The notes under the pieces: generated by a model
Seen by the model: only the letters and a program-made list of their open reading frames with translations
The model's database searches: none
Told to the model about the DNA's origin: nothing
Assembly: GCF_015100395.1 (NCBI RefSeq)
Contig: NZ_AP022847.1
Location: 746,501 to 810,500, forward strand
Reading direction: 5' to 3'
DNA length: 64,000 nucleotides
DNA from: Nitrosophilus alvini
GTDB lineage: Bacteria; Campylobacterota; Campylobacteria; Campylobacterales; Nitratiruptoraceae
Shown: positions 1 through 64,000 of the stretch, in pieces
Layout: each line of letters opens with the position of its first letter
How positions within the stretch are numbered: the first letter of the stretch is position 1
Position numbers and translations under genes: made by a program

Positions 1-1842
1 CCAAAAGAGATGGAAACAATTAAACAAGAAATGGAGCATGTCGTAAGTGAAGATGAAGCTCCTGCTCTAGAGCCTTACGGATATAAAGCCGGAGATGTGA
101 TTAAACACAAAGGTGGAACTCTCAAGCACTGGGAGATCTCTTTTGAAGAGTACAAAAAATCTCTAGCACCTTACACGCTAGATTATGTTGCAAGAGTGGC
201 AAAAGGTGATCCTGATGAGTCTTTGGAAGAGTTCAAAGGTAAACTGAAAGCTCTTGCTGATCTATATATAGAAAAAGACAGAAAAATTGTATCTTTCTGG
301 ACAATGGGTATGAACCAGCACACAAGAGGAACATGGGTAAATACTCTTTCTTACAATGTCCACTTTTTGCTTAATAAGCAAGCGAAGCCGGGATGTGGTG
401 CATTCTCTTTGACAGGACAGCCTAGTGCGTGCGGTACCGCAAGGGAAGTTGGTACATTTACCCACAGATTGCCGGCTGATTTGATGGTAAAAAATCCTAA
501 ACACAGAAAAATAGCAGAAAAAATCTGGAGAGTACCGCATGGTACTATAAACCCTGTAGGAAAGCAGCATATCATGGCTATCCACAGAGGTCTTGAAGAT
601 GGATTGATCAAGTTTGCATGGGTTAACGTATGTAACCCGTATCAAGATTCTGCAAGTGCTAACCACTGGATCAAAGCTGCCAGAAACATGGATAACTTCA
701 TAGTTGTAAGTGACGGTTATCCGGGAATCAGTGCAAAAGTTGCAGACCTTATTTTGCCAAGTGCGATGATTTATGAAAAATGGGGAGCATACGGAAACGC
801 TGAAAGAAGAACTCAGCACTGGAGACAGCAAGTTCTTCCGGTTGGCGAAGCTATGAGTGATACATGGCAGTGGGTTGAACTTAGTAAAAGATTTACAGTA
901 AAAGATCTATGGGGAGCTTATCCTCCAAGTGGCCCAAGAAAGAAACCTCTTCCAAGTGTTATCGAAGAAGCCAAAAAAATGGGCTACAGCGAAGATACTA
1001 CAATGTTCGAAATCCTATTTGCGAACGACAGAGCGAAAAAATATAAAATCGACTTGACTAAGTTCCCGCAAAAAGGATTTGATAACAGTGAATGTCTCGG
1101 TGATGCGAGAAATGTAAAAGGAAGTGACGGTAAAGTCTTCAAAGGGTATGGTTTTATGATTCATGAATATCTCTGGGAAGAGTACAGACTCTTTGGACTT
1201 GGACATGCTCATGACCTTGCTGACTTTGCAACATACCACAGAGTAAGAGGTTTGAGATGGCCAGTTGTTGACGGAAAAGAGACTCAGTGGAGATTTAACA
1301 CTAAATATGACCCATATGCAAGAAAAGCAAATCCGAACGGAGATTTTGCATTCTATGGAAAAATTGCTAAGGCTCTTCCATCCGGTAACTTGACTGGTGT
1401 AACAGACAAGAAAAAGAAACCTTTGCCAAACAAAGCGAAAATATTTGCAAGACCATATATGCAGCCACCTGAAATTCCTGATAACAAATATCCTTTCTGG
1501 CTATGTACAGGTAGGGTATTGGAGCACTGGCACAGTGGAACTATGACTATGAGAGTTCCTGAACTTTATAGAGCAGTTCCTGAAGCTCTTTGCTTTATGC
1601 ATCCTGAGGACGCCAAGAAAATCGGTGTTAAACCTGGCGAACTTGTTTGGGTTGAAAGTAGAAGAGGTAAGGTAAAAGCAAGAGTTACTACAAGAGGAAG
1701 AAACAGACCACCAAAAGGTCTTGTGTTCGTTCCATGGTTTGATGAGAGGGTATTTATCAACAAAGTTTGTCTGGATGCCACATGTCCTATGTCTAAACAG
1801 ACAGACTTCAAAAAGTGTGCTGTTAAGATATACAAAGCTTAA
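1..1842 (+). CDS. napA: Periplasmic nitrate reductase catalytic subunit NapA (5' partial)
   Basis: Catalytic subunit reducing nitrate to nitrite in the periplasm with a bis-MGD molybdenum cofactor. The frame is open to base 1, so the gene starts before the window; the in-window ATG at 10 is only an internal Met. About 613 C-terminal residues are seen. The Tat signal, [4Fe-4S] cysteines and Mo-ligand region are missing. Visible NapA signatures include [29 protein letters not shown] and the C-terminal cofactor-binding stretch [16 protein letters not shown]. It heads napA-G-H-B-F-L-D, the order known from Campylobacterota. The 50-bp gap before napG carries a purine-rich ribosome-binding site. 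Confidence 0.97.
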
Positions 1843-1892
1843 CGAAAGGATAGGGTTGTTTTGAACAATCAAGTCCGATACAGGGGGGAGGA

Positions 1893-2714
1893 ATGGATAA
1901 GAATGAAAAGTCTGTAATGACTGGAAGAAGAAGATTTCTTATTCAAATGGCGCAAAACGTTGCAACTGCAGGTCTTGGGGGGCTTTTATGGAGTGCTTAT
2001 GTAGAGGAGATCAAAGCGGCTCCTCTAATACTCAGGCCTCCCGGCGCCAGAAAAGAAGAAGAGTTTGTAAGTTTATGTATCAAATGCGGCCTTTGTGTGG
2101 AAGGCTGTCCTTATGATACATTGATGTTGGCCAAACCGGGTGACAACAAACCGATGGGGACGCCATATTTTATACCGAGGGAAGTTCCATGCTATATGTG
2201 TGTGGATATCCCATGTGTTCCGCCCTGTCCCACTGGTGCTCTTGATGCAGAAAGTGTTTCGAGTATAGTGGAGGGCAAAAAGGTCTTTGACATTAACAAA
2301 GCAAGAATGGGTCTTGCGGTAGTGGATGAAGAGAATTGCATTGCTTTTTGGGGCATACAGTGCGATGCATGCTATAGAGCATGTCCGGTTCTGGATCATG
2401 CTATAACTTTAGAGTACAGGAAAAATGAGCGTACAGGAAAACATGCTTATCTTCTTCCTGTAGTTCATAGTGATGCATGTACGGGCTGTGGCCTTTGTGA
2501 GCATGCATGTGTAACCAAAAAACCGGCTATTTTCGTTCTCCCAAGAGAAATAGCTATGGGTGAAGTGGGAGAGCACTATATAAAAGGCTGGGAAAAGAGT
2601 GACGAGGCGAGATTGAAAGAAGCGGATGAAAAGCAGGTATTTACAAGAACAAAAAGAAGTGAAAAATCCCCTGAGGATTATCTCAATATGGACGAGGATC
2701 TTTTAAGTGAATAA
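1893..2714 (+). CDS. napG: Ferredoxin-type quinol dehydrogenase component NapG
   Basis: Periplasmic iron-sulfur protein (273 aa) that with NapH passes electrons from menaquinol to NapB/NapA. A twin-arginine-like signal (TGRRRFLIQ) lies near residues 10-18. Four cysteine clusters typical of 4x[4Fe-4S] proteins follow, such as CIKCGLCVEGCP and CTGCGLCEHAC. It overlaps napH by 8 bases, indicating translational coupling. No napC is present between the nap genes, so NapGH is the likely quinol-oxidising module. This is an inference from known Wolinella and Campylobacter Nap systems. Confidence 0.95.
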   Translation: MDKNEKSVMTGRRRFLIQMAQNVATAGLGGLLWSAYVEEIKAAPLILRPPGARKEEEFVSLCIKCGLCVEGCPYDTLMLAKPGDNKPMGTPYFIPREVPCYMCVDIPCVPPCPTGALDAESVSSIVEGKKVFDINKARMGLAVVDEENCIAFWGIQCDACYRACPVLDHAITLEYRKNERTGKHAYLLPVVHSDACTGCGLCEHACVTKKPAIFVLPREIAMGEVGEHYIKGWEKSDEARLKEADEKQVFTRTKRSEKSPEDYLNMDEDLLSE

Positions 2715-3522
2715 AATAATAAAAAAATACCGCTTTTTGATTTTAAGACGCTTCACTCAGATCGCCATACTTGCTCTTTATATAGGAGCCAACGTTGCCG
2801 GATGGAAGATTCTGTCAGGTAATCTCAGCTCTTCAAAGCTTTTTGATATAGTGCCGCTTGCCGATCCATATGCTGTTTTGCAGATTTTTGCAGCAGGCGG
2901 ATTGCTTGCAATGGATGCAATAATGGGAGCCGTGATAATACTTCTTTTCTATATGACTATTGGCGGCAGAGCATTTTGTAGCTATGTTTGTCCGGTGAAT
3001 ATGGTTACAGATCTTGCCAATTGGATAAGAAGAAGATTTGATTTAGACAGAGCCGAAAGGAAAATGTGGGCAAGCAGAAATATAAGATACTGGGTTATAG
3101 GACTTAGTCTTATTTTGTCTGCTCTGCTCGGTGTTGCGGCTTTTGAAATGGTGAGTCCCATATCCATGTTACACAGAGGATTGGTATTCGGTATGGGATT
3201 TGGATGGGCCGCTATATTGAGTATTTTTCTGTTCGATCTGTTTGTATTAAAAAACGGTTGGTGTGGGCATATCTGTCCTTTGGGCGGTTTTTACTCTCTT
3301 ACAGGCAGATTTAGCCTCTTTAGAGTAAAGCACAACCAGCCAAACTGTACGCTTTGCATGAAATGTAAAGATGTCTGCCCTGAAAAAGAGGTTCTTTTTA
3401 TGATAGGTAAAAAGAGCGAAAGTATAAATATGGGTGAATGCACTCTATGCGGGCGTTGTGTAGAGGTATGTGATGATGATGCCCTCGGTTTCAGTATAAG
3501 AGATTTTGTTAAAAAGGAGTAG
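2707..3522 (+). CDS. napH: Membrane-bound quinol dehydrogenase NapH
   Basis: Polytopic inner-membrane protein (271 aa) that anchors NapG and probably oxidises menaquinol. It has about four transmembrane segments and two cytoplasmic CxxxCP motifs (CSYVCPVN, CGHICPLGG), a NapH hallmark. Two C-terminal [4Fe-4S] clusters follow (CTLCMKCKDVCP, CTLCGRCVEVC). The start is GTG at 2707, overlapping the end of napG. A paralogous pair, nosG/nosH, sits in the nos operon further on. Confidence 0.95.
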   Translation: MNKIIKKYRFLILRRFTQIAILALYIGANVAGWKILSGNLSSSKLFDIVPLADPYAVLQIFAAGGLLAMDAIMGAVIILLFYMTIGGRAFCSYVCPVNMVTDLANWIRRRFDLDRAERKMWASRNIRYWVIGLSLILSALLGVAAFEMVSPISMLHRGLVFGMGFGWAAILSIFLFDLFVLKNGWCGHICPLGGFYSLTGRFSLFRVKHNQPNCTLCMKCKDVCPEKEVLFMIGKKSESINMGECTLCGRCVEVCDDDALGFSIRDFVKKE

Positions 3523-3525
3523 ATT

Positions 3526-4062
3526 ATGAAAAAAGGAAAGCTCAGAGTAATGAGTGTTTCGGCTATTTTGGCTGTATTGATGGCTGCAGGCTGTACAGCT
3601 GCAACTCAGCAGTCTATCAGCGATACGGAACTAAGCTATAGAAATGTTCCGCTAACAACGGAAAAAGATGTGGCTCCTCCTCCGGTGGAGTTTCCTAAAG
3701 AAGCACCGGGAACTTCCAAAAAATTTGCAAGAGCGTTTGAAAATGCGCCTCCTATGATTCCACATTCTGTAGATGGAATACTTCCTATTACAAAAGACAA
3801 TAACTCTTGTCTTGGATGTCATATGCCGGAGGTTGCAAAAGATGTAAAGGCAACGCCTATTCCTCCTACACATTTTATGGACTTTAGAACTCAAAAGCCT
3901 TTGGGACATCTTGCTGAGCAAAGATATAACTGTTCTCAGTGCCATGCACCGCAGGCAAAAGTTCAGCCGTTGGTGAAAAACAACTTTGCTCCGGAATTTA
4001 GAAGTGCCAAAGCAAAAGAGAGATCAAATCTTCTTGATGTTCTCAATGAAGGAGTTCAGTAA
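3526..4062 (+). CDS. napB: Di-heme cytochrome c NapB
   Basis: Small electron-transfer subunit (178 aa) of periplasmic nitrate reductase. Two c-heme motifs, CLGCH and CSQCH, lie at about residues 105 and 137, with the family's conserved histidines nearby. The signal region ends in MAAGC, which resembles a lipobox, so the protein may be lipid-anchored; an ordinary signal peptide is the alternative. It starts 3 bases after napH. Confidence 0.95.
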   Translation: MKKGKLRVMSVSAILAVLMAAGCTAATQQSISDTELSYRNVPLTTEKDVAPPPVEFPKEAPGTSKKFARAFENAPPMIPHSVDGILPITKDNNSCLGCHMPEVAKDVKATPIPPTHFMDFRTQKPLGHLAEQRYNCSQCHAPQAKVQPLVKNNFAPEFRSAKAKERSNLLDVLNEGVQ

Positions 4063-4064
4063 AA

Positions 4065-4550
4065 ATGGGCGACAGAAGGGCTTTTTTCAAGGCTTTTGCC
4101 GGCCTTTCTGTTAAAAAAAAGGAGGAGAGACAACATGTCTATCCTCCATATTTTGAAAATATCGATGATTTTCAAAACTGCCTTGATTGTGAAGGCGTCT
4201 GTGTAGATGCCTGTGAAGAAGGAATTATAGAGATTATAGAAAAAAGACCGGTTTTAAACTTCACAACGGGGGGATGTACATACTGCGATGAGTGTGCAAA
4301 CATTTGTCCAAAGGACGTTTTATCGCTTGAGTATAAAAAAAATATCCAGGCAAAAATTGAGATAGGCATTATAAACTGCATGGCATGGAATAAAACAATA
4401 TGCAGGTCGTGTGCTGATGTATGCCTTGATAATGCGATAAAATTTACAGGTCTTTTCAATCCGGAGATTGACTACGATGAATGTACAAACTGCGGTTTTT
4501 GCGTAGGCGTTTGTCCAACGCAGGCAATAACGTACGGGGGAGTAAAATGA
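4065..4550 (+). CDS. napF: Ferredoxin-type maturation protein NapF
   Basis: Cytoplasmic iron-sulfur protein (161 aa) thought to assist NapA maturation or iron-sulfur loading. It contains several cysteine clusters, including CTYCDECANICP, CRSCADVC and CTNCGFCVGVCP. There is no signal sequence. The stop overlaps the napL start in an ATGA arrangement. Confidence 0.9.
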   Translation: MGDRRAFFKAFAGLSVKKKEERQHVYPPYFENIDDFQNCLDCEGVCVDACEEGIIEIIEKRPVLNFTTGGCTYCDECANICPKDVLSLEYKKNIQAKIEIGIINCMAWNKTICRSCADVCLDNAIKFTGLFNPEIDYDECTNCGFCVGVCPTQAITYGGVK

Positions 4551-5509
4551 AATTTTTTAAAACTTTATTTGTTTTGACAATATTATCTATAACGGCATTT
4601 GCTTTGGAAATAAAGCCCGCAGGAAAATTTGAAGCAACAGGTGCCGTTATAGATTTTATTGTAACCGATAAAGAGTTATATGCAGGTACCGATAAAGGTA
4701 GTGTGGATATATTTGATTTAAATTCCCATAAACTCAAAAAAAGTATAAAACTTGAGAAAATCGAAGACTTCATGGGTGAACTATATCCGCCTAAAGTATT
4801 TTCTGTAGATCTTTCGCCTGACAAAACTTCTATATTGATACTTTCTGAGGCTACAGGAGGAGCGAGAAATCTTTTTTTATACAAAAATGGAAAATTCGAT
4901 GTTCTGATCTCCAGCGAAGAGAGACTTTTTATCAAAAAAGCCAAATTTATCAATGATGAAAAGATACTTTTAGGCCTGTTAAGTAATGAAATAATTCTTT
5001 ATGATATTAAATCAAGAAAAGAGATATACAGAGAGCAGTTGTCTCAATCAAGGTTTTCAGATTTTGCTTTAGATGAAAATAGAAAAAGAGCGGTTTCAAG
5101 TTGTGAATCCGGAGATATTTTTATGATAGAAGTTGGCAGTGGTAAACTTTTGAGAACTTTTACCGGTGCAAATGTAGATAATGTTTATAAAGTAGATATC
5201 AAAAAAGATAAAATCGTAGCGGCAGGTCAGGATAGAAGACTTAGTATTTACAACGTAGATACAGGAAGATACAAATATTATCAGGGCAATTTTCTCATAT
5301 ATTCGGCCGCTTTGGATCCTGATGCCAAAATTGCAGCCTTTGCTATAAACGAAGAAAACGATATCGCTATATTGAATATATCGACTATGAGTATAAAACA
5401 TATGTTAAAAGGTCACAAATCAACACTCAATACTATTGTTTTCGTATCAAAAGATCATCTCTACAGTTCAAGTGATGATCCAAAAATCTTAGAATGGAGG
5501 TTACCATGA
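4547..5509 (+). CDS. napL: Periplasmic WD40-like Nap accessory protein NapL
   Basis: NapL (320 aa) is a periplasmic beta-propeller-like protein found in Campylobacterota nap operons; its exact role is unknown. The start is set at the ATG at 4547: it overlaps the napF stop as ATGA, follows a GGGGGAG site, and begins a clean signal peptide (MKFFKTLFVLTILSITAFA). An upstream start at 4481 would add 22 residues lying inside napF. Repeated strands such as LYAGTDKGSVDIFDL and LYSSSDDPKILEW fit WD40-type blades. Confidence 0.85.
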   Translation: MKFFKTLFVLTILSITAFALEIKPAGKFEATGAVIDFIVTDKELYAGTDKGSVDIFDLNSHKLKKSIKLEKIEDFMGELYPPKVFSVDLSPDKTSILILSEATGGARNLFLYKNGKFDVLISSEERLFIKKAKFINDEKILLGLLSNEIILYDIKSRKEIYREQLSQSRFSDFALDENRKRAVSSCESGDIFMIEVGSGKLLRTFTGANVDNVYKVDIKKDKIVAAGQDRRLSIYNVDTGRYKYYQGNFLIYSAALDPDAKIAAFAINEENDIAILNISTMSIKHMLKGHKSTLNTIVFVSKDHLYSSSDDPKILEWRLP

Positions 5510-5859
5510 GTAATATATCAAGTGTAGTAGTAAGATGTAATCCAAAAAAATTGGACGAGGTCAAAAAAAGGGTAGAGGATGCAAATGTCTGCGATATTCA
5601 TATAGTTGATGAGAAAGGTTATATTATTGTAACTATAGAAGGAGAGGGGATAAGTGAGGAGATAAAAAAACTCAAGATTATTCAGGAACTTCCAGGAGTA
5701 ATCAGTGCAGATATGGTCTATTCGTATAGCGAAGAAGAACTGGAAATGGCCAGAGCTGAATTTGAAAAGACTGAGCCGGTACCTGAGATTTTGAACAATG
5801 ACAATATAAAAGCAGAAGATATAGTGTACAACGGAGATCTTAAGAAAAAGATCATATAG
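5506..5859 (+). CDS. napD: NapA signal-peptide chaperone NapD
   Basis: Small cytoplasmic chaperone (117 aa) that binds the Tat signal of NapA. The ferredoxin-like fold is suggested by the N-terminal strand SSVVVRCNPKKLDEV and the central IIVTIEGEG. The start is the ATG at 5506, which overlaps the napL stop and is preceded at 5 bases by GGAGG. The ORF could begin at 5494, but that would bury the ribosome-binding site. It is the last recognisable nap gene. Confidence 0.9.
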   Translation: MSNISSVVVRCNPKKLDEVKKRVEDANVCDIHIVDEKGYIIVTIEGEGISEEIKKLKIIQELPGVISADMVYSYSEEELEMARAEFEKTEPVPEILNNDNIKAEDIVYNGDLKKKII

Positions 5860-5884
5860 TTTTCTATTGTAATGAGGTCTTGAT

Positions 5885-6430
5885 ATGGACACGTCCTTCA
5901 ATATGTTTATAGAAACTGAGGTTCCGAAAAACGAGATAATTATATCCAGGACAGATCTAAATGGCATTATAACCTATGCAAATGAAACATTTGCCAGAAT
6001 TTCCGGTTATTCGTCTGATGAACTGGTGGGTAAGCCGCATAATATTTTGAGACATCCGGATATGCCTTCTTCCGTTTTTTATGATATGTGGAAGACTTTA
6101 AAAGACGGTGGAATATGGAGAGGATATATTAAAAATATTAGAAAAGACAGGGGATACTACTGGGTCTATGCGGAAATTTCCGGAGTTTATAAAAATGGAC
6201 GGCTAATAGAATATAAATCTATGAGAAGTTATGTTGAGAGAGAAAAAAGAATTCAGATGCAAAAACTGTATGACCAGATGAGAAAAAATGAAAGGGACCC
6301 GGTAAGAGTTGTGTCATACTTACCTTATCCTGTCTATTATGATCTGTTGAAAAAATCGGAAGCGGCAGGCGTATCGCCTCAAAAATGGCTTGAAAAATTG
6401 ATAAAAGATGCAAAAAAACCCAACTTTTGA
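5885..6430 (+). CDS. Single PAS-domain protein, Aer-like
   Basis: A 181-residue soluble protein with a PAS_3-like domain at about residues 18-125. It resembles Aer-type redox sensors (ITYANETFARISGYSSDELVG, HNILRHPDMP, WRGYIKNIRKDRGYYWV). There is no HAMP, kinase or methyl-accepting domain. The last 60 residues are basic and helical. It follows napD by 25 bases, so it is probably co-transcribed with nap. A role as a redox sensor partnering a separate transducer is an inference. Confidence 0.75.
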   Translation: MDTSFNMFIETEVPKNEIIISRTDLNGIITYANETFARISGYSSDELVGKPHNILRHPDMPSSVFYDMWKTLKDGGIWRGYIKNIRKDRGYYWVYAEISGVYKNGRLIEYKSMRSYVEREKRIQMQKLYDQMRKNERDPVRVVSYLPYPVYYDLLKKSEAAGVSPQKWLEKLIKDAKKPNF

Positions 6431-6468
6431 CTTATGTCAATTAAGTTTAATAATAATTGTGATAGAAT
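6427..6468 (+). promoter_or_regulatory. FNR/DNR-type box and promoter for the outer-membrane barrel gene
   Basis: A perfect 14-bp palindrome, TTGAC-TTAT-GTCAA, spans 6427-6440 and overlaps the stop of the PAS gene. A -10 hexamer TAGAAT lies at 6463-6468, 36 bases after the box start. This places the box centre near -41.5, the class II position for Crp/Fnr activators. The predicted transcript start near 6475 rules out translation from upstream codons and supports the ATG at 6553. Confidence 0.7.
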
Positions 6469-6552
6469 TTCCGTATGCTTAACAAAGCGTTAAAAAAACA
6501 TAGTACATATTCTGTCACAGAAATGTACCAATCAATTCAAAAAGGAGTAAGA

Positions 6553-7815
6553 ATGAGAAGAGTACACATGAGTCTTATGGCTGCTGCAGTATTGGCGGCA
6601 GGAGTGACTGCAGGAAACGCTGCAGGACTTGAAGAGATCCTTAGCGATGCAAAATACAGCGTACAAATCAGACCTAGATATGAGTATGTCGACCAAGACA
6701 ATACTCTCAAAAATGCAAAAGCGTTTACAACAAGAACTGCTGTTGGAGTAAAGGCTAAGCTATTTGGCGTTGACGGTCTTGCTGGACAGGTTCAAATGAT
6801 AAACGTTGCTAACTTCGGTATCACAACATACAATCCTGAAGATTCCAGATATTCGACTATTGCAGATGGTCCTCAAACAAGAGTTACGCAGGCAAACGTA
6901 TCTTATAGCGCTAACGATGCTACTGTTACAGTAGGTAGAAAGATGCTCGTTCTAGATAACGCGAGATTTATAGGTAACGTTGGTTGGAGACAGATGCCAC
7001 AGACTTATGATCTTGCAGCTGTAACTTATAACGGTATCGAAAATCTCAGCCTTTTCGGTGCATATGTTAATAGAGTTCACAGAATATTCAATACCGATAC
7101 AAATAGCAACCCTCTTTTGAGGACACAATTCGATACAGGAAGCGTTCTTCTTCATGCATCTTATAAGGTAATGCCAGAGCTTACTTTGACTGCATATGAC
7201 TATATGATCCAAAACTTCGCCGATCATGTTGGTATCAGAGCTACTGGCAAGGTTGATCTAAACGGTGTTAAATTGAAATATACTGCTGAATATGCTGTTC
7301 AAAATGATCCATCTATGGATGAAAAAGGCGAACCTCTATATAGTGCAACTAGAAAAGAAGATGCTGATTATTATAATCTTGCTGTAGATGCGACAATGGA
7401 TAAATTTACTGTTGGTGTCGGCTACGAAGTGCTTAGCGATAAAGGTGATGGAGATCATGCTTTCTGGACACCTTTGGCAACTCTGCATGCTATGAATGGA
7501 TGGGCAGATATGTTTTTGGTAACGCCTGGTGAAGGTTTGAAAGATATGACTGTCAAGCTTGCTTACAATGCAGGCGAATATGGAAAAATCGTTGGTATCT
7601 ACCATGATTTCCAAAGCGACAAAGATCTAAACGGACAAGATGATCTTGGAAGTGAACTTGATATTGCGTACAAATACAAAGTGGCAAAAAATCTTGGACT
7701 TCTTTTGAAGTATGCTGATTATAGCGCTGGAGATGACGCATTTAAGACCACATATAATTATGTCGACACTACAAAATATTGGGTACAACTTGACTATAAA
7801 TTCAACAGCAAGTAA
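6553..7815 (+). CDS. Outer-membrane beta-barrel porin, alginate-export-like
   Basis: A 420-residue barrel with a signal peptide (SLMAAAVLAAGVTAGNAAG) and many alternating amphipathic strands, ending in an aromatic-rich terminal strand (YWVQLDYKF). The stretches RPRYEYVDQ and NARFIGNVGWRQMPQTYD recall the Alginate_exp porin family common in Campylobacterota. The start at 6553 has AAAGGAG 6 bases upstream; longer starts would precede the predicted transcript start. The TTGAC box upstream ties it to the denitrification regulon, so it may pass nitrate, nitrite or another anion. The substrate is unknown. Confidence 0.75.
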   Translation: MRRVHMSLMAAAVLAAGVTAGNAAGLEEILSDAKYSVQIRPRYEYVDQDNTLKNAKAFTTRTAVGVKAKLFGVDGLAGQVQMINVANFGITTYNPEDSRYSTIADGPQTRVTQANVSYSANDATVTVGRKMLVLDNARFIGNVGWRQMPQTYDLAAVTYNGIENLSLFGAYVNRVHRIFNTDTNSNPLLRTQFDTGSVLLHASYKVMPELTLTAYDYMIQNFADHVGIRATGKVDLNGVKLKYTAEYAVQNDPSMDEKGEPLYSATRKEDADYYNLAVDATMDKFTVGVGYEVLSDKGDGDHAFWTPLATLHAMNGWADMFLVTPGEGLKDMTVKLAYNAGEYGKIVGIYHDFQSDKDLNGQDDLGSELDIAYKYKVAKNLGLLLKYADYSAGDDAFKTTYNYVDTTKYWVQLDYKFNSK

Positions 7816-7823
7816 GACTTCTA

Positions 7824-7848
7824 TTTTCGGCGGACTTTCCGCCGAAAA
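7824..7848 (+). terminator. Rho-independent terminator after porin gene
   Basis: Stem arms TTTTCGGCGGA (7824-7834) and TCCGCCGAAAA (7838-7848) form an 11-bp perfect stem with a 3-base loop, 9 bases after the stop. The A/T flanks could make it bidirectional. Confidence 0.75.
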
Positions 7849-7850
7849 TT

Positions 7851-7925
7851 GTTATCTGGCTGCAGCGTAAAAAGACTACTCCCGCTGACTCCTTGCTCTT
7901 TTGCTAATCGCTGCAGCCTGATAAC
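7851..7925. repeat. 17-bp inverted repeat with 41-bp loop between convergent genes
   Basis: The arms at 7851-7867 and 7909-7925 match at 16 of 17 positions (GTTATCTGGCTGCAGCG against the complement of the right arm). The 41-base interior is unrelated. It lies between the converging barrel gene and the crp/fnr-type gene, just after a conventional terminator. It could be a second terminator, an RNA hairpin or a small mobile repeat. No function is claimed. Confidence 0.5.
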
Positions 7926-7928
7926 TAT

Positions 7929-8567
7929 TTACTCATATAACGACTTCAATCCCTCTTTGTTTATCACTTTGTAGCCGTTTTCGTTTTTTTCCAATAAGTT
8001 AAGCGTTTTGAACTTTTTGATTATTCTAGAGAGTGTCTCCGGAGCTATGTTTAGGTTTGCGGCTATTTCCCCTTTTTTCAGTTCGATAAACTCTTTTTCA
8101 TGCTCGCATATAAACTTAGCCACTCTGGCTGTAGAATTCATAACTATATTATTTGTAATTACATCCTCTAAGAATTTTACTTTTTTTGTTAAAGATTTAA
8201 TCAAGAAAAAAGAGATTTCCGGATTTTTCAGAAACTCTTTTTCAAATTTCTCATAATCAATCAATACAGCACTTCCGTCAGTGACAAATTCTGCCGATGC
8301 GGGAAAAGGTATTCGTTCAAGATTTGCTATCTCTGCTATGAGTGATTGGGGAAAAAACTGATGAAGTATTATTTTATTGCCTTTATGGTCCGTTTTATAT
8401 ACCTGTAAAATTCCGTCCGTAAGGAGTATGAGAGACTTTGGCTCGTCTCCTTCGTAAAAAAGAATATTCCCTTTTTTATATGTGACTTTTTGTGAAATAC
8501 TTTCCAGTTTTTTTATCTGATCGGCACTCAGGTTTTCAAACAGATAAAATTCTTTTAGTTTTTCCAT
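7929..8567 (-). CDS. Crp/Fnr-family regulator, DNR/NNR-like
   Basis: A 212-residue regulator with an N-terminal cyclic-nucleotide-binding-like beta-barrel (residues 10-110), a dimerisation helix (about 115-140) and a C-terminal winged helix. The recognition helix contains E177-T-L-S180-R181, the ExxSR pattern that reads TTGAT/C half-sites in FNR. Only one cysteine (C154) is present, so it cannot hold an FNR-type [4Fe-4S] cluster. A heme/NO-sensing DNR or NssR-like mode is a reasonable inference. Matching boxes occur upstream of five units in this window. A TATAAT on the minus strand (8604-8609) may be its -10. Confidence 0.85.
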   Translation of the reverse strand: MEKLKEFYLFENLSADQIKKLESISQKVTYKKGNILFYEGDEPKSLILLTDGILQVYKTDHKGNKIILHQFFPQSLIAEIANLERIPFPASAEFVTDGSAVLIDYEKFEKEFLKNPEISFFLIKSLTKKVKFLEDVITNNIVMNSTARVAKFICEHEKEFIELKKGEIAANLNIAPETLSRIIKKFKTLNLLEKNENGYKVINKEGLKSLYE

Positions 8568-8704
8568 GCCCTGCTTTCATGTATTTTTTAATAAAGTAAG
8601 CATATTATATAACATTACTACTTAAAAGTGAGTAATCGATAGCAAGTAAGAAAAGTGATTTAACAGTGACATAAAATATAGTGTTAGTTCAACAATTTAA
8701 AAAT

Positions 8705-8746
8705 TTGACTCTAATCAAAGACTTTTGTTTTTTTTCATAATAAAAT
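8705..8746 (+). promoter_or_regulatory. FNR/DNR-type box and promoter of the nor operon
   Basis: TTGAC-TCTA-ATCAA spans 8705-8718, with TAAAAT as -10 at 8741-8746. The 36-base offset equals that at the barrel, nosB and nirDL promoters. The first nor-operon start codon is at 8777. Confidence 0.75.
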
Positions 8747-8776
8747 CATATTAACTCTAAAGTTAAAGGAGGGAAG

Positions 8777-9106
8777 ATGGAGTACTTTATGCAAGATATA
8801 CCTCCGGGTGATTTCTTGCCTATATTTGTCAGTTCCGCATTTGTCATTATTTTCGGTATGGCTTATGCCGGATTCTTCACTTTTGTGAAGATAAAGGTCT
8901 TACCAAAGTATTATATATATGTTGCATATCTAAGCTGGTTTATGCTTGCGGCATGTATGTATTACCTAGGTACATTGCTTAGAGTGGAGCCTTATACCGA
9001 AAAAGTGTTGATGGGTGCAATGGTCGGATATCTTATCTTCCCTCATGCAGTCTTTTTTATATTACAAAGACTGCACGAAGAGTTTGAACCCGATTCGAAA
9101 AATTAA
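8777..9106 (+). CDS. Small three-helix membrane protein of the nor operon
   Basis: A 109-residue protein with three predicted transmembrane segments (about residues 15-37, 44-66 and 75-96) and a charged C-terminus. I do not recognise the family. It is the first gene after the TTGAC box and lies 20 bases before norC, so it is probably co-regulated with nitric oxide reductase. A role in NorCB assembly or quinol/cytochrome hand-over is only a guess. The start ATG at 8777 is preceded by AAAGGAGGG. Confidence 0.75.
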   Translation: MEYFMQDIPPGDFLPIFVSSAFVIIFGMAYAGFFTFVKIKVLPKYYIYVAYLSWFMLAACMYYLGTLLRVEPYTEKVLMGAMVGYLIFPHAVFFILQRLHEEFEPDSKN

Positions 9107-9126
9107 ATCTTGAAAGGAGGTCGAAA

Positions 9127-9819
9127 GTGGAAAACAAACCGACATCAGTCTGGACCAGCAACCGTTTCTGGAGCAGGTCTGCAGGATGGGTTACAGGTGT
9201 GGCAGCGGTTCTGCTGATTCTGCTGACATTTGACACGATGGCGCAGATTACGATGGGTACTGCGGAGGATGTAGAGAATAAGGTCACAAAAAGAGTGCCT
9301 TCACCAATAGTGATCAATTACAAAATCACATATGAGATGGATCAAAGAAGAGGTCATGAGGTGCCTATAATTGGCGGTAACGATGGAAATGGAAAAAGCC
9401 TTTTCCAGGAAAAAGAGAAATTTTTCGGCAGAGACGACTGGACTGAAGAAGAAGCTATGGAGCTTGTAAATCTTGGAAAACTGACTGTTCAGGCGAAAAA
9501 CTGCATGGATTGTCATACATTGCTTGGAAACGGCGCATATTATGCTCCGGACTTGACAAAAGCGTGGTTGGATCCTGCATGGGGACCGGAAGGGCCTATG
9601 CAAGCTATGACAGGAGCGAGTTCAAAAGAAGAAGCGATGGCAACATTTTTGCAAAATCCTGACAAATATCCGACACACGAAAGAATGATGCCAAATCTTG
9701 GAATAACTGCTGAAGAGGCAAAAGGTGTTGTTGCGTTTTTGAAACATATGTCAACAATAGATACAAACGGTTTCCCAAGAAACTTCGGCAAGATAAAAGG
9801 AGCGGTTTATGTGGAGTAG
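9127..9819 (+). CDS. norC: Nitric oxide reductase cytochrome c subunit NorC
   Basis: Membrane-anchored mono-heme cytochrome c (230 aa) that feeds electrons to NorB. It has an N-terminal transmembrane anchor (about residues 20-40) and heme motif CMDCH at residue 126, followed by TLLGNGAYYAPDLTKAW, characteristic of NorC. A distal methionine is likely in ERMMPNLG. The start is GTG at 9127, preceded by a strong AAAGGAGGTCG site. The 3' end overlaps norB by 11 bases. Confidence 0.95.
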   Translation: MENKPTSVWTSNRFWSRSAGWVTGVAAVLLILLTFDTMAQITMGTAEDVENKVTKRVPSPIVINYKITYEMDQRRGHEVPIIGGNDGNGKSLFQEKEKFFGRDDWTEEEAMELVNLGKLTVQAKNCMDCHTLLGNGAYYAPDLTKAWLDPAWGPEGPMQAMTGASSKEEAMATFLQNPDKYPTHERMMPNLGITAEEAKGVVAFLKHMSTIDTNGFPRNFGKIKGAVYVE

Positions 9820-11248
9820 TAACGCAAGACTGTATGAGTCGCAAAAAATAGCAGTAAAATACTTTACAGTTGCTGTTGCGCTGTTTGGTGCACAGTTGCT
9901 TTTTGGATTGATTGCTGCAATACAGTATCTTTATCCAAGCTTTTTGTTCAATACGCTAGATTTTTCTATAGCTAGAATGGTGCATATAAATGCTTTGGTT
10001 GTTTGGTTGCTTTATGCGATGATAGGTTCTGTCTATTGGCTTATGCCTGAGGAGACGGGTATAGATGTTGTAGGTGCCAAACTTGCAAATCTGGCTTTTT
10101 ATGTATTGACTGCTGCGGTCGCTGTTGTAGTTGTAGTTTATATTTTTGTTCAGGTAGGACCTGGAAATGAGATGACTACATGGCTGATCACAGAAGGTAG
10201 AGAGTATATCGAAGCTCCTAGATGGGCAGACATAGGTATAGTCGTTGTTGTATTGATATTCCTTGGCAATGTTTATGCGACAGTCATAAAAGCTCAGAAA
10301 AGAACCGGAATTATGACCGTATTGATGGCTGACCTTCTTGCTCTTGCGGGTCTTTATCTATGCGGTATGTTCTATACATCAAATATAAGTGTTGATCAGT
10401 ATTGGTGGTGGTGGGTTATCCACCTTTGGGTTGAAGCTACCTGGGAAGTTTTCGTGGCTTGTGTCGGTGGTTACATGCTAATGAAAACACTTGGTGCTAA
10501 CAGACAAGTTGTTGAGATGTGGCTATGGATCGAAGTAGCTATGATGTTCGGATCAGGTATACTCGGACTCGGACACCACTACTTCTGGATCGGAACTCCT
10601 GAATACTGGTGGGAGATAGGTGCACTTTTCTCTGCTCTTGAGCCTGTTCCTTTGGTAGGTCTATTTGTTCACGTACTTTATGACTGGGGTAAAGAGAGAG
10701 GAAAAGGAAACAATATCAAAAATACGCCTGCTTTTGCATGGTTGACTGTTGAAACATTCGGTAACTTCCTTGGTGCCGGTGTATGGGGATTTATGCACAC
10801 ATTGCCTCAGATAAACCTTTATACACACGGAACTCAGTGGCCGGCTGCTCACGGACACCTTGCTTTCTTCGGTGCTTATGCAGCTATCCTTATCGGTATG
10901 TTCTATATGGCAGTTCAGGGAAAACATGGTATAAAAGAGATGAGAATGAGTACAGCTACAAAATGGTCAATCTCTTTGATAACCGGCGGTGTGCTTATCA
11001 TGACAGTCTCTTTGACACTTTCTGCATATGTTCAGACTATGGTTGAGAGAGGACAGTTTGGTGCTACCTGGGAAGGCTATTTTATATCCCAGGCTCAGGT
11101 ATGGTTTGTTCAGGGACTTGGCTGGAGACTTGCAGCTGGTTTAGCCGTATTTGTAGGTTTTGTTCTTTTGGTTTATGATTTGATCACAATAGCGAAAAAG
11201 CAAAAAGCTGTAGCTGCTGAAGCAGAAGCGGAAGCTGTTCCGGCATGA
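9809..11248 (+). CDS. norB: Nitric oxide reductase catalytic subunit NorB (cNOR)
   Basis: Polytopic heme-copper-oxidase superfamily protein (479 aa) reducing 2 NO to N2O at a heme b3/FeB centre. Signature histidines and glutamates appear in VIHLWVEATWEVFVA, GLGHHYFWIGTPEYWW and WPAAHGHLAFFGAY. No N-terminal quinol-oxidase extension is present, so this is the short cytochrome-dependent cNOR paired with NorC. The Ala/Glu-rich tail is lineage-specific. Confidence 0.96.
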   Translation: MWSSNARLYESQKIAVKYFTVAVALFGAQLLFGLIAAIQYLYPSFLFNTLDFSIARMVHINALVVWLLYAMIGSVYWLMPEETGIDVVGAKLANLAFYVLTAAVAVVVVVYIFVQVGPGNEMTTWLITEGREYIEAPRWADIGIVVVVLIFLGNVYATVIKAQKRTGIMTVLMADLLALAGLYLCGMFYTSNISVDQYWWWWVIHLWVEATWEVFVACVGGYMLMKTLGANRQVVEMWLWIEVAMMFGSGILGLGHHYFWIGTPEYWWEIGALFSALEPVPLVGLFVHVLYDWGKERGKGNNIKNTPAFAWLTVETFGNFLGAGVWGFMHTLPQINLYTHGTQWPAAHGHLAFFGAYAAILIGMFYMAVQGKHGIKEMRMSTATKWSISLITGGVLIMTVSLTLSAYVQTMVERGQFGATWEGYFISQAQVWFVQGLGWRLAAGLAVFVGFVLLVYDLITIAKKQKAVAAEAEAEAVPA

Positions 11249-11306
11249 TAAAAATAATTGATTAGTTTCATAAACCGTTTAAATAAACAAAAAGGAGGAA
11301 ATTGCT

Positions 11307-11459
11307 ATGATTGAACCTTGTACTGATGTTGTATGCAGTATATGGTCCATTTTGAACCAGGGTCCTATGACTCTGACCATATTCTTGCATACACTTATAG
11401 TCCTACCTATGGTATGGCTATATTTTGATGAAAAGAAAAAGTTGCAAAGAGGTGAATAG
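11307..11459 (+). CDS. 50-residue single-span membrane protein between norB and nirS
   Basis: This small gene is inferred from sequence. The ATG at 11307 is preceded by the strong site AAAGGAGGAA and the frame runs 50 codons to TAG at 11457. The product starts MIEPCTDVVCSIW, has one hydrophobic segment (about residues 21-39) and a Lys-rich tail (DEKKKLQRGE). The two N-terminal cysteines (C5, C10) may bind metal or form a disulfide. I do not recognise it. Its place between norB and nirS suggests a small assembly or accessory subunit. Confidence 0.65.
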   Translation: MIEPCTDVVCSIWSILNQGPMTLTIFLHTLIVLPMVWLYFDEKKKLQRGE

Positions 11460-11518
11460 CCTCTTTGCTGATATGTAGGGGCGCAGGGGAAAATTTAATC
11501 CCAAATCAAGGAGCCAAA

Positions 11519-13183
11519 ATGAAGCTAAAAGTAGGATTGAGTGCTGTATTAGCAGTAGGACTGTTGTCAGGAATGACTACAACTGCAAGTGCAAGTGTGA
11601 AACTCTCTAAAGAAGAGATGAAGAAGGCTACGCAGATCTATTTTGATAGATGTGCTGGCTGTCACGGTATGCTTAGAAAAGGTGCTCTTGGGCCAAATCT
11701 TCTTCCTGAAAAGACTAGATCTATGGGAACAGAAGTTCTTGCTACTATCATTTACGGCGGAACTCCGGGCGGTATGCCTGACTGGGGTGCATCTGGCGAA
11801 ATGTCAAAAGAAGAGACTGAACTAATGGCGAAATTTATCCAGCTAGACCCTGTAAGCCCTCCTGAAAAGAGTATGGCTGACATGAAAAAAAGCTGGAAAG
11901 TATTTGTTCCTGTAGATAAAAGACCTAAAAAGCCTGAGACTAAAAGAAACTGGCAAAACTATTTCGGCGTTGTTATGAGAGATGTGGGTAAGGTTGCAAT
12001 TATCGACGGCGATACAAAAGAGCTTGTAAACATTGTTGATTCAGGTTTTGCGACTCACATACTTAGAACAAGTAAATCCGGAAGATATATGTATGCTATA
12101 GGTAGGGACGGTAAAGCTACTGTTATCGACCTATGGATGAAAAAGCCTAGAAACGTTGCTGAGATAAGAGTCTGTAACGATGCTAGAAGTATCGATACTT
12201 CAAAAGCAAAAGGTTATGAAGACAAATATGCTGTTGTAGGATGCTACTGGCCGCCTTCAATCGTTACTCTGAAAGGTGATACTCTTGAGCCGATCAAAAT
12301 AGTCTCTACTGCAAGCTATTACTATGATACTGAAGAGTTTACAAGAGAAGCAAGGGTTGCTTCTATCGTTGCTGACCACCACAAGCCTGAGTGGGTTATA
12401 AACGTAAAAGAGACAGGACAGGTATGGCTTTATAACTATGCTGATCCAAATAACCCTAGAATTACAATGCTGGAATCTGAAAGATATCTTCATGACGGTG
12501 GATGGGATCTTTCAAAAAGATATTTCCTAGTGGCTGCAAATGCTAGAAACAAAGTTGTGGCAGTCGATACTAAAGAGGGTAAAGTCGAAGCCATCATTCC
12601 TACAAGTGGTGTTAAGCCACACCCTGGACGTGGTGCGAATGTTGACCATCCAAAATATGGTCCTCTATGGGCTACAGGACATATCGGATCTCATCATATA
12701 GATTTTATAGGAACTGATCCTGACAACCATCCTAAAAATGCATGGAAGATTGTCAAAACTATTGAGCTTCCAGGAGATGGCGGTGGTAACTTGTTTATCA
12801 AAACCCATCCAAATTGTAACTATCTAATAGCTGACAGACCTGTTAACCCTGATAGAAAACTGCAGACTCAGCTATATATTATAGATAAAAACAAACTCGA
12901 AGTTGTCAAAACTATAAAAATTCCTAGCAAATACACAAAGGCTAGAAAAGTTAAAGTTAACGGCAAAACTATCGAGATCAAGCCAAGAGGTCCTGTTCAT
13001 ATCGAATTTAATAAAGACGGAAGTGAATTCTGGGTCAGCGTATGGGGACATAAACTAGTTCCATCTGCTATATTGGTATATGATTCCAAAACACTTAAGC
13101 TTAAAAAAGCTATCGAAGGTGACTGGGTCAGAACACCAACCGGTAAATTCAACGTTTACAACACTATGAAAGATATCTATTGA
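11519..13183 (+). CDS. nirS: Cytochrome cd1 nitrite reductase NirS
   Basis: Periplasmic NO-forming nitrite reductase (554 aa). A signal peptide is followed by a cytochrome c domain (CAGCH at about residue 45) and then an eight-bladed heme d1 propeller. Typical propeller stretches are GRYMYAIGRDGKATVIDLW, VGCYWPPS, HHKPEWVINVKETGQ and VKPHPGRGAN. The start at 11519 was chosen because AAGGAG lies 6 bases upstream and a proper signal sequence begins there; the frame is open back to 11465. Confidence 0.96.
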   Translation: MKLKVGLSAVLAVGLLSGMTTTASASVKLSKEEMKKATQIYFDRCAGCHGMLRKGALGPNLLPEKTRSMGTEVLATIIYGGTPGGMPDWGASGEMSKEETELMAKFIQLDPVSPPEKSMADMKKSWKVFVPVDKRPKKPETKRNWQNYFGVVMRDVGKVAIIDGDTKELVNIVDSGFATHILRTSKSGRYMYAIGRDGKATVIDLWMKKPRNVAEIRVCNDARSIDTSKAKGYEDKYAVVGCYWPPSIVTLKGDTLEPIKIVSTASYYYDTEEFTREARVASIVADHHKPEWVINVKETGQVWLYNYADPNNPRITMLESERYLHDGGWDLSKRYFLVAANARNKVVAVDTKEGKVEAIIPTSGVKPHPGRGANVDHPKYGPLWATGHIGSHHIDFIGTDPDNHPKNAWKIVKTIELPGDGGGNLFIKTHPNCNYLIADRPVNPDRKLQTQLYIIDKNKLEVVKTIKIPSKYTKARKVKVNGKTIEIKPRGPVHIEFNKDGSEFWVSVWGHKLVPSAILVYDSKTLKLKKAIEGDWVRTPTGKFNVYNTMKDIY

Positions 13184-13200
13184 TATCCTGATTTCAAGAT

Positions 13201-13265
13201 TTTTTCCGGGCAATTGCCCGGAAAAATGACTAATGAGTGCTCCTTGGAGTATTCATTAGTCATTT
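13201..13265 (+). terminator. Two consecutive strong hairpins between nirS and nirN
   Basis: The first hairpin is a perfect 26-bp palindrome at 13201-13226, centred on CGGGCAATTGCCCG. The second has 13-bp perfect arms at 13224-13236 and 13253-13265, and the loop itself can pair further (CTCC/GGAG). The two share bases 13224-13226. They probably end or attenuate nirS transcription, limiting downstream d1-biosynthesis genes. Confidence 0.6.
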
Positions 13266-13292
13266 GATTTTATATACTGCATTGGGGGATGT

Positions 13293-14984
13293 ATGAAAAA
13301 AAACATCATATTTTCACTGCTTTTTTTCACATCTCTCTTCGCTGAATCCAAGTTTGACAGTTTTTATGTTCATCAATTGGAAAGCGGAGAGAAAAACGGC
13401 AAAATACTTTATGACAGATACTGTGCCGGATGCCATCACAAAGAGAGGATCGGAGTAAGCGGACCCCCGTTGTTACCAGCTTTTATAAGAAAGATTTCAG
13501 ATAAAAAACTGCACGATATCATTAAAAATTCTCTTCCGCAGACTCTTATGCCGAAATTTGATTTTTTAAGTTCAGAAGATATCGACCTGATAGTAAAATA
13601 TCTCAGACAACCCGCTGGTGATATCAAATGGGATATCACAAATATAGAAAAATCGATAGTAAAGTTTGATAAAAAGGCGGCAGATCTTGGGATAGAAAAT
13701 ATCGAAAATGTTACTCCTGTGGTAGAGAGAGGTGCAAACAGAATATGGATAATGGAAAATGAGAAACTGCTCGATTTTTTCAATTTTAAAAATGTCCATG
13801 GTGGACTGAAATATACTATGGATGGAAAAAATCTCTATATTCCCACAAGAGATGGATGGGTAGGCAGATATCAGCTTGACAAAGGAAGACTTCATTCAAA
13901 AGTAAGAGCGTGCGTAAACCTTAGAAATATTTCGCTTTCCCGTGACGGAAAAACGATATTTGCCACATGTCTTTTGCCACAGTCAGTAGTAATGCTGGAT
14001 TCTCAGACATTGAAACCTTTGAAGATGGTGAATGTTGATGGCAAAATAAGTGCTCTATATGAACTTTATTCAAAAGATATAGCAATCTTCTCCTTCCGTG
14101 ACAAACCTCTTTTCGCTACGGTTGATACAAAGACTTTTGATATAACTTATCAAAAGCTTGATGCTCCAATTGAGGATTTTTTTATTGATCCATTTGAAGA
14201 GTATATCATCGGAACGACCAGAAGGGGCAGCCGTCTTGGAGTTTATGAGATTGACTCAAAAAAGAAAGTTTTTGAAGAGAAAATTGAGGGAATGCCCCAT
14301 CTTTTTTCTGCAACCTACTGGTACAGAGACGGGAAATTCTATTTCGCTACTCCGCATCTGAGAAAACCTTATGTAACAATTTGGCAGATGTATGACTGGA
14401 AACTTGTAAAAAAGATAAATATAGACGGAGACGGTTTTTTTGTAAAGACACATCCGGCCAGCAAATATCTCTGGGCAGATAACGGTACTGACAAAATTGT
14501 TCTTATTGATAAAGAAAATTATAAAATCAAAACTTTTACTCCTATGAAAGGGAAGAGATTTATACATACGGAATTTAATGCGGCGGGAAATATAGCTTAT
14601 CTGAGTATTTATGAAAGTGATGGTGCACTGCAGGTGATTCAGACAGATACAATGAAAGAGTTGGTAAGATACGAAGCGAATGTTCCTGTTGGAAAATATA
14701 ACTTTGTCAATAAAAATAGAGTTTTTTATCCGCGACTCTTTGGTCAGTCTATCTTCAAAGAGAAATGTTGGGGATGCCACCATCAAACTTCTGAAGCTTT
14801 CGGGCCTTCGTTTAGCCAGATAGCAAAAACTAGAACCGAAGGTGAGATGATCTCCCAGATAGTTGACCCTGTGCATACTTATAAACAACTTGGATACAAA
14901 AGAAATCTTATGCCTGCATTCAAGTTGAATGAAAAAGAGTTGAAAAGTATAGTAGAATATATAAAAAGCTGCAGGGAAAAATAA
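13293..14984 (+). CDS. nirN: NirN-like heme d1 protein with N- and C-terminal cytochrome c domains
   Basis: A 563-residue periplasmic protein with a signal peptide, a cytochrome c domain (CAGCHH at 44-49), a d1-type propeller related to NirS/NirN/NirF, and a second cytochrome c motif at the C-terminus (CWGCHH, about 492-497). NirN oxidises dihydro-heme d1 in the last biosynthetic step. The C-terminal heme domain is extra relative to classical NirN and may replace a NirC-type cytochrome. That fusion reading is an inference. It shares one base with nirJ. Confidence 0.8.
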   Translation: MKKNIIFSLLFFTSLFAESKFDSFYVHQLESGEKNGKILYDRYCAGCHHKERIGVSGPPLLPAFIRKISDKKLHDIIKNSLPQTLMPKFDFLSSEDIDLIVKYLRQPAGDIKWDITNIEKSIVKFDKKAADLGIENIENVTPVVERGANRIWIMENEKLLDFFNFKNVHGGLKYTMDGKNLYIPTRDGWVGRYQLDKGRLHSKVRACVNLRNISLSRDGKTIFATCLLPQSVVMLDSQTLKPLKMVNVDGKISALYELYSKDIAIFSFRDKPLFATVDTKTFDITYQKLDAPIEDFFIDPFEEYIIGTTRRGSRLGVYEIDSKKKVFEEKIEGMPHLFSATYWYRDGKFYFATPHLRKPYVTIWQMYDWKLVKKINIDGDGFFVKTHPASKYLWADNGTDKIVLIDKENYKIKTFTPMKGKRFIHTEFNAAGNIAYLSIYESDGALQVIQTDTMKELVRYEANVPVGKYNFVNKNRVFYPRLFGQSIFKEKCWGCHHQTSEAFGPSFSQIAKTRTEGEMISQIVDPVHTYKQLGYKRNLMPAFKLNEKELKSIVEYIKSCREK

Positions 14985-16132
14985 TGTTTAGATTGTCGAA
15001 TTTGATATCGTCTGCAATTGAAGACAGAAAAACAAGAGAACTGAACGGTTCGATACTGATATGGAATTTTACAAACAGATGTAATCTTTCCTGCCTTCAT
15101 TGTTATAGCAAATCGGGACTTGAAGAGAGCGATACATTGAGTACTGAAAAGATACTCTCGGTAATTCCAGAACTTAAAAAAAGCGGCATCAAGTTTGTTA
15201 TATTTTCGGGAGGAGAACCGCTTACGAGAAAAGATATATTTGAAATTGCCGAAGCTTTTAAAGAAGAGGGGATATTTACATATCTTTCTACAAACGGTCT
15301 TTATATAAACCCTGGAAATGTTAAAAAAATCATTGATACATTTGGATATATCGGAATCAGTATAGACGGATCGCCTGAAATTCATGACAAATTCAGAGGA
15401 TTGAAAGGCTCATATGAAAAAAGCATGCAGGCGATTCGTCTGATTCACTCAAACGGTGCAAAAGTAGGTATAAGATTTACAATAACAAAAGAGACAAAAG
15501 AGTCTCTAAAGTTTATTTTCGAACTTGCCGAAAAAGAGAATATCGATAAAATTTACATCTCTCATCTTGTATACTCAGGCAGAGGTCTGGACAATCTCAA
15601 AATGGATCTGAGTAAAGAAGAGAGGCGAAAAGCTGTTAAGTTTATTATCGAAAAAGCGTTTGAATACTATGAAAACGAAAAAGATATAGATATCGTCACC
15701 GGCAATATGGAGATGGATGCGATAATGCTGATACAGGAGTTTGAAAAAAGATATCCTGAGTCTCTTGACAGGCTTACATCACGGCTGCTTCAGTGGGGCG
15801 GCAACAGTGCCGGAAGAAAACTTGTAAATATAAACAGCGAAGGAATTGTAAAGCCTGATCCTTTTTTTCCGGTTTCTATAGGAAATATTTTTGAAAAAAG
15901 TTTTGATGAGATATGGCTGAATGAAAAAAGTGAACTTCTAAAAAAACTCAGAACTTTTCCAAGAGATATAAAAGGAAGATGTAAAGAGTGTAGATTCTTA
16001 GAAATATGCAACGGTGGATCCAGGCCGAGAGCATATGCTGTTACAGGCGATTTGTGGCAGGAGGATCCTTCCTGTTATCTTAAAGACGAAGAGATTTTTG
16101 AAAATGAACTGCCTGAGGCAGTAGGAATATAA
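14984..16132 (+). CDS. nirJ: Heme d1 biosynthesis radical SAM protein NirJ
   Basis: Radical SAM enzyme (382 aa) that removes propionate groups from didecarboxysiroheme to form the d1 keto groups. The CxxxCxxC cluster motif is at about residue 34 (CNLSCLHCYS), followed by FSGGEPL for SAM binding. The C-terminal SPASM-like cysteines (CKECRFLEICNGG, PSCY) match NirJ. The ATG overlaps the preceding stop as TAATG, so it is translationally coupled. Confidence 0.92.
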   Translation: MFRLSNLISSAIEDRKTRELNGSILIWNFTNRCNLSCLHCYSKSGLEESDTLSTEKILSVIPELKKSGIKFVIFSGGEPLTRKDIFEIAEAFKEEGIFTYLSTNGLYINPGNVKKIIDTFGYIGISIDGSPEIHDKFRGLKGSYEKSMQAIRLIHSNGAKVGIRFTITKETKESLKFIFELAEKENIDKIYISHLVYSGRGLDNLKMDLSKEERRKAVKFIIEKAFEYYENEKDIDIVTGNMEMDAIMLIQEFEKRYPESLDRLTSRLLQWGGNSAGRKLVNINSEGIVKPDPFFPVSIGNIFEKSFDEIWLNEKSELLKKLRTFPRDIKGRCKECRFLEICNGGSRPRAYAVTGDLWQEDPSCYLKDEEIFENELPEAVGI

Positions 16133-16142
16133 AGGGGTAATA

Positions 16143-17219
16143 ATGAGATATCTGCTTATTATAAGTATGTTTTTGACTTTTTTACTTGCTCATGAAAAAG
16201 TATTTGTTGTTGAGAGAGAAAATTCTGCTTTGGCAGTTATAGAAAATCACAAATTTAAAAACGAAATCAAAGATATGAGAGACTTTAATCATGCAGTTGT
16301 AAAATTTTACGATAAAGACGGCTATGCAATAACAAGAGACGGTTATGTTATAAAATTTGATCCGATCAATGAGAAAAAACTCAAAGAGTATAGAACAAGC
16401 AAAAGTGCAATCGGCTTTACAGTCACAAAAAACTATCTAGCAGTTGCGAACTATGACAACAAAAGTGTTGAAATTCTTGACCGAGACCTAAATCCTATTC
16501 AGACCTTCGAAACCGAGTCTAAAAATGTAGGGATAAAAGTCTATAAAAACTATCTTGTTTTTTCTTTGATGGATAAAGATGAGATATGGGTTTTGGAAGA
16601 TAAAAATGAAGGAAAAGGCAAACCGAAGTTTGTTATAAAAAAAAGGTTTAAAAAGGTAGGTCAGGTACCCTTTGATGCAATGATAAATAAAAACCTGTAT
16701 GTTGTTGGCTTTTTCAACTCTCCTTTCGTCGGTGTACTGAATCTTGACAATTTTGAATACCGTATAGTTCCGCTTGAACTTGGGCGAAAAGGAGTAGTTC
16801 TCAAAGTTCCGCATTTCGGTTTCTGGAGTATTTCCAAAGGCAAATTTTTCATTCCCGCTGTTGGAAACAACAAAGTATTTGTATTTGATCACGATTTTAG
16901 ATTTATAAAAGCTATTGAAGTAGAAGGTAATCCTGTTTTTACCTCGCTTAGTCCGGATAGAAAATTTCTTGCAGTAACATTCAGCGGGAAAAAATTTCCA
17001 ATAGTTCAGATAATAGATACAAAAACTTTAAAGATCAAAAAAAGATTTGATTTTGGAGGCACAGTACTTCATGTAAGATGGTCCAAAGAAGAGCCTCTTT
17101 TATATGTTTCAGTTAATGGAAACAGTGAAGTTGTAGGTATGAATACAGATAGCTGGAAAAAAGCGTTTTCTGTCTCTGTGCCAAAACCTTCCGGAATTTT
17201 TATATACGAGGTAAAGTGA
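16143..17219 (+). CDS. nirF: Heme d1 biosynthesis protein NirF
   Basis: A 358-residue exported protein with a short signal peptide (ending LLAHEK) and d1-type propeller repeats, but no CxxCH motif. This matches NirF, the periplasmic protein that binds a d1 precursor in late heme d1 synthesis. It lies 10 bases after nirJ and 1 base before nirE. Confidence 0.85.
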   Translation: MRYLLIISMFLTFLLAHEKVFVVERENSALAVIENHKFKNEIKDMRDFNHAVVKFYDKDGYAITRDGYVIKFDPINEKKLKEYRTSKSAIGFTVTKNYLAVANYDNKSVEILDRDLNPIQTFETESKNVGIKVYKNYLVFSLMDKDEIWVLEDKNEGKGKPKFVIKKRFKKVGQVPFDAMINKNLYVVGFFNSPFVGVLNLDNFEYRIVPLELGRKGVVLKVPHFGFWSISKGKFFIPAVGNNKVFVFDHDFRFIKAIEVEGNPVFTSLSPDRKFLAVTFSGKKFPIVQIIDTKTLKIKKRFDFGGTVLHVRWSKEEPLLYVSVNGNSEVVGMNTDSWKKAFSVSVPKPSGIFIYEVK

Positions 17220-17220
17220 T

Positions 17221-17958
17221 ATGGGAAAAGTATATCTGACAGGTGCAGGTCCTGGAGATATGGATCTGTTAACTATCAAGGCATTGAAAGTTATTCGAAA
17301 TGCCGATGTTGTTGTATACGATAGACTTGTAAATCCTGAAATACTCAATGAAGCGCCCCAAGATGCTGAAATGATATATGTGGGAAAAGCTGATGGAAAA
17401 CATACACTCCCTCAGGATGAAATAAACGAAGTTTTGTACCAGAAAGCTTTGGAAAAAGAGAATGTTGTAAGACTCAAAGGGGGCGATCCTTTTGTTTTCG
17501 GAAGAGGTGGAGAAGAAGCAAAATATCTTAGAGACAGAGGAATAGATTTCGAGATAATTCCAGGCGTGACGTCTGCAATTTCAGTACCTGCTTACGCGGG
17601 AATCCCTGTGACACATAGAGGTATTGCAGTCTCTTTCAGAGTAGTTACAGGACACGAAGCTCCAAACAAACAGAAATCACAGATAGACTGGAACTCATTT
17701 AGGTATGACGAGACTATAGTCTTTCTAATGGGATTACATAATCTGGCTAATATATGCGAAAATCTTATAAAAATAGGAAAAGCTCCAGATACTCCTTGCG
17801 CAGTTATTCAAGAGGGAACTACAAACAATCAGAAAGTAGCAGTCGGTACTCTTGAAAATATTGTCGAAACTGTAAAAAAAGAAGGTATAGGTACACCTGC
17901 TCTTATCATAGTTGGTCAGGTTGTCAGCCTCAGAGAAGATTTGAAGTGGTTCAGATAA
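17221..17958 (+). CDS. nirE: Uroporphyrinogen-III C-methyltransferase (NirE/CobA)
   Basis: A 245-residue SAM-dependent enzyme converting uroporphyrinogen III to precorrin-2. Family motifs are clear: YLTGAGPGDMDLLTIKA at the N-terminus, LKGGDPFVFGRGGEE (about 82-96), and IPGVTSAISVPAYAGIPVTHRG. It closes the nirN-J-F-E operon, so NirE is the best name. It may also serve siroheme synthesis together with the precorrin-2 dehydrogenase encoded at 29729. Confidence 0.93.
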   Translation: MGKVYLTGAGPGDMDLLTIKALKVIRNADVVVYDRLVNPEILNEAPQDAEMIYVGKADGKHTLPQDEINEVLYQKALEKENVVRLKGGDPFVFGRGGEEAKYLRDRGIDFEIIPGVTSAISVPAYAGIPVTHRGIAVSFRVVTGHEAPNKQKSQIDWNSFRYDETIVFLMGLHNLANICENLIKIGKAPDTPCAVIQEGTTNNQKVAVGTLENIVETVKKEGIGTPALIIVGQVVSLREDLKWFR

Positions 17959-18166
17959 CTTCACCTTCTTTTCTGTCTCAATATAATATATCTTCTTAAG
18001 CAAAAAATTATTAACAAATTCTAATATTCCTCTAAAACCCCCATAATATGGGCATTATCGAAAAATTATTACCGTTAGATTTAGCTGTCACTCTTTTGTC
18101 ATATCGGAAATTTTTAATTTTAAATTATGATACTTATCAGAAAATCATAAAAAAATCTCTCAAATC

Positions 18167-18208
18167 TTAATGTTGTTAAGTTTTGTTCAAGTCTTAGTAA
18201 TATATAAT
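18167..18208 (+). promoter_or_regulatory. Putative degenerate Crp/Fnr site and promoter of nosZ
   Basis: A TATAAT -10 lies at 18203-18208. Exactly 36 bases before it, where other boxes in this window begin, is TTAAT-GTTG-TTAAG (18167-18180), which keeps 6 of 10 conserved positions of TTGAT-N4-ATCAA. The same bases form a CTTAA/TTAAG inverted repeat with a 5-base centre (18166-18180). The rest of the 287-bp gap 17959-18245 is AT-rich with no gene visible. Confidence 0.4.
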
Positions 18209-18245
18209 GTTTTTAATACAAAATTAACATTTGAAAGGAGAAGCA

Positions 18246-20846
18246 ATGGACTGGGTGACAAGATTCAGGAAGCTCCTGGGCGCTGCGATTGGGGTCTGTC
18301 TGGTGACGACACTTTCGACGGCGAGCAGCGAGCTTGAAAAGATTATGAAAAAGAGGGGGCTGACACAGGAAGACCTGCTTGCTGCTGCAAAAACTTACAC
18401 ACCGAGCGGAAAACATGACAAATATATAGTTTTCAGTTCAGGTGGACAGTCAGGGCAGGTTATAGTCTATGGAGTGCCTTCTATGAGAATCCTGAAATAT
18501 ATCGGTGTTTTTACTCCTGAGCCTTGGCAGGGCTGGGGATATGACTCTGATACAAAAAAGATTCTCGAGCAGGGTTATTATCATGGAAAACCTATCACAT
18601 GGGGTGATACTCACCACCCGGCAATTTCCGAAACGGATGGAAAATATGACGGAAGATGGCTTTTTATCAATGATAAAGCAAATCCTAGAATCGCGGTTAT
18701 AGACCTTCATGACTTCGTAACAAAGCAGATAGTCGTTAATCCCGTTTTCAAATCCGATCACGGTGGAGCTTTTGTTACGCCTAATACGGAATATGTTATA
18801 GAAGCGTGCCAGTATGCTGCGCCTTTTGATAACAACTATCATCCTATCGAAGAGTATGCGGATGTATATAGAGGCGGAGTCACAATGTGGAAATTTGACA
18901 GGAAAAAGGGAAGAATTGTTCCGGAAAAATCCTTTACAATTGAAATGCCGCCTTATATGCAGGACCTTAGTGACGCCGGAAAAAATATGAGCTACGGATG
19001 GGCTTTTACAAACTCTTTCAACTCTGAGATGTATACAGGTGGTATTCAAAAAGGTCTTCCTCCTTTTGAAGCCGGTATGAGTAGAAATGATACAGACTAT
19101 CTTCATGTATATAACTGGAAAAAACTTGCAGAACTTGCTAAAGATCCTAAAAATGTAAAAATCATTAACGGACATAAGGTAATACCTATAGAGGTAGCCG
19201 TAAAGCATGATGCACTTTTCCTCATTCCTGAGCCAAAATCTCCACACGGTGTAGATGTTGATCCAACAGGTCAGTATATTGTTGTTTGCGGTAAACTCGA
19301 TACTCATGCAACCGTTTATGACTTTAAAAAGATTATGAAACTAATCAAAAATAAAGAATATGTGGGAAAAGATCCTTTCGGTATTCCTATACTAGATCTA
19401 AAAAAATCTATACACGGTCAGGTTGAACTAGGACTTGGACCTTTGCATAGCCAGTTCAGCCCTGTAGATGGAGAGATATATACCTCTTTGTATGTGGATT
19501 CTCAGGTTGTCAAGTGGAACTTTAAAACTTTGAAAGTTATTGATAAGATCAATGTTAACTATAACATAGGTCACCTATGTGGTATGGAAGGAAAAACTGC
19601 CGATCCTCAGGGTGAATATATCATAGCATTGAACAAACTGGCTATAGATAGATTCAACAACATCGGACCTCTGCATCCGCAAAACCACCAGTTGATTGAT
19701 ATAAGCGGCAAGAAGATGCAGCTTCTATACGATATGCCTTTGCCACTTGGTGAACCGCATCAGGCTGTTGCTATAAGAGCGAGCAAACTTCATCCGGAAG
19801 TCAGGTATCCGATGGGAACAAATCCATTTACCGGTGAACCGCATGAAGGAAAAACTCTTGCAGGACAAGAGAGGATAGAGAGAAAAGGAAACCATGTTTA
19901 TGTTTATGCAACTATGGTTAGAAGCCATATCAATCCTGAACATATTACAGTTAACAAAGGCGATAAAGTAACGATTTTCTTGACAAACCTTGAGCGTGCG
20001 GAAGATGAAACACACGGATTTACTGTAGACTGGTACAATGTTCATGCTTCTTTGGAGCCTGGTAAAACAGCAAGAATAGATTTTGTTGCTGACAGAGAAG
20101 GTGTATTCCCGTATTACTGTACAGAATTCTGTTCAGCCCTTCACCTGGAGATGATGGGATACCTATTAGTAAAAGATCCTAAGAAAAAATATGTCTCTGC
20201 TCAAAAAGTAAAACTCAAAAAAATGAGCAAAGAAGAGCTCATGAAAGAGTATAAGAAAATTGTTGCAACAAACAAAGCGACTGACGAAGTTATCCAAAGC
20301 GTTGTGAAGTTCCTAAAAGAACACCATTATGAGAAGTATCCGCTTGTAAAACAGCTTGTAGTTGATGCTCTCGATCAATACGGAAAAATTCCAGAGCAGA
20401 AAAAGAAAGCTGACGAAGCGTTTAAAAAAGGAGATATTGAAAAAGCGATTCTCTTTGAAAATATGATTTGGCAATACATGGTTAAAACTGCGGATATGGG
20501 TATTAGAGCGAAAGATCTTCTTGTTAGAAAAATTGCTACTCCTATGAGTGAAGCAGCAAAAAGAGGTGAAGTAGCATTTAAAGAAGGCGGATGTAACGGA
20601 TGTCACGTTATAGGAAAAGTAAGCTCCGGTCCTGACCTTACAGGGGTACTTTCAAGACATGAAAACGGAGAAAAATGGGTATTTGAATTTATCAAAAATC
20701 CTGAAAAATTCTATAACGATCCGTATGTAAAAGCTATGATAGACTACTTCAATCTCAAAATGCCTAATCAAAATATGAGCGACCAGGAGATAAAAGATAT
20801 AATCGAATATCTCAAATGGGTCGATGAGAACGCAAATCTCTTCTAA
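18246..20846 (+). CDS. nosZ: Nitrous oxide reductase, clade II with C-terminal cytochrome c (cNosZ)
   Basis: Periplasmic copper enzyme (866 aa) reducing N2O to N2. It has a Sec-type signal rather than Tat (RFRKLLGAAIGVCLVTTLSTASS), a clade II trait. The CuZ propeller includes HHPAISE and DHGGAFVTPNTEY. The cupredoxin CuA domain, about residues 555-655, has the ligands FPYYCTEFCSALHLEMMG. A mono-heme domain follows (CNGCH at about 783). The start at 18246 follows AAAGGAG at 5 bases; the TTG at 18231 would include that site. Confidence 0.96.
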   Translation: MDWVTRFRKLLGAAIGVCLVTTLSTASSELEKIMKKRGLTQEDLLAAAKTYTPSGKHDKYIVFSSGGQSGQVIVYGVPSMRILKYIGVFTPEPWQGWGYDSDTKKILEQGYYHGKPITWGDTHHPAISETDGKYDGRWLFINDKANPRIAVIDLHDFVTKQIVVNPVFKSDHGGAFVTPNTEYVIEACQYAAPFDNNYHPIEEYADVYRGGVTMWKFDRKKGRIVPEKSFTIEMPPYMQDLSDAGKNMSYGWAFTNSFNSEMYTGGIQKGLPPFEAGMSRNDTDYLHVYNWKKLAELAKDPKNVKIINGHKVIPIEVAVKHDALFLIPEPKSPHGVDVDPTGQYIVVCGKLDTHATVYDFKKIMKLIKNKEYVGKDPFGIPILDLKKSIHGQVELGLGPLHSQFSPVDGEIYTSLYVDSQVVKWNFKTLKVIDKINVNYNIGHLCGMEGKTADPQGEYIIALNKLAIDRFNNIGPLHPQNHQLIDISGKKMQLLYDMPLPLGEPHQAVAIRASKLHPEVRYPMGTNPFTGEPHEGKTLAGQERIERKGNHVYVYATMVRSHINPEHITVNKGDKVTIFLTNLERAEDETHGFTVDWYNVHASLEPGKTARIDFVADREGVFPYYCTEFCSALHLEMMGYLLVKDPKKKYVSAQKVKLKKMSKEELMKEYKKIVATNKATDEVIQSVVKFLKEHHYEKYPLVKQLVVDALDQYGKIPEQKKKADEAFKKGDIEKAILFENMIWQYMVKTADMGIRAKDLLVRKIATPMSEAAKRGEVAFKEGGCNGCHVIGKVSSGPDLTGVLSRHENGEKWVFEFIKNPEKFYNDPYVKAMIDYFNLKMPNQNMSDQEIKDIIEYLKWVDENANLF

Positions 20847-20871
20847 AAAAGCGGGGGAATTCCCCGCTTTT
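20847..20871 (+). terminator. Rho-independent terminator after nosZ
   Basis: A 10-bp perfect stem, AAAAGCGGGG / CCCCGCTTTT, with a 5-base loop begins directly after the nosZ stop. It separates nosZ from the nosB operon, which has its own promoter. Confidence 0.8.
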
Positions 20872-20958
20872 AACTTCAAATTTCCATCATATATTTTTAT
20901 CAAGCTCATAAATTATTTATATTAATATTAGAAAAACGAATGATTTTGATAAAAATAT

Positions 20959-21000
20959 TTGATTTATATCAACCCTGTTTTATGTAAATGATTGTAAAAT
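20959..21000 (+). promoter_or_regulatory. FNR/DNR-type box and promoter of the nosB operon
   Basis: A perfect consensus box TTGAT-TTAT-ATCAA lies at 20959-20972 and TAAAAT (-10) at 20995-21000. The predicted transcript start near 21007 lies after the earliest possible nosB codon at 20988 and therefore supports the ATG at 21033. Confidence 0.8.
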
Positions 21001-21032
21001 ACAAAATAATTCAATACCAAAAAGGAACAATT

Positions 21033-21821
21033 ATGAGCAGTTCAAAAATCAAATATAAGATTTTTGCGGGCATTGCACTTGGTATTTTACTTTTTTGGTT
21101 TACTATACCGGCTGTTTTAACCCATGACATTCCGGATCTGGTAAGAGAAGGCAAAGCGGATAAAATTCCTGAAATTGCCTATAAAGTGTGGAATTTTTAC
21201 CAAAAAGGAAGATATGTAAGTCCCAATACCCCAAAAGATGCAGTGGGTGATCTGAAGAAAATGATAGAAGAAAATGCTGAAATAGGAGCAGCAACTGCAC
21301 CTATATGGTACGTCTCTCTTGAGGCTCCCAACTACCCAAAAGATGCCTTTCCGGAAGGGATTCCGGTCTATTATCATTTTGACGGTTTCAGCGGCGATAT
21401 ACATGAGATGAATACGATAAACCACTTTATCGGTATGGATCCTATGGAGAGAGGTGCACCTTATCTTAGAGCCATAGCGCCTTATGTATTGGTATTGCTT
21501 TCGTTCGCTTATGTTCTTTTTATTTTGTATGACTGGAAAATACTTAATTTTATAATGTATATAGCAGTTTTGTTACCGGTGATTTTTCTGGGATTTTATG
21601 CTTACTGGCTCTATTGGTTCGGCCATCATATGCACGACTGGGGAGCATTCAAGATAAAACCGTTTATGCCGACGGTTTTCGGTGACGGAAAAGTTGCACA
21701 GTTTACTACGCACTCCTATCCGACTATAGGTTTTTGGCTTTTGATAGCTATAAGTGTTTTGACACTATTGGCAATAGTTTCAAAAAATAAAGCTCTTAGA
21801 CAAAAAGGCAAGGAACAGTAA
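21033..21821 (+). CDS. nosB: Polytopic membrane protein NosB
   Basis: A 262-residue membrane protein typical of clade II nos clusters, placed directly after nosZ; its molecular role is unresolved. One N-terminal transmembrane helix is followed by a periplasmic domain of about 110 residues (YVSPNTPKDAVGDLKKM) and three more helices with conserved histidines (WFGHHMHDWGAF). The start was chosen for the AAAAGGAAC site upstream and the promoter position. Its stop overlaps the nosD start as TAATG. Confidence 0.85.
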   Translation: MSSSKIKYKIFAGIALGILLFWFTIPAVLTHDIPDLVREGKADKIPEIAYKVWNFYQKGRYVSPNTPKDAVGDLKKMIEENAEIGAATAPIWYVSLEAPNYPKDAFPEGIPVYYHFDGFSGDIHEMNTINHFIGMDPMERGAPYLRAIAPYVLVLLSFAYVLFILYDWKILNFIMYIAVLLPVIFLGFYAYWLYWFGHHMHDWGAFKIKPFMPTVFGDGKVAQFTTHSYPTIGFWLLIAISVLTLLAIVSKNKALRQKGKEQ

Positions 21822-23044
21822 TGAAAAAAATCCTGGTGCTTTTTATGTCGGCTTCCTGTATTCTTTTTGGAAAAAATCTGCTTCAGGAAGCTATTGACAA
21901 AGCTGCACCAGGCTCTTTACTTGAACTTCCGGAAGGCGAATATCACGGCAATATCATAATAACAAAACCTCTTATTATAGATGGTAAAAACAAAAAAGCT
22001 TTTATTATCGGAGAAGGTAAAGGTACGGTAGTAAAAGTAAGAAGCTCAAACGTTATTCTAAAAAATCTTACTATCAAAAACAGCGGTACAAGGCATGAAG
22101 ATGTTGATGCTGGCGTATCTATCAAAGATTCTGATTTTTGTGAAATATTGAACTGCGATATTGAAGATACACTTTTTGGCATAGATTTACAAAATGTTCA
22201 CAACTCTAAAATTATCGGTAATAAGATCAGTTCAAAACCTTTCTCTTTGGGGCTTAGAGGAGATGGGATCAGAGTCTGGTATAGCAATGACAATATATTT
22301 AGAAAGAATTCTCTTGTCAATTCAAGGGATTTTGTTGTTTGGTATTCGCATGGAAATATTATAGAAGAAAACTACGGGGAAAACTGCAGATATTCTCTGC
22401 ATCTTATGTATGCGGGGAAAAATATAATAAAAAACAACTACTATGTGCATAACAGTGTGGGTATTTTTTTTATGTATTCACAGGATAGTGAAGCCGTTGG
22501 AAATACGATTAAAAATTCCCTTGGAAATACGGGAGTGGGGATAGGTCTGAAAGACGTCTCAAATTTTATAATTAAAAACAATACGGTTATATACTGTGCA
22601 AGAGGTTTTTATATCGACAGGTCTCCTTATCAGCCCGATATGAACAATACTATAGAAAAAAACAATATTTTATATAACAGCGAAGGTATACATTTTCACT
22701 CAATGAGTGTGGGAAATATAATAACGGATAATATTTTTAAAGGTAATATTGAAAATGTTATAAACGATACAAAAGAGGTAAAGATTTCACAAAATATATG
22801 GGATAGAAACTTTTGGGATGATTATGAGGGCTTTGACAAGAATCGAGATGGTTTTGGCGATACTCCGTATAATCTTTACTATTATGCTGATAAGATGTGG
22901 CTGTTCAATCCCAATGTAAAGTTTTTTTACGGCTCACCGGTTATATCGATACTCAATTTTCTTGCCAAACTTGCTCCTTTCTCGGAGCCTGTTTTACTTT
23001 TGACGGATAAGCATCCCAGAATGAAGGGGGAGATATATGACTAA
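21821..23044 (+). CDS. nosD: Periplasmic copper-maturation protein NosD
   Basis: A 407-residue exported protein with a signal peptide and a right-handed parallel beta-helix of repeated Asn-rich turns (for example KNIIKNNYYVHNSVG, EKNNILYNSEGIHF). NosD works with NosF and NosY to assemble the CuZ centre of NosZ. It overlaps nosG by 8 bases. Confidence 0.93.
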   Translation: MKKILVLFMSASCILFGKNLLQEAIDKAAPGSLLELPEGEYHGNIIITKPLIIDGKNKKAFIIGEGKGTVVKVRSSNVILKNLTIKNSGTRHEDVDAGVSIKDSDFCEILNCDIEDTLFGIDLQNVHNSKIIGNKISSKPFSLGLRGDGIRVWYSNDNIFRKNSLVNSRDFVVWYSHGNIIEENYGENCRYSLHLMYAGKNIIKNNYYVHNSVGIFFMYSQDSEAVGNTIKNSLGNTGVGIGLKDVSNFIIKNNTVIYCARGFYIDRSPYQPDMNNTIEKNNILYNSEGIHFHSMSVGNIITDNIFKGNIENVINDTKEVKISQNIWDRNFWDDYEGFDKNRDGFGDTPYNLYYYADKMWLFNPNVKFFYGSPVISILNFLAKLAPFSEPVLLLTDKHPRMKGEIYD

Positions 23045-23819
23045 TGAGGATAAAAAGAGACGTGATTTTATAAAAAAAATGGCGGGACTCGGAGTTTTGG
23101 GACTTGCTGCTGCCGCTGGTATAATAGGCGGCAGATACCTCAAAACAGATAAGCTTCGTCTAAGACCTCCAGGTGCAGTTGATGAAGATGATTTTTTGGC
23201 GCTTTGTATAAAATGTGGACAGTGTCTGCAGGTATGTCCTTATGATTCTATAATACTTGAAGATTTGGAAGGGGGTGCCGGAGTTGGTACCGCATATATA
23301 GAACCTAGAGAGAGAGGATGCTATCTTTGCGAAGCATTCCCGTGCATACTCGCTTGTCCTAGCGGTGCTTTGGATCATGAGAAAGCGGAGATAAAGTATG
23401 TTCATATGGGCATGGCTGTGATAGCTGATGAGAGTGCATGTTTGGCTCTATATAACAAACCGGTCCCTGACAGTGCGATAGATAGAATATACGAGCATAC
23501 AAAGGTATTGACAGATGAGGAAAGAGAGACAAAAAAGATAGAGGATATTCCAAATCCTTCTGAAAAAAGAGAACTTCAGGTAGAACTGCTTAAAAAACTA
23601 GAGAAGTTTAGAGGTAAACAGTGTACTATCTGTGCTGATTTGTGTCCTTATCACCCGGATCCGACTTTAGCAATAGGCATGGTGGCCAAAAACGGTGGAT
23701 ATATACCTGAAATAAGGGAAGCTTGTGTGGGTTGTGGAGCATGTGTGGAACTTTGTCCGACAGATGTGCTCAAAATTATCCCAAGAGCCACATATCAAGA
23801 AATCTATAAAAAGGCTTAA
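23037..23819 (+). CDS. nosG: NapG-type ferredoxin NosG
   Basis: A 260-residue iron-sulfur protein paralogous to NapG, with a Tat-like start (KKRRDFIKKMAGLG) and four cysteine clusters (CIKCGQCLQVCP, CYLCEAFPC, CTICADLCP, CVGCGACVELCP). In Wolinella-type nos clusters NosG with NosH is proposed to carry electrons from menaquinol towards NosZ via NosC1/C2. The role is by homology. Confidence 0.9.
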   Translation: MTNEDKKRRDFIKKMAGLGVLGLAAAAGIIGGRYLKTDKLRLRPPGAVDEDDFLALCIKCGQCLQVCPYDSIILEDLEGGAGVGTAYIEPRERGCYLCEAFPCILACPSGALDHEKAEIKYVHMGMAVIADESACLALYNKPVPDSAIDRIYEHTKVLTDEERETKKIEDIPNPSEKRELQVELLKKLEKFRGKQCTICADLCPYHPDPTLAIGMVAKNGGYIPEIREACVGCGACVELCPTDVLKIIPRATYQEIYKKA

Positions 23820-23821
23820 AA

Positions 23822-24373
23822 ATGAGAAAGAGAATAAGCATAGCAGTCGTATTGTCTTTAGTGATCTTCTCTGTTTCCGGATGTGAACAGAAAGATAATA
23901 AAGAAAGTAAAGCAAAAGAGCCGGTCAAAGAGATAAAAATAACCGAAGGCGTTTTGAAACCTGGTCAGGAAAAAGAGAAAAAGTCTCTTGATAAAGGAGA
24001 ATTTTACTACTCTTACAGTAAAGCGCAAGAGGAGAGAGAAGAGGAGATGCCAAGGAGTGAAATCGATGCTTATAAAAACATCCGTTCGCCCTATGAAAAA
24101 GTTCAGATATCTTTGATGGCAAAAAAACTTAGTAAAGATTTTCTTGTCAAATGCTCTCCATGCCATGATGACTATGCAAACGGTATTATAGGACCATCTT
24201 TGCTTGATAAAGATGGGGATTATATCTATAAAAGACTTACACAGTATAAAACGAAAGAGAAAGCAAATGTGTTGATGAAAGATTTGGTTGCTCAGATGGA
24301 TGAAAAAGAGCTCAAATCTTTGGCTAACGAGATTTCAGAATTCAATAAAAAAATCAGAGAATTAAGGAATTAG
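23822..24373 (+). CDS. nosC1: Mono-heme cytochrome c lipoprotein NosC1
   Basis: A 183-residue predicted lipoprotein: the signal ends SVSGC with Cys at residue 21. A charged linker of about 70 residues leads to one heme motif, CSPCHDDY (about residue 111), and GIIGPSLL. It probably relays electrons to the cytochrome domain of NosZ. It is close kin to the next gene, sharing the GIIGP-L segment after the heme. Confidence 0.85.
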   Translation: MRKRISIAVVLSLVIFSVSGCEQKDNKESKAKEPVKEIKITEGVLKPGQEKEKKSLDKGEFYYSYSKAQEEREEEMPRSEIDAYKNIRSPYEKVQISLMAKKLSKDFLVKCSPCHDDYANGIIGPSLLDKDGDYIYKRLTQYKTKEKANVLMKDLVAQMDEKELKSLANEISEFNKKIRELRN

Positions 24374-24375
24374 CA

Positions 24376-24882
24376 ATGATAAAACATATAATTGCTGGGG
24401 TGGCAGGTCTGCTTAGTATCGCTGCTATAGCGTATATGGCCTATCTTGATATTGAGTGTAGAAAGTTTGAACATATTAAAGAGATTATAGAAAAGTCTAA
24501 GATGGAAGTGCCTGTTTCAAAACAGCATGTACAGCCGGTTGCGAAAGAGCCGGTTGCTCAGGTAGAAGAAAAGCAGGAAGATGAAACTCAAAAGCAGTTA
24601 AAGGCTCTAAAAGAAAAAGCAGGTAATATCGCTGTTATAAAAGTAAGCCCCCTTTATAAAAAGAAGTGTGCTTCTTGTCACGGTGTAACCGGTGAAGGGA
24701 TAATCGGTCCCAAACTTCTGGGTAAAAGCAAAGAAGAGTTATATTCAGCGCTTATAGATTTTAAGAGCGGTAAAAGAAAGAATTATGTTATGTACGGTCT
24801 TTTGAGTCAGCTGGATGAAGAGCAGTTAGAACAGCTTGCTGAAGAGATTTCTTCTTTCGAAGAAAAGTTAAGAAACAGATGA
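24376..24882 (+). CDS. nosC2: Mono-heme cytochrome c NosC2
   Basis: A 168-residue protein with an N-terminal membrane anchor or signal helix (about residues 4-22), a charged linker, and one heme motif CASCHGVTGEGIIGPKL (from about residue 98). It is a tandem paralogue of NosC1, and the two lie 2 bases apart. The proposed role is electron transfer to NosZ. Confidence 0.85.
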   Translation: MIKHIIAGVAGLLSIAAIAYMAYLDIECRKFEHIKEIIEKSKMEVPVSKQHVQPVAKEPVAQVEEKQEDETQKQLKALKEKAGNIAVIKVSPLYKKKCASCHGVTGEGIIGPKLLGKSKEELYSALIDFKSGKRKNYVMYGLLSQLDEEQLEQLAEEISSFEEKLRNR

Positions 24883-24904
24883 TGTGTTTTTAAAAGGAGG
24901 GGGA

Positions 24905-25816
24905 ATGGATAGATACAACTGGAGTGTAAAAGAACTGGTAAACGCTCCGCTTTTATCGACACTTTATTATAAAACGAAAGAGGGAAAAATCAGACCTTCA
25001 TACAGAGCAGTTAGATGGTTTGTGGTATTTTTGATAAATCTTGCTTTTTTTCTTTCTTATTATCTTGATATACAGTTTCTTGAAGGAACGCTTAGCGGTT
25101 CAAGACTGCTGGGATTTCATCTGATCGATCCATTTGTAGCCCTTGAGATTTTAGCAGCGGAACATCATATACATACAAACATAATTATAGGAACATTGAC
25201 AATTGTATTCTTCTATTTTTTTGCGGGAGGAAAATCTTTTTGTGCCTGGGTCTGTCCATATGGGCTAATAAGCGAAATAGGAGAGAGAATCCATCAGATA
25301 CTGGTAAACAGACATATAATAAAAGAGAGAAAATTTGATCCAAGGGTAAGATATATTTTCTGGGCTATTTTTCTTGTTATGGCGGCAGTAGACGGATATC
25401 TGGTATTTGAAGTTATAAATCCCGTAGGGATTCTCAGCAGATTTTTTGTATACGGCTGGAGCTTGGCAATAATCTGGGTATTTGTTATACTTTTGTTTGA
25501 GATTTTTTTCTCACGAAGAGGCTGGTGCAAGTATGTTTGTCCGGTAGGAACAACATATAATTTTATCGGCTGGACAAGTGCTACAAAAGTTCAGTGGGAT
25601 ATGGACAAATGTGACCACTGTATGGCTTGTTTTGCGGTCTGTCCAGAAGACCATGTTCTTGAGTTTGCAAAAGCCAAATATGATGAAGATAGAAAAAAGA
25701 AGGGTATTACAAAAGAGTTTGTAAAAAACGGTGACTGTACTCTTTGTGCTAGATGTTTTGATGTTTGCCATACGGATGCATATAATTTTGAATTTAGGTT
25801 GAAAAATTTGATATGA
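24905..25816 (+). CDS. nosH: NapH-type membrane quinol dehydrogenase NosH
   Basis: A 303-residue polytopic protein paralogous to NapH. It has about four transmembrane segments, two CxxxCP motifs (CAWVCPYG, CKYVCPVG) and two ferredoxin clusters (CDHCMACFAVCP, CTLCARCFDVC). The start at 24905 follows AAAAGGAGGGG; a GTG at 24884 lies before that site and is less likely. It overlaps nosF by 4 bases. Confidence 0.9.
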   Translation: MDRYNWSVKELVNAPLLSTLYYKTKEGKIRPSYRAVRWFVVFLINLAFFLSYYLDIQFLEGTLSGSRLLGFHLIDPFVALEILAAEHHIHTNIIIGTLTIVFFYFFAGGKSFCAWVCPYGLISEIGERIHQILVNRHIIKERKFDPRVRYIFWAIFLVMAAVDGYLVFEVINPVGILSRFFVYGWSLAIIWVFVILLFEIFFSRRGWCKYVCPVGTTYNFIGWTSATKVQWDMDKCDHCMACFAVCPEDHVLEFAKAKYDEDRKKKGITKEFVKNGDCTLCARCFDVCHTDAYNFEFRLKNLI

Positions 25817-26454
25817 GAGTAGAAATAAAAAATGTAACAAAAAAGTTTATGGGTGTAAAAGTACTTGACGATGTTACGCTTACTATAAAAAGTGGCGATA
25901 AAATCGCTATGATGGGGCCTAACGGAGCAGGTAAAACTACGCTTGTGCGTTCAATTCTGGGTTTTTACCATCTGGATGCCGGTTCTATAGAGATAGACGG
26001 ATACTCTCCAATCAAAGAGCGAACCAAGGTATTGGAAAAGATAAGTTTTATACCGCAATTGCCGCCTCCTATAAAGCTGAGTATTACCGAACTTGCAGAG
26101 TATGTTTCCAAGAGTTCAAAAGTTGATACTCAAACTATATATAAAGAGGCTGACAGGATGGAGCTTGATATCCATAAACATAAAAACAAGCCTTTTTTCA
26201 AGCTTTCAGGCGGTATGAAGCAAAAACTGCTTATTGCTATTGCTTTGGCAAAAAAGAGTGATCTACTTGTTTTTGATGAACCTACAGCAAACCTTGATCC
26301 GAAGGCCAGAGAAAAATTCTACTCTCTTTTGAGTGAAATTGATGATAACTGCAGTACTATATACATTACACACAGGTTAGAGGAAATAGAGGGTTTGGTA
26401 AATCGGAAAATCTATATGGATTTGGGAAAAGTTGTTGAAGATGAGAAAGTTTAG
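25813..26454 (+). CDS. nosF: ABC transporter ATPase NosF
   Basis: A 213-residue ABC ATPase powering NosDFY, which delivers copper or sulfur for CuZ assembly. Visible are Walker A GPNGAGKTT (about 35-43), signature LSGGMKQK, Walker B LLVFDEPTANLDP and the H-loop YITHR. It is shorter than many NosF proteins (about 300 aa) but all motifs are present. It overlaps nosL by 14 bases. Confidence 0.92.
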   Translation: MRVEIKNVTKKFMGVKVLDDVTLTIKSGDKIAMMGPNGAGKTTLVRSILGFYHLDAGSIEIDGYSPIKERTKVLEKISFIPQLPPPIKLSITELAEYVSKSSKVDTQTIYKEADRMELDIHKHKNKPFFKLSGGMKQKLLIAIALAKKSDLLVFDEPTANLDPKAREKFYSLLSEIDDNCSTIYITHRLEEIEGLVNRKIYMDLGKVVEDEKV

Positions 26455-26890
26455 TTCTTGGCTGTTTATCACAAGTTTGTTATTGATTGCCATAAGCGGG
26501 TGTGAGAAAAAGGATTTTACAAAAGAGCCGGCGATTGTTCACTGGGACAGAGATATGTGTGAACGCTGCAAAATGGCGGTTAGCGAGAGAAAATATGCGG
26601 CTCAGGTCGTAAATCCAAAAACCGGTAAAGCTTATAATTTTGATGATATAGGTTGTGTGATTCTTTGGTTTAAGGAAGAAAATATTCCATGGCAGAAAGA
26701 TGCAAAAATATGGGTAAAAGACTGTAAAAGCGGCGAGTGGATAGATGCAAAAAGTGCAAAGTATACTACAGACAATATAACACCTATGGGATATGGATTT
26801 GGTGCACATAAACCCGGAACTGAACCGAAAAACAAAGAGACAATCGATTTTGAAGAGATGAAAAAAAGAGTTTTAAAAATAGGCAGGTAA
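26441..26890 (+). CDS. nosL: Copper chaperone lipoprotein NosL
   Basis: A 149-residue lipoprotein (lipobox AISGC, Cys21) with the Cu(I)-binding CERCKM motif near residue 40 and the family stretches NFDDIGC and DAKSAKY. NosL hands copper to NosDFY for NosZ. The start is the ATG at 26441 inside the end of nosF. Upstream TTG codons are in frame but have no ribosome-binding site. The stop overlaps nosY as TAATG. Confidence 0.9.
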   Translation: MRKFSSWLFITSLLLIAISGCEKKDFTKEPAIVHWDRDMCERCKMAVSERKYAAQVVNPKTGKAYNFDDIGCVILWFKEENIPWQKDAKIWVKDCKSGEWIDAKSAKYTTDNITPMGYGFGAHKPGTEPKNKETIDFEEMKKRVLKIGR

Positions 26891-27717
26891 TGAAAAATCT
26901 ATTATTAATAGCAAAACTGGATATTAAAGAGTCAATGCGTTCAAAATGGTTTTTAGTCTATCTCCTCGTATTCGGAGGATTGATGGCTCTTTTTTTTGTA
27001 ACAGGGATTACAGACTCTGTTGTCATGGGTTTTACAGGTCTTAGCCGGCTTTTATTGGTGTATATGCAGGTTACTATAGTAATTTTACCTATTTTCATAC
27101 TTATAACTACGGTCAAATCCATATCGGGAGACAGAGAAAGCAGTATATTGGAATATATGCTGTCTTTTCCCGTATCTTTGAAAGACTACTACTGGGGTAA
27201 AATGGCAGGTAGGTTTACAATTGTCTTTTTACCTGTAATTTTGGCTCTTCTTCTTGGTATTGCCTGGGGTATATTCAAAGGAGGAGAACTTCCCTGGAAA
27301 ATGTTAATTTTATATACGGCACTTATATTTGCACTCTGTTTTGTTTTTCTGGGAATCGCTTTTTTTATATCGACTCTCGTAAAATCCCACGATGTAGCCT
27401 TGGGCGCTTCTTTTGTGGTATGGATAACACTGCTTGCTTTTATAGATATAGCGCTTATAGGGCTTATGCTTCAAAACAGGATTTCTGATGAGATTATTAT
27501 TTTTCTGGCTCTTTTAAATCCTATGGAAGTTTTCAGAGTGGGGGCGATATCTCTTTTTGACCCGGAACTTACGGTCATTGGTCCAGTTGCATACTATATA
27601 CTTGATACATTTGGTCATTCGTTGTTTATAGTGTTTTCTGTTGTTTATCCCATAGTTTTGGGCATGTTTTTTGCTGCTCTTGGGTATCTTTCATTCAAAA
27701 AAAGAGATCTGTTATAG
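26890..27717 (+). CDS. nosY: ABC transporter permease NosY
   Basis: A 275-residue protein with six predicted transmembrane helices and the ABC-2-type segment KSISGDRESSILEYMLSFPVSLKDYYWGK (given here as family signature region, residues about 77-105). It forms the membrane channel of the NosDFY complex. It is followed after 11 bases by a second nosL-type gene. Confidence 0.92.
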   Translation: MKNLLLIAKLDIKESMRSKWFLVYLLVFGGLMALFFVTGITDSVVMGFTGLSRLLLVYMQVTIVILPIFILITTVKSISGDRESSILEYMLSFPVSLKDYYWGKMAGRFTIVFLPVILALLLGIAWGIFKGGELPWKMLILYTALIFALCFVFLGIAFFISTLVKSHDVALGASFVVWITLLAFIDIALIGLMLQNRISDEIIIFLALLNPMEVFRVGAISLFDPELTVIGPVAYYILDTFGHSLFIVFSVVYPIVLGMFFAALGYLSFKKRDLL

Positions 27718-27728
27718 GAGGGCAAATA

Positions 27729-28208
27729 ATGATAAGAAATTTTTTGACTGCTGTTTTTACACTGTTTATGGTTTTTTCTTATTCACATGCAGGGGAAATC
27801 AAGATAAAAAACAAAGAGCTTGATCATGTTTATATGATCGATATTTCAAAACATCCCGAATTCGCCACAGAGATTGTTTTAAAAGACGGAAGAGTGATCC
27901 ATTTTTGTTGTGTTAAAAGTATGATGGATTTCTATTTTAGACCATGGTTTTATAAAGAGTTTAATGTAAAAGATGCCAAAGAGATAAAAGAGATGTATGT
28001 ACAGGATTATATGAGCGGGAAAAAAGTAGATGCCAAAAGCGCTTTTTATGTTTTCGGAAGCAGAATAGTCGGACCTAAAGGAGATGATCTTATACCTTTT
28101 GAAAATTATGAAAAAGCACAGCTTTTTACATTAAAACATGGTGGAAGTAGGATAATGCCTTTTGGAAAAATAACAAAAGGCCTTATAAAATATCTCGATA
28201 TGCCTTAA
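27729..28208 (+). CDS. Second NosL-family periplasmic protein
   Basis: A 159-residue exported protein with an ordinary signal peptide (no lipobox), a CC motif in VIHFCCVKSMMDFYF, and the NosL-like ending DYMSGKKVDAKSAFYVFGS. The family assignment rests on this pattern and on the operon context directly after nosY. It probably binds Cu(I) in the periplasm. Whether it duplicates or complements the lipoprotein NosL is unknown. Confidence 0.75.
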   Translation: MIRNFLTAVFTLFMVFSYSHAGEIKIKNKELDHVYMIDISKHPEFATEIVLKDGRVIHFCCVKSMMDFYFRPWFYKEFNVKDAKEIKEMYVQDYMSGKKVDAKSAFYVFGSRIVGPKGDDLIPFENYEKAQLFTLKHGGSRIMPFGKITKGLIKYLDMP

Positions 28209-28232
28209 TGTTATAACTCTTTTGTCCCACTT

Positions 28233-28273
28233 TTGACATTCATCAATGAAAAATTTTTAAAAATTGCTAATAT
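28233..28273 (+). promoter_or_regulatory. FNR/DNR-type box and promoter of the cytochrome c peroxidase gene
   Basis: TTGAC-ATTC-ATCAA lies at 28233-28246 and TAATAT (-10) at 28268-28273, 35 bases downstream. The gene starts at 28301. Confidence 0.7.
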
Positions 28274-28300
28274 AGAAAGAAGATATGCAAAAGGTTTTAT

Positions 28301-29356
28301 ATGTTACGAATTTTTATCTTCTTTCTATTTTTTGTCTTAAATCTATCCGCTATGGAAGACTCCATACTCAGAGAAATTGCATTGAAGCGGGGGATGGGGC
28401 CGGTTCCGTCAGATTCTAAAAAACTTCTTCAACTGATGGGTTTAACTGAAGATTCGGTTACAAAGATAAAGATCGAACTTGGAAAAAAACTTTTTTTTGA
28501 AAAAAGGCTCTCAAAAAATGAAGATATAAGCTGTGCAACGTGTCACTCTTTTGAAAAAGGGGGAGCAGACGGTCTTCCTACAGCTATCGGTCACAAAGGT
28601 CAGGCTAATCCTTTTCATTTAAACTCTCCTACTGTATTTAATTCTGCACTTGCAAAACGATTTTTTTGGGATGGCAGGAGCCCATCTCTTGAAGATCAGG
28701 CCAAAGGACCTGTACAGGCACCTTTTGAAATGGCTGCAACACCTGAAATGGTAGTCCGTAGACTTCAAAATATCCCTGAATATGTGAGAATGTTTAAAAA
28801 ATCATTCGGTAGCGAAAAGATCACTTTTGAAAATGTTGTTAAGGCCATTGCCATATATGAGAAAACACTTTTGACAAGAGGAAGTTTTGACAGGTATCTG
28901 GAGGGTGACGATACTGCTATCAGCGAAAAGGCAAAAAGAGGGCTTGAACTTTTTATAATGAAAGGGTGCAAAGGGTGTCATACGGGTATATCGGTAGGAG
29001 GGCAAAGTATTCAGAAATTTCCTCTCAGAAAATATAAAAAGTGGTTTAATGTGAGATTTGAAGGTAGCGAAAACTCAATTTTTCCAGATATAGTTGTGGA
29101 AGACTACTCTTTTCCTTTTAAGAATGTGGGTGGTTTTAGAGGAAAAGATGGTACAAAAAGATTTAGAGTGCCTATTTTGAGAAATGTGACCAAGACAGCC
29201 CCTTATTTTCATAACGGAGCCGTTAAAAATATAGAAGAGGCGGTCAGGATAATGGGAAAACATCAACTCGGTATAGACTTTAGCAAAGAGGAGATAGATA
29301 GTATAGTCGAATTTTTAAAAACTTTAGAGGGCGAACCGGTTGATTACCGGTTCTGA
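28301..29356 (+). CDS. Di-heme cytochrome c peroxidase
   Basis: A 351-residue periplasmic enzyme of the CcpA/MauG family reducing H2O2 with electrons from cytochrome c. It has a signal peptide and heme motifs CATCH (residues 78-82) and CKGCH (about 223-227). Conserved segments include FFWDGRSPSLEDQAKGP and FRVPILRNVTKTAPYFHNG. It has its own FNR-type box, so it is expressed with denitrification. The 3' end overlaps the convergent small gene by 13 bases. Confidence 0.93.
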   Translation: MLRIFIFFLFFVLNLSAMEDSILREIALKRGMGPVPSDSKKLLQLMGLTEDSVTKIKIELGKKLFFEKRLSKNEDISCATCHSFEKGGADGLPTAIGHKGQANPFHLNSPTVFNSALAKRFFWDGRSPSLEDQAKGPVQAPFEMAATPEMVVRRLQNIPEYVRMFKKSFGSEKITFENVVKAIAIYEKTLLTRGSFDRYLEGDDTAISEKAKRGLELFIMKGCKGCHTGISVGGQSIQKFPLRKYKKWFNVRFEGSENSIFPDIVVEDYSFPFKNVGGFRGKDGTKRFRVPILRNVTKTAPYFHNGAVKNIEEAVRIMGKHQLGIDFSKEEIDSIVEFLKTLEGEPVDYRF

Positions 29357-29742
29357 TTTTTTTCAAGACCGAAAAAATCGAGTACAAACCGAAGCTCTTT
29401 TTCGTCTTTTATCTCTATCGTTTTTACTGTCTTGTTGTTATCATCGAGAACGCGAATAGTATTCCCTTCAAGTTTGATATGATCTTTTCCCCATTTTTTG
29501 AGAAGATCATCAAAAACAATAAAAACCTTTGCATTTGCAACATCTATATCTTCTCCGGTTTTTTTGTTTACTATATCAAGACCCCCGAACTCTTTTGTTA
29601 TTTCATACGGAAAGTACTCTAATATCTCGTTATATATTCTTTTGTTCTTTGGCTCAGGCATATTCTGATACAGAAAAGCGAAACTTAAAAACAGAAATAT
29701 AAATAGAAATCCGTACATCATCTTTCTACTAAACATTTTCAT
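29344..29742 (-). CDS. Hypothetical exported or anchored protein
   Basis: A 132-residue protein with one N-terminal hydrophobic helix (about residues 8-26) and a small soluble domain with alternating strands (AKVFIVFDDLLKKWG, NTIRVLDDNNKTVKTIEI). I do not recognise the family. It overlaps the precorrin-2 dehydrogenase gene upstream by 14 bases and is likely co-transcribed with it. Confidence 0.7.
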   Translation of the reverse strand: MKMFSRKMMYGFLFIFLFLSFAFLYQNMPEPKNKRIYNEILEYFPYEITKEFGGLDIVNKKTGEDIDVANAKVFIVFDDLLKKWGKDHIKLEGNTIRVLDDNNKTVKTIEIKDEKELRFVLDFFGLEKNQNR

Positions 29743-30313
29743 CCTTTTTGATTATATTTTTTTCCACGTAATCTTTAGCCTTCTCTTCTAGAAGTTTTTG
29801 TCGCTCTTTACCTTTTGGCAACTTTTTTCTTATCTCTTTCATCTCTAGTAAAAATTCAGTTATATTTTCCGGTATAAGTTTTTCAATGGCACGTCTTAGA
29901 TATTTGGCAAGAGCAGGGGAGAAACCCGATGTTGAAAAAGCAATCACAAGAGGCCCTCTTTTTATATAGGAAGGAAATATAAAATCGCAATAATCTACCG
30001 AATCGACGCTGTTGCATAGTATCCTTTCATTTTGACACTCTTCATATATCTCTTTTTGAAGATTTATATCGTCAACCGCAACGATTACGATATCAAAACC
30101 TTTTATATCACCTTTTTTATATTCTCTTTTTAGAAGTGTTATATCGCCCTTTTCTATTAGATTTTGCGTATTTCTATCGATTTTAGGAGCTATAACGGTG
30201 ATGTTAGATGTAAAATCAAGTAGATGACCTATCTTGTCACCGGCAATTTTACCGCCACCGATGACCAATATTTTGCTTTTATCAAGTTTTAAAAGTGCTG
30301 GGAAAAAAGACAT
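29729..30313 (-). CDS. Precorrin-2 dehydrogenase / sirohydrochlorin ferrochelatase (CysG N-terminal, Met8-like)
   Basis: A 194-residue NAD-binding protein of the siroheme synthase family. The N-terminal Rossmann motif ILVIGGGKIAGDK, CNSVDSVDYCDFIFPSY and FSTSGFSPALAKYLRR are characteristic. It converts precorrin-2 to sirohydrochlorin and possibly inserts iron. Together with NirE and NirDL it supplies the siroheme precursor of heme d1. It is divergent from nirDL. Confidence 0.9.
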   Translation of the reverse strand: MSFFPALLKLDKSKILVIGGGKIAGDKIGHLLDFTSNITVIAPKIDRNTQNLIEKGDITLLKREYKKGDIKGFDIVIVAVDDINLQKEIYEECQNERILCNSVDSVDYCDFIFPSYIKRGPLVIAFSTSGFSPALAKYLRRAIEKLIPENITEFLLEMKEIRKKLPKGKERQKLLEEKAKDYVEKNIIKKDENV

Positions 30314-30342
30314 TAGGCTCCTTCGGTGGAATTTGTTTTCTT

Positions 30343-30372
30343 ATATGATAAGATACTGAAATGTTATCATAT
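30343..30372. repeat. 9-bp inverted repeat between divergent siroheme and nirDL genes
   Basis: Arms ATATGATAA (30343-30351) and TTATCATAT (30364-30372) are perfectly complementary with a 12-base spacer. It lies upstream of the Crp/Fnr box in the divergent promoter region and may bind a second regulator. Confidence 0.45.
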
Positions 30373-30388
30373 TAAACTTTTAAACCAT

Positions 30389-30430
30389 TTGATGGCAATC
30401 AAGGAAAAGAGTCTGAAATGATATTAAAAT
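30389..30430 (+). promoter_or_regulatory. FNR/DNR-type box and promoter of nirDL
   Basis: A perfect box TTGAT-GGCA-ATCAA spans 30389-30402 and TAAAAT (-10) 30425-30430, again 36 bases apart. It links this detached heme d1 gene to the denitrification regulon. Confidence 0.78.
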
Positions 30431-30454
30431 CTATAAATAAAACAAGAAGGTTTA

Positions 30455-31447
30455 ATGATGGAAAAAGATTTTCTTAACATAATACAGAAAAATTTTCCCG
30501 TTTGCGAACATCCTTTTAAAGAGTTGGCAGAGCAGCTGGGAGCAAGTGAAGAAGATGTACTGAATATTTATAAAAAGTTCAAAGATGAGAAGATAATAAG
30601 ACAGACATCTGCAATTTTCGATACAAAATCTCTTGGGTATAGATCATCTCTCGTGGCTTTTAAAGTAGATGACATTGAAAATGCCGCCGCAATAATAAAT
30701 GAACATCCAGGAGTTAGTCACAATTACGAAAGAGATAATGAGTACAATCTCTGGTTTACTATCGCGGTTCCTTCCGATTCTTTGCTGGGACTTGAAAAAA
30801 GCGTAGAGATACTTGCACAAAAAACAGATGCCAAAGAATACATTATCCTTCCCACAAAAAAGATGTTTAAAATTTCAGTTCAACTTGATGTAAAAGGTGA
30901 CAGGTCAAAAAAAGAGAAATTAAAGAGAAGAGAGAAGATTGACCTTGAACTGAATGACTTTAGAATGGAACTTATAAAAAGACTGCAAAAAGATATAGAG
31001 CCTGTAAAATCGCCTTTTAAATATATCGTAGATGAACTTGGAATCGATTACGATACTCTTTCCAAAGAGGCTGAGCTTTTGAAAAAAGCCGGTATTATGA
31101 GAAGATTTGCGTCTATTTTATATCACAGAAATGCCGGATTTAAAGCAAATGCAATGGTTGTTTGGAAAATACCCGAAGAGAAAGCCGAAGAGATAGGAGA
31201 AAAAGTTGCAGCTTACAGTGCGGTAAGTCACTGCTACCTAAGACCGGTATATCCTAACTGGCCGTATCCTCTTTTTTCAATGATTCATGGAAAAAGCAAA
31301 GAAGAAGTAGAAGATGTGGTAAAAGATATATCTGAAGAGACAGGTATAAAAGAGTATAGTTATCTCTATTCGACAAGAGAGTTCAAAAAGCAGAGAATCG
31401 ATTATTTTTCGCCTAAATTTAAAGAATGGGAGTTAAAATATGGTTGA
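30455..31447 (+). CDS. nirDL: Siroheme decarboxylase, fused NirD-NirL (Lrp/AsnC-like)
   Basis: A 330-residue protein made of two Lrp/AsnC-like modules, each a winged helix plus a ferredoxin-like domain (first about 1-150, second about 165-330). Conserved blocks repeat: IIRQTSAIFDTKSLGYRS and IMRRFASILYHRNAGFKA. Histidine/arginine segments HNYERDNEYNLW and SHCYLRPVYPNWPYP fit siroheme decarboxylase. It makes didecarboxysiroheme for NirJ. A second ATG at 30458 is possible. Confidence 0.9.
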   Translation: MMEKDFLNIIQKNFPVCEHPFKELAEQLGASEEDVLNIYKKFKDEKIIRQTSAIFDTKSLGYRSSLVAFKVDDIENAAAIINEHPGVSHNYERDNEYNLWFTIAVPSDSLLGLEKSVEILAQKTDAKEYIILPTKKMFKISVQLDVKGDRSKKEKLKRREKIDLELNDFRMELIKRLQKDIEPVKSPFKYIVDELGIDYDTLSKEAELLKKAGIMRRFASILYHRNAGFKANAMVVWKIPEEKAEEIGEKVAAYSAVSHCYLRPVYPNWPYPLFSMIHGKSKEEVEDVVKDISEETGIKEYSYLYSTREFKKQRIDYFSPKFKEWELKYG

Positions 31448-31802
31448 TTTTTTAAAAGAAGAAGCGATATATCTGTTTATTGTCGCTTTTATAATGGTGA
31501 TTACGATTATAGTTACTACTAGGCCTTTTATGCCGCCGAAAAGTAGAAAAATAGGTATTCCTCTCGTATTTTCCATATTGACTCTGCTTCTTGTATCACA
31601 CTATTTTATGAGAAAAGCAAATATGAAAGAAGTAAGAGAGGCTTTTGAACATAACAAAACGATTTTATGTGTTGATAAAACAAACAGAGCTTCTGGCCAG
31701 GTTGTTATAAACAAACAGGCGGACTGGAAACTGGAAGGGGATACCTTTATGCACCCGGAATTTCCCAGAGGATATAACATTAGGCAGTGTATCGTAGAGT
31801 AA
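31440..31802 (+). CDS. Hypothetical two-helix membrane protein
   Basis: A 120-residue protein with two transmembrane helices (about residues 9-28 and 41-58) and a C-terminal soluble part with two cysteines (C78, C117). I do not recognise the family. The 8-base overlap with nirDL suggests translational coupling. Confidence 0.75.
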   Translation: MVDFLKEEAIYLFIVAFIMVITIIVTTRPFMPPKSRKIGIPLVFSILTLLLVSHYFMRKANMKEVREAFEHNKTILCVDKTNRASGQVVINKQADWKLEGDTFMHPEFPRGYNIRQCIVE

Positions 31803-31813
31803 AAGTGGGTAAT

Positions 31814-31954
31814 ATGAAAAAAGTGCTATATTACTTCTACTTCGTTCTATTTTTTTTAACTGAGCTCTATTTGTATTTAGATAAAAATGCAAAAAACAGA
31901 ACAAAAAAAAATTGTCACACAAAAATCATCTTTATAAGATACAATTATATCTGA
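31814..31954 (+). CDS. Possible 46-residue membrane peptide (doubtful)
   Basis: An ATG at 31814 opens 46 codons ending at 31954. The product is hydrophobic at first (VLYYFYFVLFFLTELYLYL) and then basic. There is no convincing ribosome-binding site, and its second half overlaps the likely nrdD promoter, so it may be chance. Confidence 0.2.
   Translation: MKKVLYYFYFVLFFLTELYLYLDKNAKNRTKKNCHTKIIFIRYNYI
31912..31940 (+). promoter_or_regulatory. Likely sigma70 promoter for nrdD
   Basis: TTGTCA (31912-31917) and TAAGAT (31935-31940) are 17 bases apart, 36 bases before the nrdD start at 31977. No TTGAT-type box is visible here. Confidence 0.35.
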
Positions 31955-31976
31955 AAAATCATTTTGAGGGGATTGC

Positions 31977-34103
31977 ATGGAACTGCCCAAAATTATAATC
32001 AAAAGAGACGGCTCAACTGAAGAGTTCAGGGCTTATAAGATAGAAGATGCCATAAAAGCGGCCTTTGACAGTGTTCTTGTGCCTTATGACAGAAGAGTGT
32101 TCGAAAGCGTTTTAGTTAGAATTTCTTTCGATACGGTTAAAGCTGTAGAAGAGATACAGGATATCATCGAATATGAGCTTTTCAGATGCGGTTATTTTGA
32201 TGTGATGAAGTCATTTATCACGTACCGCTTTCTTCATAAAATACAAAGAGAACATATAGCCGGTCTTACAGATGACACTACATTTATAAACTGTACTCAG
32301 AGTGTGGAAGAGTATATAAACGGCAGCGACTGGCGTATAAATGCAAATGCCAACACAGGATATTCCAATGCCGGACTTGTAAATAACCTGGCAGGAAAGG
32401 TTATAGCAAATTTCTGGCTTGACAAAGTATATACGAAAGAAGAGGGCTATGCTCACCGAAACGGTGACTATCATATCCATGATCTTGACTGTCTTACCGG
32501 ATATTGTGCCGGATGGAGCCTAAGGGTTCTGCTGAACGAAGGATTCAACGGAGTAAGGGGAAGGGTAGAGAGTACGCCTCCAAATCATTTCAGAACTGCT
32601 TTGGGACAGATGGCAAATTTCCTTGGGATTTTGCAGAGTGAATGGGCCGGTGCCCAGGCATTCAGTAGTTTTGACACGTATCTGGCTCCTTATGTTTTCA
32701 AAGACAAATTAAGTTACGAAGATATAAAAGAGGCAATTCAAAGTTTTGTATACAATCTAAATGTTCCGGCAAGATGGGGTCAGTCACCTTTTACAAACAT
32801 TACAATTGACTGGACTGTTCCAAATGATCTAAAAGACCAGATTCCGACAAAAAAAGATGAACATCTTTTCAAGTATGTAAATGATGAAGAGTTGAAAAAA
32901 CTTGCCAGAGAAAGGGGCGTAGAGAGGCTCACAGATCTTACATACAAACATTTTCAAAAAGAGATGAATCTCATAAACAGAGCTTTTTATGAAGTTATGA
33001 CAGAGGGTGATAAAAACGGGCAGCCTTTTACTTTTCCTATCCCTACTGTAAATATAACGGAAGATTTTGACTGGTATGGTGAAAATACCGATATTCTTTT
33101 TGAGAATACGGCGAGAATAGGTTCTTCTTATTTTCAGAATTTCATAGGCAGCCAGTATATACGGGACCCGGAGACCGGAGAACTTAGAGAAAATCCTGAA
33201 GCCTACAAACCAAACGCGGTAAGAAGTATGTGCTGTCGTCTGCAACTTGATCTCAGGGAACTTCTGAAAAGAGGTAATGGTCTTTTTGGAAGTGCGGAGA
33301 TGACGGGAAGTATTGGAGTTGTCACTATAAATATGGCTAGACTCGGATACAGATTCAAAGGTAATAAAAAAGCTCTTTACAAAGAGCTTGACAGACTTAT
33401 GGATCTTGCTAAATCGACTCTAGAGAAAAAAAGAGAATTTATAAATGTAATGTTTGAAAGGGGACTTTATCCGTATACAAAAAGATATCTGCCTAATTTC
33501 AACAACCATTTCTCTACCATCGGAGTAAACGGTATGAACGAAATGATAAGAAACTTTACAGATGATAAAACGGATATAACACAAGAAGATGGTATAGAGT
33601 TTGCCATTGAGATATTGGACCATATGAGAGATAGGCTCAAAGAGTATCAGGAAGAGACCGGAAATCTTTACAATCTCGAAGCGACTCCTGCAGAAGGGAC
33701 TACATACAGATTTGCAAAAGAGGACAAAAAAAGATATCCAGATATCATACAGGCAGGTTTTGGAGAAAATATCTACTACACAAACAGTTCGCAGATACCT
33801 GTCGGGCATACTGATGATCCATTCGAGGCATTGACTCTGCAAGACGACCTCCAGTGTAAATATACCGGCGGGACAGTTCTGCATCTATATATGAGCGAAA
33901 AAGTAAGTTCTGCAGAAGCTTGTAGAAAATTGGTGAAAAATGTGATAGAAAATTTCAAACTGCCCTATATAACAGTTACTCCACTTTTTTCTATATGCCC
34001 TAAACACGGTTATCTGGAAGGAGAGCATGAATATTGTCCGAAGTGTGATGAGGAGCTTATTGAAGAGTATCTAAAAAAAGAAAATCAAAGAGTTGAAGGT
34101 TGA
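31977..34103 (+). CDS. nrdD: Anaerobic ribonucleoside-triphosphate reductase NrdD lacking its glycyl-radical domain
   Basis: Class III ribonucleotide reductase catalytic chain (708 aa) with an N-terminal ATP-cone (KIIIKRDGSTEEFRAYKI) and the ten-strand barrel. The CMCCR-like segment SMCCRLQLDL lies near residue 418. The zinc-binding tail CPKHGYLEGEHEYCPKC is intact. The protein then stops, although the family continues into RVxGYxxPVxxxNxGK carrying the radical glycine. That missing domain is encoded separately at 34178-34348, in another frame and with its own ribosome-binding site. Confidence 0.92.
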   Translation: MELPKIIIKRDGSTEEFRAYKIEDAIKAAFDSVLVPYDRRVFESVLVRISFDTVKAVEEIQDIIEYELFRCGYFDVMKSFITYRFLHKIQREHIAGLTDDTTFINCTQSVEEYINGSDWRINANANTGYSNAGLVNNLAGKVIANFWLDKVYTKEEGYAHRNGDYHIHDLDCLTGYCAGWSLRVLLNEGFNGVRGRVESTPPNHFRTALGQMANFLGILQSEWAGAQAFSSFDTYLAPYVFKDKLSYEDIKEAIQSFVYNLNVPARWGQSPFTNITIDWTVPNDLKDQIPTKKDEHLFKYVNDEELKKLARERGVERLTDLTYKHFQKEMNLINRAFYEVMTEGDKNGQPFTFPIPTVNITEDFDWYGENTDILFENTARIGSSYFQNFIGSQYIRDPETGELRENPEAYKPNAVRSMCCRLQLDLRELLKRGNGLFGSAEMTGSIGVVTINMARLGYRFKGNKKALYKELDRLMDLAKSTLEKKREFINVMFERGLYPYTKRYLPNFNNHFSTIGVNGMNEMIRNFTDDKTDITQEDGIEFAIEILDHMRDRLKEYQEETGNLYNLEATPAEGTTYRFAKEDKKRYPDIIQAGFGENIYYTNSSQIPVGHTDDPFEALTLQDDLQCKYTGGTVLHLYMSEKVSSAEACRKLVKNVIENFKLPYITVTPLFSICPKHGYLEGEHEYCPKCDEELIEEYLKKENQRVEG

Positions 34104-34177
34104 TGGGCTATTTTGAATGTTGACCTGACTTGTTGTGTATAAATTTTGAAAAACCAAACCAAAAAGGAGGTAGTGTG

Positions 34178-34348
34178 ATGAACAGAGAGGATATCTTGGA
34201 AGTGTTAAAAAACAGAAGAACAAAGTGCATGGTTTATACAAGAGTAATGGGTTATCATAGACCGGTAGAGAGTTTCAATATAGGAAAAAAAGGAGAGCAT
34301 AAAGAGAGGAAGCAGTTTAAAGAGACTAGATGCAAGATAGTGGCCTGA
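34178..34348 (+). CDS. Free-standing glycyl-radical domain of class III ribonucleotide reductase
   Basis: A 56-residue protein whose residues 19-47 match the C-terminal glycyl-radical segment normally fused to NrdD: VYTRVMGYHRPVESFN then GKKGEHKERKQF. The radical glycine would be G25. The strong site AAAAAGGAGG (34161-34170) sits 7 bases before the ATG at 34178; the frame is open back to 34130 but without a site. It is out of frame with nrdD (74-base gap with stops) and overlaps nrdG by 19 bases. It probably docks on NrdD and is activated by NrdG. Confidence 0.82.
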   Translation: MNREDILEVLKNRRTKCMVYTRVMGYHRPVESFNIGKKGEHKERKQFKETRCKIVA

Positions 34349-35022
34349 AGCTGCCTATATATGATATAACTTCTTTTACTCTTCTTGATTTTCCAGAGTT
34401 GCCAGCCTGCATAATATGGATTGCAGGCTGCAACATGAGATGCTCTTACTGTCATAATCCTGGCATTGTTTTTGGAAAAGGCCGAAAATCTGTCGATGAT
34501 GTAAAAAAATTTCTGAAATCCCGTAAAAATCTTCTGGAAGGTGTAGTGATTTCCGGTGGAGAATGTACTTTATATAAAGATATCGTACCTTTTTGCCAGA
34601 TGGTTAAAGAGATGGGTTTTAAAGTAAAAGTTGATACCAACGCAAGCAATTTCGAAATACTGAAAGAACTCGCCGATAATAATCTTGTTGATTTTTTTGC
34701 TATCGATTTTAAGGCTCCGAAAGAGAAATATAAAGCAATTACTGGATATGATGGATATGAAAATCTTCTAAAAAGTATAAAATATCTTATACAAAAGAAG
34801 ATAAAGTTTGAAGTAAGAACTACAGTCCATACATCATTGCTCGATAAACATGATATAATGAATATAGCGAAAATATTGCATTCTTTTGGATACAGTGGTA
34901 AATACTGCATCCAGAATTTTAGAATTAGCGAAAAGATGATAGGCGAACTCGATGACCAGATGCAGACTCTAGATATATCGTCACTGAATCTGCCGGTCGA
35001 GTGTGAGTTTAGAAATTTTTGA
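34330..35022 (+). CDS. nrdG: Anaerobic ribonucleotide reductase activating radical SAM protein NrdG
   Basis: A 230-residue radical SAM enzyme with CxxxCxxC at CNMRCSYCHNP (about residue 36). The segments VVISGGECTLYKD and VKVDTNAS fit glycyl-radical activases. By operon position it should generate the radical on the small domain encoded just upstream, with which it overlaps by 19 bases. Confidence 0.9.
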   Translation: MQDSGLKLPIYDITSFTLLDFPELPACIIWIAGCNMRCSYCHNPGIVFGKGRKSVDDVKKFLKSRKNLLEGVVISGGECTLYKDIVPFCQMVKEMGFKVKVDTNASNFEILKELADNNLVDFFAIDFKAPKEKYKAITGYDGYENLLKSIKYLIQKKIKFEVRTTVHTSLLDKHDIMNIAKILHSFGYSGKYCIQNFRISEKMIGELDDQMQTLDISSLNLPVECEFRNF

Positions 35023-35072
35023 TCGTTTCATAGCCGAAAACGGTCAGTTTTATAAGGCACAAAGGACATACG

Positions 35073-36002
35073 ATGTCGCTTGCCGATTACAAAATAATCA
35101 TGATCCACGGTCTTGCTTCAAAACCCCCAAAAGAAGATCTGTTAAACTACTGGAAAAAATGCATAATAGAAAACATTGCCCAATATGACAAGGAACTCTC
35201 AAGACAGATGCAACAAGATCATGAGTTATTCGAAATGGCATATTGGGCGAATGTGATACCGAATCATATAGAAGAGGATCCCAAAAAGCTTGAAAGACCT
35301 GTTCAAAAAATAATAGAGATAAGAAAAAAGATGGGAGACTCTTTTCATACTCCCAAACCGATGTCGAAAGTTAAAGCTTTTTGGAAAAATCTTGGTGTGG
35401 AAGCTATAGATATTGTTACAAATGTCTTGACTGTAAAAGATGATGTCCTAAAAAAATCTCTGCTTGAGATAAAACTATACTGGGACGATCAATATATCGC
35501 AACGAATATAAGACAGATACTCGCTTCTGTTCTAAGAAAAGCTCTGAGAGAAAATAAAAAAGTCATAATTATAAGCCATAGCATGGGGACTTTCATAGCA
35601 TATGACGTACTTTGGAGGTTTTGTCATCACAGAGATGAAGAGGATATGTGGGATAAAAGAGTTCATACTTTCGTTACCATGGGCAGTCCTCTGGGCGATG
35701 AGATGATACAGGACCTTATGCTTGGTAAAAGATATGGTTTTAAAACAAAACAAGGAGCACTTTCCAATATCGACTATTGGGCTAACTTTGCAGCACTAGG
35801 AGATATAGTATGCCACGATCAGACTCTTACAGATGAGTTTAGAAGAACGGAAGGACTTAAGGATTTTAGAGATTATAAAAGACTTTATAATCCTTATAAA
35901 AATGAAAGAGGTAAAGCAAATCCTCATAAATCGTACGGTTATCTGCTTCAGCCGAAACTTGCAAAAACATTGCTGAGATTTTTCGGCAAATTGGAGTGGT
36001 GA
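35073..36002 (+). CDS. Predicted alpha/beta-hydrolase (lipase/esterase-like)
   Basis: A 309-residue cytoplasmic protein with no signal. The N-terminal strand KIIMIHGLASKP carries the oxyanion HG, and IISHSMGTFIAYDVL carries a GxSxG-like elbow (SHSMG) with nucleophile S170. Candidate acid and base are D264 or nearby and a C-terminal His (NPHKSYGYLL). The substrate is unknown. It sits 50 bases after nrdG and 1 base before the archaemetzincin gene, with which it is probably co-expressed. Confidence 0.75.
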   Translation: MSLADYKIIMIHGLASKPPKEDLLNYWKKCIIENIAQYDKELSRQMQQDHELFEMAYWANVIPNHIEEDPKKLERPVQKIIEIRKKMGDSFHTPKPMSKVKAFWKNLGVEAIDIVTNVLTVKDDVLKKSLLEIKLYWDDQYIATNIRQILASVLRKALRENKKVIIISHSMGTFIAYDVLWRFCHHRDEEDMWDKRVHTFVTMGSPLGDEMIQDLMLGKRYGFKTKQGALSNIDYWANFAALGDIVCHDQTLTDEFRRTEGLKDFRDYKRLYNPYKNERGKANPHKSYGYLLQPKLAKTLLRFFGKLEW

Positions 36003-36003
36003 T

Positions 36004-36561
36004 ATGTGCAGATATAAGCGTCTGTTGATTCAGACATTTGGGTTGGAAATATGGCCGTTAAAAAAACCGCTTCAGATTGCGCTACAGGATATATTGAGGA
36101 TCAATGTGGATTTTTTAAGTGACATGCCAGTTCCGGCATCAGCATATAACCATAAAAGAAGCCAGTTTCTTGCTGAGAAATTTCTCGAGATTCTGGTACT
36201 GAAAAAAACTTTTGATAGTGATATGGTTTTGGGTATCGTTGATGTAGATTTGTATGAACCGGGTCTCAATTTTGTATTTGGATTAGCTTCATATGAGATA
36301 GGAGTAGGGATCATATCTTTGAAACGTCTTTCAAATACTTTTTATGGTCTAGAGAATAATGAAGAACTCTATTTTAAAAGAGTTCTTACTGAAGCTGTAC
36401 ATGAAATCGGCCATATCCTTGGACTTCCCCACTGCCCGGATGTAAAATGTGTTATGCATTTTTCCAACTCTATTGCCGATACAGACAGGAAAAGCTATCA
36501 TTTTTGCAAAAACTGCCAGGAAAAAGCTAGTAAAGTTTTGTGTATGGATGATTTTATTTAG
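36004..36561 (+). CDS. amzA: Archaemetzincin-type zinc metalloprotease
   Basis: A 185-residue protein with the extended metzincin zinc site HEIGHILGLPHC (from H133), followed by the CVMHFSNS methionine turn and a second cysteine set (CPDVKC, CKNC) that binds a structural zinc in archaemetzincins. Length fits the family. There is no signal peptide, so it acts in the cytoplasm. Bacterial members are less common than archaeal ones, so lateral origin is possible. Confidence 0.88.
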   Translation: MCRYKRLLIQTFGLEIWPLKKPLQIALQDILRINVDFLSDMPVPASAYNHKRSQFLAEKFLEILVLKKTFDSDMVLGIVDVDLYEPGLNFVFGLASYEIGVGIISLKRLSNTFYGLENNEELYFKRVLTEAVHEIGHILGLPHCPDVKCVMHFSNSIADTDRKSYHFCKNCQEKASKVLCMDDFI

Positions 36562-36680
36562 AATGTTTTTATTCTATTTTAGTTTCAAACCATATTCAAA
36601 CTATAGGGATATACTAAAGCTTATGGAATATTGTTTTAAATTCTAAAATGAATTATTGCTATTTTCGAAAAGCCCATTTA

Positions 36681-38357
36681 AATGTATTACATCATATGTA
36701 TCGGTTGAATTACATATCGCTCTCAACCGCAATATTGCAAACCGTACATTTCAATACATCATATGTATCGGTTGAATTGACCGTCGTTTTCATATTGCAT
36801 TGAAAGAAATTCCATTTCAATACATCATATGTATCGGTTGAATGCTGGAGGAGTCAAAACCAGCTGGAAGCAGTTTCAATTTCAATACATCATATGTATC
36901 GGTTGAATTTTTATGTCCGCTTCGCATTTTGCTATCTCTTTATCATTTCAATACATCATATGTATCGGTTGAATGCCTTTCGCGCTTTGAGTGCCTCTTT
37001 TGTCCTTTGATTTCAATACATCATATGTATCGGTTGAATTTTTATATCGTCATGTGAAAGGTATTTGAATTTGAATTTCAATACATCATATGTATCGGTT
37101 GAATCATAATGTTCCTTTATAAACGCATTCTATATATTTCATTTCAATACATCATATGTATCGGTTGAATAATAATAGGCTTAATACACGACAAAGGTTT
37201 TAAGTAATTTCAATACATCATATGTATCGGTTGAATTTAAAAGAGAGGATAGAGAATATATTATGCTTGAATAATTTCAATACATCATATGTATCGGTTG
37301 AATATGCAATATAAACTCGAACTGGTTGTAAACGCTTTTGAATTTCAATACATCATATGTATCGGTTGAATTTGAAAAACTAAATCGTTTCGAATTTCTA
37401 AAGATCGAATTTCAATACATCATATGTATCGGTTGAATTCATATTGCAAAGGCACAAATTTAAACTTTCCGTCATTTCAATACATCATATGTATCGGTTG
37501 AATACATAAAAGTATAGCAGAAAAAGTAGAGGAGGCAATAATTTCAATACATCATATGTATCGGTTGAATAACAGTATCGGCAAATTTTTTATCGTCAAA
37601 TATCAATTTCAATACATCATATGTATCGGTTGAATGAAATAGTCGGAAATAGCACGTGCGACTGATGTCAATTTCAATACATCATATGTATCGGTTGAAT
37701 TTGAGGATATAGTTACAAGAAAAACAGGAGAAATTATATTTCAATACATCATATGTATCGGTTGAATTAGAGGACTCTTTAAATTCGGAGATGTTTCAAT
37801 ATTATTTCAATACATCATATGTATCGGTTGAATAGCCAGACCTTGCAGGGTACGAGGTACACGCAAGCATTTCAATACATCATATGTATCGGTTGAATTA
37901 GTCAAACTTTTCGCTTATTAGAGCCGCTATTTCCATTTCAATACATCATATGTATCGGTTGAATACTTTTTTATTTCAAACAACCTCTCGACTACGGCTA
38001 TTTCAATACATCATATGTATCGGTTGAATCAGATGTTAATCGACATAAATGGAGCTGGGATTTAATTTCAATACATCATATGTATCGGTTGAATAGGCAT
38101 AGGAACGCTTGAAAAAGCACTATTGGAGTAATTTCAATACATCATATGTATCGGTTGAATGCAAAGCCCAGCCTGTATTACTAATAAATTTTACTCATTT
38201 CAATACATCATATGTATCGGTTGAATTGGAGGAAGTATCTATCGAAAACGGACAGATTGTTTAATTTCAATACATCATATGTATCGGTTGAATCCGAGCG
38301 TTTTAAGCTGTCCGGTCATCATGTCAAATTTCAATACATCATATGTATCGGTTGAAT
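36681..38357 (-). CRISPR. Type I-B CRISPR array, 25 perfect repeats plus one degenerate
   Basis: Twenty-five identical 30-bp repeats start at 36748 and end at 38357, preceded at 36681-36710 by a degenerate copy with 4 mismatches. The plus-strand repeat begins ATTTCAATACATC and ends CGGTTGAAT. There are 25 spacers of 34-38 bp. On the minus strand the repeat ends in ATTGAAAT, the type I-B 5'-handle sequence. The degenerate copy, whose mismatches fall in this handle, is at the far end from cas. Both indicate transcription on the minus strand, with the leader next to cas2. Confidence 0.97.
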
Positions 38358-38532
38358 AAAGATATTATGGGATGATCGGTATATAAAAATTTATTGAAAA
38401 ACCAATTTTTAGGGAATATACATTTATTTTTCCAATCTTTTTCATCTTTTTTAACAATAAAATGTCAAAGAGCGTGTAAATACCATTTTATCATTACTTT
38501 GAACTATTTGCAATAAAAAGAGGATGGAAAAA
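38358..38532 (-). promoter_or_regulatory. Putative CRISPR leader
   Basis: A 175-bp AT-rich region between the last perfect repeat and cas2. On the minus strand it contains AT-rich -10-like stretches such as TTTATATACC close to the array. New spacers would be added at this side. No gene is visible. Confidence 0.6.
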
Positions 38533-39833
<1,301 letters not shown>

Positions 39834-39842
39834 GGATTGTCC

Positions 39843-40328
39843 TTAGATAAAACAGTATTCGAAAAAAGCGCAATTTTTACATTTTTTATCAAATTTTGGA
39901 TCCGGTGGATACTCTTTTGTAATTAGATTTTCAATCTTATCCATAATATCAGTCAACATTCTTTCTTTTTCTTCATTTAATTTGATAATGAAATTTTTTT
40001 TGTTTTGCTTTCTTTTTTCAAATATTTCCAAACGTCCCTTTTTGTCCAAACCTTTCTGTTTCAGAATATACAGATATAAAAGTAACTGCCATTTTGCAGC
40101 TTCGAGATCACTGTCGCTTTTTTTCACCTCTACTACAAAATCTTTTGTGATTTTGTCAAGCTTTATATTCTCGAAGCTGACCTCATTCACTTTGTCTTCT
40201 CTGATCTCGTGTAATACTTTGCCTATCCTTACCTCTTCGCTGTTATCTTCAAGATTTATACGGTTTGCATGAAGCCAGAGCTGAGTTTTGCAATGAAAAT
40301 AGTAGTTTATAAAAGTGCCGGTTACCAT
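39843..40328 (-). CDS. cas4: CRISPR adaptation nuclease Cas4
   Basis: A 161-residue RecB-like nuclease that trims prespacers and selects the PAM. It has the N-terminal cysteine (YYFHCKTQLWL), nuclease residues around GKVLHE and DFVVEVKKSD, and the C-terminal [4Fe-4S] cysteines CKNCAFFEYC. It begins a cas4-cas1-cas2 group set apart from cas3 by 226 bases. Confidence 0.93.
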   Translation of the reverse strand: MVTGTFINYYFHCKTQLWLHANRINLEDNSEEVRIGKVLHEIREDKVNEVSFENIKLDKITKDFVVEVKKSDSDLEAAKWQLLLYLYILKQKGLDKKGRLEIFEKRKQNKKNFIIKLNEEKERMLTDIMDKIENLITKEYPPDPKFDKKCKNCAFFEYCFI

Positions 40329-40554
40329 TTTTAAGACCTTAATGTTTCTATAACGGAATTTAAGTATTTATGTTTGATGTTAATAAAATTAAGGTTATAC
40401 ATTATGCAAATAGCATCTATAAGACTATCTTTTAGTTACACATATTTACTTTTCTATATAAAAAGAACTTTTGTAGAAATATCCTAATCAATCTATTACG
40501 CTTTTTTTTCACAGTTTATATTTCAGTTATAAAGCAAAAATGAGAAAGTTTTAA
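40329..40554 (-). promoter_or_regulatory. cas3-cas4 intergenic region, possible internal promoter
   Basis: A 226-bp AT-rich gap in an otherwise tight cas operon. It holds an 8-bp inverted repeat (ACCTTAAT at 40336-40343, ATTAAGGT at 40388-40395) close to the cas4 start. This may be a promoter or operator for the adaptation genes. No gene is visible. Confidence 0.35.
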
Positions 40555-42880
40555 TCATAATATTTCAAATTCACAGTTCAGTTTTTCCAAAAATTTTTTT
40601 CTGTTAAATTTTAGATTTTCGTCTATGAAATCTTCATATTCATTTATAAGATATATTCCGCAGCACATATCACTATAAATATCTATTTTTTTTATAAATT
40701 GAAGATTGAATGTAAAAAACTGCATCAAATAGTTGAGTTTTGATCTTTCAATCTCTTTTTTTGCAAAGTTTTCTATATCGTTTAGTCTTTTAAATTCTTC
40801 CCAGATCAGTTTACCATCAAGATGATTTTGCAAAATAAATCTTTCGTCAACTTTTTCAAATATCTTTTTATATATCCCATCAAGAGGTATTTTGTATGGA
40901 AAAAATATTGTTAAGTGTTGAGTTTTTATTAGTTTCATCTCTTTTTCTATCTTGTCAAATTCTAGTTCTCTTACACTTTTTAAAAAACTCTCTATTTTTG
41001 ATGTAAAGCCTATGTAGCTTTCTTCTTTTTTCTTAATGAGATTTAAAACCATCTCATAAAATCTGTCGAAATCCTTTTCTAAAAATATATTTCTAATGTT
41101 TTTATTTTTTAAACTGAATGCAAGCCTGTTGTCACCTCTGTATACAGAGGCTGCGTCATCCATATCGAAAAAATAGACTTTTCCTTTTTTTAGTGCATTT
41201 CTGTTTATTCGTCCTAAAAATTGTTCGTCGCTATCTAAAACAGATATGTCTTTGAGTCCCAAATCCATATCTATATCTACACCAGCTTCTATTACCTGAG
41301 TTGCAACTACAATTATTTTTTTGGCTTTTTTTGTTCTGTTTATGACATATTCTCTTATTAGTTTATTGTCATCTCCACTAAGTTCATATATTTCGTAACC
41401 TTTCATATCTTTGATGAACTCATAGAACTTTCTTGCAGTATCTTTTTTGATAAATTCTATAAGTACTTTATCATTACCAAGTATAATCTTTTTTAAATCA
41501 CCAAACTTCACATCCTTCTGGAGAAGTGAAAAGTCTATATCAACCCTGTCTTTGAAAAGTGAGTGTGTAAAATACTTTTTGCTGTCAAGAAGTTCTACAA
41601 AAATATCTTTATTTTCCAAAAAGGAATCTATCTTTGGTAAAGTTGCAGACATTATAATGATTTTGATATTTAGCAGTTTTGCATATTTTTCGAAAAACTC
41701 GGCCATATACCACCAAAGGTTATTGTTATAACTTTGTATTTCATCTATTATTATTATGCTGTTTGCAAGCTGCCAAAGGGGAAAGTTTGCTTCTTTTCCA
41801 GTTCCAAAAAGGATATCAAAGAAGTTCACATGAGTTGTTAAAATAAGTGGATAATGATAAAAGAGCCTGTTTAGATAAACCTTTTCATACTGTAAAGTGT
41901 CTTTTTCTTCATCTTCGATAATTGGTGTTATAGAGTTTATTACCATAAAATTGAGACTTCGGAAAATCTCTTTTATCTTGCTTCTGGTCTGTTCTACCAG
42001 TGTATTAAATGGGAAGATATAAAATATTTTATTGACATTTTCAAAACTTAGTGCCAGATTCAATGAAATCAGAGTTTTCCCTGCACCTGTAGGAGCTTTT
42101 AGATAAAAGATATTTTTATCGAGATTTTTTAGCAGAGTCTTTTCTGCTTCCAAAAACATTTCGCTTCGAAGTTTATCTATTGGCTTTTGATAGTTTTTTG
42201 CTCTTACGTTTCTAACTATCTTAAAGTTTTCAAACTCTTTTTTAAGCTCTATAATATTCACTTTGCCAAAATCATCTGTTACAATTTCGCTCATATATTG
42301 TAAAGTGGCATAGTAATCACTACTGATTAATAATGAAAATATAAACTTTGTAACTATATATATGCTGATATCGAACTGATCTGGTTCAAGATTAAAACTC
42401 TCGAAGTCTTTTATTTCATCTCTCAGTTCGTTTTCAATCTCTTCTATGAAATCTCTAAAATTTGCCAAACTTGAGTGGTGTTTCGAGATAATATAAGATA
42501 GAGACAAAAGTAAAAATAGTTTTTTTTGAAACTCTGATTCATCTTTGATTTTTGGCAGATAAAGTTTGATGAATTCTTTGCTTGAAAGCTTTGAGTGGTT
42601 AGAGTTGGCTCTTTTACTGACTTTGAAAGCTTCATTTTTCATCTTTTTTGCCTGAAAAGCAGGATTTTTCTTGCCCTCATCATGCAAAATTACAGCATTA
42701 TATATAAGCTCTTTTGCAAATTTTTTATCTGTTATCTTAAGCGAATTTATCTGGTTTTCTAAAATATATTCCAAATTTTGATTTTTTAATATTTTTTGTA
42801 AATACTCTTTTGTAAGTTTTTTATGTTCTTCAAGAAGTTCCGGAGGTTTTGACGGGTGAATATGTGCGAAAAACTCTTTT

Positions 42881-46226
<3,346 letters not shown>

Positions 46227-46227
46227 T

Positions 46228-46935
46228 TTACACCTTCCCAAATCCTTTGCAAAATCCTCCGCCAAGAGCGTTTTTTTCTCCCAAACCGCAGGACAGGGCC
46301 ATGAATGCCAACTTTTGGCTTGCTTCGTCACTTTTGGGAACGATATAAAACTTGTTTCCAAAAAATTTCACGCTTTTGTAGAAAATTGTCTGTGGTTTTT
46401 GATTTTTTATCTGAAAATATTCTATAAAGCTATCTTTTGTATCGATTTTGTTTCCATAAAAGCTTTCATATTTCTTTTTAAGGTTGTTGTGTATAGTTTT
46501 TAAAAGATAGTTGATATTACCGTCTTCTTGAAGTGTCCAGAAGTAGACTTTACGATTCTTAGAGAAAGTTGTAAAGACAGGTGTAACAGATATCAAAGAA
46601 GAGATGAATCTTTGACTGTGGATACTTTTTGACACACCAGTTATTTTGAAAATATCATTTTCATAGTCAAAAAGTGCTTTGCCAAGTTCTGAAAAGAGTT
46701 TTTCATCGGGGGTTCTCAGAAAAAAAAGATTGTTCCCTTTTTTGTATATTCCGTCTTTAGAAGTTTTCCACATATTGCTGAAAACATAATGTTTGAAACG
46801 GTTTTCATTGTGAAGTTCTTTAAAAGAGGTGTTGTTTAAAGCAGATGAGACCATTTTCGACAAGGGTTCATAGCTTTTTCTATGCTCGATATCGTATTTT
46901 AAAAACAGGTCTACTTTCAGTTCAAAATATTTCAT
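46228..46935 (-). CDS. cas6: CRISPR RNA endonuclease Cas6
   Basis: A 235-residue RAMP endoribonuclease that cuts repeat RNA to leave the 8-base handle. It ends with the Gly-rich loop GLGEKNALGGGFCKGFGKV, a Cas6 hallmark. A candidate catalytic histidine lies in the N-terminal part (H18 or H41). It is the first gene of the cas operon. Confidence 0.92.
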   Translation of the reverse strand: MKYFELKVDLFLKYDIEHRKSYEPLSKMVSSALNNTSFKELHNENRFKHYVFSNMWKTSKDGIYKKGNNLFFLRTPDEKLFSELGKALFDYENDIFKITGVSKSIHSQRFISSLISVTPVFTTFSKNRKVYFWTLQEDGNINYLLKTIHNNLKKKYESFYGNKIDTKDSFIEYFQIKNQKPQTIFYKSVKFFGNKFYIVPKSDEASQKLAFMALSCGLGEKNALGGGFCKGFGKV

Positions 46936-46949
46936 ATACGATCCTCAAT

Positions 46950-47054
46950 GTACACTTTATGTACTTTTATCTTGACTTTAATAATCATAGAAGCTTTTTA
47001 TCATCTTTTTCGCAAATTTTTTGTTTCCGGTTTCTCGCCTTTTTTCATATTATA
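46950..47054 (-). promoter_or_regulatory. cas operon promoter region with inverted repeat
   Basis: On the minus strand a TATAAT (-10) lies at 47049-47054. Fourteen bases upstream of the cas6 start is a perfect repeat, GTACA-N5-TGTAC (46950-46964), which would fall in the leader of the mRNA or serve as an operator. The -35 is weak, suggesting controlled expression. Confidence 0.4.
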
Positions 47055-47082
47055 CTTGAATAATTTGACACATATATGGAAA

Positions 47083-47904
47083 TTACTCTTTATAAATATC
47101 TATTTTTTCCAAATAATTCTCTATTTCAGTTTTAAGTGAATTTCTTATGTTTTCAGGAGAGAGAATAAAAATATGGGGTATAAATTTTTTTATCTGTGGT
47201 AATATCTCCATAAAGTTTGTTATTTCAGTTTCGATTACTATATCGCCGTTTTCGAAACAGTCGACTACTTTTTGCGTAGGGTGCAGAGGAGAGCGTTTGA
47301 TATGATAGACGATGTCTTTTAGAATCAGCAGTTTGATGTGAAGCTTCTCTTTATTGAAATCCTGCCATACGCTTGATATTTTGTTTATCTTAATTTTTGC
47401 TCTGTTAGTTTCAGCTTTTTTTGCAAAGGAGATACTGGAAACTCTGTATGTTCTTATCTCTTTTTTTTCATGATCGTAGCCTATCAGATACCAAAGTCCT
47501 GTCTCTTTGTAAAATTTTATGGGAGTAACTGTTTTGTGTGAAAACTTTTCGTGTCGGTTTGTATAACCAAAAATAACTGCCATATCTCTTTGTGTAGCGT
47601 TGAAAATCGTTTCCAGGAGAGGATAATATTTTTGCAAATCTTCTTCAAGTCTATTCTTTTCTATAAGTTTGTTTTCTATTTCCAAAATTGTTTCGATATT
47701 TGAGAGATACCATATATCTCCGTTTTTTCTCAGGGGTATTACTGGGTCGATTCTCTCTTTCATATATCTGTATATCGTTCTTTCGCTTACATTGAAAAAT
47801 TTTGCGAGATCTTTTTGAGAGAGTTGTTCGTTGTTGTATAATTTTTTTACTATGTAAAGAAGTCTTGATGCGGTTTTGGAAGTGGCAGGATTTTTTTTAT
47901 ACAT
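47083..47904 (-). CDS. WYL-domain transcriptional regulator beside cas genes
   Basis: A 273-residue protein with an N-terminal helix-turn-helix (LSQKDLAKFFNVSERTIYRYM, residues about 34-55) and a WYL domain (about 125-200; ETGLWYLIGYDHEKKEIRTYRVSSI). A WCX-like C-terminus follows (about 200-273). WYL proteins often control CRISPR or other defence genes and may sense nucleic acids. It lies 147 bases upstream of cas6 in the same direction. A long inverted repeat just before its start suggests autoregulation. Confidence 0.85.
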   Translation of the reverse strand: MYKKNPATSKTASRLLYIVKKLYNNEQLSQKDLAKFFNVSERTIYRYMKERIDPVIPLRKNGDIWYLSNIETILEIENKLIEKNRLEEDLQKYYPLLETIFNATQRDMAVIFGYTNRHEKFSHKTVTPIKFYKETGLWYLIGYDHEKKEIRTYRVSSISFAKKAETNRAKIKINKISSVWQDFNKEKLHIKLLILKDIVYHIKRSPLHPTQKVVDCFENGDIVIETEITNFMEILPQIKKFIPHIFILSPENIRNSLKTEIENYLEKIDIYKE

Positions 47905-47915
47905 AGCAAAAACTT

Positions 47916-47958
47916 CTTTTCAAATTAATATTGTGACAAAAAAATATTATTTGAAAAG
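47916..47958. promoter_or_regulatory. 16-17-bp inverted repeat upstream of the WYL regulator
   Basis: Arms at 47916-47932 and 47943-47958 pair over 16 bp with a single extra T in the left arm (CTTTTCAAAT...AATATT); the spacer is 10 bases. It begins 11 bases before the regulator start and is a natural candidate operator. Confidence 0.55.
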
Positions 47959-48033
47959 CGTTTAGAGGGATATTAAAAAATAAAAATAATTTTAGAAGAT
48001 AAAGAAGGATAAATCTATAAGAAATTTTTAATT

Positions 48034-48110
<77 letters not shown>

Positions 48111-48123
48111 TCATAAAGAAACG

Positions 48124-48198
48124 TGGCTGGGGTGGGAGGATTCGAACCCCCGAATGGCAGGACCAAAACCTGCTGCCTTACCGCTTGGCGACACCCCA
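48124..48198 (-). tRNA. tRNA-Gln (TTG)
   Basis: A 75-base minus-strand cloverleaf beginning TGGGGTGTCGCCAAGCGG, with anticodon TTG in the loop between GCAGG and CCTGC, a TTCGAAT T-loop and encoded CCA. It lies 13 bases upstream of tRNA-fMet and is probably co-transcribed with it. Confidence 0.95.
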
Positions 48199-48354
48199 AT
48201 TTTCGGGAATCTTTCCCTCAAATTCGGCTGAAATTATATTACATTTTTTCAATATTGTCAATACCCCATTGAAAAATTCTACGAATTCTTTATATATGCC
48301 AATGACATTGTTGTTATTAAATGGTATAATTTTTAAAAAAAATACGGAGTTTTA

Positions 48355-49377
48355 ATGCCTGTCAAAAGAGTAATCGAAGCAATTGAAGAGATAAAAAACG
48401 GTAATATGATTGTAATGATAGATGATGAGGACCGTGAAAATGAGGGTGATCTCGTTTATGCGGCGAATTTCAGTACACCTGAGAAAGTAAACTTCATGGC
48501 ATCACATGCAAAAGGCCTTATATGTGTTGCCATTTCCAAAAAAATAGCCGACCGTCTTGAACTTTATCCAATGGTTAACAACAACAACTCACAGCATGAA
48601 ACTGCTTTTACAGTATCGGTTGATGCTAAAGAGGTAACTACCGGAATATCTGCATATGAAAGAGATTTGACAATAAAGTTGCTTGCAAATCCTATAAGCA
48701 CTCCGGATGACTTTGTAAAGCCGGGACATATATTTCCGCTTATAGCAAAAGAGGGCGGGGTTCTTGTAAGAACAGGGCATACGGAAGGTTCAGTCGATAT
48801 ATGTCGTCTTGCAGGTCTTAGAGAAGCAGCGGTTATATGTGAGATAATGAACGAAGATGGGACGATGGCAAGGCGTAACGATTTGGAAAAATTTGCAAAA
48901 AAACATAATCTAAAAACGGTATATATTTCCGATATTGTGGAGTACAGATTAAGAAACGAATCATTGGTGGAAAAGGTTAGTGAAGAGATTGTGGATTTTT
49001 TCGATGTGAAAGCAAAAAGAATCGATTTCAAAGACCATCTGAACAACACTCATACAGCTATACAATTTTACAGTCCACATGAGACCTGCAATGTAAAATT
49101 TCATAATGTTGTACCTGATGCGGAACTTTTGCTAAATCAAAAAAGATACAAATCACTTATTAATTCCATTGAGTTTCTTAAAAAAAACAGCGGAACGTTG
49201 GTATTTATAAACAATCCGGGTATGTCAAAGGATCAGACAAAAGAGTTTGGCGTAGGTGCTCAGATACTGAAAAATCTCGGTGTTAAAAATATAAAACTTC
49301 TGACGTCACACAAAGGAAAAGAGTTTATAGGTCTTAGCGGTTTTGGGCTAAATATCGTAGAAGAGATTGAAATTTAA
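48355..49377 (+). CDS. ribBA: 3,4-dihydroxy-2-butanone-4-phosphate synthase with degenerate RibA-like domain
   Basis: A 340-residue protein. Residues about 1-200 are a complete RibB domain (DDEDRENEGDLVYAA, RTGHTEGSVDICRLAGL) making the riboflavin precursor. The C-terminal part resembles GTP cyclohydrolase II only at its end (FGVGAQILKNLGVKNIKLLT, LSGFGLNIVEEIEI). It lacks the zinc-binding cysteine motif, so it is unlikely to be active as RibA. Such hybrids are known in Campylobacterota. Confidence 0.9.
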   Translation: MPVKRVIEAIEEIKNGNMIVMIDDEDRENEGDLVYAANFSTPEKVNFMASHAKGLICVAISKKIADRLELYPMVNNNNSQHETAFTVSVDAKEVTTGISAYERDLTIKLLANPISTPDDFVKPGHIFPLIAKEGGVLVRTGHTEGSVDICRLAGLREAAVICEIMNEDGTMARRNDLEKFAKKHNLKTVYISDIVEYRLRNESLVEKVSEEIVDFFDVKAKRIDFKDHLNNTHTAIQFYSPHETCNVKFHNVVPDAELLLNQKRYKSLINSIEFLKKNSGTLVFINNPGMSKDQTKEFGVGAQILKNLGVKNIKLLTSHKGKEFIGLSGFGLNIVEEIEI

Positions 49378-49432
49378 AAATTTTTTTGATAATTTTGCTA
49401 TAATCGTTGCAAAGTAATGGAAGGGAAAATAG

Positions 49433-49738
49433 ATGCGAAAGAGAGCAGTAGCAGTTATACTTTTGTTTGCAATGTTTTTAAACATCTCTCACGCACTTGT
49501 TTTTACTGCTGCTGATCACTGTGAACACATAAGTGTAGAACAGTATATCGCCGAGATTGAACAGAGTGAAGGGTGTGGTGATGTGTGCGATTTTCACCAC
49601 ATGTTTCACTTCAATGCAATTCCTGCAACTTCTCATAATGTACTTCTGACTATAACTCATTGTAAAAAAGTTCCTTATAATCCTACCGAATATAAATCTC
49701 CTTATTTAAAACAGGTCTGCGAACCTCCAAAAGCATAA
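49433..49738 (+). CDS. Small exported His/Cys-rich protein upstream of metal efflux genes
   Basis: A 101-residue protein with a signal peptide (VAVILLFAMFLNISHA). The mature part contains several Cys and His (DHCEHISVEQ, GCGDVCDFHHMFHF, THCKK). I do not recognise the family. Its place before a CzcCBA-type operon and its residue content suggest periplasmic metal binding or sensing. Confidence 0.65.
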   Translation: MRKRAVAVILLFAMFLNISHALVFTAADHCEHISVEQYIAEIEQSEGCGDVCDFHHMFHFNAIPATSHNVLLTITHCKKVPYNPTEYKSPYLKQVCEPPKA

Positions 49739-49811
49739 CCTCTTATCACTTTCCTATTTTTATTTCTTCATCATAATCATAAAAAGTATTTTATTGCCTA
49801 AAGGGGTGTGC

Positions 49812-51008
49812 ATGAAATTAATATTGTTATGTTTGTTGTCAATCGCTTTTTTATGGGGAGCGCAAAAACCCTTAGAAGAGGCGAAAGACTTTGAAACTTT
49901 AAAAAATATTGCTTTGAAAAGTTCGTTTCATATCAAAAGTTTGGAACTTTATAAATCGGTTGCCAAAAAGAAAAGCGAAATACTTCTGCGTTACAAAAAT
50001 CCTACTTTTGAGATGGAGGCGAGCCGTTTTGAATCGGAGACTCTAAAAGCCGAGAACGGTTGGAGGGCTGCGATATCTCAGCCTGTCAGAATGTTTGGCC
50101 TGAAAGAGGATTTGAAAGCTTTGGCAAGATCAGAGAGATCATTAGCCGATGCAGGATACAAAAGAAGCAAAGCAAATTTTATTTTCTCTTTGGAAAAGGC
50201 ATATACAGAGTATGTATATAAGCATCATATGGTCTCTTTGCTCAAACAAGAACTCGAAATTACCAAAAGGCTTGAACAGATAGCAAAACAGAGATTTGAG
50301 AATGGTACTGGAACAAAAGCGAAATTTCTACAGGCATCTCTTGAAGTTGCCAATGTGAAAAATACTATTATCTCCCGGGAAAATGAATTGTCATTGGCGT
50401 ATTACAAACTTTTCTCACTTTCGGGTATTGAAGAAAAATTTACCCTTAAAACAGAGTTTATTTATAAATTTGATGATATACCGGAGTCGAAAACAGTGAA
50501 CAGTCCCGATATAGAGATCCTGCGAAAAAAACGGGATCAATACATAAAAGAAGCAAAACTTCAAAGCCGTCTGATAAAGGAGATAGACCTGTTTGCCGAA
50601 TACGAAAACGAACCGGATCAGTCAATAATGAGAGCCGGCGTTGCAATCGAACTGCCTCTGTTCAATAGAAATAAAGAGGAGGCTCAATTGGCGCGTATAA
50701 AGGCTTTACAGGCTTCATTTGAGGAAAATTATTTAGAGACAGGACAAAGTAAACGGATAGAGTCTCTATATGCCTCTTTGAGAAATCTGAAAAAAATGTA
50801 TGAGATGCAAAAAGAGCTTTTGAAACAAGAAACTGAACTTTTAAAACTTTTTGAAGAGGGTTACCGTATCTCGAAAGGTTCGCTTCTGGATCTTTTGGAT
50901 GCGAAAAACCGTCTTCTTGATACAAAACGAAAGCTTTTGACGCTTCAAAAGCAGGCCAACAGCCATATTATAGAATTAAACTATCTGCAAGGACGCTATT
51001 ATGAATAA
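49812..51008 (+). CDS. Outer-membrane efflux channel, TolC/CzcC family
   Basis: A 398-residue exported protein with a signal peptide (LILLCLLSIAFLWGA) and two long alpha-helical coiled-coil repeats typical of TolC-like channels. It forms the outer-membrane part of the RND system that follows. The start at 49812 follows AAGGGG. Its stop overlaps the start of the adaptor gene by 8 bases. Confidence 0.88.
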   Translation: MKLILLCLLSIAFLWGAQKPLEEAKDFETLKNIALKSSFHIKSLELYKSVAKKKSEILLRYKNPTFEMEASRFESETLKAENGWRAAISQPVRMFGLKEDLKALARSERSLADAGYKRSKANFIFSLEKAYTEYVYKHHMVSLLKQELEITKRLEQIAKQRFENGTGTKAKFLQASLEVANVKNTIISRENELSLAYYKLFSLSGIEEKFTLKTEFIYKFDDIPESKTVNSPDIEILRKKRDQYIKEAKLQSRLIKEIDLFAEYENEPDQSIMRAGVAIELPLFNRNKEEAQLARIKALQASFEENYLETGQSKRIESLYASLRNLKKMYEMQKELLKQETELLKLFEEGYRISKGSLLDLLDAKNRLLDTKRKLLTLQKQANSHIIELNYLQGRYYE

Positions 51009-52215
51009 ATTACTGATAATAATCTTTTCATTTTTAATGTTAAATGCTTCGGATATCGTTTTGGACAGAGCGACTATCAAAACATTCGGCAAGACACTGA
51101 ATGTAAACGCGAAAGTGGTGCAGCTTTCAAACCAGCGCCAAAACATAGTCTCCAGGATTTCAGGCCATCTGGAGCAGTACTATGTAAAACCTGGTCAAAA
51201 AGTGAAAAAAGGCGAAAAAATAGCTCTGATAAAATCTTTGGAACTTTCAAGGTTAACCGCCCATTATGTTTATCTCTCAAAGCAGCTCGAAGCTTCTCAA
51301 AAAAACCTTGAGTCCGTTAAAAAACTGTTCAAAAAAGGTCTGGCATCCAAGAAGGAACTTACAGACGAGATAATAAAAATAGCTGAAATATCTGCAAATC
51401 TGGGTACCGTAAAGTCTCAGCTCTCTTCTTTAGATATAGATCCAAAAAGCGTAAAAAAGGCGACGGACAAGTTTTTTATACACGCTCATGCCGATGGTGT
51501 TATAAGTCGCCTTCTAGTTCCTGTTCACTCAAATCTCGAAGCCAGAACTTCTATAGCCGAACTTGTAAACGAGAGCGGATATTATGCAATAGCCTATGTT
51601 GCAGTAAAAGATGCATACGATCTGGATAATGATGTAAAAGGGTGGTTAGAGATCGGTTCAAGACGATTTAAATGCAGTTTCGAACAGCTTTTGCCGAAAG
51701 TTGACGAAGAGACACAAAGAGCACAGGTGCTTTTCTGGATAGAGAGTGATAAAGAGAAACTTTTGCTTAATGCTTTCGGAGAGATGAGTATAGCAGTTAA
51801 ACCGTATAAAAAATATGTGGCTGTAAAAAGGTCGGCCCTTACAATGTTCAAAGGCGAGTGGGTTGTTTTTGTGCCTGCCGAAGAGGCTGAGTTTGTTGAG
51901 GAGTCTCACAAAGATGAAGAAGAGCATAACCACGAAGAGCATGGGAACGATCACCATGATGAAGAAGATCATGAAAAGCATACTGATCATGAAGATCATA
52001 GCAGCCATGAGATGAATGCCGATCATAAAGAGCATGATGAACATGGCCATGAAGAGGGTCCAGGATTTGTTCCTCTTGTTGTTGAGTTGTTGGCTGTTAA
52101 CGGAGATGATGTTGCTGTTGCAGGTATCAAAGCCGGTCAGGAGTATGTTTCGGAGGGAGTATATTTTGTAAAATCGCTGCTGCTCAAGTCTGAGCTTGGC
52201 GGACACGGTCATTAA
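51001..52215 (+). CDS. RND membrane-fusion protein (CzcB/CusB type) with His-rich loop
   Basis: A 404-residue periplasmic adaptor with a signal peptide, a lipoyl/barrel-sandwich region (YVKPGQKVKKGEKIALI) and an alpha-helical hairpin. At about residues 303-351 there is an insert very rich in His, Asp and Glu (EEHNHEEHGNDHHDEED and more). This likely binds divalent metal such as Zn, Ni or Co and passes it to the pump. Confidence 0.88.
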   Translation: MNKLLIIIFSFLMLNASDIVLDRATIKTFGKTLNVNAKVVQLSNQRQNIVSRISGHLEQYYVKPGQKVKKGEKIALIKSLELSRLTAHYVYLSKQLEASQKNLESVKKLFKKGLASKKELTDEIIKIAEISANLGTVKSQLSSLDIDPKSVKKATDKFFIHAHADGVISRLLVPVHSNLEARTSIAELVNESGYYAIAYVAVKDAYDLDNDVKGWLEIGSRRFKCSFEQLLPKVDEETQRAQVLFWIESDKEKLLLNAFGEMSIAVKPYKKYVAVKRSALTMFKGEWVVFVPAEEAEFVEESHKDEEEHNHEEHGNDHHDEEDHEKHTDHEDHSSHEMNADHKEHDEHGHEEGPGFVPLVVELLAVNGDDVAVAGIKAGQEYVSEGVYFVKSLLLKSELGGHGH

Positions 52216-52224
52216 GGATTTAAT

Positions 52225-55200
52225 ATGGAAAAATTTTTTAAACTGTTGATCCGATACAGGCTTCTTGTAATCGCACTTTTTATAGCGATAGCAGGGTTTG
52301 GCTATAAAGCCTATAAAGATATACCTATCGATGCTTTTCCGGACATCACCCCGAAACAGGTGGTTATCTATACAGAAAGCCCTGGAAATTCAGCACAGGA
52401 TATAGAAAAACTGATAACCTATCCTATAGAGTCGGCAATGGCAGGTTTGCCAGGAGTGAAGATGATACTTTCAAACTCTATGTTTGGACTCTCTTATGTT
52501 TCGGTGTTTTTTGAGGATGATTACGATATCTATTTTCTACGTCAACTTGTTGCTGAAAGGTTAAGAGGCGTTGATATACCAAAAGGTTGGGGTAGGCCTG
52601 TTATGGGTCCCAATACTACGGGACTTGGACAGGTATTTTGGTATGCACTTCAAGATAAAAACAAAAAATTGACACTGACGAAACTTAGAGAACTTCAAGA
52701 TTATGTTGTTGCACCTCTTTTAAAGTCGGTTGACGGAGTAGAGGAGGTGATAGGCTGGGGAGGATTTGAGAAACAGTATGAAGTGATAATAGACCCCAAA
52801 CGTCTTCAGGCTGTTGATGTGACATTTGACGATATAGTGTCTGCACTTCAAAGAAGCAATCAGGCAGTCGGCGGCCAATATCTGGAAATGAATCGAGAGC
52901 AGTATCTTATACGTGGATCCGGTCTTTATAAAAGTATAGAAGATATAAAAAACACCGTGATAAGAGCACAGGAAGCAAAAGCAGTAACAATAGGTGATGT
53001 GGCGGATGTATCTGTAGGGAAAGCCCCAAGATTTGGAGCTGTCAGCATAGATGGCGATGAGGTGATGTTCGGAATGGTTTTACAAAGAAGCGGTACAAAC
53101 GCTGCAAAAGTTGTCGAACATATCAAGGAAAAACTGCCTATCGTCAACAGAGCGCTGCCCAAAGGTGTGGAGATTAAAACCATTTACGACAGGACCGAAA
53201 TAACACACAAAGCTGTAAATACAATGACTTCGGCTCTCATGAGCGGCGCGGCTCTTGTTGCCGTTATACTCTTTTTGTTTCTGTTTGAACTCAGAAGTGC
53301 ATTTATAGTCATCGTCTCTTTGCCTCTTTCACTTCTTGTCGCTTTTTTGCTTATGGAGAAGTACGGTATAAGCGCAAATCTAATGAGCCTTAGCGGCCTT
53401 GCTATAGCAATAGGTATGATAGTTGACGGTACTATCGTTATTGTGGAAAACTGTTTCAGGATTCTTCATGACAAACCTGAGCTCTCAAAAACACAGATTA
53501 TAGCCGAAGCAACTGCAGGTGTTGCAAAACCAGTAATCTTTGCGCTGCTGATAATTTTGGCTGTTTTTATTCCTCTTTTGAGTCTCGAGGGCCTTGCCGG
53601 GAAACTATACTCACCGATGGCGATAGATATAGTTTTTGTCATGATAGGTTCTTTGGCCGTTGCACTGTTTCTTATTCCTGTTTTATCATATCTTATGTTA
53701 AAACCTGTAAAACATGCTTCAAGCCCTCTTATGAACGGTATCAAAAAACTATATCTGCCTGTTTTGGAGTTTGCGTTAAAGCATGCAAAAATAGTTGTTG
53801 TCTCGGTTACTGCTCTCTTTTTAGTGATGATGTGGCAGCTTATGCAGCAGGGACGAGAGTTTATGCCGGAACTCAATGAAGAGTCTATCATGTACCGTGT
53901 TATCGCAATACCCGGAACCGGACTGGGACAAAATGTAGATACGGCACAAAAAATAGAGAAGTATATATTAAAAAACTATAATGAGAGTGTTGACTCTGTT
54001 CTAAGTATGGTAGGGCGAAGCGAAAAAGGCGAAACCGCGCAGGCTAACTATATGGAAGTACTGTTGACGCTTAAACCGGATGTTAAAAACATCGAGGAGC
54101 TTGCGAAGAAGATGACTCATGATCTGGAAAAAAATTTTTATTATGTTCAATTTATCCCGACCCAGCCCATTGCTATGCGTATAGAAGAGCTGCTTGAAGG
54201 GGTAAAAGCTGAGCTTGCGGTAAAGATTTTCGGAGAAGATCAAAAGGTGATGAACTCTATAGCCGAACAGATTACGAAAACTCTCTCAGGTGTGGAAGGA
54301 CTCGAAAGAGTAGAGGTGGAAACTCAGCTTGGACAGGCGCAGATAGATATAAAGCCGGATTTTCTTGCTCTGTCAAGGTACGGTCTTGACGTACAAGAGG
54401 TTATGGATGTTATAAGACACGGTATAGGAGAAGAGCCTGTTACCGAAAAGATAGAGGGGGTTAGAAGATTTGGGATAGTTCCCAAGATAAAAGATGCAAA
54501 AAAAAGCATAGAAAATATAAAAGCTCTGCAGCTTCGTTCACCAAACGGTAAAATGGTCAGACTCGATGAGGTGTGCGATATAAAGGTTGTTCAGGGACCT
54601 TCTTTCATAAAGCGCGAAGACCTGAGCAGATATATGGTTATCTCTATGGAGGTTGAAGGAAGAGATGTGGCTTCATTCGTCGAGGAGGCAAATGAAAAAA
54701 TCAAAGCACAGGTAGAAATTCCTTCAGGTTACTATATCCGATGGGCAGGAGACTTTAAAAATATGCAGGAAGCCACGAAAAAACTGATGATTATTGTTCC
54801 TATTACGATTATGATTATTATTTTATTACTGTATACCGCATTCAATTCAGTTTCAAAATCGCTTTTGATTCTTCTTGGTGTTCCTTTGGGACTCATAGGA
54901 GGTATTGCCGGATTGGTTATAAGTGGAGAGTATTTGAGTGTGTCAGCTATAGTTGGTTTTATAGCGATATTTGCCATTGCGATACTCAACGGAATAGTTT
55001 TGGTCAGTTTTATTGATGAACTAAGAGCCAAGTTTCCGCATGTGGGATTGGAAGTACTCCTGAAAGATGCAACTCTTTTGCGTCTAAGGCCTGTTTTGAT
55101 GACAGCATTTACCACACTTTTCGGTATTTTACCTCTGCTTTTTGCCACGGGGGTCGGAAGCGAGATACAGTATCCTCTTTCAGTGGTCGTTGTAGGCGGA

Positions 55201-55275
55201 ATCATCAGCTCGACAATTTTGACGCTTGTTGTGCTACCCGCTCTTTATCTGCTTTTCTATAAAAAAGCACATTAA
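52225..55275 (+). CDS. Heavy-metal efflux RND pump, CzcA/CusA family
   Basis: A 1016-residue inner-membrane pump with twelve expected transmembrane helices and two large periplasmic loops. HME-RND features include PIDAFPDITPKQVVIYTESPG near the N-terminus and GMIVDGTIVIVENCFR in helix 4, which carries the proton-relay Asp. The metal cannot be assigned with confidence; the His-rich adaptor favours Zn/Co/Ni over Cu/Ag. It lies 9 bases after the adaptor gene. Confidence 0.93.
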   Translation: MEKFFKLLIRYRLLVIALFIAIAGFGYKAYKDIPIDAFPDITPKQVVIYTESPGNSAQDIEKLITYPIESAMAGLPGVKMILSNSMFGLSYVSVFFEDDYDIYFLRQLVAERLRGVDIPKGWGRPVMGPNTTGLGQVFWYALQDKNKKLTLTKLRELQDYVVAPLLKSVDGVEEVIGWGGFEKQYEVIIDPKRLQAVDVTFDDIVSALQRSNQAVGGQYLEMNREQYLIRGSGLYKSIEDIKNTVIRAQEAKAVTIGDVADVSVGKAPRFGAVSIDGDEVMFGMVLQRSGTNAAKVVEHIKEKLPIVNRALPKGVEIKTIYDRTEITHKAVNTMTSALMSGAALVAVILFLFLFELRSAFIVIVSLPLSLLVAFLLMEKYGISANLMSLSGLAIAIGMIVDGTIVIVENCFRILHDKPELSKTQIIAEATAGVAKPVIFALLIILAVFIPLLSLEGLAGKLYSPMAIDIVFVMIGSLAVALFLIPVLSYLMLKPVKHASSPLMNGIKKLYLPVLEFALKHAKIVVVSVTALFLVMMWQLMQQGREFMPELNEESIMYRVIAIPGTGLGQNVDTAQKIEKYILKNYNESVDSVLSMVGRSEKGETAQANYMEVLLTLKPDVKNIEELAKKMTHDLEKNFYYVQFIPTQPIAMRIEELLEGVKAELAVKIFGEDQKVMNSIAEQITKTLSGVEGLERVEVETQLGQAQIDIKPDFLALSRYGLDVQEVMDVIRHGIGEEPVTEKIEGVRRFGIVPKIKDAKKSIENIKALQLRSPNGKMVRLDEVCDIKVVQGPSFIKREDLSRYMVISMEVEGRDVASFVEEANEKIKAQVEIPSGYYIRWAGDFKNMQEATKKLMIIVPITIMIIILLLYTAFNSVSKSLLILLGVPLGLIGGIAGLVISGEYLSVSAIVGFIAIFAIAILNGIVLVSFIDELRAKFPHVGLEVLLKDATLLRLRPVLMTAFTTLFGILPLLFATGVGSEIQYPLSVVVVGGIISSTILTLVVLPALYLLFYKKAH

Positions 55276-55293
55276 AGAAACATCTTGAAATTT

Positions 55294-55317
55294 TCCGGCC
55301 TGCGGGCCGGATTTTTT
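55294..55317 (+). terminator. Rho-independent terminator after the RND operon
   Basis: TCCGGCC / GGCCGGA stem with a 4-base loop followed by TTTTTT, 19 bases after the pump stop. Confidence 0.8.
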
Positions 55318-55371
55318 ATCTTTTTTTAGGGAAAAAAAAGTTAGTATTCTCAAAACCTTCAAAGGGATTTT

Positions 55372-56085
55372 ATGAAGAGAATATTGGTTTTTTCTATCAT
55401 TCTTCCGCTTTTTTTGCTCTCAGCCGAGGTCGAGACAACAGAGCTAAAAACCCATACGGAACTTTCATATATTCAAACTAGCGGAAACACAGATACAAAA
55501 TCTTTCGGATTGGATTTCAGTGCCGAAAAAAGCTGGAAACCTCATAAAGTTACACTTGATGTGGATGCGTATTATGCAGAAAATGACGGAGATGTCAGTA
55601 AAAATGTATGGAAAAGTGAAATAAACTACTACTATTTCTTCAACGATGACCTTGAATTTGATTATCTTTTGGGATACAAAAAAGATAGATTTTCAGGTTT
55701 TGACTATCAAATGTATACAGGTCCGGGTTTGAAATACAGAGCTTTAAATCTGCCAAAGCACACACTCTTTTTGTCCGGAAACGTGCTTTATTCGGTTGAT
55801 AAAATAAAAGAAGCGGGTACTGATAGTTACGCTTCCTGGAGAGCGGGACTAGACTATGAGTATAGAATCGTTGAAAATCTGAAATTTAAAGAAGAGGCAA
55901 ATATAAGAAGCCAGTTTTCGGACTTGAAAAACTATTTTGTATATTCCAAATCTTCTATAGAATCGAAAATAAACGACCATTTTTCCCTGGGCGTAAGTTA
56001 CAAAATCGATTATAAAAACACGCCTCCCGAAGGAAAGAAAAAGAGCGACAGAACGTTTATGGTATCTTTGGTGATAGATTGGTAA
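55372..56085 (+). CDS. DUF481-family outer-membrane protein
   Basis: A 237-residue exported beta-barrel with the DUF481 start ELSYIQTSGNTDTKSFGLD after the signal peptide. Aromatic alternating strands continue to VSLVIDW at the end. The function of the family is not established. It converges on modC, overlapping its 3' end by 29 bases. Confidence 0.82.
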   Translation: MKRILVFSIILPLFLLSAEVETTELKTHTELSYIQTSGNTDTKSFGLDFSAEKSWKPHKVTLDVDAYYAENDGDVSKNVWKSEINYYYFFNDDLEFDYLLGYKKDRFSGFDYQMYTGPGLKYRALNLPKHTLFLSGNVLYSVDKIKEAGTDSYASWRAGLDYEYRIVENLKFKEEANIRSQFSDLKNYFVYSKSSIESKINDHFSLGVSYKIDYKNTPPEGKKKSDRTFMVSLVIDW

Positions 56086-56935
56086 GTTTGCTTATGGAAG
56101 GGGCAAAAGCTTTTGTACTTACCAGTACTGTTTCGCCTATCTCAAACTCCTTTGCCTCTTTTTCATCTAGAACCACTTCGACGATTTGCTGTCCGATTGC
56201 TATGACGGCAATGTAAATAACATCGGTCTTTATGATATCTAGCAGTTCGCCGTGAAGTGTGAATTTTTGGCTTCCTCTTGTTTTTAAAAGAATATTTTTC
56301 GGTATTCCGTCCTGAATGATTTTTCCATGATCCAACACTATGACACGATTTGCAAGACGATAAATTTCGCTTGGATCGTGAGTTACCATAATGGTAGTAG
56401 TTCCGAATTCTTTATGAAGTGTTATGATGTCATGTTGAAGCTTTCTACGCATTGCAGGATCGAGTGCTGAGAGCGGCTCGTCCATAAGCAGAAGTTTTGG
56501 CTTTTTCATAAGTGCACGGCAGAGTGACACCCGCTGTTTCTGTCCGCCGCTCAAAGTCTGAGGAAGTCTGTTTCTCAGCTCATACAGACCGGTTAGCTCC
56601 ATCAAATGCTTTGCAAGCTCTTTGTCTTTATTGACAAACAAAAGGTTCTCTTCAACACTCATATTGGAAAAAAGTGCGTAGTCTTGAAATACAAACCCGA
56701 TACCTCTCTTCTGCGGCGGAAGAAATGTTTTTGTATCCAGCCATACTTCATCTGTGACAACGATCCTGCCCGTAGCACTCTCAAGTCCTGCAAGTATCCG
56801 CAGCAGCGTCGTCTTACCGCTACCGCTTTGTCCTGCCAATGCAACAAAATCATGCTCTTTGATAGATAGTTGCACTTCTAATTCCATCTTGCCGATACTT
56901 CCCTGAAGGGTCTTATGAATATTTAGTTCGATCAT
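56057..56935 (-). CDS. modC: Molybdate ABC transporter ATPase ModC
   Basis: A 292-residue ATPase with Walker A GQSGSGKTTL (about 34-43), Q-loop FQDYALF, signature LSGGQKQRVSLCRAL and Walker B LLLMDEPLSALDP. A C-terminal TOBE/Mop-like domain follows (about 225-290). It is the last gene of the porin-modA-mop-modB-modC operon and overlaps modB by 4 bases. Confidence 0.92.
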   Translation of the reverse strand: MIELNIHKTLQGSIGKMELEVQLSIKEHDFVALAGQSGSGKTTLLRILAGLESATGRIVVTDEVWLDTKTFLPPQKRGIGFVFQDYALFSNMSVEENLLFVNKDKELAKHLMELTGLYELRNRLPQTLSGGQKQRVSLCRALMKKPKLLLMDEPLSALDPAMRRKLQHDIITLHKEFGTTTIMVTHDPSEIYRLANRVIVLDHGKIIQDGIPKNILLKTRGSQKFTLHGELLDIIKTDVIYIAVIAIGQQIVEVVLDEKEAKEFEIGETVLVSTKAFAPSISKLTNLSPKIP

Positions 56936-57618
56936 TGGGTTACTTTCATATGCCTATTTTGACTCTGATTGAACATATAAACAATCAAAAGCACTAAAAA
57001 ACTGATCGCAACCATAATAGCGCTGTAGATGTGTGCAGTTTTATAGTCCATAATCTCTACAAGCTCATATATGGCAACTGAAGCTACTTTGGTTTCGCCT
57101 GGAATTGAACCGCCGACCATAAGCACTACTCCAAATTCACCGACTGTATGGGCAAATGTGATAATAATAGCGGTCATTAAAGATGGTTTGATATTTGGCA
57201 GAGCCACGGATAGCAGGGTTTGAAGCTTGCTTTTGCCGGCAACATAGGCAGCTTCGAGCATATTTTTGTTTAAGGCTTCAAATCCGCTTTGCAGCGGCTG
57301 CACCATAAAAGGAAAGGAGTAAAAACAGCTTGCAATCACAAGACCGGTGAAGGAAAAGACCAGTTTGATACCGAAAGTCTCTTCAAAAAAAGCGCCTATC
57401 GGTGAGTTGTAGGATAGGGCATACAGGATATAAAAGCCAAGGACCGAAGGAGGCAATACGATAGGCATCGAAGTGACTGCTTCTATAACAGGTTTGAAGC
57501 GCCACTTTGTCTGGCTGAGCCACCAACTCAGAGGCAGAGCGATCACAAACAGTACCGCTGATGTTATACCTGCCAGCTTAAAAGAGAGAATAAACGGTTG
57601 AAAATCTATATCCGGCAT
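56932..57618 (-). CDS. modB: Molybdate ABC transporter permease ModB
   Basis: A 228-residue permease with about five transmembrane helices. The conserved EAA-type loop, ending AHTVGEFGVVLMVGGSIPG, contacts ModC. It forms the channel for molybdate or tungstate import. Confidence 0.93.
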   Translation of the reverse strand: MPDIDFQPFILSFKLAGITSAVLFVIALPLSWWLSQTKWRFKPVIEAVTSMPIVLPPSVLGFYILYALSYNSPIGAFFEETFGIKLVFSFTGLVIASCFYSFPFMVQPLQSGFEALNKNMLEAAYVAGKSKLQTLLSVALPNIKPSLMTAIIITFAHTVGEFGVVLMVGGSIPGETKVASVAIYELVEIMDYKTAHIYSAIMVAISFLVLLIVYMFNQSQNRHMKVTQ

Positions 57619-57626
57619 CTTTTCTC

Positions 57627-58022
57627 CTATATTTCTTCAATTATGGAAAGTTCGCTTGCCTTTATAAGTGCAACGACAATATCACCTGTCTTAAGATTCA
57701 TACGCAACGAGGATTCACGCGTGATGATGCTTTCTATCAGATGGCTTCCTATGCGCAGCTTTACGCTGCTGAGCAGCTCCCCGTTGTTGATCTGCTCAAT
57801 GGTGCAGGTTAGTTGGTTTGAGATGCTGAGTTGGCCGTCAAGATTTTTGGCAAGTGCTATATTGGTGGCCTTGACTCCCAACTTCACCCGCGAGCCTATC
57901 GTGATTGGAGTATTGAGTTCGAGTGCTACCATGCGCATAGGTTGACCTTCAAAGTCAAAAGAGACAACTGTGAGGTTATCAAGACTTTTAATATCTGTTA
58001 CTTGGGCTTTTAGGCAGTTCAT
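57627..58022 (-). CDS. Molybdenum-pterin/molybdate-binding protein with two Mop domains
   Basis: A 131-residue cytoplasmic protein made of two TOBE/Mop repeats (about 3-65 and 70-130), each with the pattern of a short strand followed by IxxGSxVxLxVKATN or LRIGSHLIESIIT. Molbindins of this kind store or buffer molybdate. It overlaps modA by 4 bases. Confidence 0.82.
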   Translation of the reverse strand: MNCLKAQVTDIKSLDNLTVVSFDFEGQPMRMVALELNTPITIGSRVKLGVKATNIALAKNLDGQLSISNQLTCTIEQINNGELLSSVKLRIGSHLIESIITRESSLRMNLKTGDIVVALIKASELSIIEEI

Positions 58023-58765
58023 TGTATTATGTATCCGTATTTTTTAAAGATAGATTTGGCTCTGTCACTTAAAACAAAATTGTAAAACGCTTTTACCTCT
58101 TTGTTGTTTGCCCCTTTTTTCAAAATCACAACTCCCTGCTTGATGGGCGTATATAGTTTGGGATCCACATCTGCCCAGTTTCCACCCTCTTTATACTTGC
58201 GCATCTTTGGGCTGTAAATGGATGATTTTGCAACAAAACCGATATCTGCTGCCGTGATAGTATAAGCAACGGTTTGGGATATTGATTCGGCATATATCAG
58301 TTTCTCTTTTACTTTGTCATATACATTGGCGTTCTTCATAGCTTCAACGGCTGCTTTTCCGTAAGGTGCGGTTTTTGGATTGGCAATCGCTATCCTTCTT
58401 ATCCTGTTTTCGGTAAGCAGATTTATGCCATTGCTGAAATCCTGTTTTTTTGTACTCAAATAGGCCAATGCCCCCTCTGCATAGACAACGGGTTTTGTCA
58501 CTGCGATTTTTTCTTTATAGAGCATTTCAGGATATTTCATATCGGCACTCATAAAAAGTTCAAAGGGCGCACCGTGTTTTATCTGAGCTGTCAGTTTACC
58601 GCTACTGCCCAGAGTTACCTGTACTTTCGTTTTTGGATGAGTTTTTGCAAATTCCGCCTTCAGCTCATCAATTGCATAGCTTACATTGGCGGCAACGGCG
58701 ATATTGATTTTGCCTGCAATTAGAGAATTTGCAATAAAAAGAAGTGCTGCAAAAAACTTTTTCAC
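58019..58765 (-). CDS. modA: Periplasmic molybdate-binding protein ModA
   Basis: A 248-residue solute-binding protein with a signal peptide (KFFAALLFIANSLIAG). ModA segments are NIAVAANVSYAIDELKAEF, VTLGSSGKLTAQIKHGAPF and FMSADMKYP. The serines and glycine of GSSGKL bind the oxyanion. It lies 9 bases after the porin gene. Confidence 0.92.
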   Translation of the reverse strand: MKKFFAALLFIANSLIAGKINIAVAANVSYAIDELKAEFAKTHPKTKVQVTLGSSGKLTAQIKHGAPFELFMSADMKYPEMLYKEKIAVTKPVVYAEGALAYLSTKKQDFSNGINLLTENRIRRIAIANPKTAPYGKAAVEAMKNANVYDKVKEKLIYAESISQTVAYTITAADIGFVAKSSIYSPKMRKYKEGGNWADVDPKLYTPIKQGVVILKKGANNKEVKAFYNFVLSDRAKSIFKKYGYIIQ

Positions 58766-58774
58766 GCCTTCCCC

Positions 58775-60256
58775 TTAAAATATATAGTTGATCTCAAATC
58801 TAGCATCCAGACTGTCGGCATCAGGCTTTTTGGTATCGTTGTATCCAAGTCTCAAGCGCCATTGCAGATTTACCATTCCAGGCAGATTTTGCACAAAACC
58901 TGCATAATAGTAGTTTTCGTCATAGTATCCTTTCTTCTCATCCGCATCAGTGTGAAGGAAAGAAAATTGCGTAAAAATTTTCTTGTAAATTCCTTTGGAA
59001 TTTGCATTTCTGACCAGTTCAATTCGGTAGCTTTTGGTATTTGCCTGCCAGTTGTAGCGAGCCATGGAGCGGGTATAGCCTGATGTGGGGAATCCTCGCC
59101 ATGGTGTGATGAGATCGGCTTCGTCAAATACATGAGTATAACCAATGTTTAGTTTATAGTTTTGATATCTGGTTACCAAGCGAGCCGCTATCATCTGCGA
59201 ATCGAGCGAATCAGCCTCTTTGTAGCCGCCGGCAGCACCGGTTTTGCCTGCAAGTGAGCCGTTGTAGGCAGCACCGCCGATTTTCCCGGCTCCCTTATCA
59301 AACTGTTTTATGTAGCGCACCCCCGGAGTCAGCGAGTATGTTCCCATATCTATTTTGTAGTTCGCCTCGGCCATAACTTCCGATATCAGTTCAGGTACGG
59401 TGTAAAAGGAGGCGTTTAGTTTTAGATTTTCAAATGTTTTGTTATGTATATCACCTGTTATCAGAGGTGCCTGCGTATCGACTCCGGCGACTTTAAGCCT
59501 GCTGTAGGTCAGCCCTTTGTGCATAGCCGAATCATCGTTTTGGCTCCACTCAGGATGCTGTAAAGAGGTCAGATTGCTGTCGCCGTACATCAGCAGAGAG
59601 TGGGTTTTGGTGTGATCGCGCAGTTTCTGTTTTGTTAGATATGCCAGACGGACTGTACTATCCGGGATGGCTTTTGTATCGATAACAATCCCGTCAAAAG
59701 TGTTTGGTATCATTTTGGTATCATTTGATTTGGTATAGAAGGTTTCAACCAATTGGCGGCCTATTTTTAGCTCAGTTTTTGATATACCTGTGTAGCGGAT
59801 ATATGCTTCGCCGAGCAGTGCCATCGACTTTTTGCCGCTGTTTATATAATCAAAACGGCTAAATAGGTCTTTTCCTGCTTTGAGTCTTTCTGCCGGGTTT
59901 TTTTCAGCATCGAAATATGCCTTGGAATAGTATAGGCCGGTTGTAAAATCGATATCGGCAAATGATGCACTCTTAAAGATAAGAGAACCGCCAACACCTG
60001 TAATAAAATGAGAGTCCTGGTTTTCTGTTTCCTTTTCCCATTTATAATAAAATGTATTTGAACGCAAGCGTCCGTAAAACATTCCTTCAGTGAACATTTG
60101 AGCGATATTATCCGCAATGCCCGGAGTTTTGTAGTAAATAAGCTGACCGTTTGTTTTAAGTGCTCGTTTGGGCAGATCTTGGGCATATAAAGCATCACTT
60201 TGCAGTGCAAGAAGAGCGGCTGCGGCAATGCTGATATATTTAAGACTGCTTCTCAT
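58775..60256 (-). CDS. OprD-like outer-membrane porin heading the molybdate operon
   Basis: A 493-residue exported barrel with a signal peptide (SIAAAALLALQSDALYAQ). The porin family start is GQLIYYKTPGIADN, and the terminal strand ends DARFEINYIF. OprD-type porins take up specific small solutes. Being first gene of the mod operon behind a ModE-type operator, it may admit molybdate or tungstate; this is an inference. No OprD protease-like residues are claimed. Confidence 0.8.
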   Translation of the reverse strand: MRSSLKYISIAAAALLALQSDALYAQDLPKRALKTNGQLIYYKTPGIADNIAQMFTEGMFYGRLRSNTFYYKWEKETENQDSHFITGVGGSLIFKSASFADIDFTTGLYYSKAYFDAEKNPAERLKAGKDLFSRFDYINSGKKSMALLGEAYIRYTGISKTELKIGRQLVETFYTKSNDTKMIPNTFDGIVIDTKAIPDSTVRLAYLTKQKLRDHTKTHSLLMYGDSNLTSLQHPEWSQNDDSAMHKGLTYSRLKVAGVDTQAPLITGDIHNKTFENLKLNASFYTVPELISEVMAEANYKIDMGTYSLTPGVRYIKQFDKGAGKIGGAAYNGSLAGKTGAAGGYKEADSLDSQMIAARLVTRYQNYKLNIGYTHVFDEADLITPWRGFPTSGYTRSMARYNWQANTKSYRIELVRNANSKGIYKKIFTQFSFLHTDADEKKGYYDENYYYAGFVQNLPGMVNLQWRLRLGYNDTKKPDADSLDARFEINYIF

Positions 60257-60288
60257 CCTTCTTCCTTTTAAAGTTTGTCGTTATTATA

Positions 60289-60310
60289 GTTATATAATTT
60301 GATATATAAC
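60289..60310 (-). promoter_or_regulatory. ModE-type operator of the porin-mod operon
   Basis: A perfect inverted repeat, GTTATATA-N6-TATATAAC, lies 33 bases upstream of the porin start, just beyond the modE stop. It matches the known ModE box pattern of TATATA half-sites six bases apart. Molybdate-bound ModE would be expected to repress the operon here. Confidence 0.8.
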
Positions 60311-60328
60311 GCTATTTATAAAAAAATA

Positions 60329-61120
60329 TCAATAGATTCCAATGATAATGCTACTTGCTTTGCAAAAAGCGACTACATCCATTTTTTCTTTGAGTCCCAG
60401 TTCATCAAGCGCTGCATTGGTCAAACCGGCACATATTGTATTGCCCCCTCTGAGGGCTACAATCACTTCGGCATTGACGCTGCCTCTGCTTATACGTTCA
60501 ACTCTGCCTGCAAAGCGATTTTCTACGCCGAGTTTTATATCGGGGTCCGTGCTGAGCATAACCGCATTGGCTTTGAAAAGTGCGGTAACTTGCGAATCGA
60601 TAGAGATGTCAAGATCTCTGAGCGAGTCGTTGGTGATCGTAGCGGTTACCGTGTCGTTACCTTGCAGCTGCAAAACCACTTCACTGTTTACAGCGCCTTT
60701 GTGGATTTTGATGACTTTTCCGGATAGTTGATTGCGTGCGCTTACGCGCATAGCCATATTTTTAAGCAGGCGCAAATGTCCATCCTTTTCATTTATTCGA
60801 AGCGACAGATTGTGCAAAAAACGTCTATGCTCTTCCTGGAGTACTTTATACGTTTCGACAACCTCTTTGCCATAGGGAGTCAGCACCGTCCCGCCGCCGC
60901 CTTTGCCGCCTGTGACACGTTCAACCAAAGGCTTTTCGGATAGGTTGTTCATAGCATCCACCGCATCCCAGGCAGCCTTGTAGCTCATCCCCATGGCTTT
61001 TGCTGCTTTGCTGATAGAGCCAGTCCTCTCTATCTGCTCAAGCAGTTCTATACGCCCTTTACCCAGGAAACTATGTTCTGATCTGCCAAGCCAAAGGCGT
61101 CCGTCAAGACTGTTTTTCAT
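60329..61120 (-). CDS. modE: Molybdate-responsive regulator ModE
   Basis: A 263-residue regulator with an N-terminal LysR-type winged helix (LLEQIERTGSISKAAKAMGMSYKAAWDAVDAMNN, about 25-58) and two C-terminal Mop/TOBE domains (about 127-195 and 199-263). The glycine-rich GGKGGGGTVLTPYG is diagnostic for ModE. It sits upstream of the mod operon in the same direction. Confidence 0.94.
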   Translation of the reverse strand: MKNSLDGRLWLGRSEHSFLGKGRIELLEQIERTGSISKAAKAMGMSYKAAWDAVDAMNNLSEKPLVERVTGGKGGGGTVLTPYGKEVVETYKVLQEEHRRFLHNLSLRINEKDGHLRLLKNMAMRVSARNQLSGKVIKIHKGAVNSEVVLQLQGNDTVTATITNDSLRDLDISIDSQVTALFKANAVMLSTDPDIKLGVENRFAGRVERISRGSVNAEVIVALRGGNTICAGLTNAALDELGLKEKMDVVAFCKASSIIIGIY

Positions 61121-61147
61121 ACTGCTCCGATACAGTGTTCTTCTTTA

Positions 61148-61173
61148 TCGTAATATACAGAAAAATATAACGA
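61148..61173 (-). promoter_or_regulatory. Second ModE-type operator upstream of modE
   Basis: TCGTAATATA and AATATAACGA flank a 6-base spacer and match as an inverted repeat at 8 of 10 positions, 28 bases upstream of the modE start. It suggests autoregulation by ModE. Confidence 0.55.
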
Positions 61174-61443
61174 AATGTCAATAAAATGTATAAGTTTATA
61201 ACATATAACACCCCTACTCTTTTTTTTAAGATTGCAGATGTATTTGAATTTATGCAAATATAAGTATAAGTCAAATATTGTAATTACTGTCGTAAAATTC
61301 ACGATAATTGGTTATAATTGCTTATAATGTAGTAGAATTAAGGAATAGGATAGTTAAGTAATAAGGTAGAAGGTGGACTACTTTTATCCTGAAGAGTATT
61401 CACATCCCGGGGATACTCAATATAATTAGTGTTGAATGATTGG
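61174..61443. other. AT-rich intergenic region, no gene seen
   Basis: It holds a TATAAT at 61323-61328 on the plus strand and a 6-bp inverted repeat (GAGTAT / ATACTC) around the CCCGGGG near 61410. It probably carries the plus-strand promoter for the following regulator. I see no intact coding sequence. Confidence 0.4.
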
Positions 61444-61560
61444 ATGAAATATAACGAAGATGCCAGAGCCAAACTCCCTGCTATTATACACCTTCTTATC
61501 AGACTTGAATATGACTACCTTTCCCTTAAAAATGATACATGGGATGAACGGACAACTTAA
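61444..61560 (+). pseudogene. Relic of type I restriction enzyme HsdR N-terminus
   Basis: A 38-codon frame from ATG 61444 reads MKYNEDARAKLPAII, then HLLIRLEYDYLSLKNDTWDE, then TAA. This resembles the conserved HsdR start (N-E-D-x-R-x-K-x-P-A-x-x-H-L-x-R-L-x-Y-x-Y-L-S-L-K). A full HsdR is about 1000 residues, so only a remnant remains. The following 70 bases show no continuation in frame. Confidence 0.45.
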
Positions 61561-61631
61561 GGTAGCAGATATAGAGGATATGGCAGAAGAACTGATGGCA
61601 GTAGAACCATCAGTGGGTATGGGAGCTAAGA

Positions 61632-62558
61632 GTGAATCAAGACATTATCAATGCTTTACCAAAAATCTTAAGAAGACTTTCAAATGGTGAGACTCTCAAT
61701 ATACCTGCATTGAGTGAAGAGTTAGGTATACCTCAAAAAACGATTCAGGATAACTTCAAAAAGTACTTGACTCCCATAGAAAATGCCGAAGTACATTTCG
61801 ACAAAAGCGTTCAGGGATGGGTGGCGCGACAAGGCTTTTTATCTGAAACTCTTTTGAGTGAATATGAGATTATTACTATGCAGCTACTGGAGCATAGCTC
61901 CAAAAAATATGGCCGACAGTTTGCTCTTGCCACCCAAAGGCTTTTTAACCGCTTTAAACGCAGAGCATCACTTGTAATATTCAAAAAAACCAAGATGGAA
62001 CAAATAGGCAGAGACGATGAAAGTAAACTTGCAATCATCAAAACAGCCATAGTACAAAAACGAGTGCTTCATTGTAAATATAATGGAAAAGACAGGGTAG
62101 TATATCCGCTTAAAATTGTGATGCTTGAAGGGTATTGGTATCTTTTTTTATGGGATACTGAAAACAATGAAGTGCGGAAATATCATCTTAAAAGCATTCA
62201 AGCTCTCGACCTTCAAAATGAAATATTCACAACTCCCGAGAATAGAGTGATAGATCATCTCGACAATGCAATCAACGCCTACTTCAAAGATGGAGAACTG
62301 ATACCGGTTAAGCTTATAGTGCATAAGAAAATAAGCAAATACTTCAAAAGGCAACCCCTTTCTGGTTCGCAGTCTATCACACAGTATCCATACAATGAAA
62401 ACTATGAATATCTCAATATATGGGTTACTGACGAGATGGAAATTATCCCTACCATCCAACAATATCTGCCTTACATTAAAGTTGAGTCTCCAGATTCCTT
62501 ATGTCAACAAATCGAAAAAAATATCCAAAACTACTCCAATTTTGACTTCCAAGAATAG
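61632..62558 (+). CDS. WYL-domain regulator (CapW/BrxR-like)
   Basis: A 308-residue protein with an N-terminal winged helix (NIPALSEELGIPQKTIQDNFKKYL, about 23-46), a WYL domain (about 130-190; KIVMLEGYWYLFLWDTENNEVRKYHLKSI) and a WCX-like end. It starts with GTG at 61632 behind GGGAG. This architecture matches CapW/BrxR repressors that control CBASS, BREX and other defence operons. It precedes the membrane-protein and patatin genes. Confidence 0.8.
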   Translation: MNQDIINALPKILRRLSNGETLNIPALSEELGIPQKTIQDNFKKYLTPIENAEVHFDKSVQGWVARQGFLSETLLSEYEIITMQLLEHSSKKYGRQFALATQRLFNRFKRRASLVIFKKTKMEQIGRDDESKLAIIKTAIVQKRVLHCKYNGKDRVVYPLKIVMLEGYWYLFLWDTENNEVRKYHLKSIQALDLQNEIFTTPENRVIDHLDNAINAYFKDGELIPVKLIVHKKISKYFKRQPLSGSQSITQYPYNENYEYLNIWVTDEMEIIPTIQQYLPYIKVESPDSLCQQIEKNIQNYSNFDFQE

Positions 62559-62560
62559 AT

Positions 62561-62580
62561 AAAGCGAACCATTTCGCTTT
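62561..62580 (+). terminator. Short hairpin after WYL regulator gene
   Basis: AAAGCGAA (62561-62568) and TTCGCTTT (62573-62580) form an 8-bp stem with a 4-base loop directly after the stop. The U-run is short (TTTTAC), so it may be a partial terminator. Confidence 0.45.
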
Positions 62581-62603
62581 TACTCACGCCATACTTCTAA
62601 TGT

Positions 62604-62623
62604 GAGAATCTTTAAGGATTCTC
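62604..62623. promoter_or_regulatory. Inverted repeat upstream of the membrane-protein/patatin genes
   Basis: A perfect repeat GAGAATC-TTTAAG-GATTCTC lies 26 bases before the start at 62649. The position suits an operator for the adjacent WYL regulator or a leader hairpin. Confidence 0.45.
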
Positions 62624-62648
62624 CGAAATAAACCATTAGGAGTATAAA

Positions 62649-62993
62649 ATGAACATAGACCTTAAACACATTATTATCGAACAATTCATAAGTATGTTTG
62701 AGAGTCATATCGGTCTGATAGCGATCACTTTTTCAGTAGCAGCGGTGGTATTCATATTCAGGTATGACATCGCTTTTTATTTCGATCTTTCAAAAAGAGA
62801 ACAAAACAAGCTGACAGAAACCACACTGTTGCTTCTCATCTTCATAGTCATTACCAGTATTGGATACCTATATATCAAACAACACTATTTTCTGCTTTCA
62901 GTTGGACTGTCTGTCATCTTAACATATTTTCTGTATGCAGTGGGACTCCTTGATATGATAGTAGAAAAACTGGAGGGAAGATATGGCAGATAA
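62649..62993 (+). CDS. Small three-helix membrane protein next to patatin
   Basis: A 114-residue protein with three predicted transmembrane helices (about residues 22-40, 58-77 and 82-104) and a charged stretch between the first two (FDLSKREQNKLTE). I do not recognise the family. The start follows TTAGGAG, and its end overlaps the patatin gene by 11 bases, implying coupled expression and possibly a shared function at the membrane. Confidence 0.7.
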   Translation: MNIDLKHIIIEQFISMFESHIGLIAITFSVAAVVFIFRYDIAFYFDLSKREQNKLTETTLLLLIFIVITSIGYLYIKQHYFLLSVGLSVILTYFLYAVGLLDMIVEKLEGRYGR

Positions 62994-63999
62994 TAAAAAA
63001 TTTAAAATCCTTTCTTTAGATGGCGGAGGAGTAAGAGGATACCTTTCAGTTCGTATTCTTGAGAATATTGAAAAGCACCTAAACGAAAAAGAAGGGAATA
63101 AAAAACCTCTCGGTGAAAGGTTTGATTTGATTGTAGGCACATCTACAGGCGCAATTATTGCAGGATTACTAGCAATATGTAAAAGTGCCAAAGAAATTAG
63201 AAAGTTTTATGAAAATGATATTCCGATTATTTTCGGTAAGCAGATGAGAAGGAAGAAAATTGCCGGTGCAAGTATCATGTTTCCCAAATACAAGCCCTCC
63301 GAACTTCAGAAGAAGGCAGAAAGCTATTTCGAGGGCTTGACATTTGAAGATGTAAAAATAGATTTGGTAGTCACGACTGTCGATATCAGTACGATGACAC
63401 CAAGACTCTATAAGTCAGACTTTGCAGATAAGAACAAAGGAAGGGTGGATGAGAAACTCTCCAGCGCAATTATTGCGTCCGTTTCTGCTCCAGTGTATTT
63501 TCCGGTTGCAAGAAATTTGAAACACTCGGATTATCTTATAGACGGAGGGGTCGTTGCTAACAATCCTTCGATGATAGGCATCACAGATGCTTTGACCTTT
63601 GAAAGAAATAGCAAAAGAGGAACACCAAAGCCTACTAATCTTGGAGATATTTTGTTGTTGTCCATCGGTACGGGTGAGCAAACTGAAAAACCCTATGACC
63701 TTAAACCCCTTTTGAATACCGGAGGTCTTGACTGGTTATTTCAGATCCCTCTTGGAAAGTATGAAAAAAGTACACCTTTAATCGATATAATCATGGCTTC
63801 GCAGGCAAAGCTCATTGAATTTCAAGCGAAAACACTTCTTGAAGTCTCATCTGGTGCATATAGAAGAATCAACCCAAAACTCAGCTCAAAAATGAAGCTT
63901 GATGATGTTGAGTGTTTTGGTGAGTTGAAAAATATCTCGGACTTGGTAGCAGATGATATTAAATGGATAAATGAGAATATGATAGGAGAAAATCTATGA
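62983..63999 (+). CDS. Patatin-like phospholipase (CapV-like)
   Basis: A 338-residue soluble patatin with the oxyanion motif DGGGVRG (13-19), nucleophile elbow GTSTG with Ser54, and catalytic DGG with Asp187; all key residues are intact. It should hydrolyse membrane phospholipids. Patatins of this length serve as CapV effectors in CBASS anti-phage systems, activated by cyclic dinucleotides. The stop codon ends one base before the window edge, so any partner such as a nucleotide cyclase would be just outside. Confidence 0.88.
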   Translation: MADNKKFKILSLDGGGVRGYLSVRILENIEKHLNEKEGNKKPLGERFDLIVGTSTGAIIAGLLAICKSAKEIRKFYENDIPIIFGKQMRRKKIAGASIMFPKYKPSELQKKAESYFEGLTFEDVKIDLVVTTVDISTMTPRLYKSDFADKNKGRVDEKLSSAIIASVSAPVYFPVARNLKHSDYLIDGGVVANNPSMIGITDALTFERNSKRGTPKPTNLGDILLLSIGTGEQTEKPYDLKPLLNTGGLDWLFQIPLGKYEKSTPLIDIIMASQAKLIEFQAKTLLEVSSGAYRRINPKLSSKMKLDDVECFGELKNISDLVADDIKWINENMIGENL

Positions 64000-64000
64000 T

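Follow-up and report, generated by a model that had tools for sequence, protein, structure and literature searches.

What kind of gene, if any, lies in the short gap between norB and nirS of Nitrosophilus alvini, and which of its two neighbours does it belong to? The greenhouse gas N2O is the product of NO reductase, and among the denitrifiers of vents and redoxclines Campylobacterota are an important group. In the window, by which we mean the whole 64,000-nucleotide stretch of DNA analysed here, a sequence-only reading had picked out an overlooked gene at 11307–11459 on the + strand. That reading credited the locus with a strong ribosome-binding site and a product with one membrane span, two N-terminal cysteines and a basic tail, and remarked that such small subunits often stabilise or regulate respiratory complexes. 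Among the literature matches listed, often a part of the full set, no title was about a small gene behind norB.

The frame runs from the ATG at 11307 to the TAG at 11459 and is translated as MIEPCTDVVCSIWSILNQGPMTLTIFLHTLIVLPMVWLYFDEKKKLQRGE, a predicted single-span membrane protein of 50 aa. A Shine–Dalgarno sequence, AAGGAGG (11292–11298, + strand), is placed 8 nt 5′ of the ATG, and the gene is separated from the end of norB by 58 bp and from the nirS ATG by 59 bp. A similarity search of 100 related genomes returned matches with E < 1e-12 in 46 of them, none with an internal stop, and all remaining matches in the same search had E > 0.02. Differences between the window gene and 91 other distinct genes numbered 1298, 583, and 2740 at codon positions 1, 2, and 3, and in the 20 nearest loci (L002–L021) there were 0–5 changes at position 2 and 23–33 at position 3. 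As dS was computable for 2 of the 91 pairs and not computable for the other 89, dN/dS provides no basis for the gene call. GGAG occurs 5–16 nt 5′ of the ATG in 86 of 92 distinct small genes, versus 101 of 2579 control ATGs. An antisense 40-aa ORF across the small gene is open in 13 of the 92 distinct genes and closed in 79. A known RNA element was rejected as the source of the conservation, since Rfam gave nothing convincing (best E 0.76). We conclude that ORF 11307–11459 is a real, strongly conserved gene, and the sequence-only reading was right on this point and on the strength of the ribosome-binding site. The idea of a chance or non-functional ORF, which has in its favour solely that no curated family covers the small protein, retains practically no probability; it is already refuted by the absence of stops in all 46 strong matches, by the codon-position bias together with twelve invariant positions, and by the conserved ribosome-binding site.

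The small protein is the product of a widespread family without a Pfam or NCBIfam model. The window protein matched no model of either collection at E ≤ 1, and the 38 relatives searched gave no convincing family; their Pfam matches with best E of 0.006–0.045 (LtrA in 7 of 38, an apicomplexan microprotein in 10 of 38) were dismissed as chance. Among solved structures there was no convincing relative (best E 0.39). A search profile built from 38 of 86 distinct small proteins matched 72 of 397 genomes in a sample of the phylum, and 203 stretches encoding the small protein turned up in a scan of 84,980 species genomes; the best 80 of these are referred to below as named loci. Stops flagged in four phylum matches (L111, L112, L113, and L114) lie at the C-terminal end of the frame, and two weak matches (G490 and G709, E 0.001–0.006) were set aside, as there was no norB match within the 3 kb examined. 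Spread by viruses or plasmids was likewise rejected: 30 pattern matches in viral contigs yielded no confirmed relative, and no relative was found among the plasmids searched.

The small gene follows norB in vent and marine Campylobacterota. norB (9809–11248, + strand, 479 aa) is its constant neighbour. An orthologous NorB was found in 47 of the 100 related genomes, and the small gene sits beside norB in 46 of these 47, with a same-contig distance between the two matches of at most 107 bp in 46 of 46. In the exception (G014), NorB is present and the small gene is missing, and the contig breaks off within norB. The small gene is absent from all 53 related genomes that lack an orthologous NorB. 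norB is directly upstream in all 80 named loci (best 80 of 203), and the gap between the two genes is 9–115 bp over 110 loci, some of which are the same genome twice. In the same best 80 of 203, norC was found in 71 and the 109-aa gene that opens the cluster, X109, in 67; in the rest, norB or norC is at the locus edge. Neither loss of the gene nor a broken frame, the two outcomes that the sequence-only reading had named as counting against it, was found in the 80 named loci (best 80 of 203) or the 46 uncut genomes.

The other neighbour, nirS (cytochrome cd1; 11519–13183, + strand, family search), is inconstant. Two loci have no cd1 match downstream (L055 and L071, within 2.8 and 6 kb, respectively), a third (L095) has a different cd1 paralogue in place of nirS, and in many of the named loci (best 80 of 203) the downstream cd1-type gene is just 25–33% identical to the window NirS. 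Hence, of the setting between norB and nirS that was first described, the norB side is constant and the nirS side is not, and nirS is ruled out as the partner of the small gene because the link to norB persists where nirS varies. In the window, nirS is followed by a second cytochrome cd1 paralogue (13293–14984) with haem-c domains at both ends and then by a radical SAM gene, an order that recurs in the window's own family.

The operon has the order X109, norC, norB, and, as its last member, the small ORF. X109 (8777–9106, + strand) encodes a 109-aa membrane protein, and norC (9127–9819, + strand, family search) has a GTG start and one haem-c motif, CMDCH. A pattern search upstream of X109 found an FNR/DNR-type box, TTGACTCTAATCAA (8705–8718, + strand), a perfect instance of TTGAY-N4-RTCAA. 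Such a perfect box precedes X109 in 62 of the 64 loci with enough upstream sequence, and an equal control stretch inside X109 contains none in these 64 loci. No perfect FNR-type box was found in any of 80 norB–small gene gaps. From these two distributions, a single FNR/DNR-type promoter most likely serves all four genes, X109, norC, norB, and the small gene. In the window alone, boxes with at most one mismatch are no more frequent than chance (14 found, 16 expected). A divergent gene at 7929–8567 (− strand) encodes a Crp/Fnr-family regulator by Pfam (cNMP_binding, HTH_Crp_2), and we infer that this candidate reader binds the box at 8705–8718. Further perfect boxes, at 6427, 20959, 28233, and 30389, each stand a short way upstream of an ORF and may mark a regulon. 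At the other end of the operon, before nirS, folding predicts a hairpin (11444–11468, + strand) whose 9-bp stem closes a loop that contains the small gene's stop codon. Among 92 segments taken from around this codon, 41 fold with z < −2, possibly reflecting mRNA processing between nor and nirS.

Alignment of the relatives places a conserved core, NQGPxTLTIxLHTxIxLPMxxxYxxEK, at codons 17–43 (11355–11435, + strand). It includes the predicted transmembrane codons 22–40, which are the most hydrophobic 19-residue stretch of the window protein; the single span first claimed is thus borne out as a predicted stretch. Twelve positions never vary across the 86 distinct proteins (D7, G19, P20, L23, T24, L27, H28, P34, M35, Y39, E42, and K43), and another four (L16, N17, T22, and L33) each vary in one sequence. 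On the N-terminal side of the helix the distinct proteins have at most one Lys or Arg and a net charge of −3 to −1. The C-terminal side has at least three Lys or Arg, which agrees with the basic tail noted at the outset in so far as the tail is Lys/Arg-rich, but it also carries acids, and its net charge is −3 to +4 (mean 0.5). By the positive-inside rule, taken here on Lys and Arg alone, the N-terminus would be periplasmic and the Lys/Arg-rich tail cytoplasmic. The helical conservation moment was not significant (p 0.14). AlphaFold2 was given a naturally occurring read-through in which norB continues in frame into the small gene; it assigned the small helix a pLDDT of about 50, and we therefore claim no docking onto NorB.

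The two N-terminal cysteines are present in the window protein as a C-x4-C pair (Cys5 and Cys10, codons 5–10; 11319–11336, + strand) on the predicted periplasmic side. The pair is not a hallmark of the family, a role that we ruled out because both cysteines occur in 28 of 86 distinct proteins; 58 have neither, and none has a single one. In a quick tree the pair is scattered over separate NorB clades, as expected of an optional disulphide. This all-or-none pattern on the predicted periplasmic side could speak for a regulator or adaptor, such as a redox or NO sensor in a periplasmic loop with the optional disulphide, or a protein that tethers NorCB to NirS. We regard such a role as improbable: 58 of 86 distinct proteins are free of cysteine, nirS is an inconstant neighbour, and a gene so strictly linked to norB is better understood as encoding a stoichiometric partner.

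The small gene accompanies one type of norB. In one genome (L115), a canonical cluster (norC–norB with NorQ and a 599-aa gene) and an X109–norC–norB–small gene–nirS cluster are adjacent and divergent, and the small gene is in the latter only, which offers a ready-made comparison of the two NOR types. Likewise, the small gene is absent behind the canonical norB of L116. The second NorB found in two genomes is 39–42% identical to the window NorB, has NorQ close by, and is not followed by the small gene; the 599-aa gene after the second norB is taken as norD by its place and length. On three Alphaproteobacterial plasmids, norQ lies at most 67 bp after norB and there is no small gene behind that norB. 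The complete cassette X109–norC–norB–small gene–nirS, of the Campylobacterota type, was also found in three vent MAGs titled Gammaproteobacteria (L046, L048, and L049). A sample of 274 Gammaproteobacteria genomes gave three strong matches to the small protein, two of which are MAGs already among these three. The NorB proteins of the Gammaproteobacteria-titled MAGs form one clade beside the window family (support 94, quick tree), which suggests that the nor cassette probably moved between lineages as a unit; misbinning is an alternative.

The absence of NorQ, the iron-inserting chaperone, raises a further possibility for the small protein. A search with PF08406 found NorQ in 3 of the 100 relatives, all among the 46 small-gene genomes; the other 43 are without it, as is the window genome. 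In two of the three, NorQ is beside a second, canonical NorB that lacks the small gene; the third is G028. VWA proteins were uninformative as a test for NorD, being present in 78 of 100 genomes. According to passages of PMC9976466, D220 and E222 of Paracoccus NorB are needed for FeB insertion and form a proposed docking site for NorD. In the NorB of P. aminovorans, D220-R-E222 falls within the motif GVDRE, where the window NorB reads GANRQ. The assignment of D220 rests on the matching numbers in P. aminovorans and on the motif being present in PDB 3o0r and 4xyd but missing from the aligned qNOR 3ayf, with the caveat that the histidine numbers given in those passages (H253/H254) do not fit the spacing of the P. 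aminovorans record (H245). An aspartate at this position was found in 0 of 118 rows (96 distinct) of NorB from the small-gene clade, defined as at least 60% identity, which have K, N, H, S, or R instead. Canonical NorB has D-R-E in 6 of 6 readable rows, five beside norQ and one from Thiothrix without norQ annotated nearby; a seventh, distant and qNOR-like, is unreadable at this position. The loss of D220 in 118 of 118 rows fits a small-clade NorB that is a cNOR not using NorQD.

These observations would also suit a built-in FeB-insertion factor, a small protein that together with X109 replaces the NorQ and NorD chaperones, its helix (with invariant Thr24, His28, Tyr39, and Glu42) keeping the FeB path open or handing over iron. 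The rarity of NorQ, its position beside canonical NorB in two of three cases, and the D220 contrast with the canonical enzymes and both structures speak for it. Thermus NorB, however, also lacks the motif (it reads P-R-R), has no norQ annotated beside it and has NorH, with no match to the small protein, so that chaperone freedom seems not to need the small protein. Furthermore, half of the distinct small-clade NorB (48 of 96) retain E222, and another MoxR-type ATPase could serve instead. In view of the Thermus enzyme we keep direct chaperone replacement as a rival only, and consider it unlikely. For FeB loading of cNOR without NorQ or NorD, two conserved candidates can now be named, X109 and the 50-aa protein, along with a lost docking residue. 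Appelgren and Adelroth are said to have treated cNORs lacking chaperones in 2025, which may overlap with the chaperone-free idea.

X109 itself appears related to Thermus NorH. It was found in 44 of the 47 NorB genomes; the contigs of the other three (G016, G021, and G072) end before its expected place, and in G018 it is on another contig. X109 matched nothing in Pfam at E ≤ 1, and its relatives had weak matches only. Profile comparison of X109 with Thermus NorH, represented by one sequence, gave an hhalign probability of 73.7, E of 2.9e-5, and 75 aligned columns, and BLASTP of the two sequences alone gave an E of 0.014. Among plasmid-encoded proteins, Thermus NorB comes closest to the window NorB (56%), and the Thermus operon is norC–norB–norH followed by nirS. 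The profile alignment, this relationship, and the operon together lend moderate support to X109 being probably a divergent NorH. Solved structures included no convincing relative of NorH.

Taken together, we think it likely that the small protein belongs specifically to the NorCB of a chaperone-free clade, either as a small subunit or as an assembly factor. The genetic linkage expected of a cNOR small subunit was found in 46 of 46 genomes and in 80 of 80 loci (best 80 of 203). Its gene would be transcribed with those of the NorH-like X109, NorC, and NorB from a single FNR-type promoter, and the protein would insert as a single helix, the N-terminus on the periplasmic side and the Lys/Arg-rich tail on the cytoplasmic side. 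This helix may pack on NorB, or on NorB and NorC, via its invariant residues, and could hold the NorCB complex together or aid its assembly, as CcoQ or CcoM in the cbb3 oxidase; we infer both the contact with NorB and the stabilising role. The part first suggested for it, in stabilising or regulating a respiratory complex, is the most probable one. The related NorCB of the Thermus plasmids, encoded as norCBH, occurs without any match to the window small protein, a point against the subunit reading. A bolder extension, which we find doubtful, is a four-part chaperone-free NOR of X109, NorC, NorB, and the 50-aa protein, in which the helix is the counterpart of CcoQ from the common ancestor of cbb3 oxidase and NOR and, with X109, makes NorQ and NorD unnecessary for loading the non-haem iron.

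Among known small proteins of nor operons, Thermus NorH resembles the window protein in being a small membrane protein encoded in a nor operon next to nirS, with no norQ annotated beside it. It differs in its length of 98 aa and in aligning with the neighbour X109 instead; the 50-aa protein has no sequence match to it. In L115 and L116, the genes that by place and length resemble NorE and NorF of norCBQDEF sit in the canonical clusters, which lack the small gene, and the small protein is set apart from them by place only.

The closest parallels lie in the cbb3 oxidase, whose CcoN and CcoO are relatives of NorB and NorC. The small protein shares with CcoQ its small size, one span, a short N-terminus, EKK after the helix, and an operon for a haem-copper enzyme, but CcoQ has a YEKY..LALDD tail whereas the small protein has an N-terminal NQGP segment. 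The epsilon CcoQ model TIGR02736 matched 1 of 38 relatives at E 0.06 and did not match the window protein at E ≤ 1, and the small protein does not reach its curated cut-off of 61.55 bits. The small gene also lies behind norB instead of in a cco operon, and its own genome has a separate CcoQ at C1:1648666–1648815. Solved structures gave no convincing relative of a CcoQ profile built from 12 sequences of related genomes (best E 0.055). Comparison of the small-protein profile with this CcoQ profile by hhalign gave an E of 4e-4 and a probability of 34–37 over 26–27 columns that cover the helix and the EKK tail. None of 100 zone-preserving column shuffles (best 17.1) came up to the score of 22.4, nor did any of 48 control windows taken from NorB and X109 (best 19.8, from NorB). 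Given the small margin over the best control window, the likeness is suggestive, not proof, of shared ancestry or shared constraints. Passages of PMC8267372 describe CcoQ as stabilising CcoP on CcoNO in some species, and CcoM of the Pseudomonas cbb3 oxidase, which we liken to the small protein by description, as a single-span subunit needed for stability and not for activity. The same passages report that the membrane proteins CcoX and CcoH, encoded beside the cco genes of Campylobacter, are essential for oxidase activity, which makes a similar role for the small protein in NorCB reasonable.
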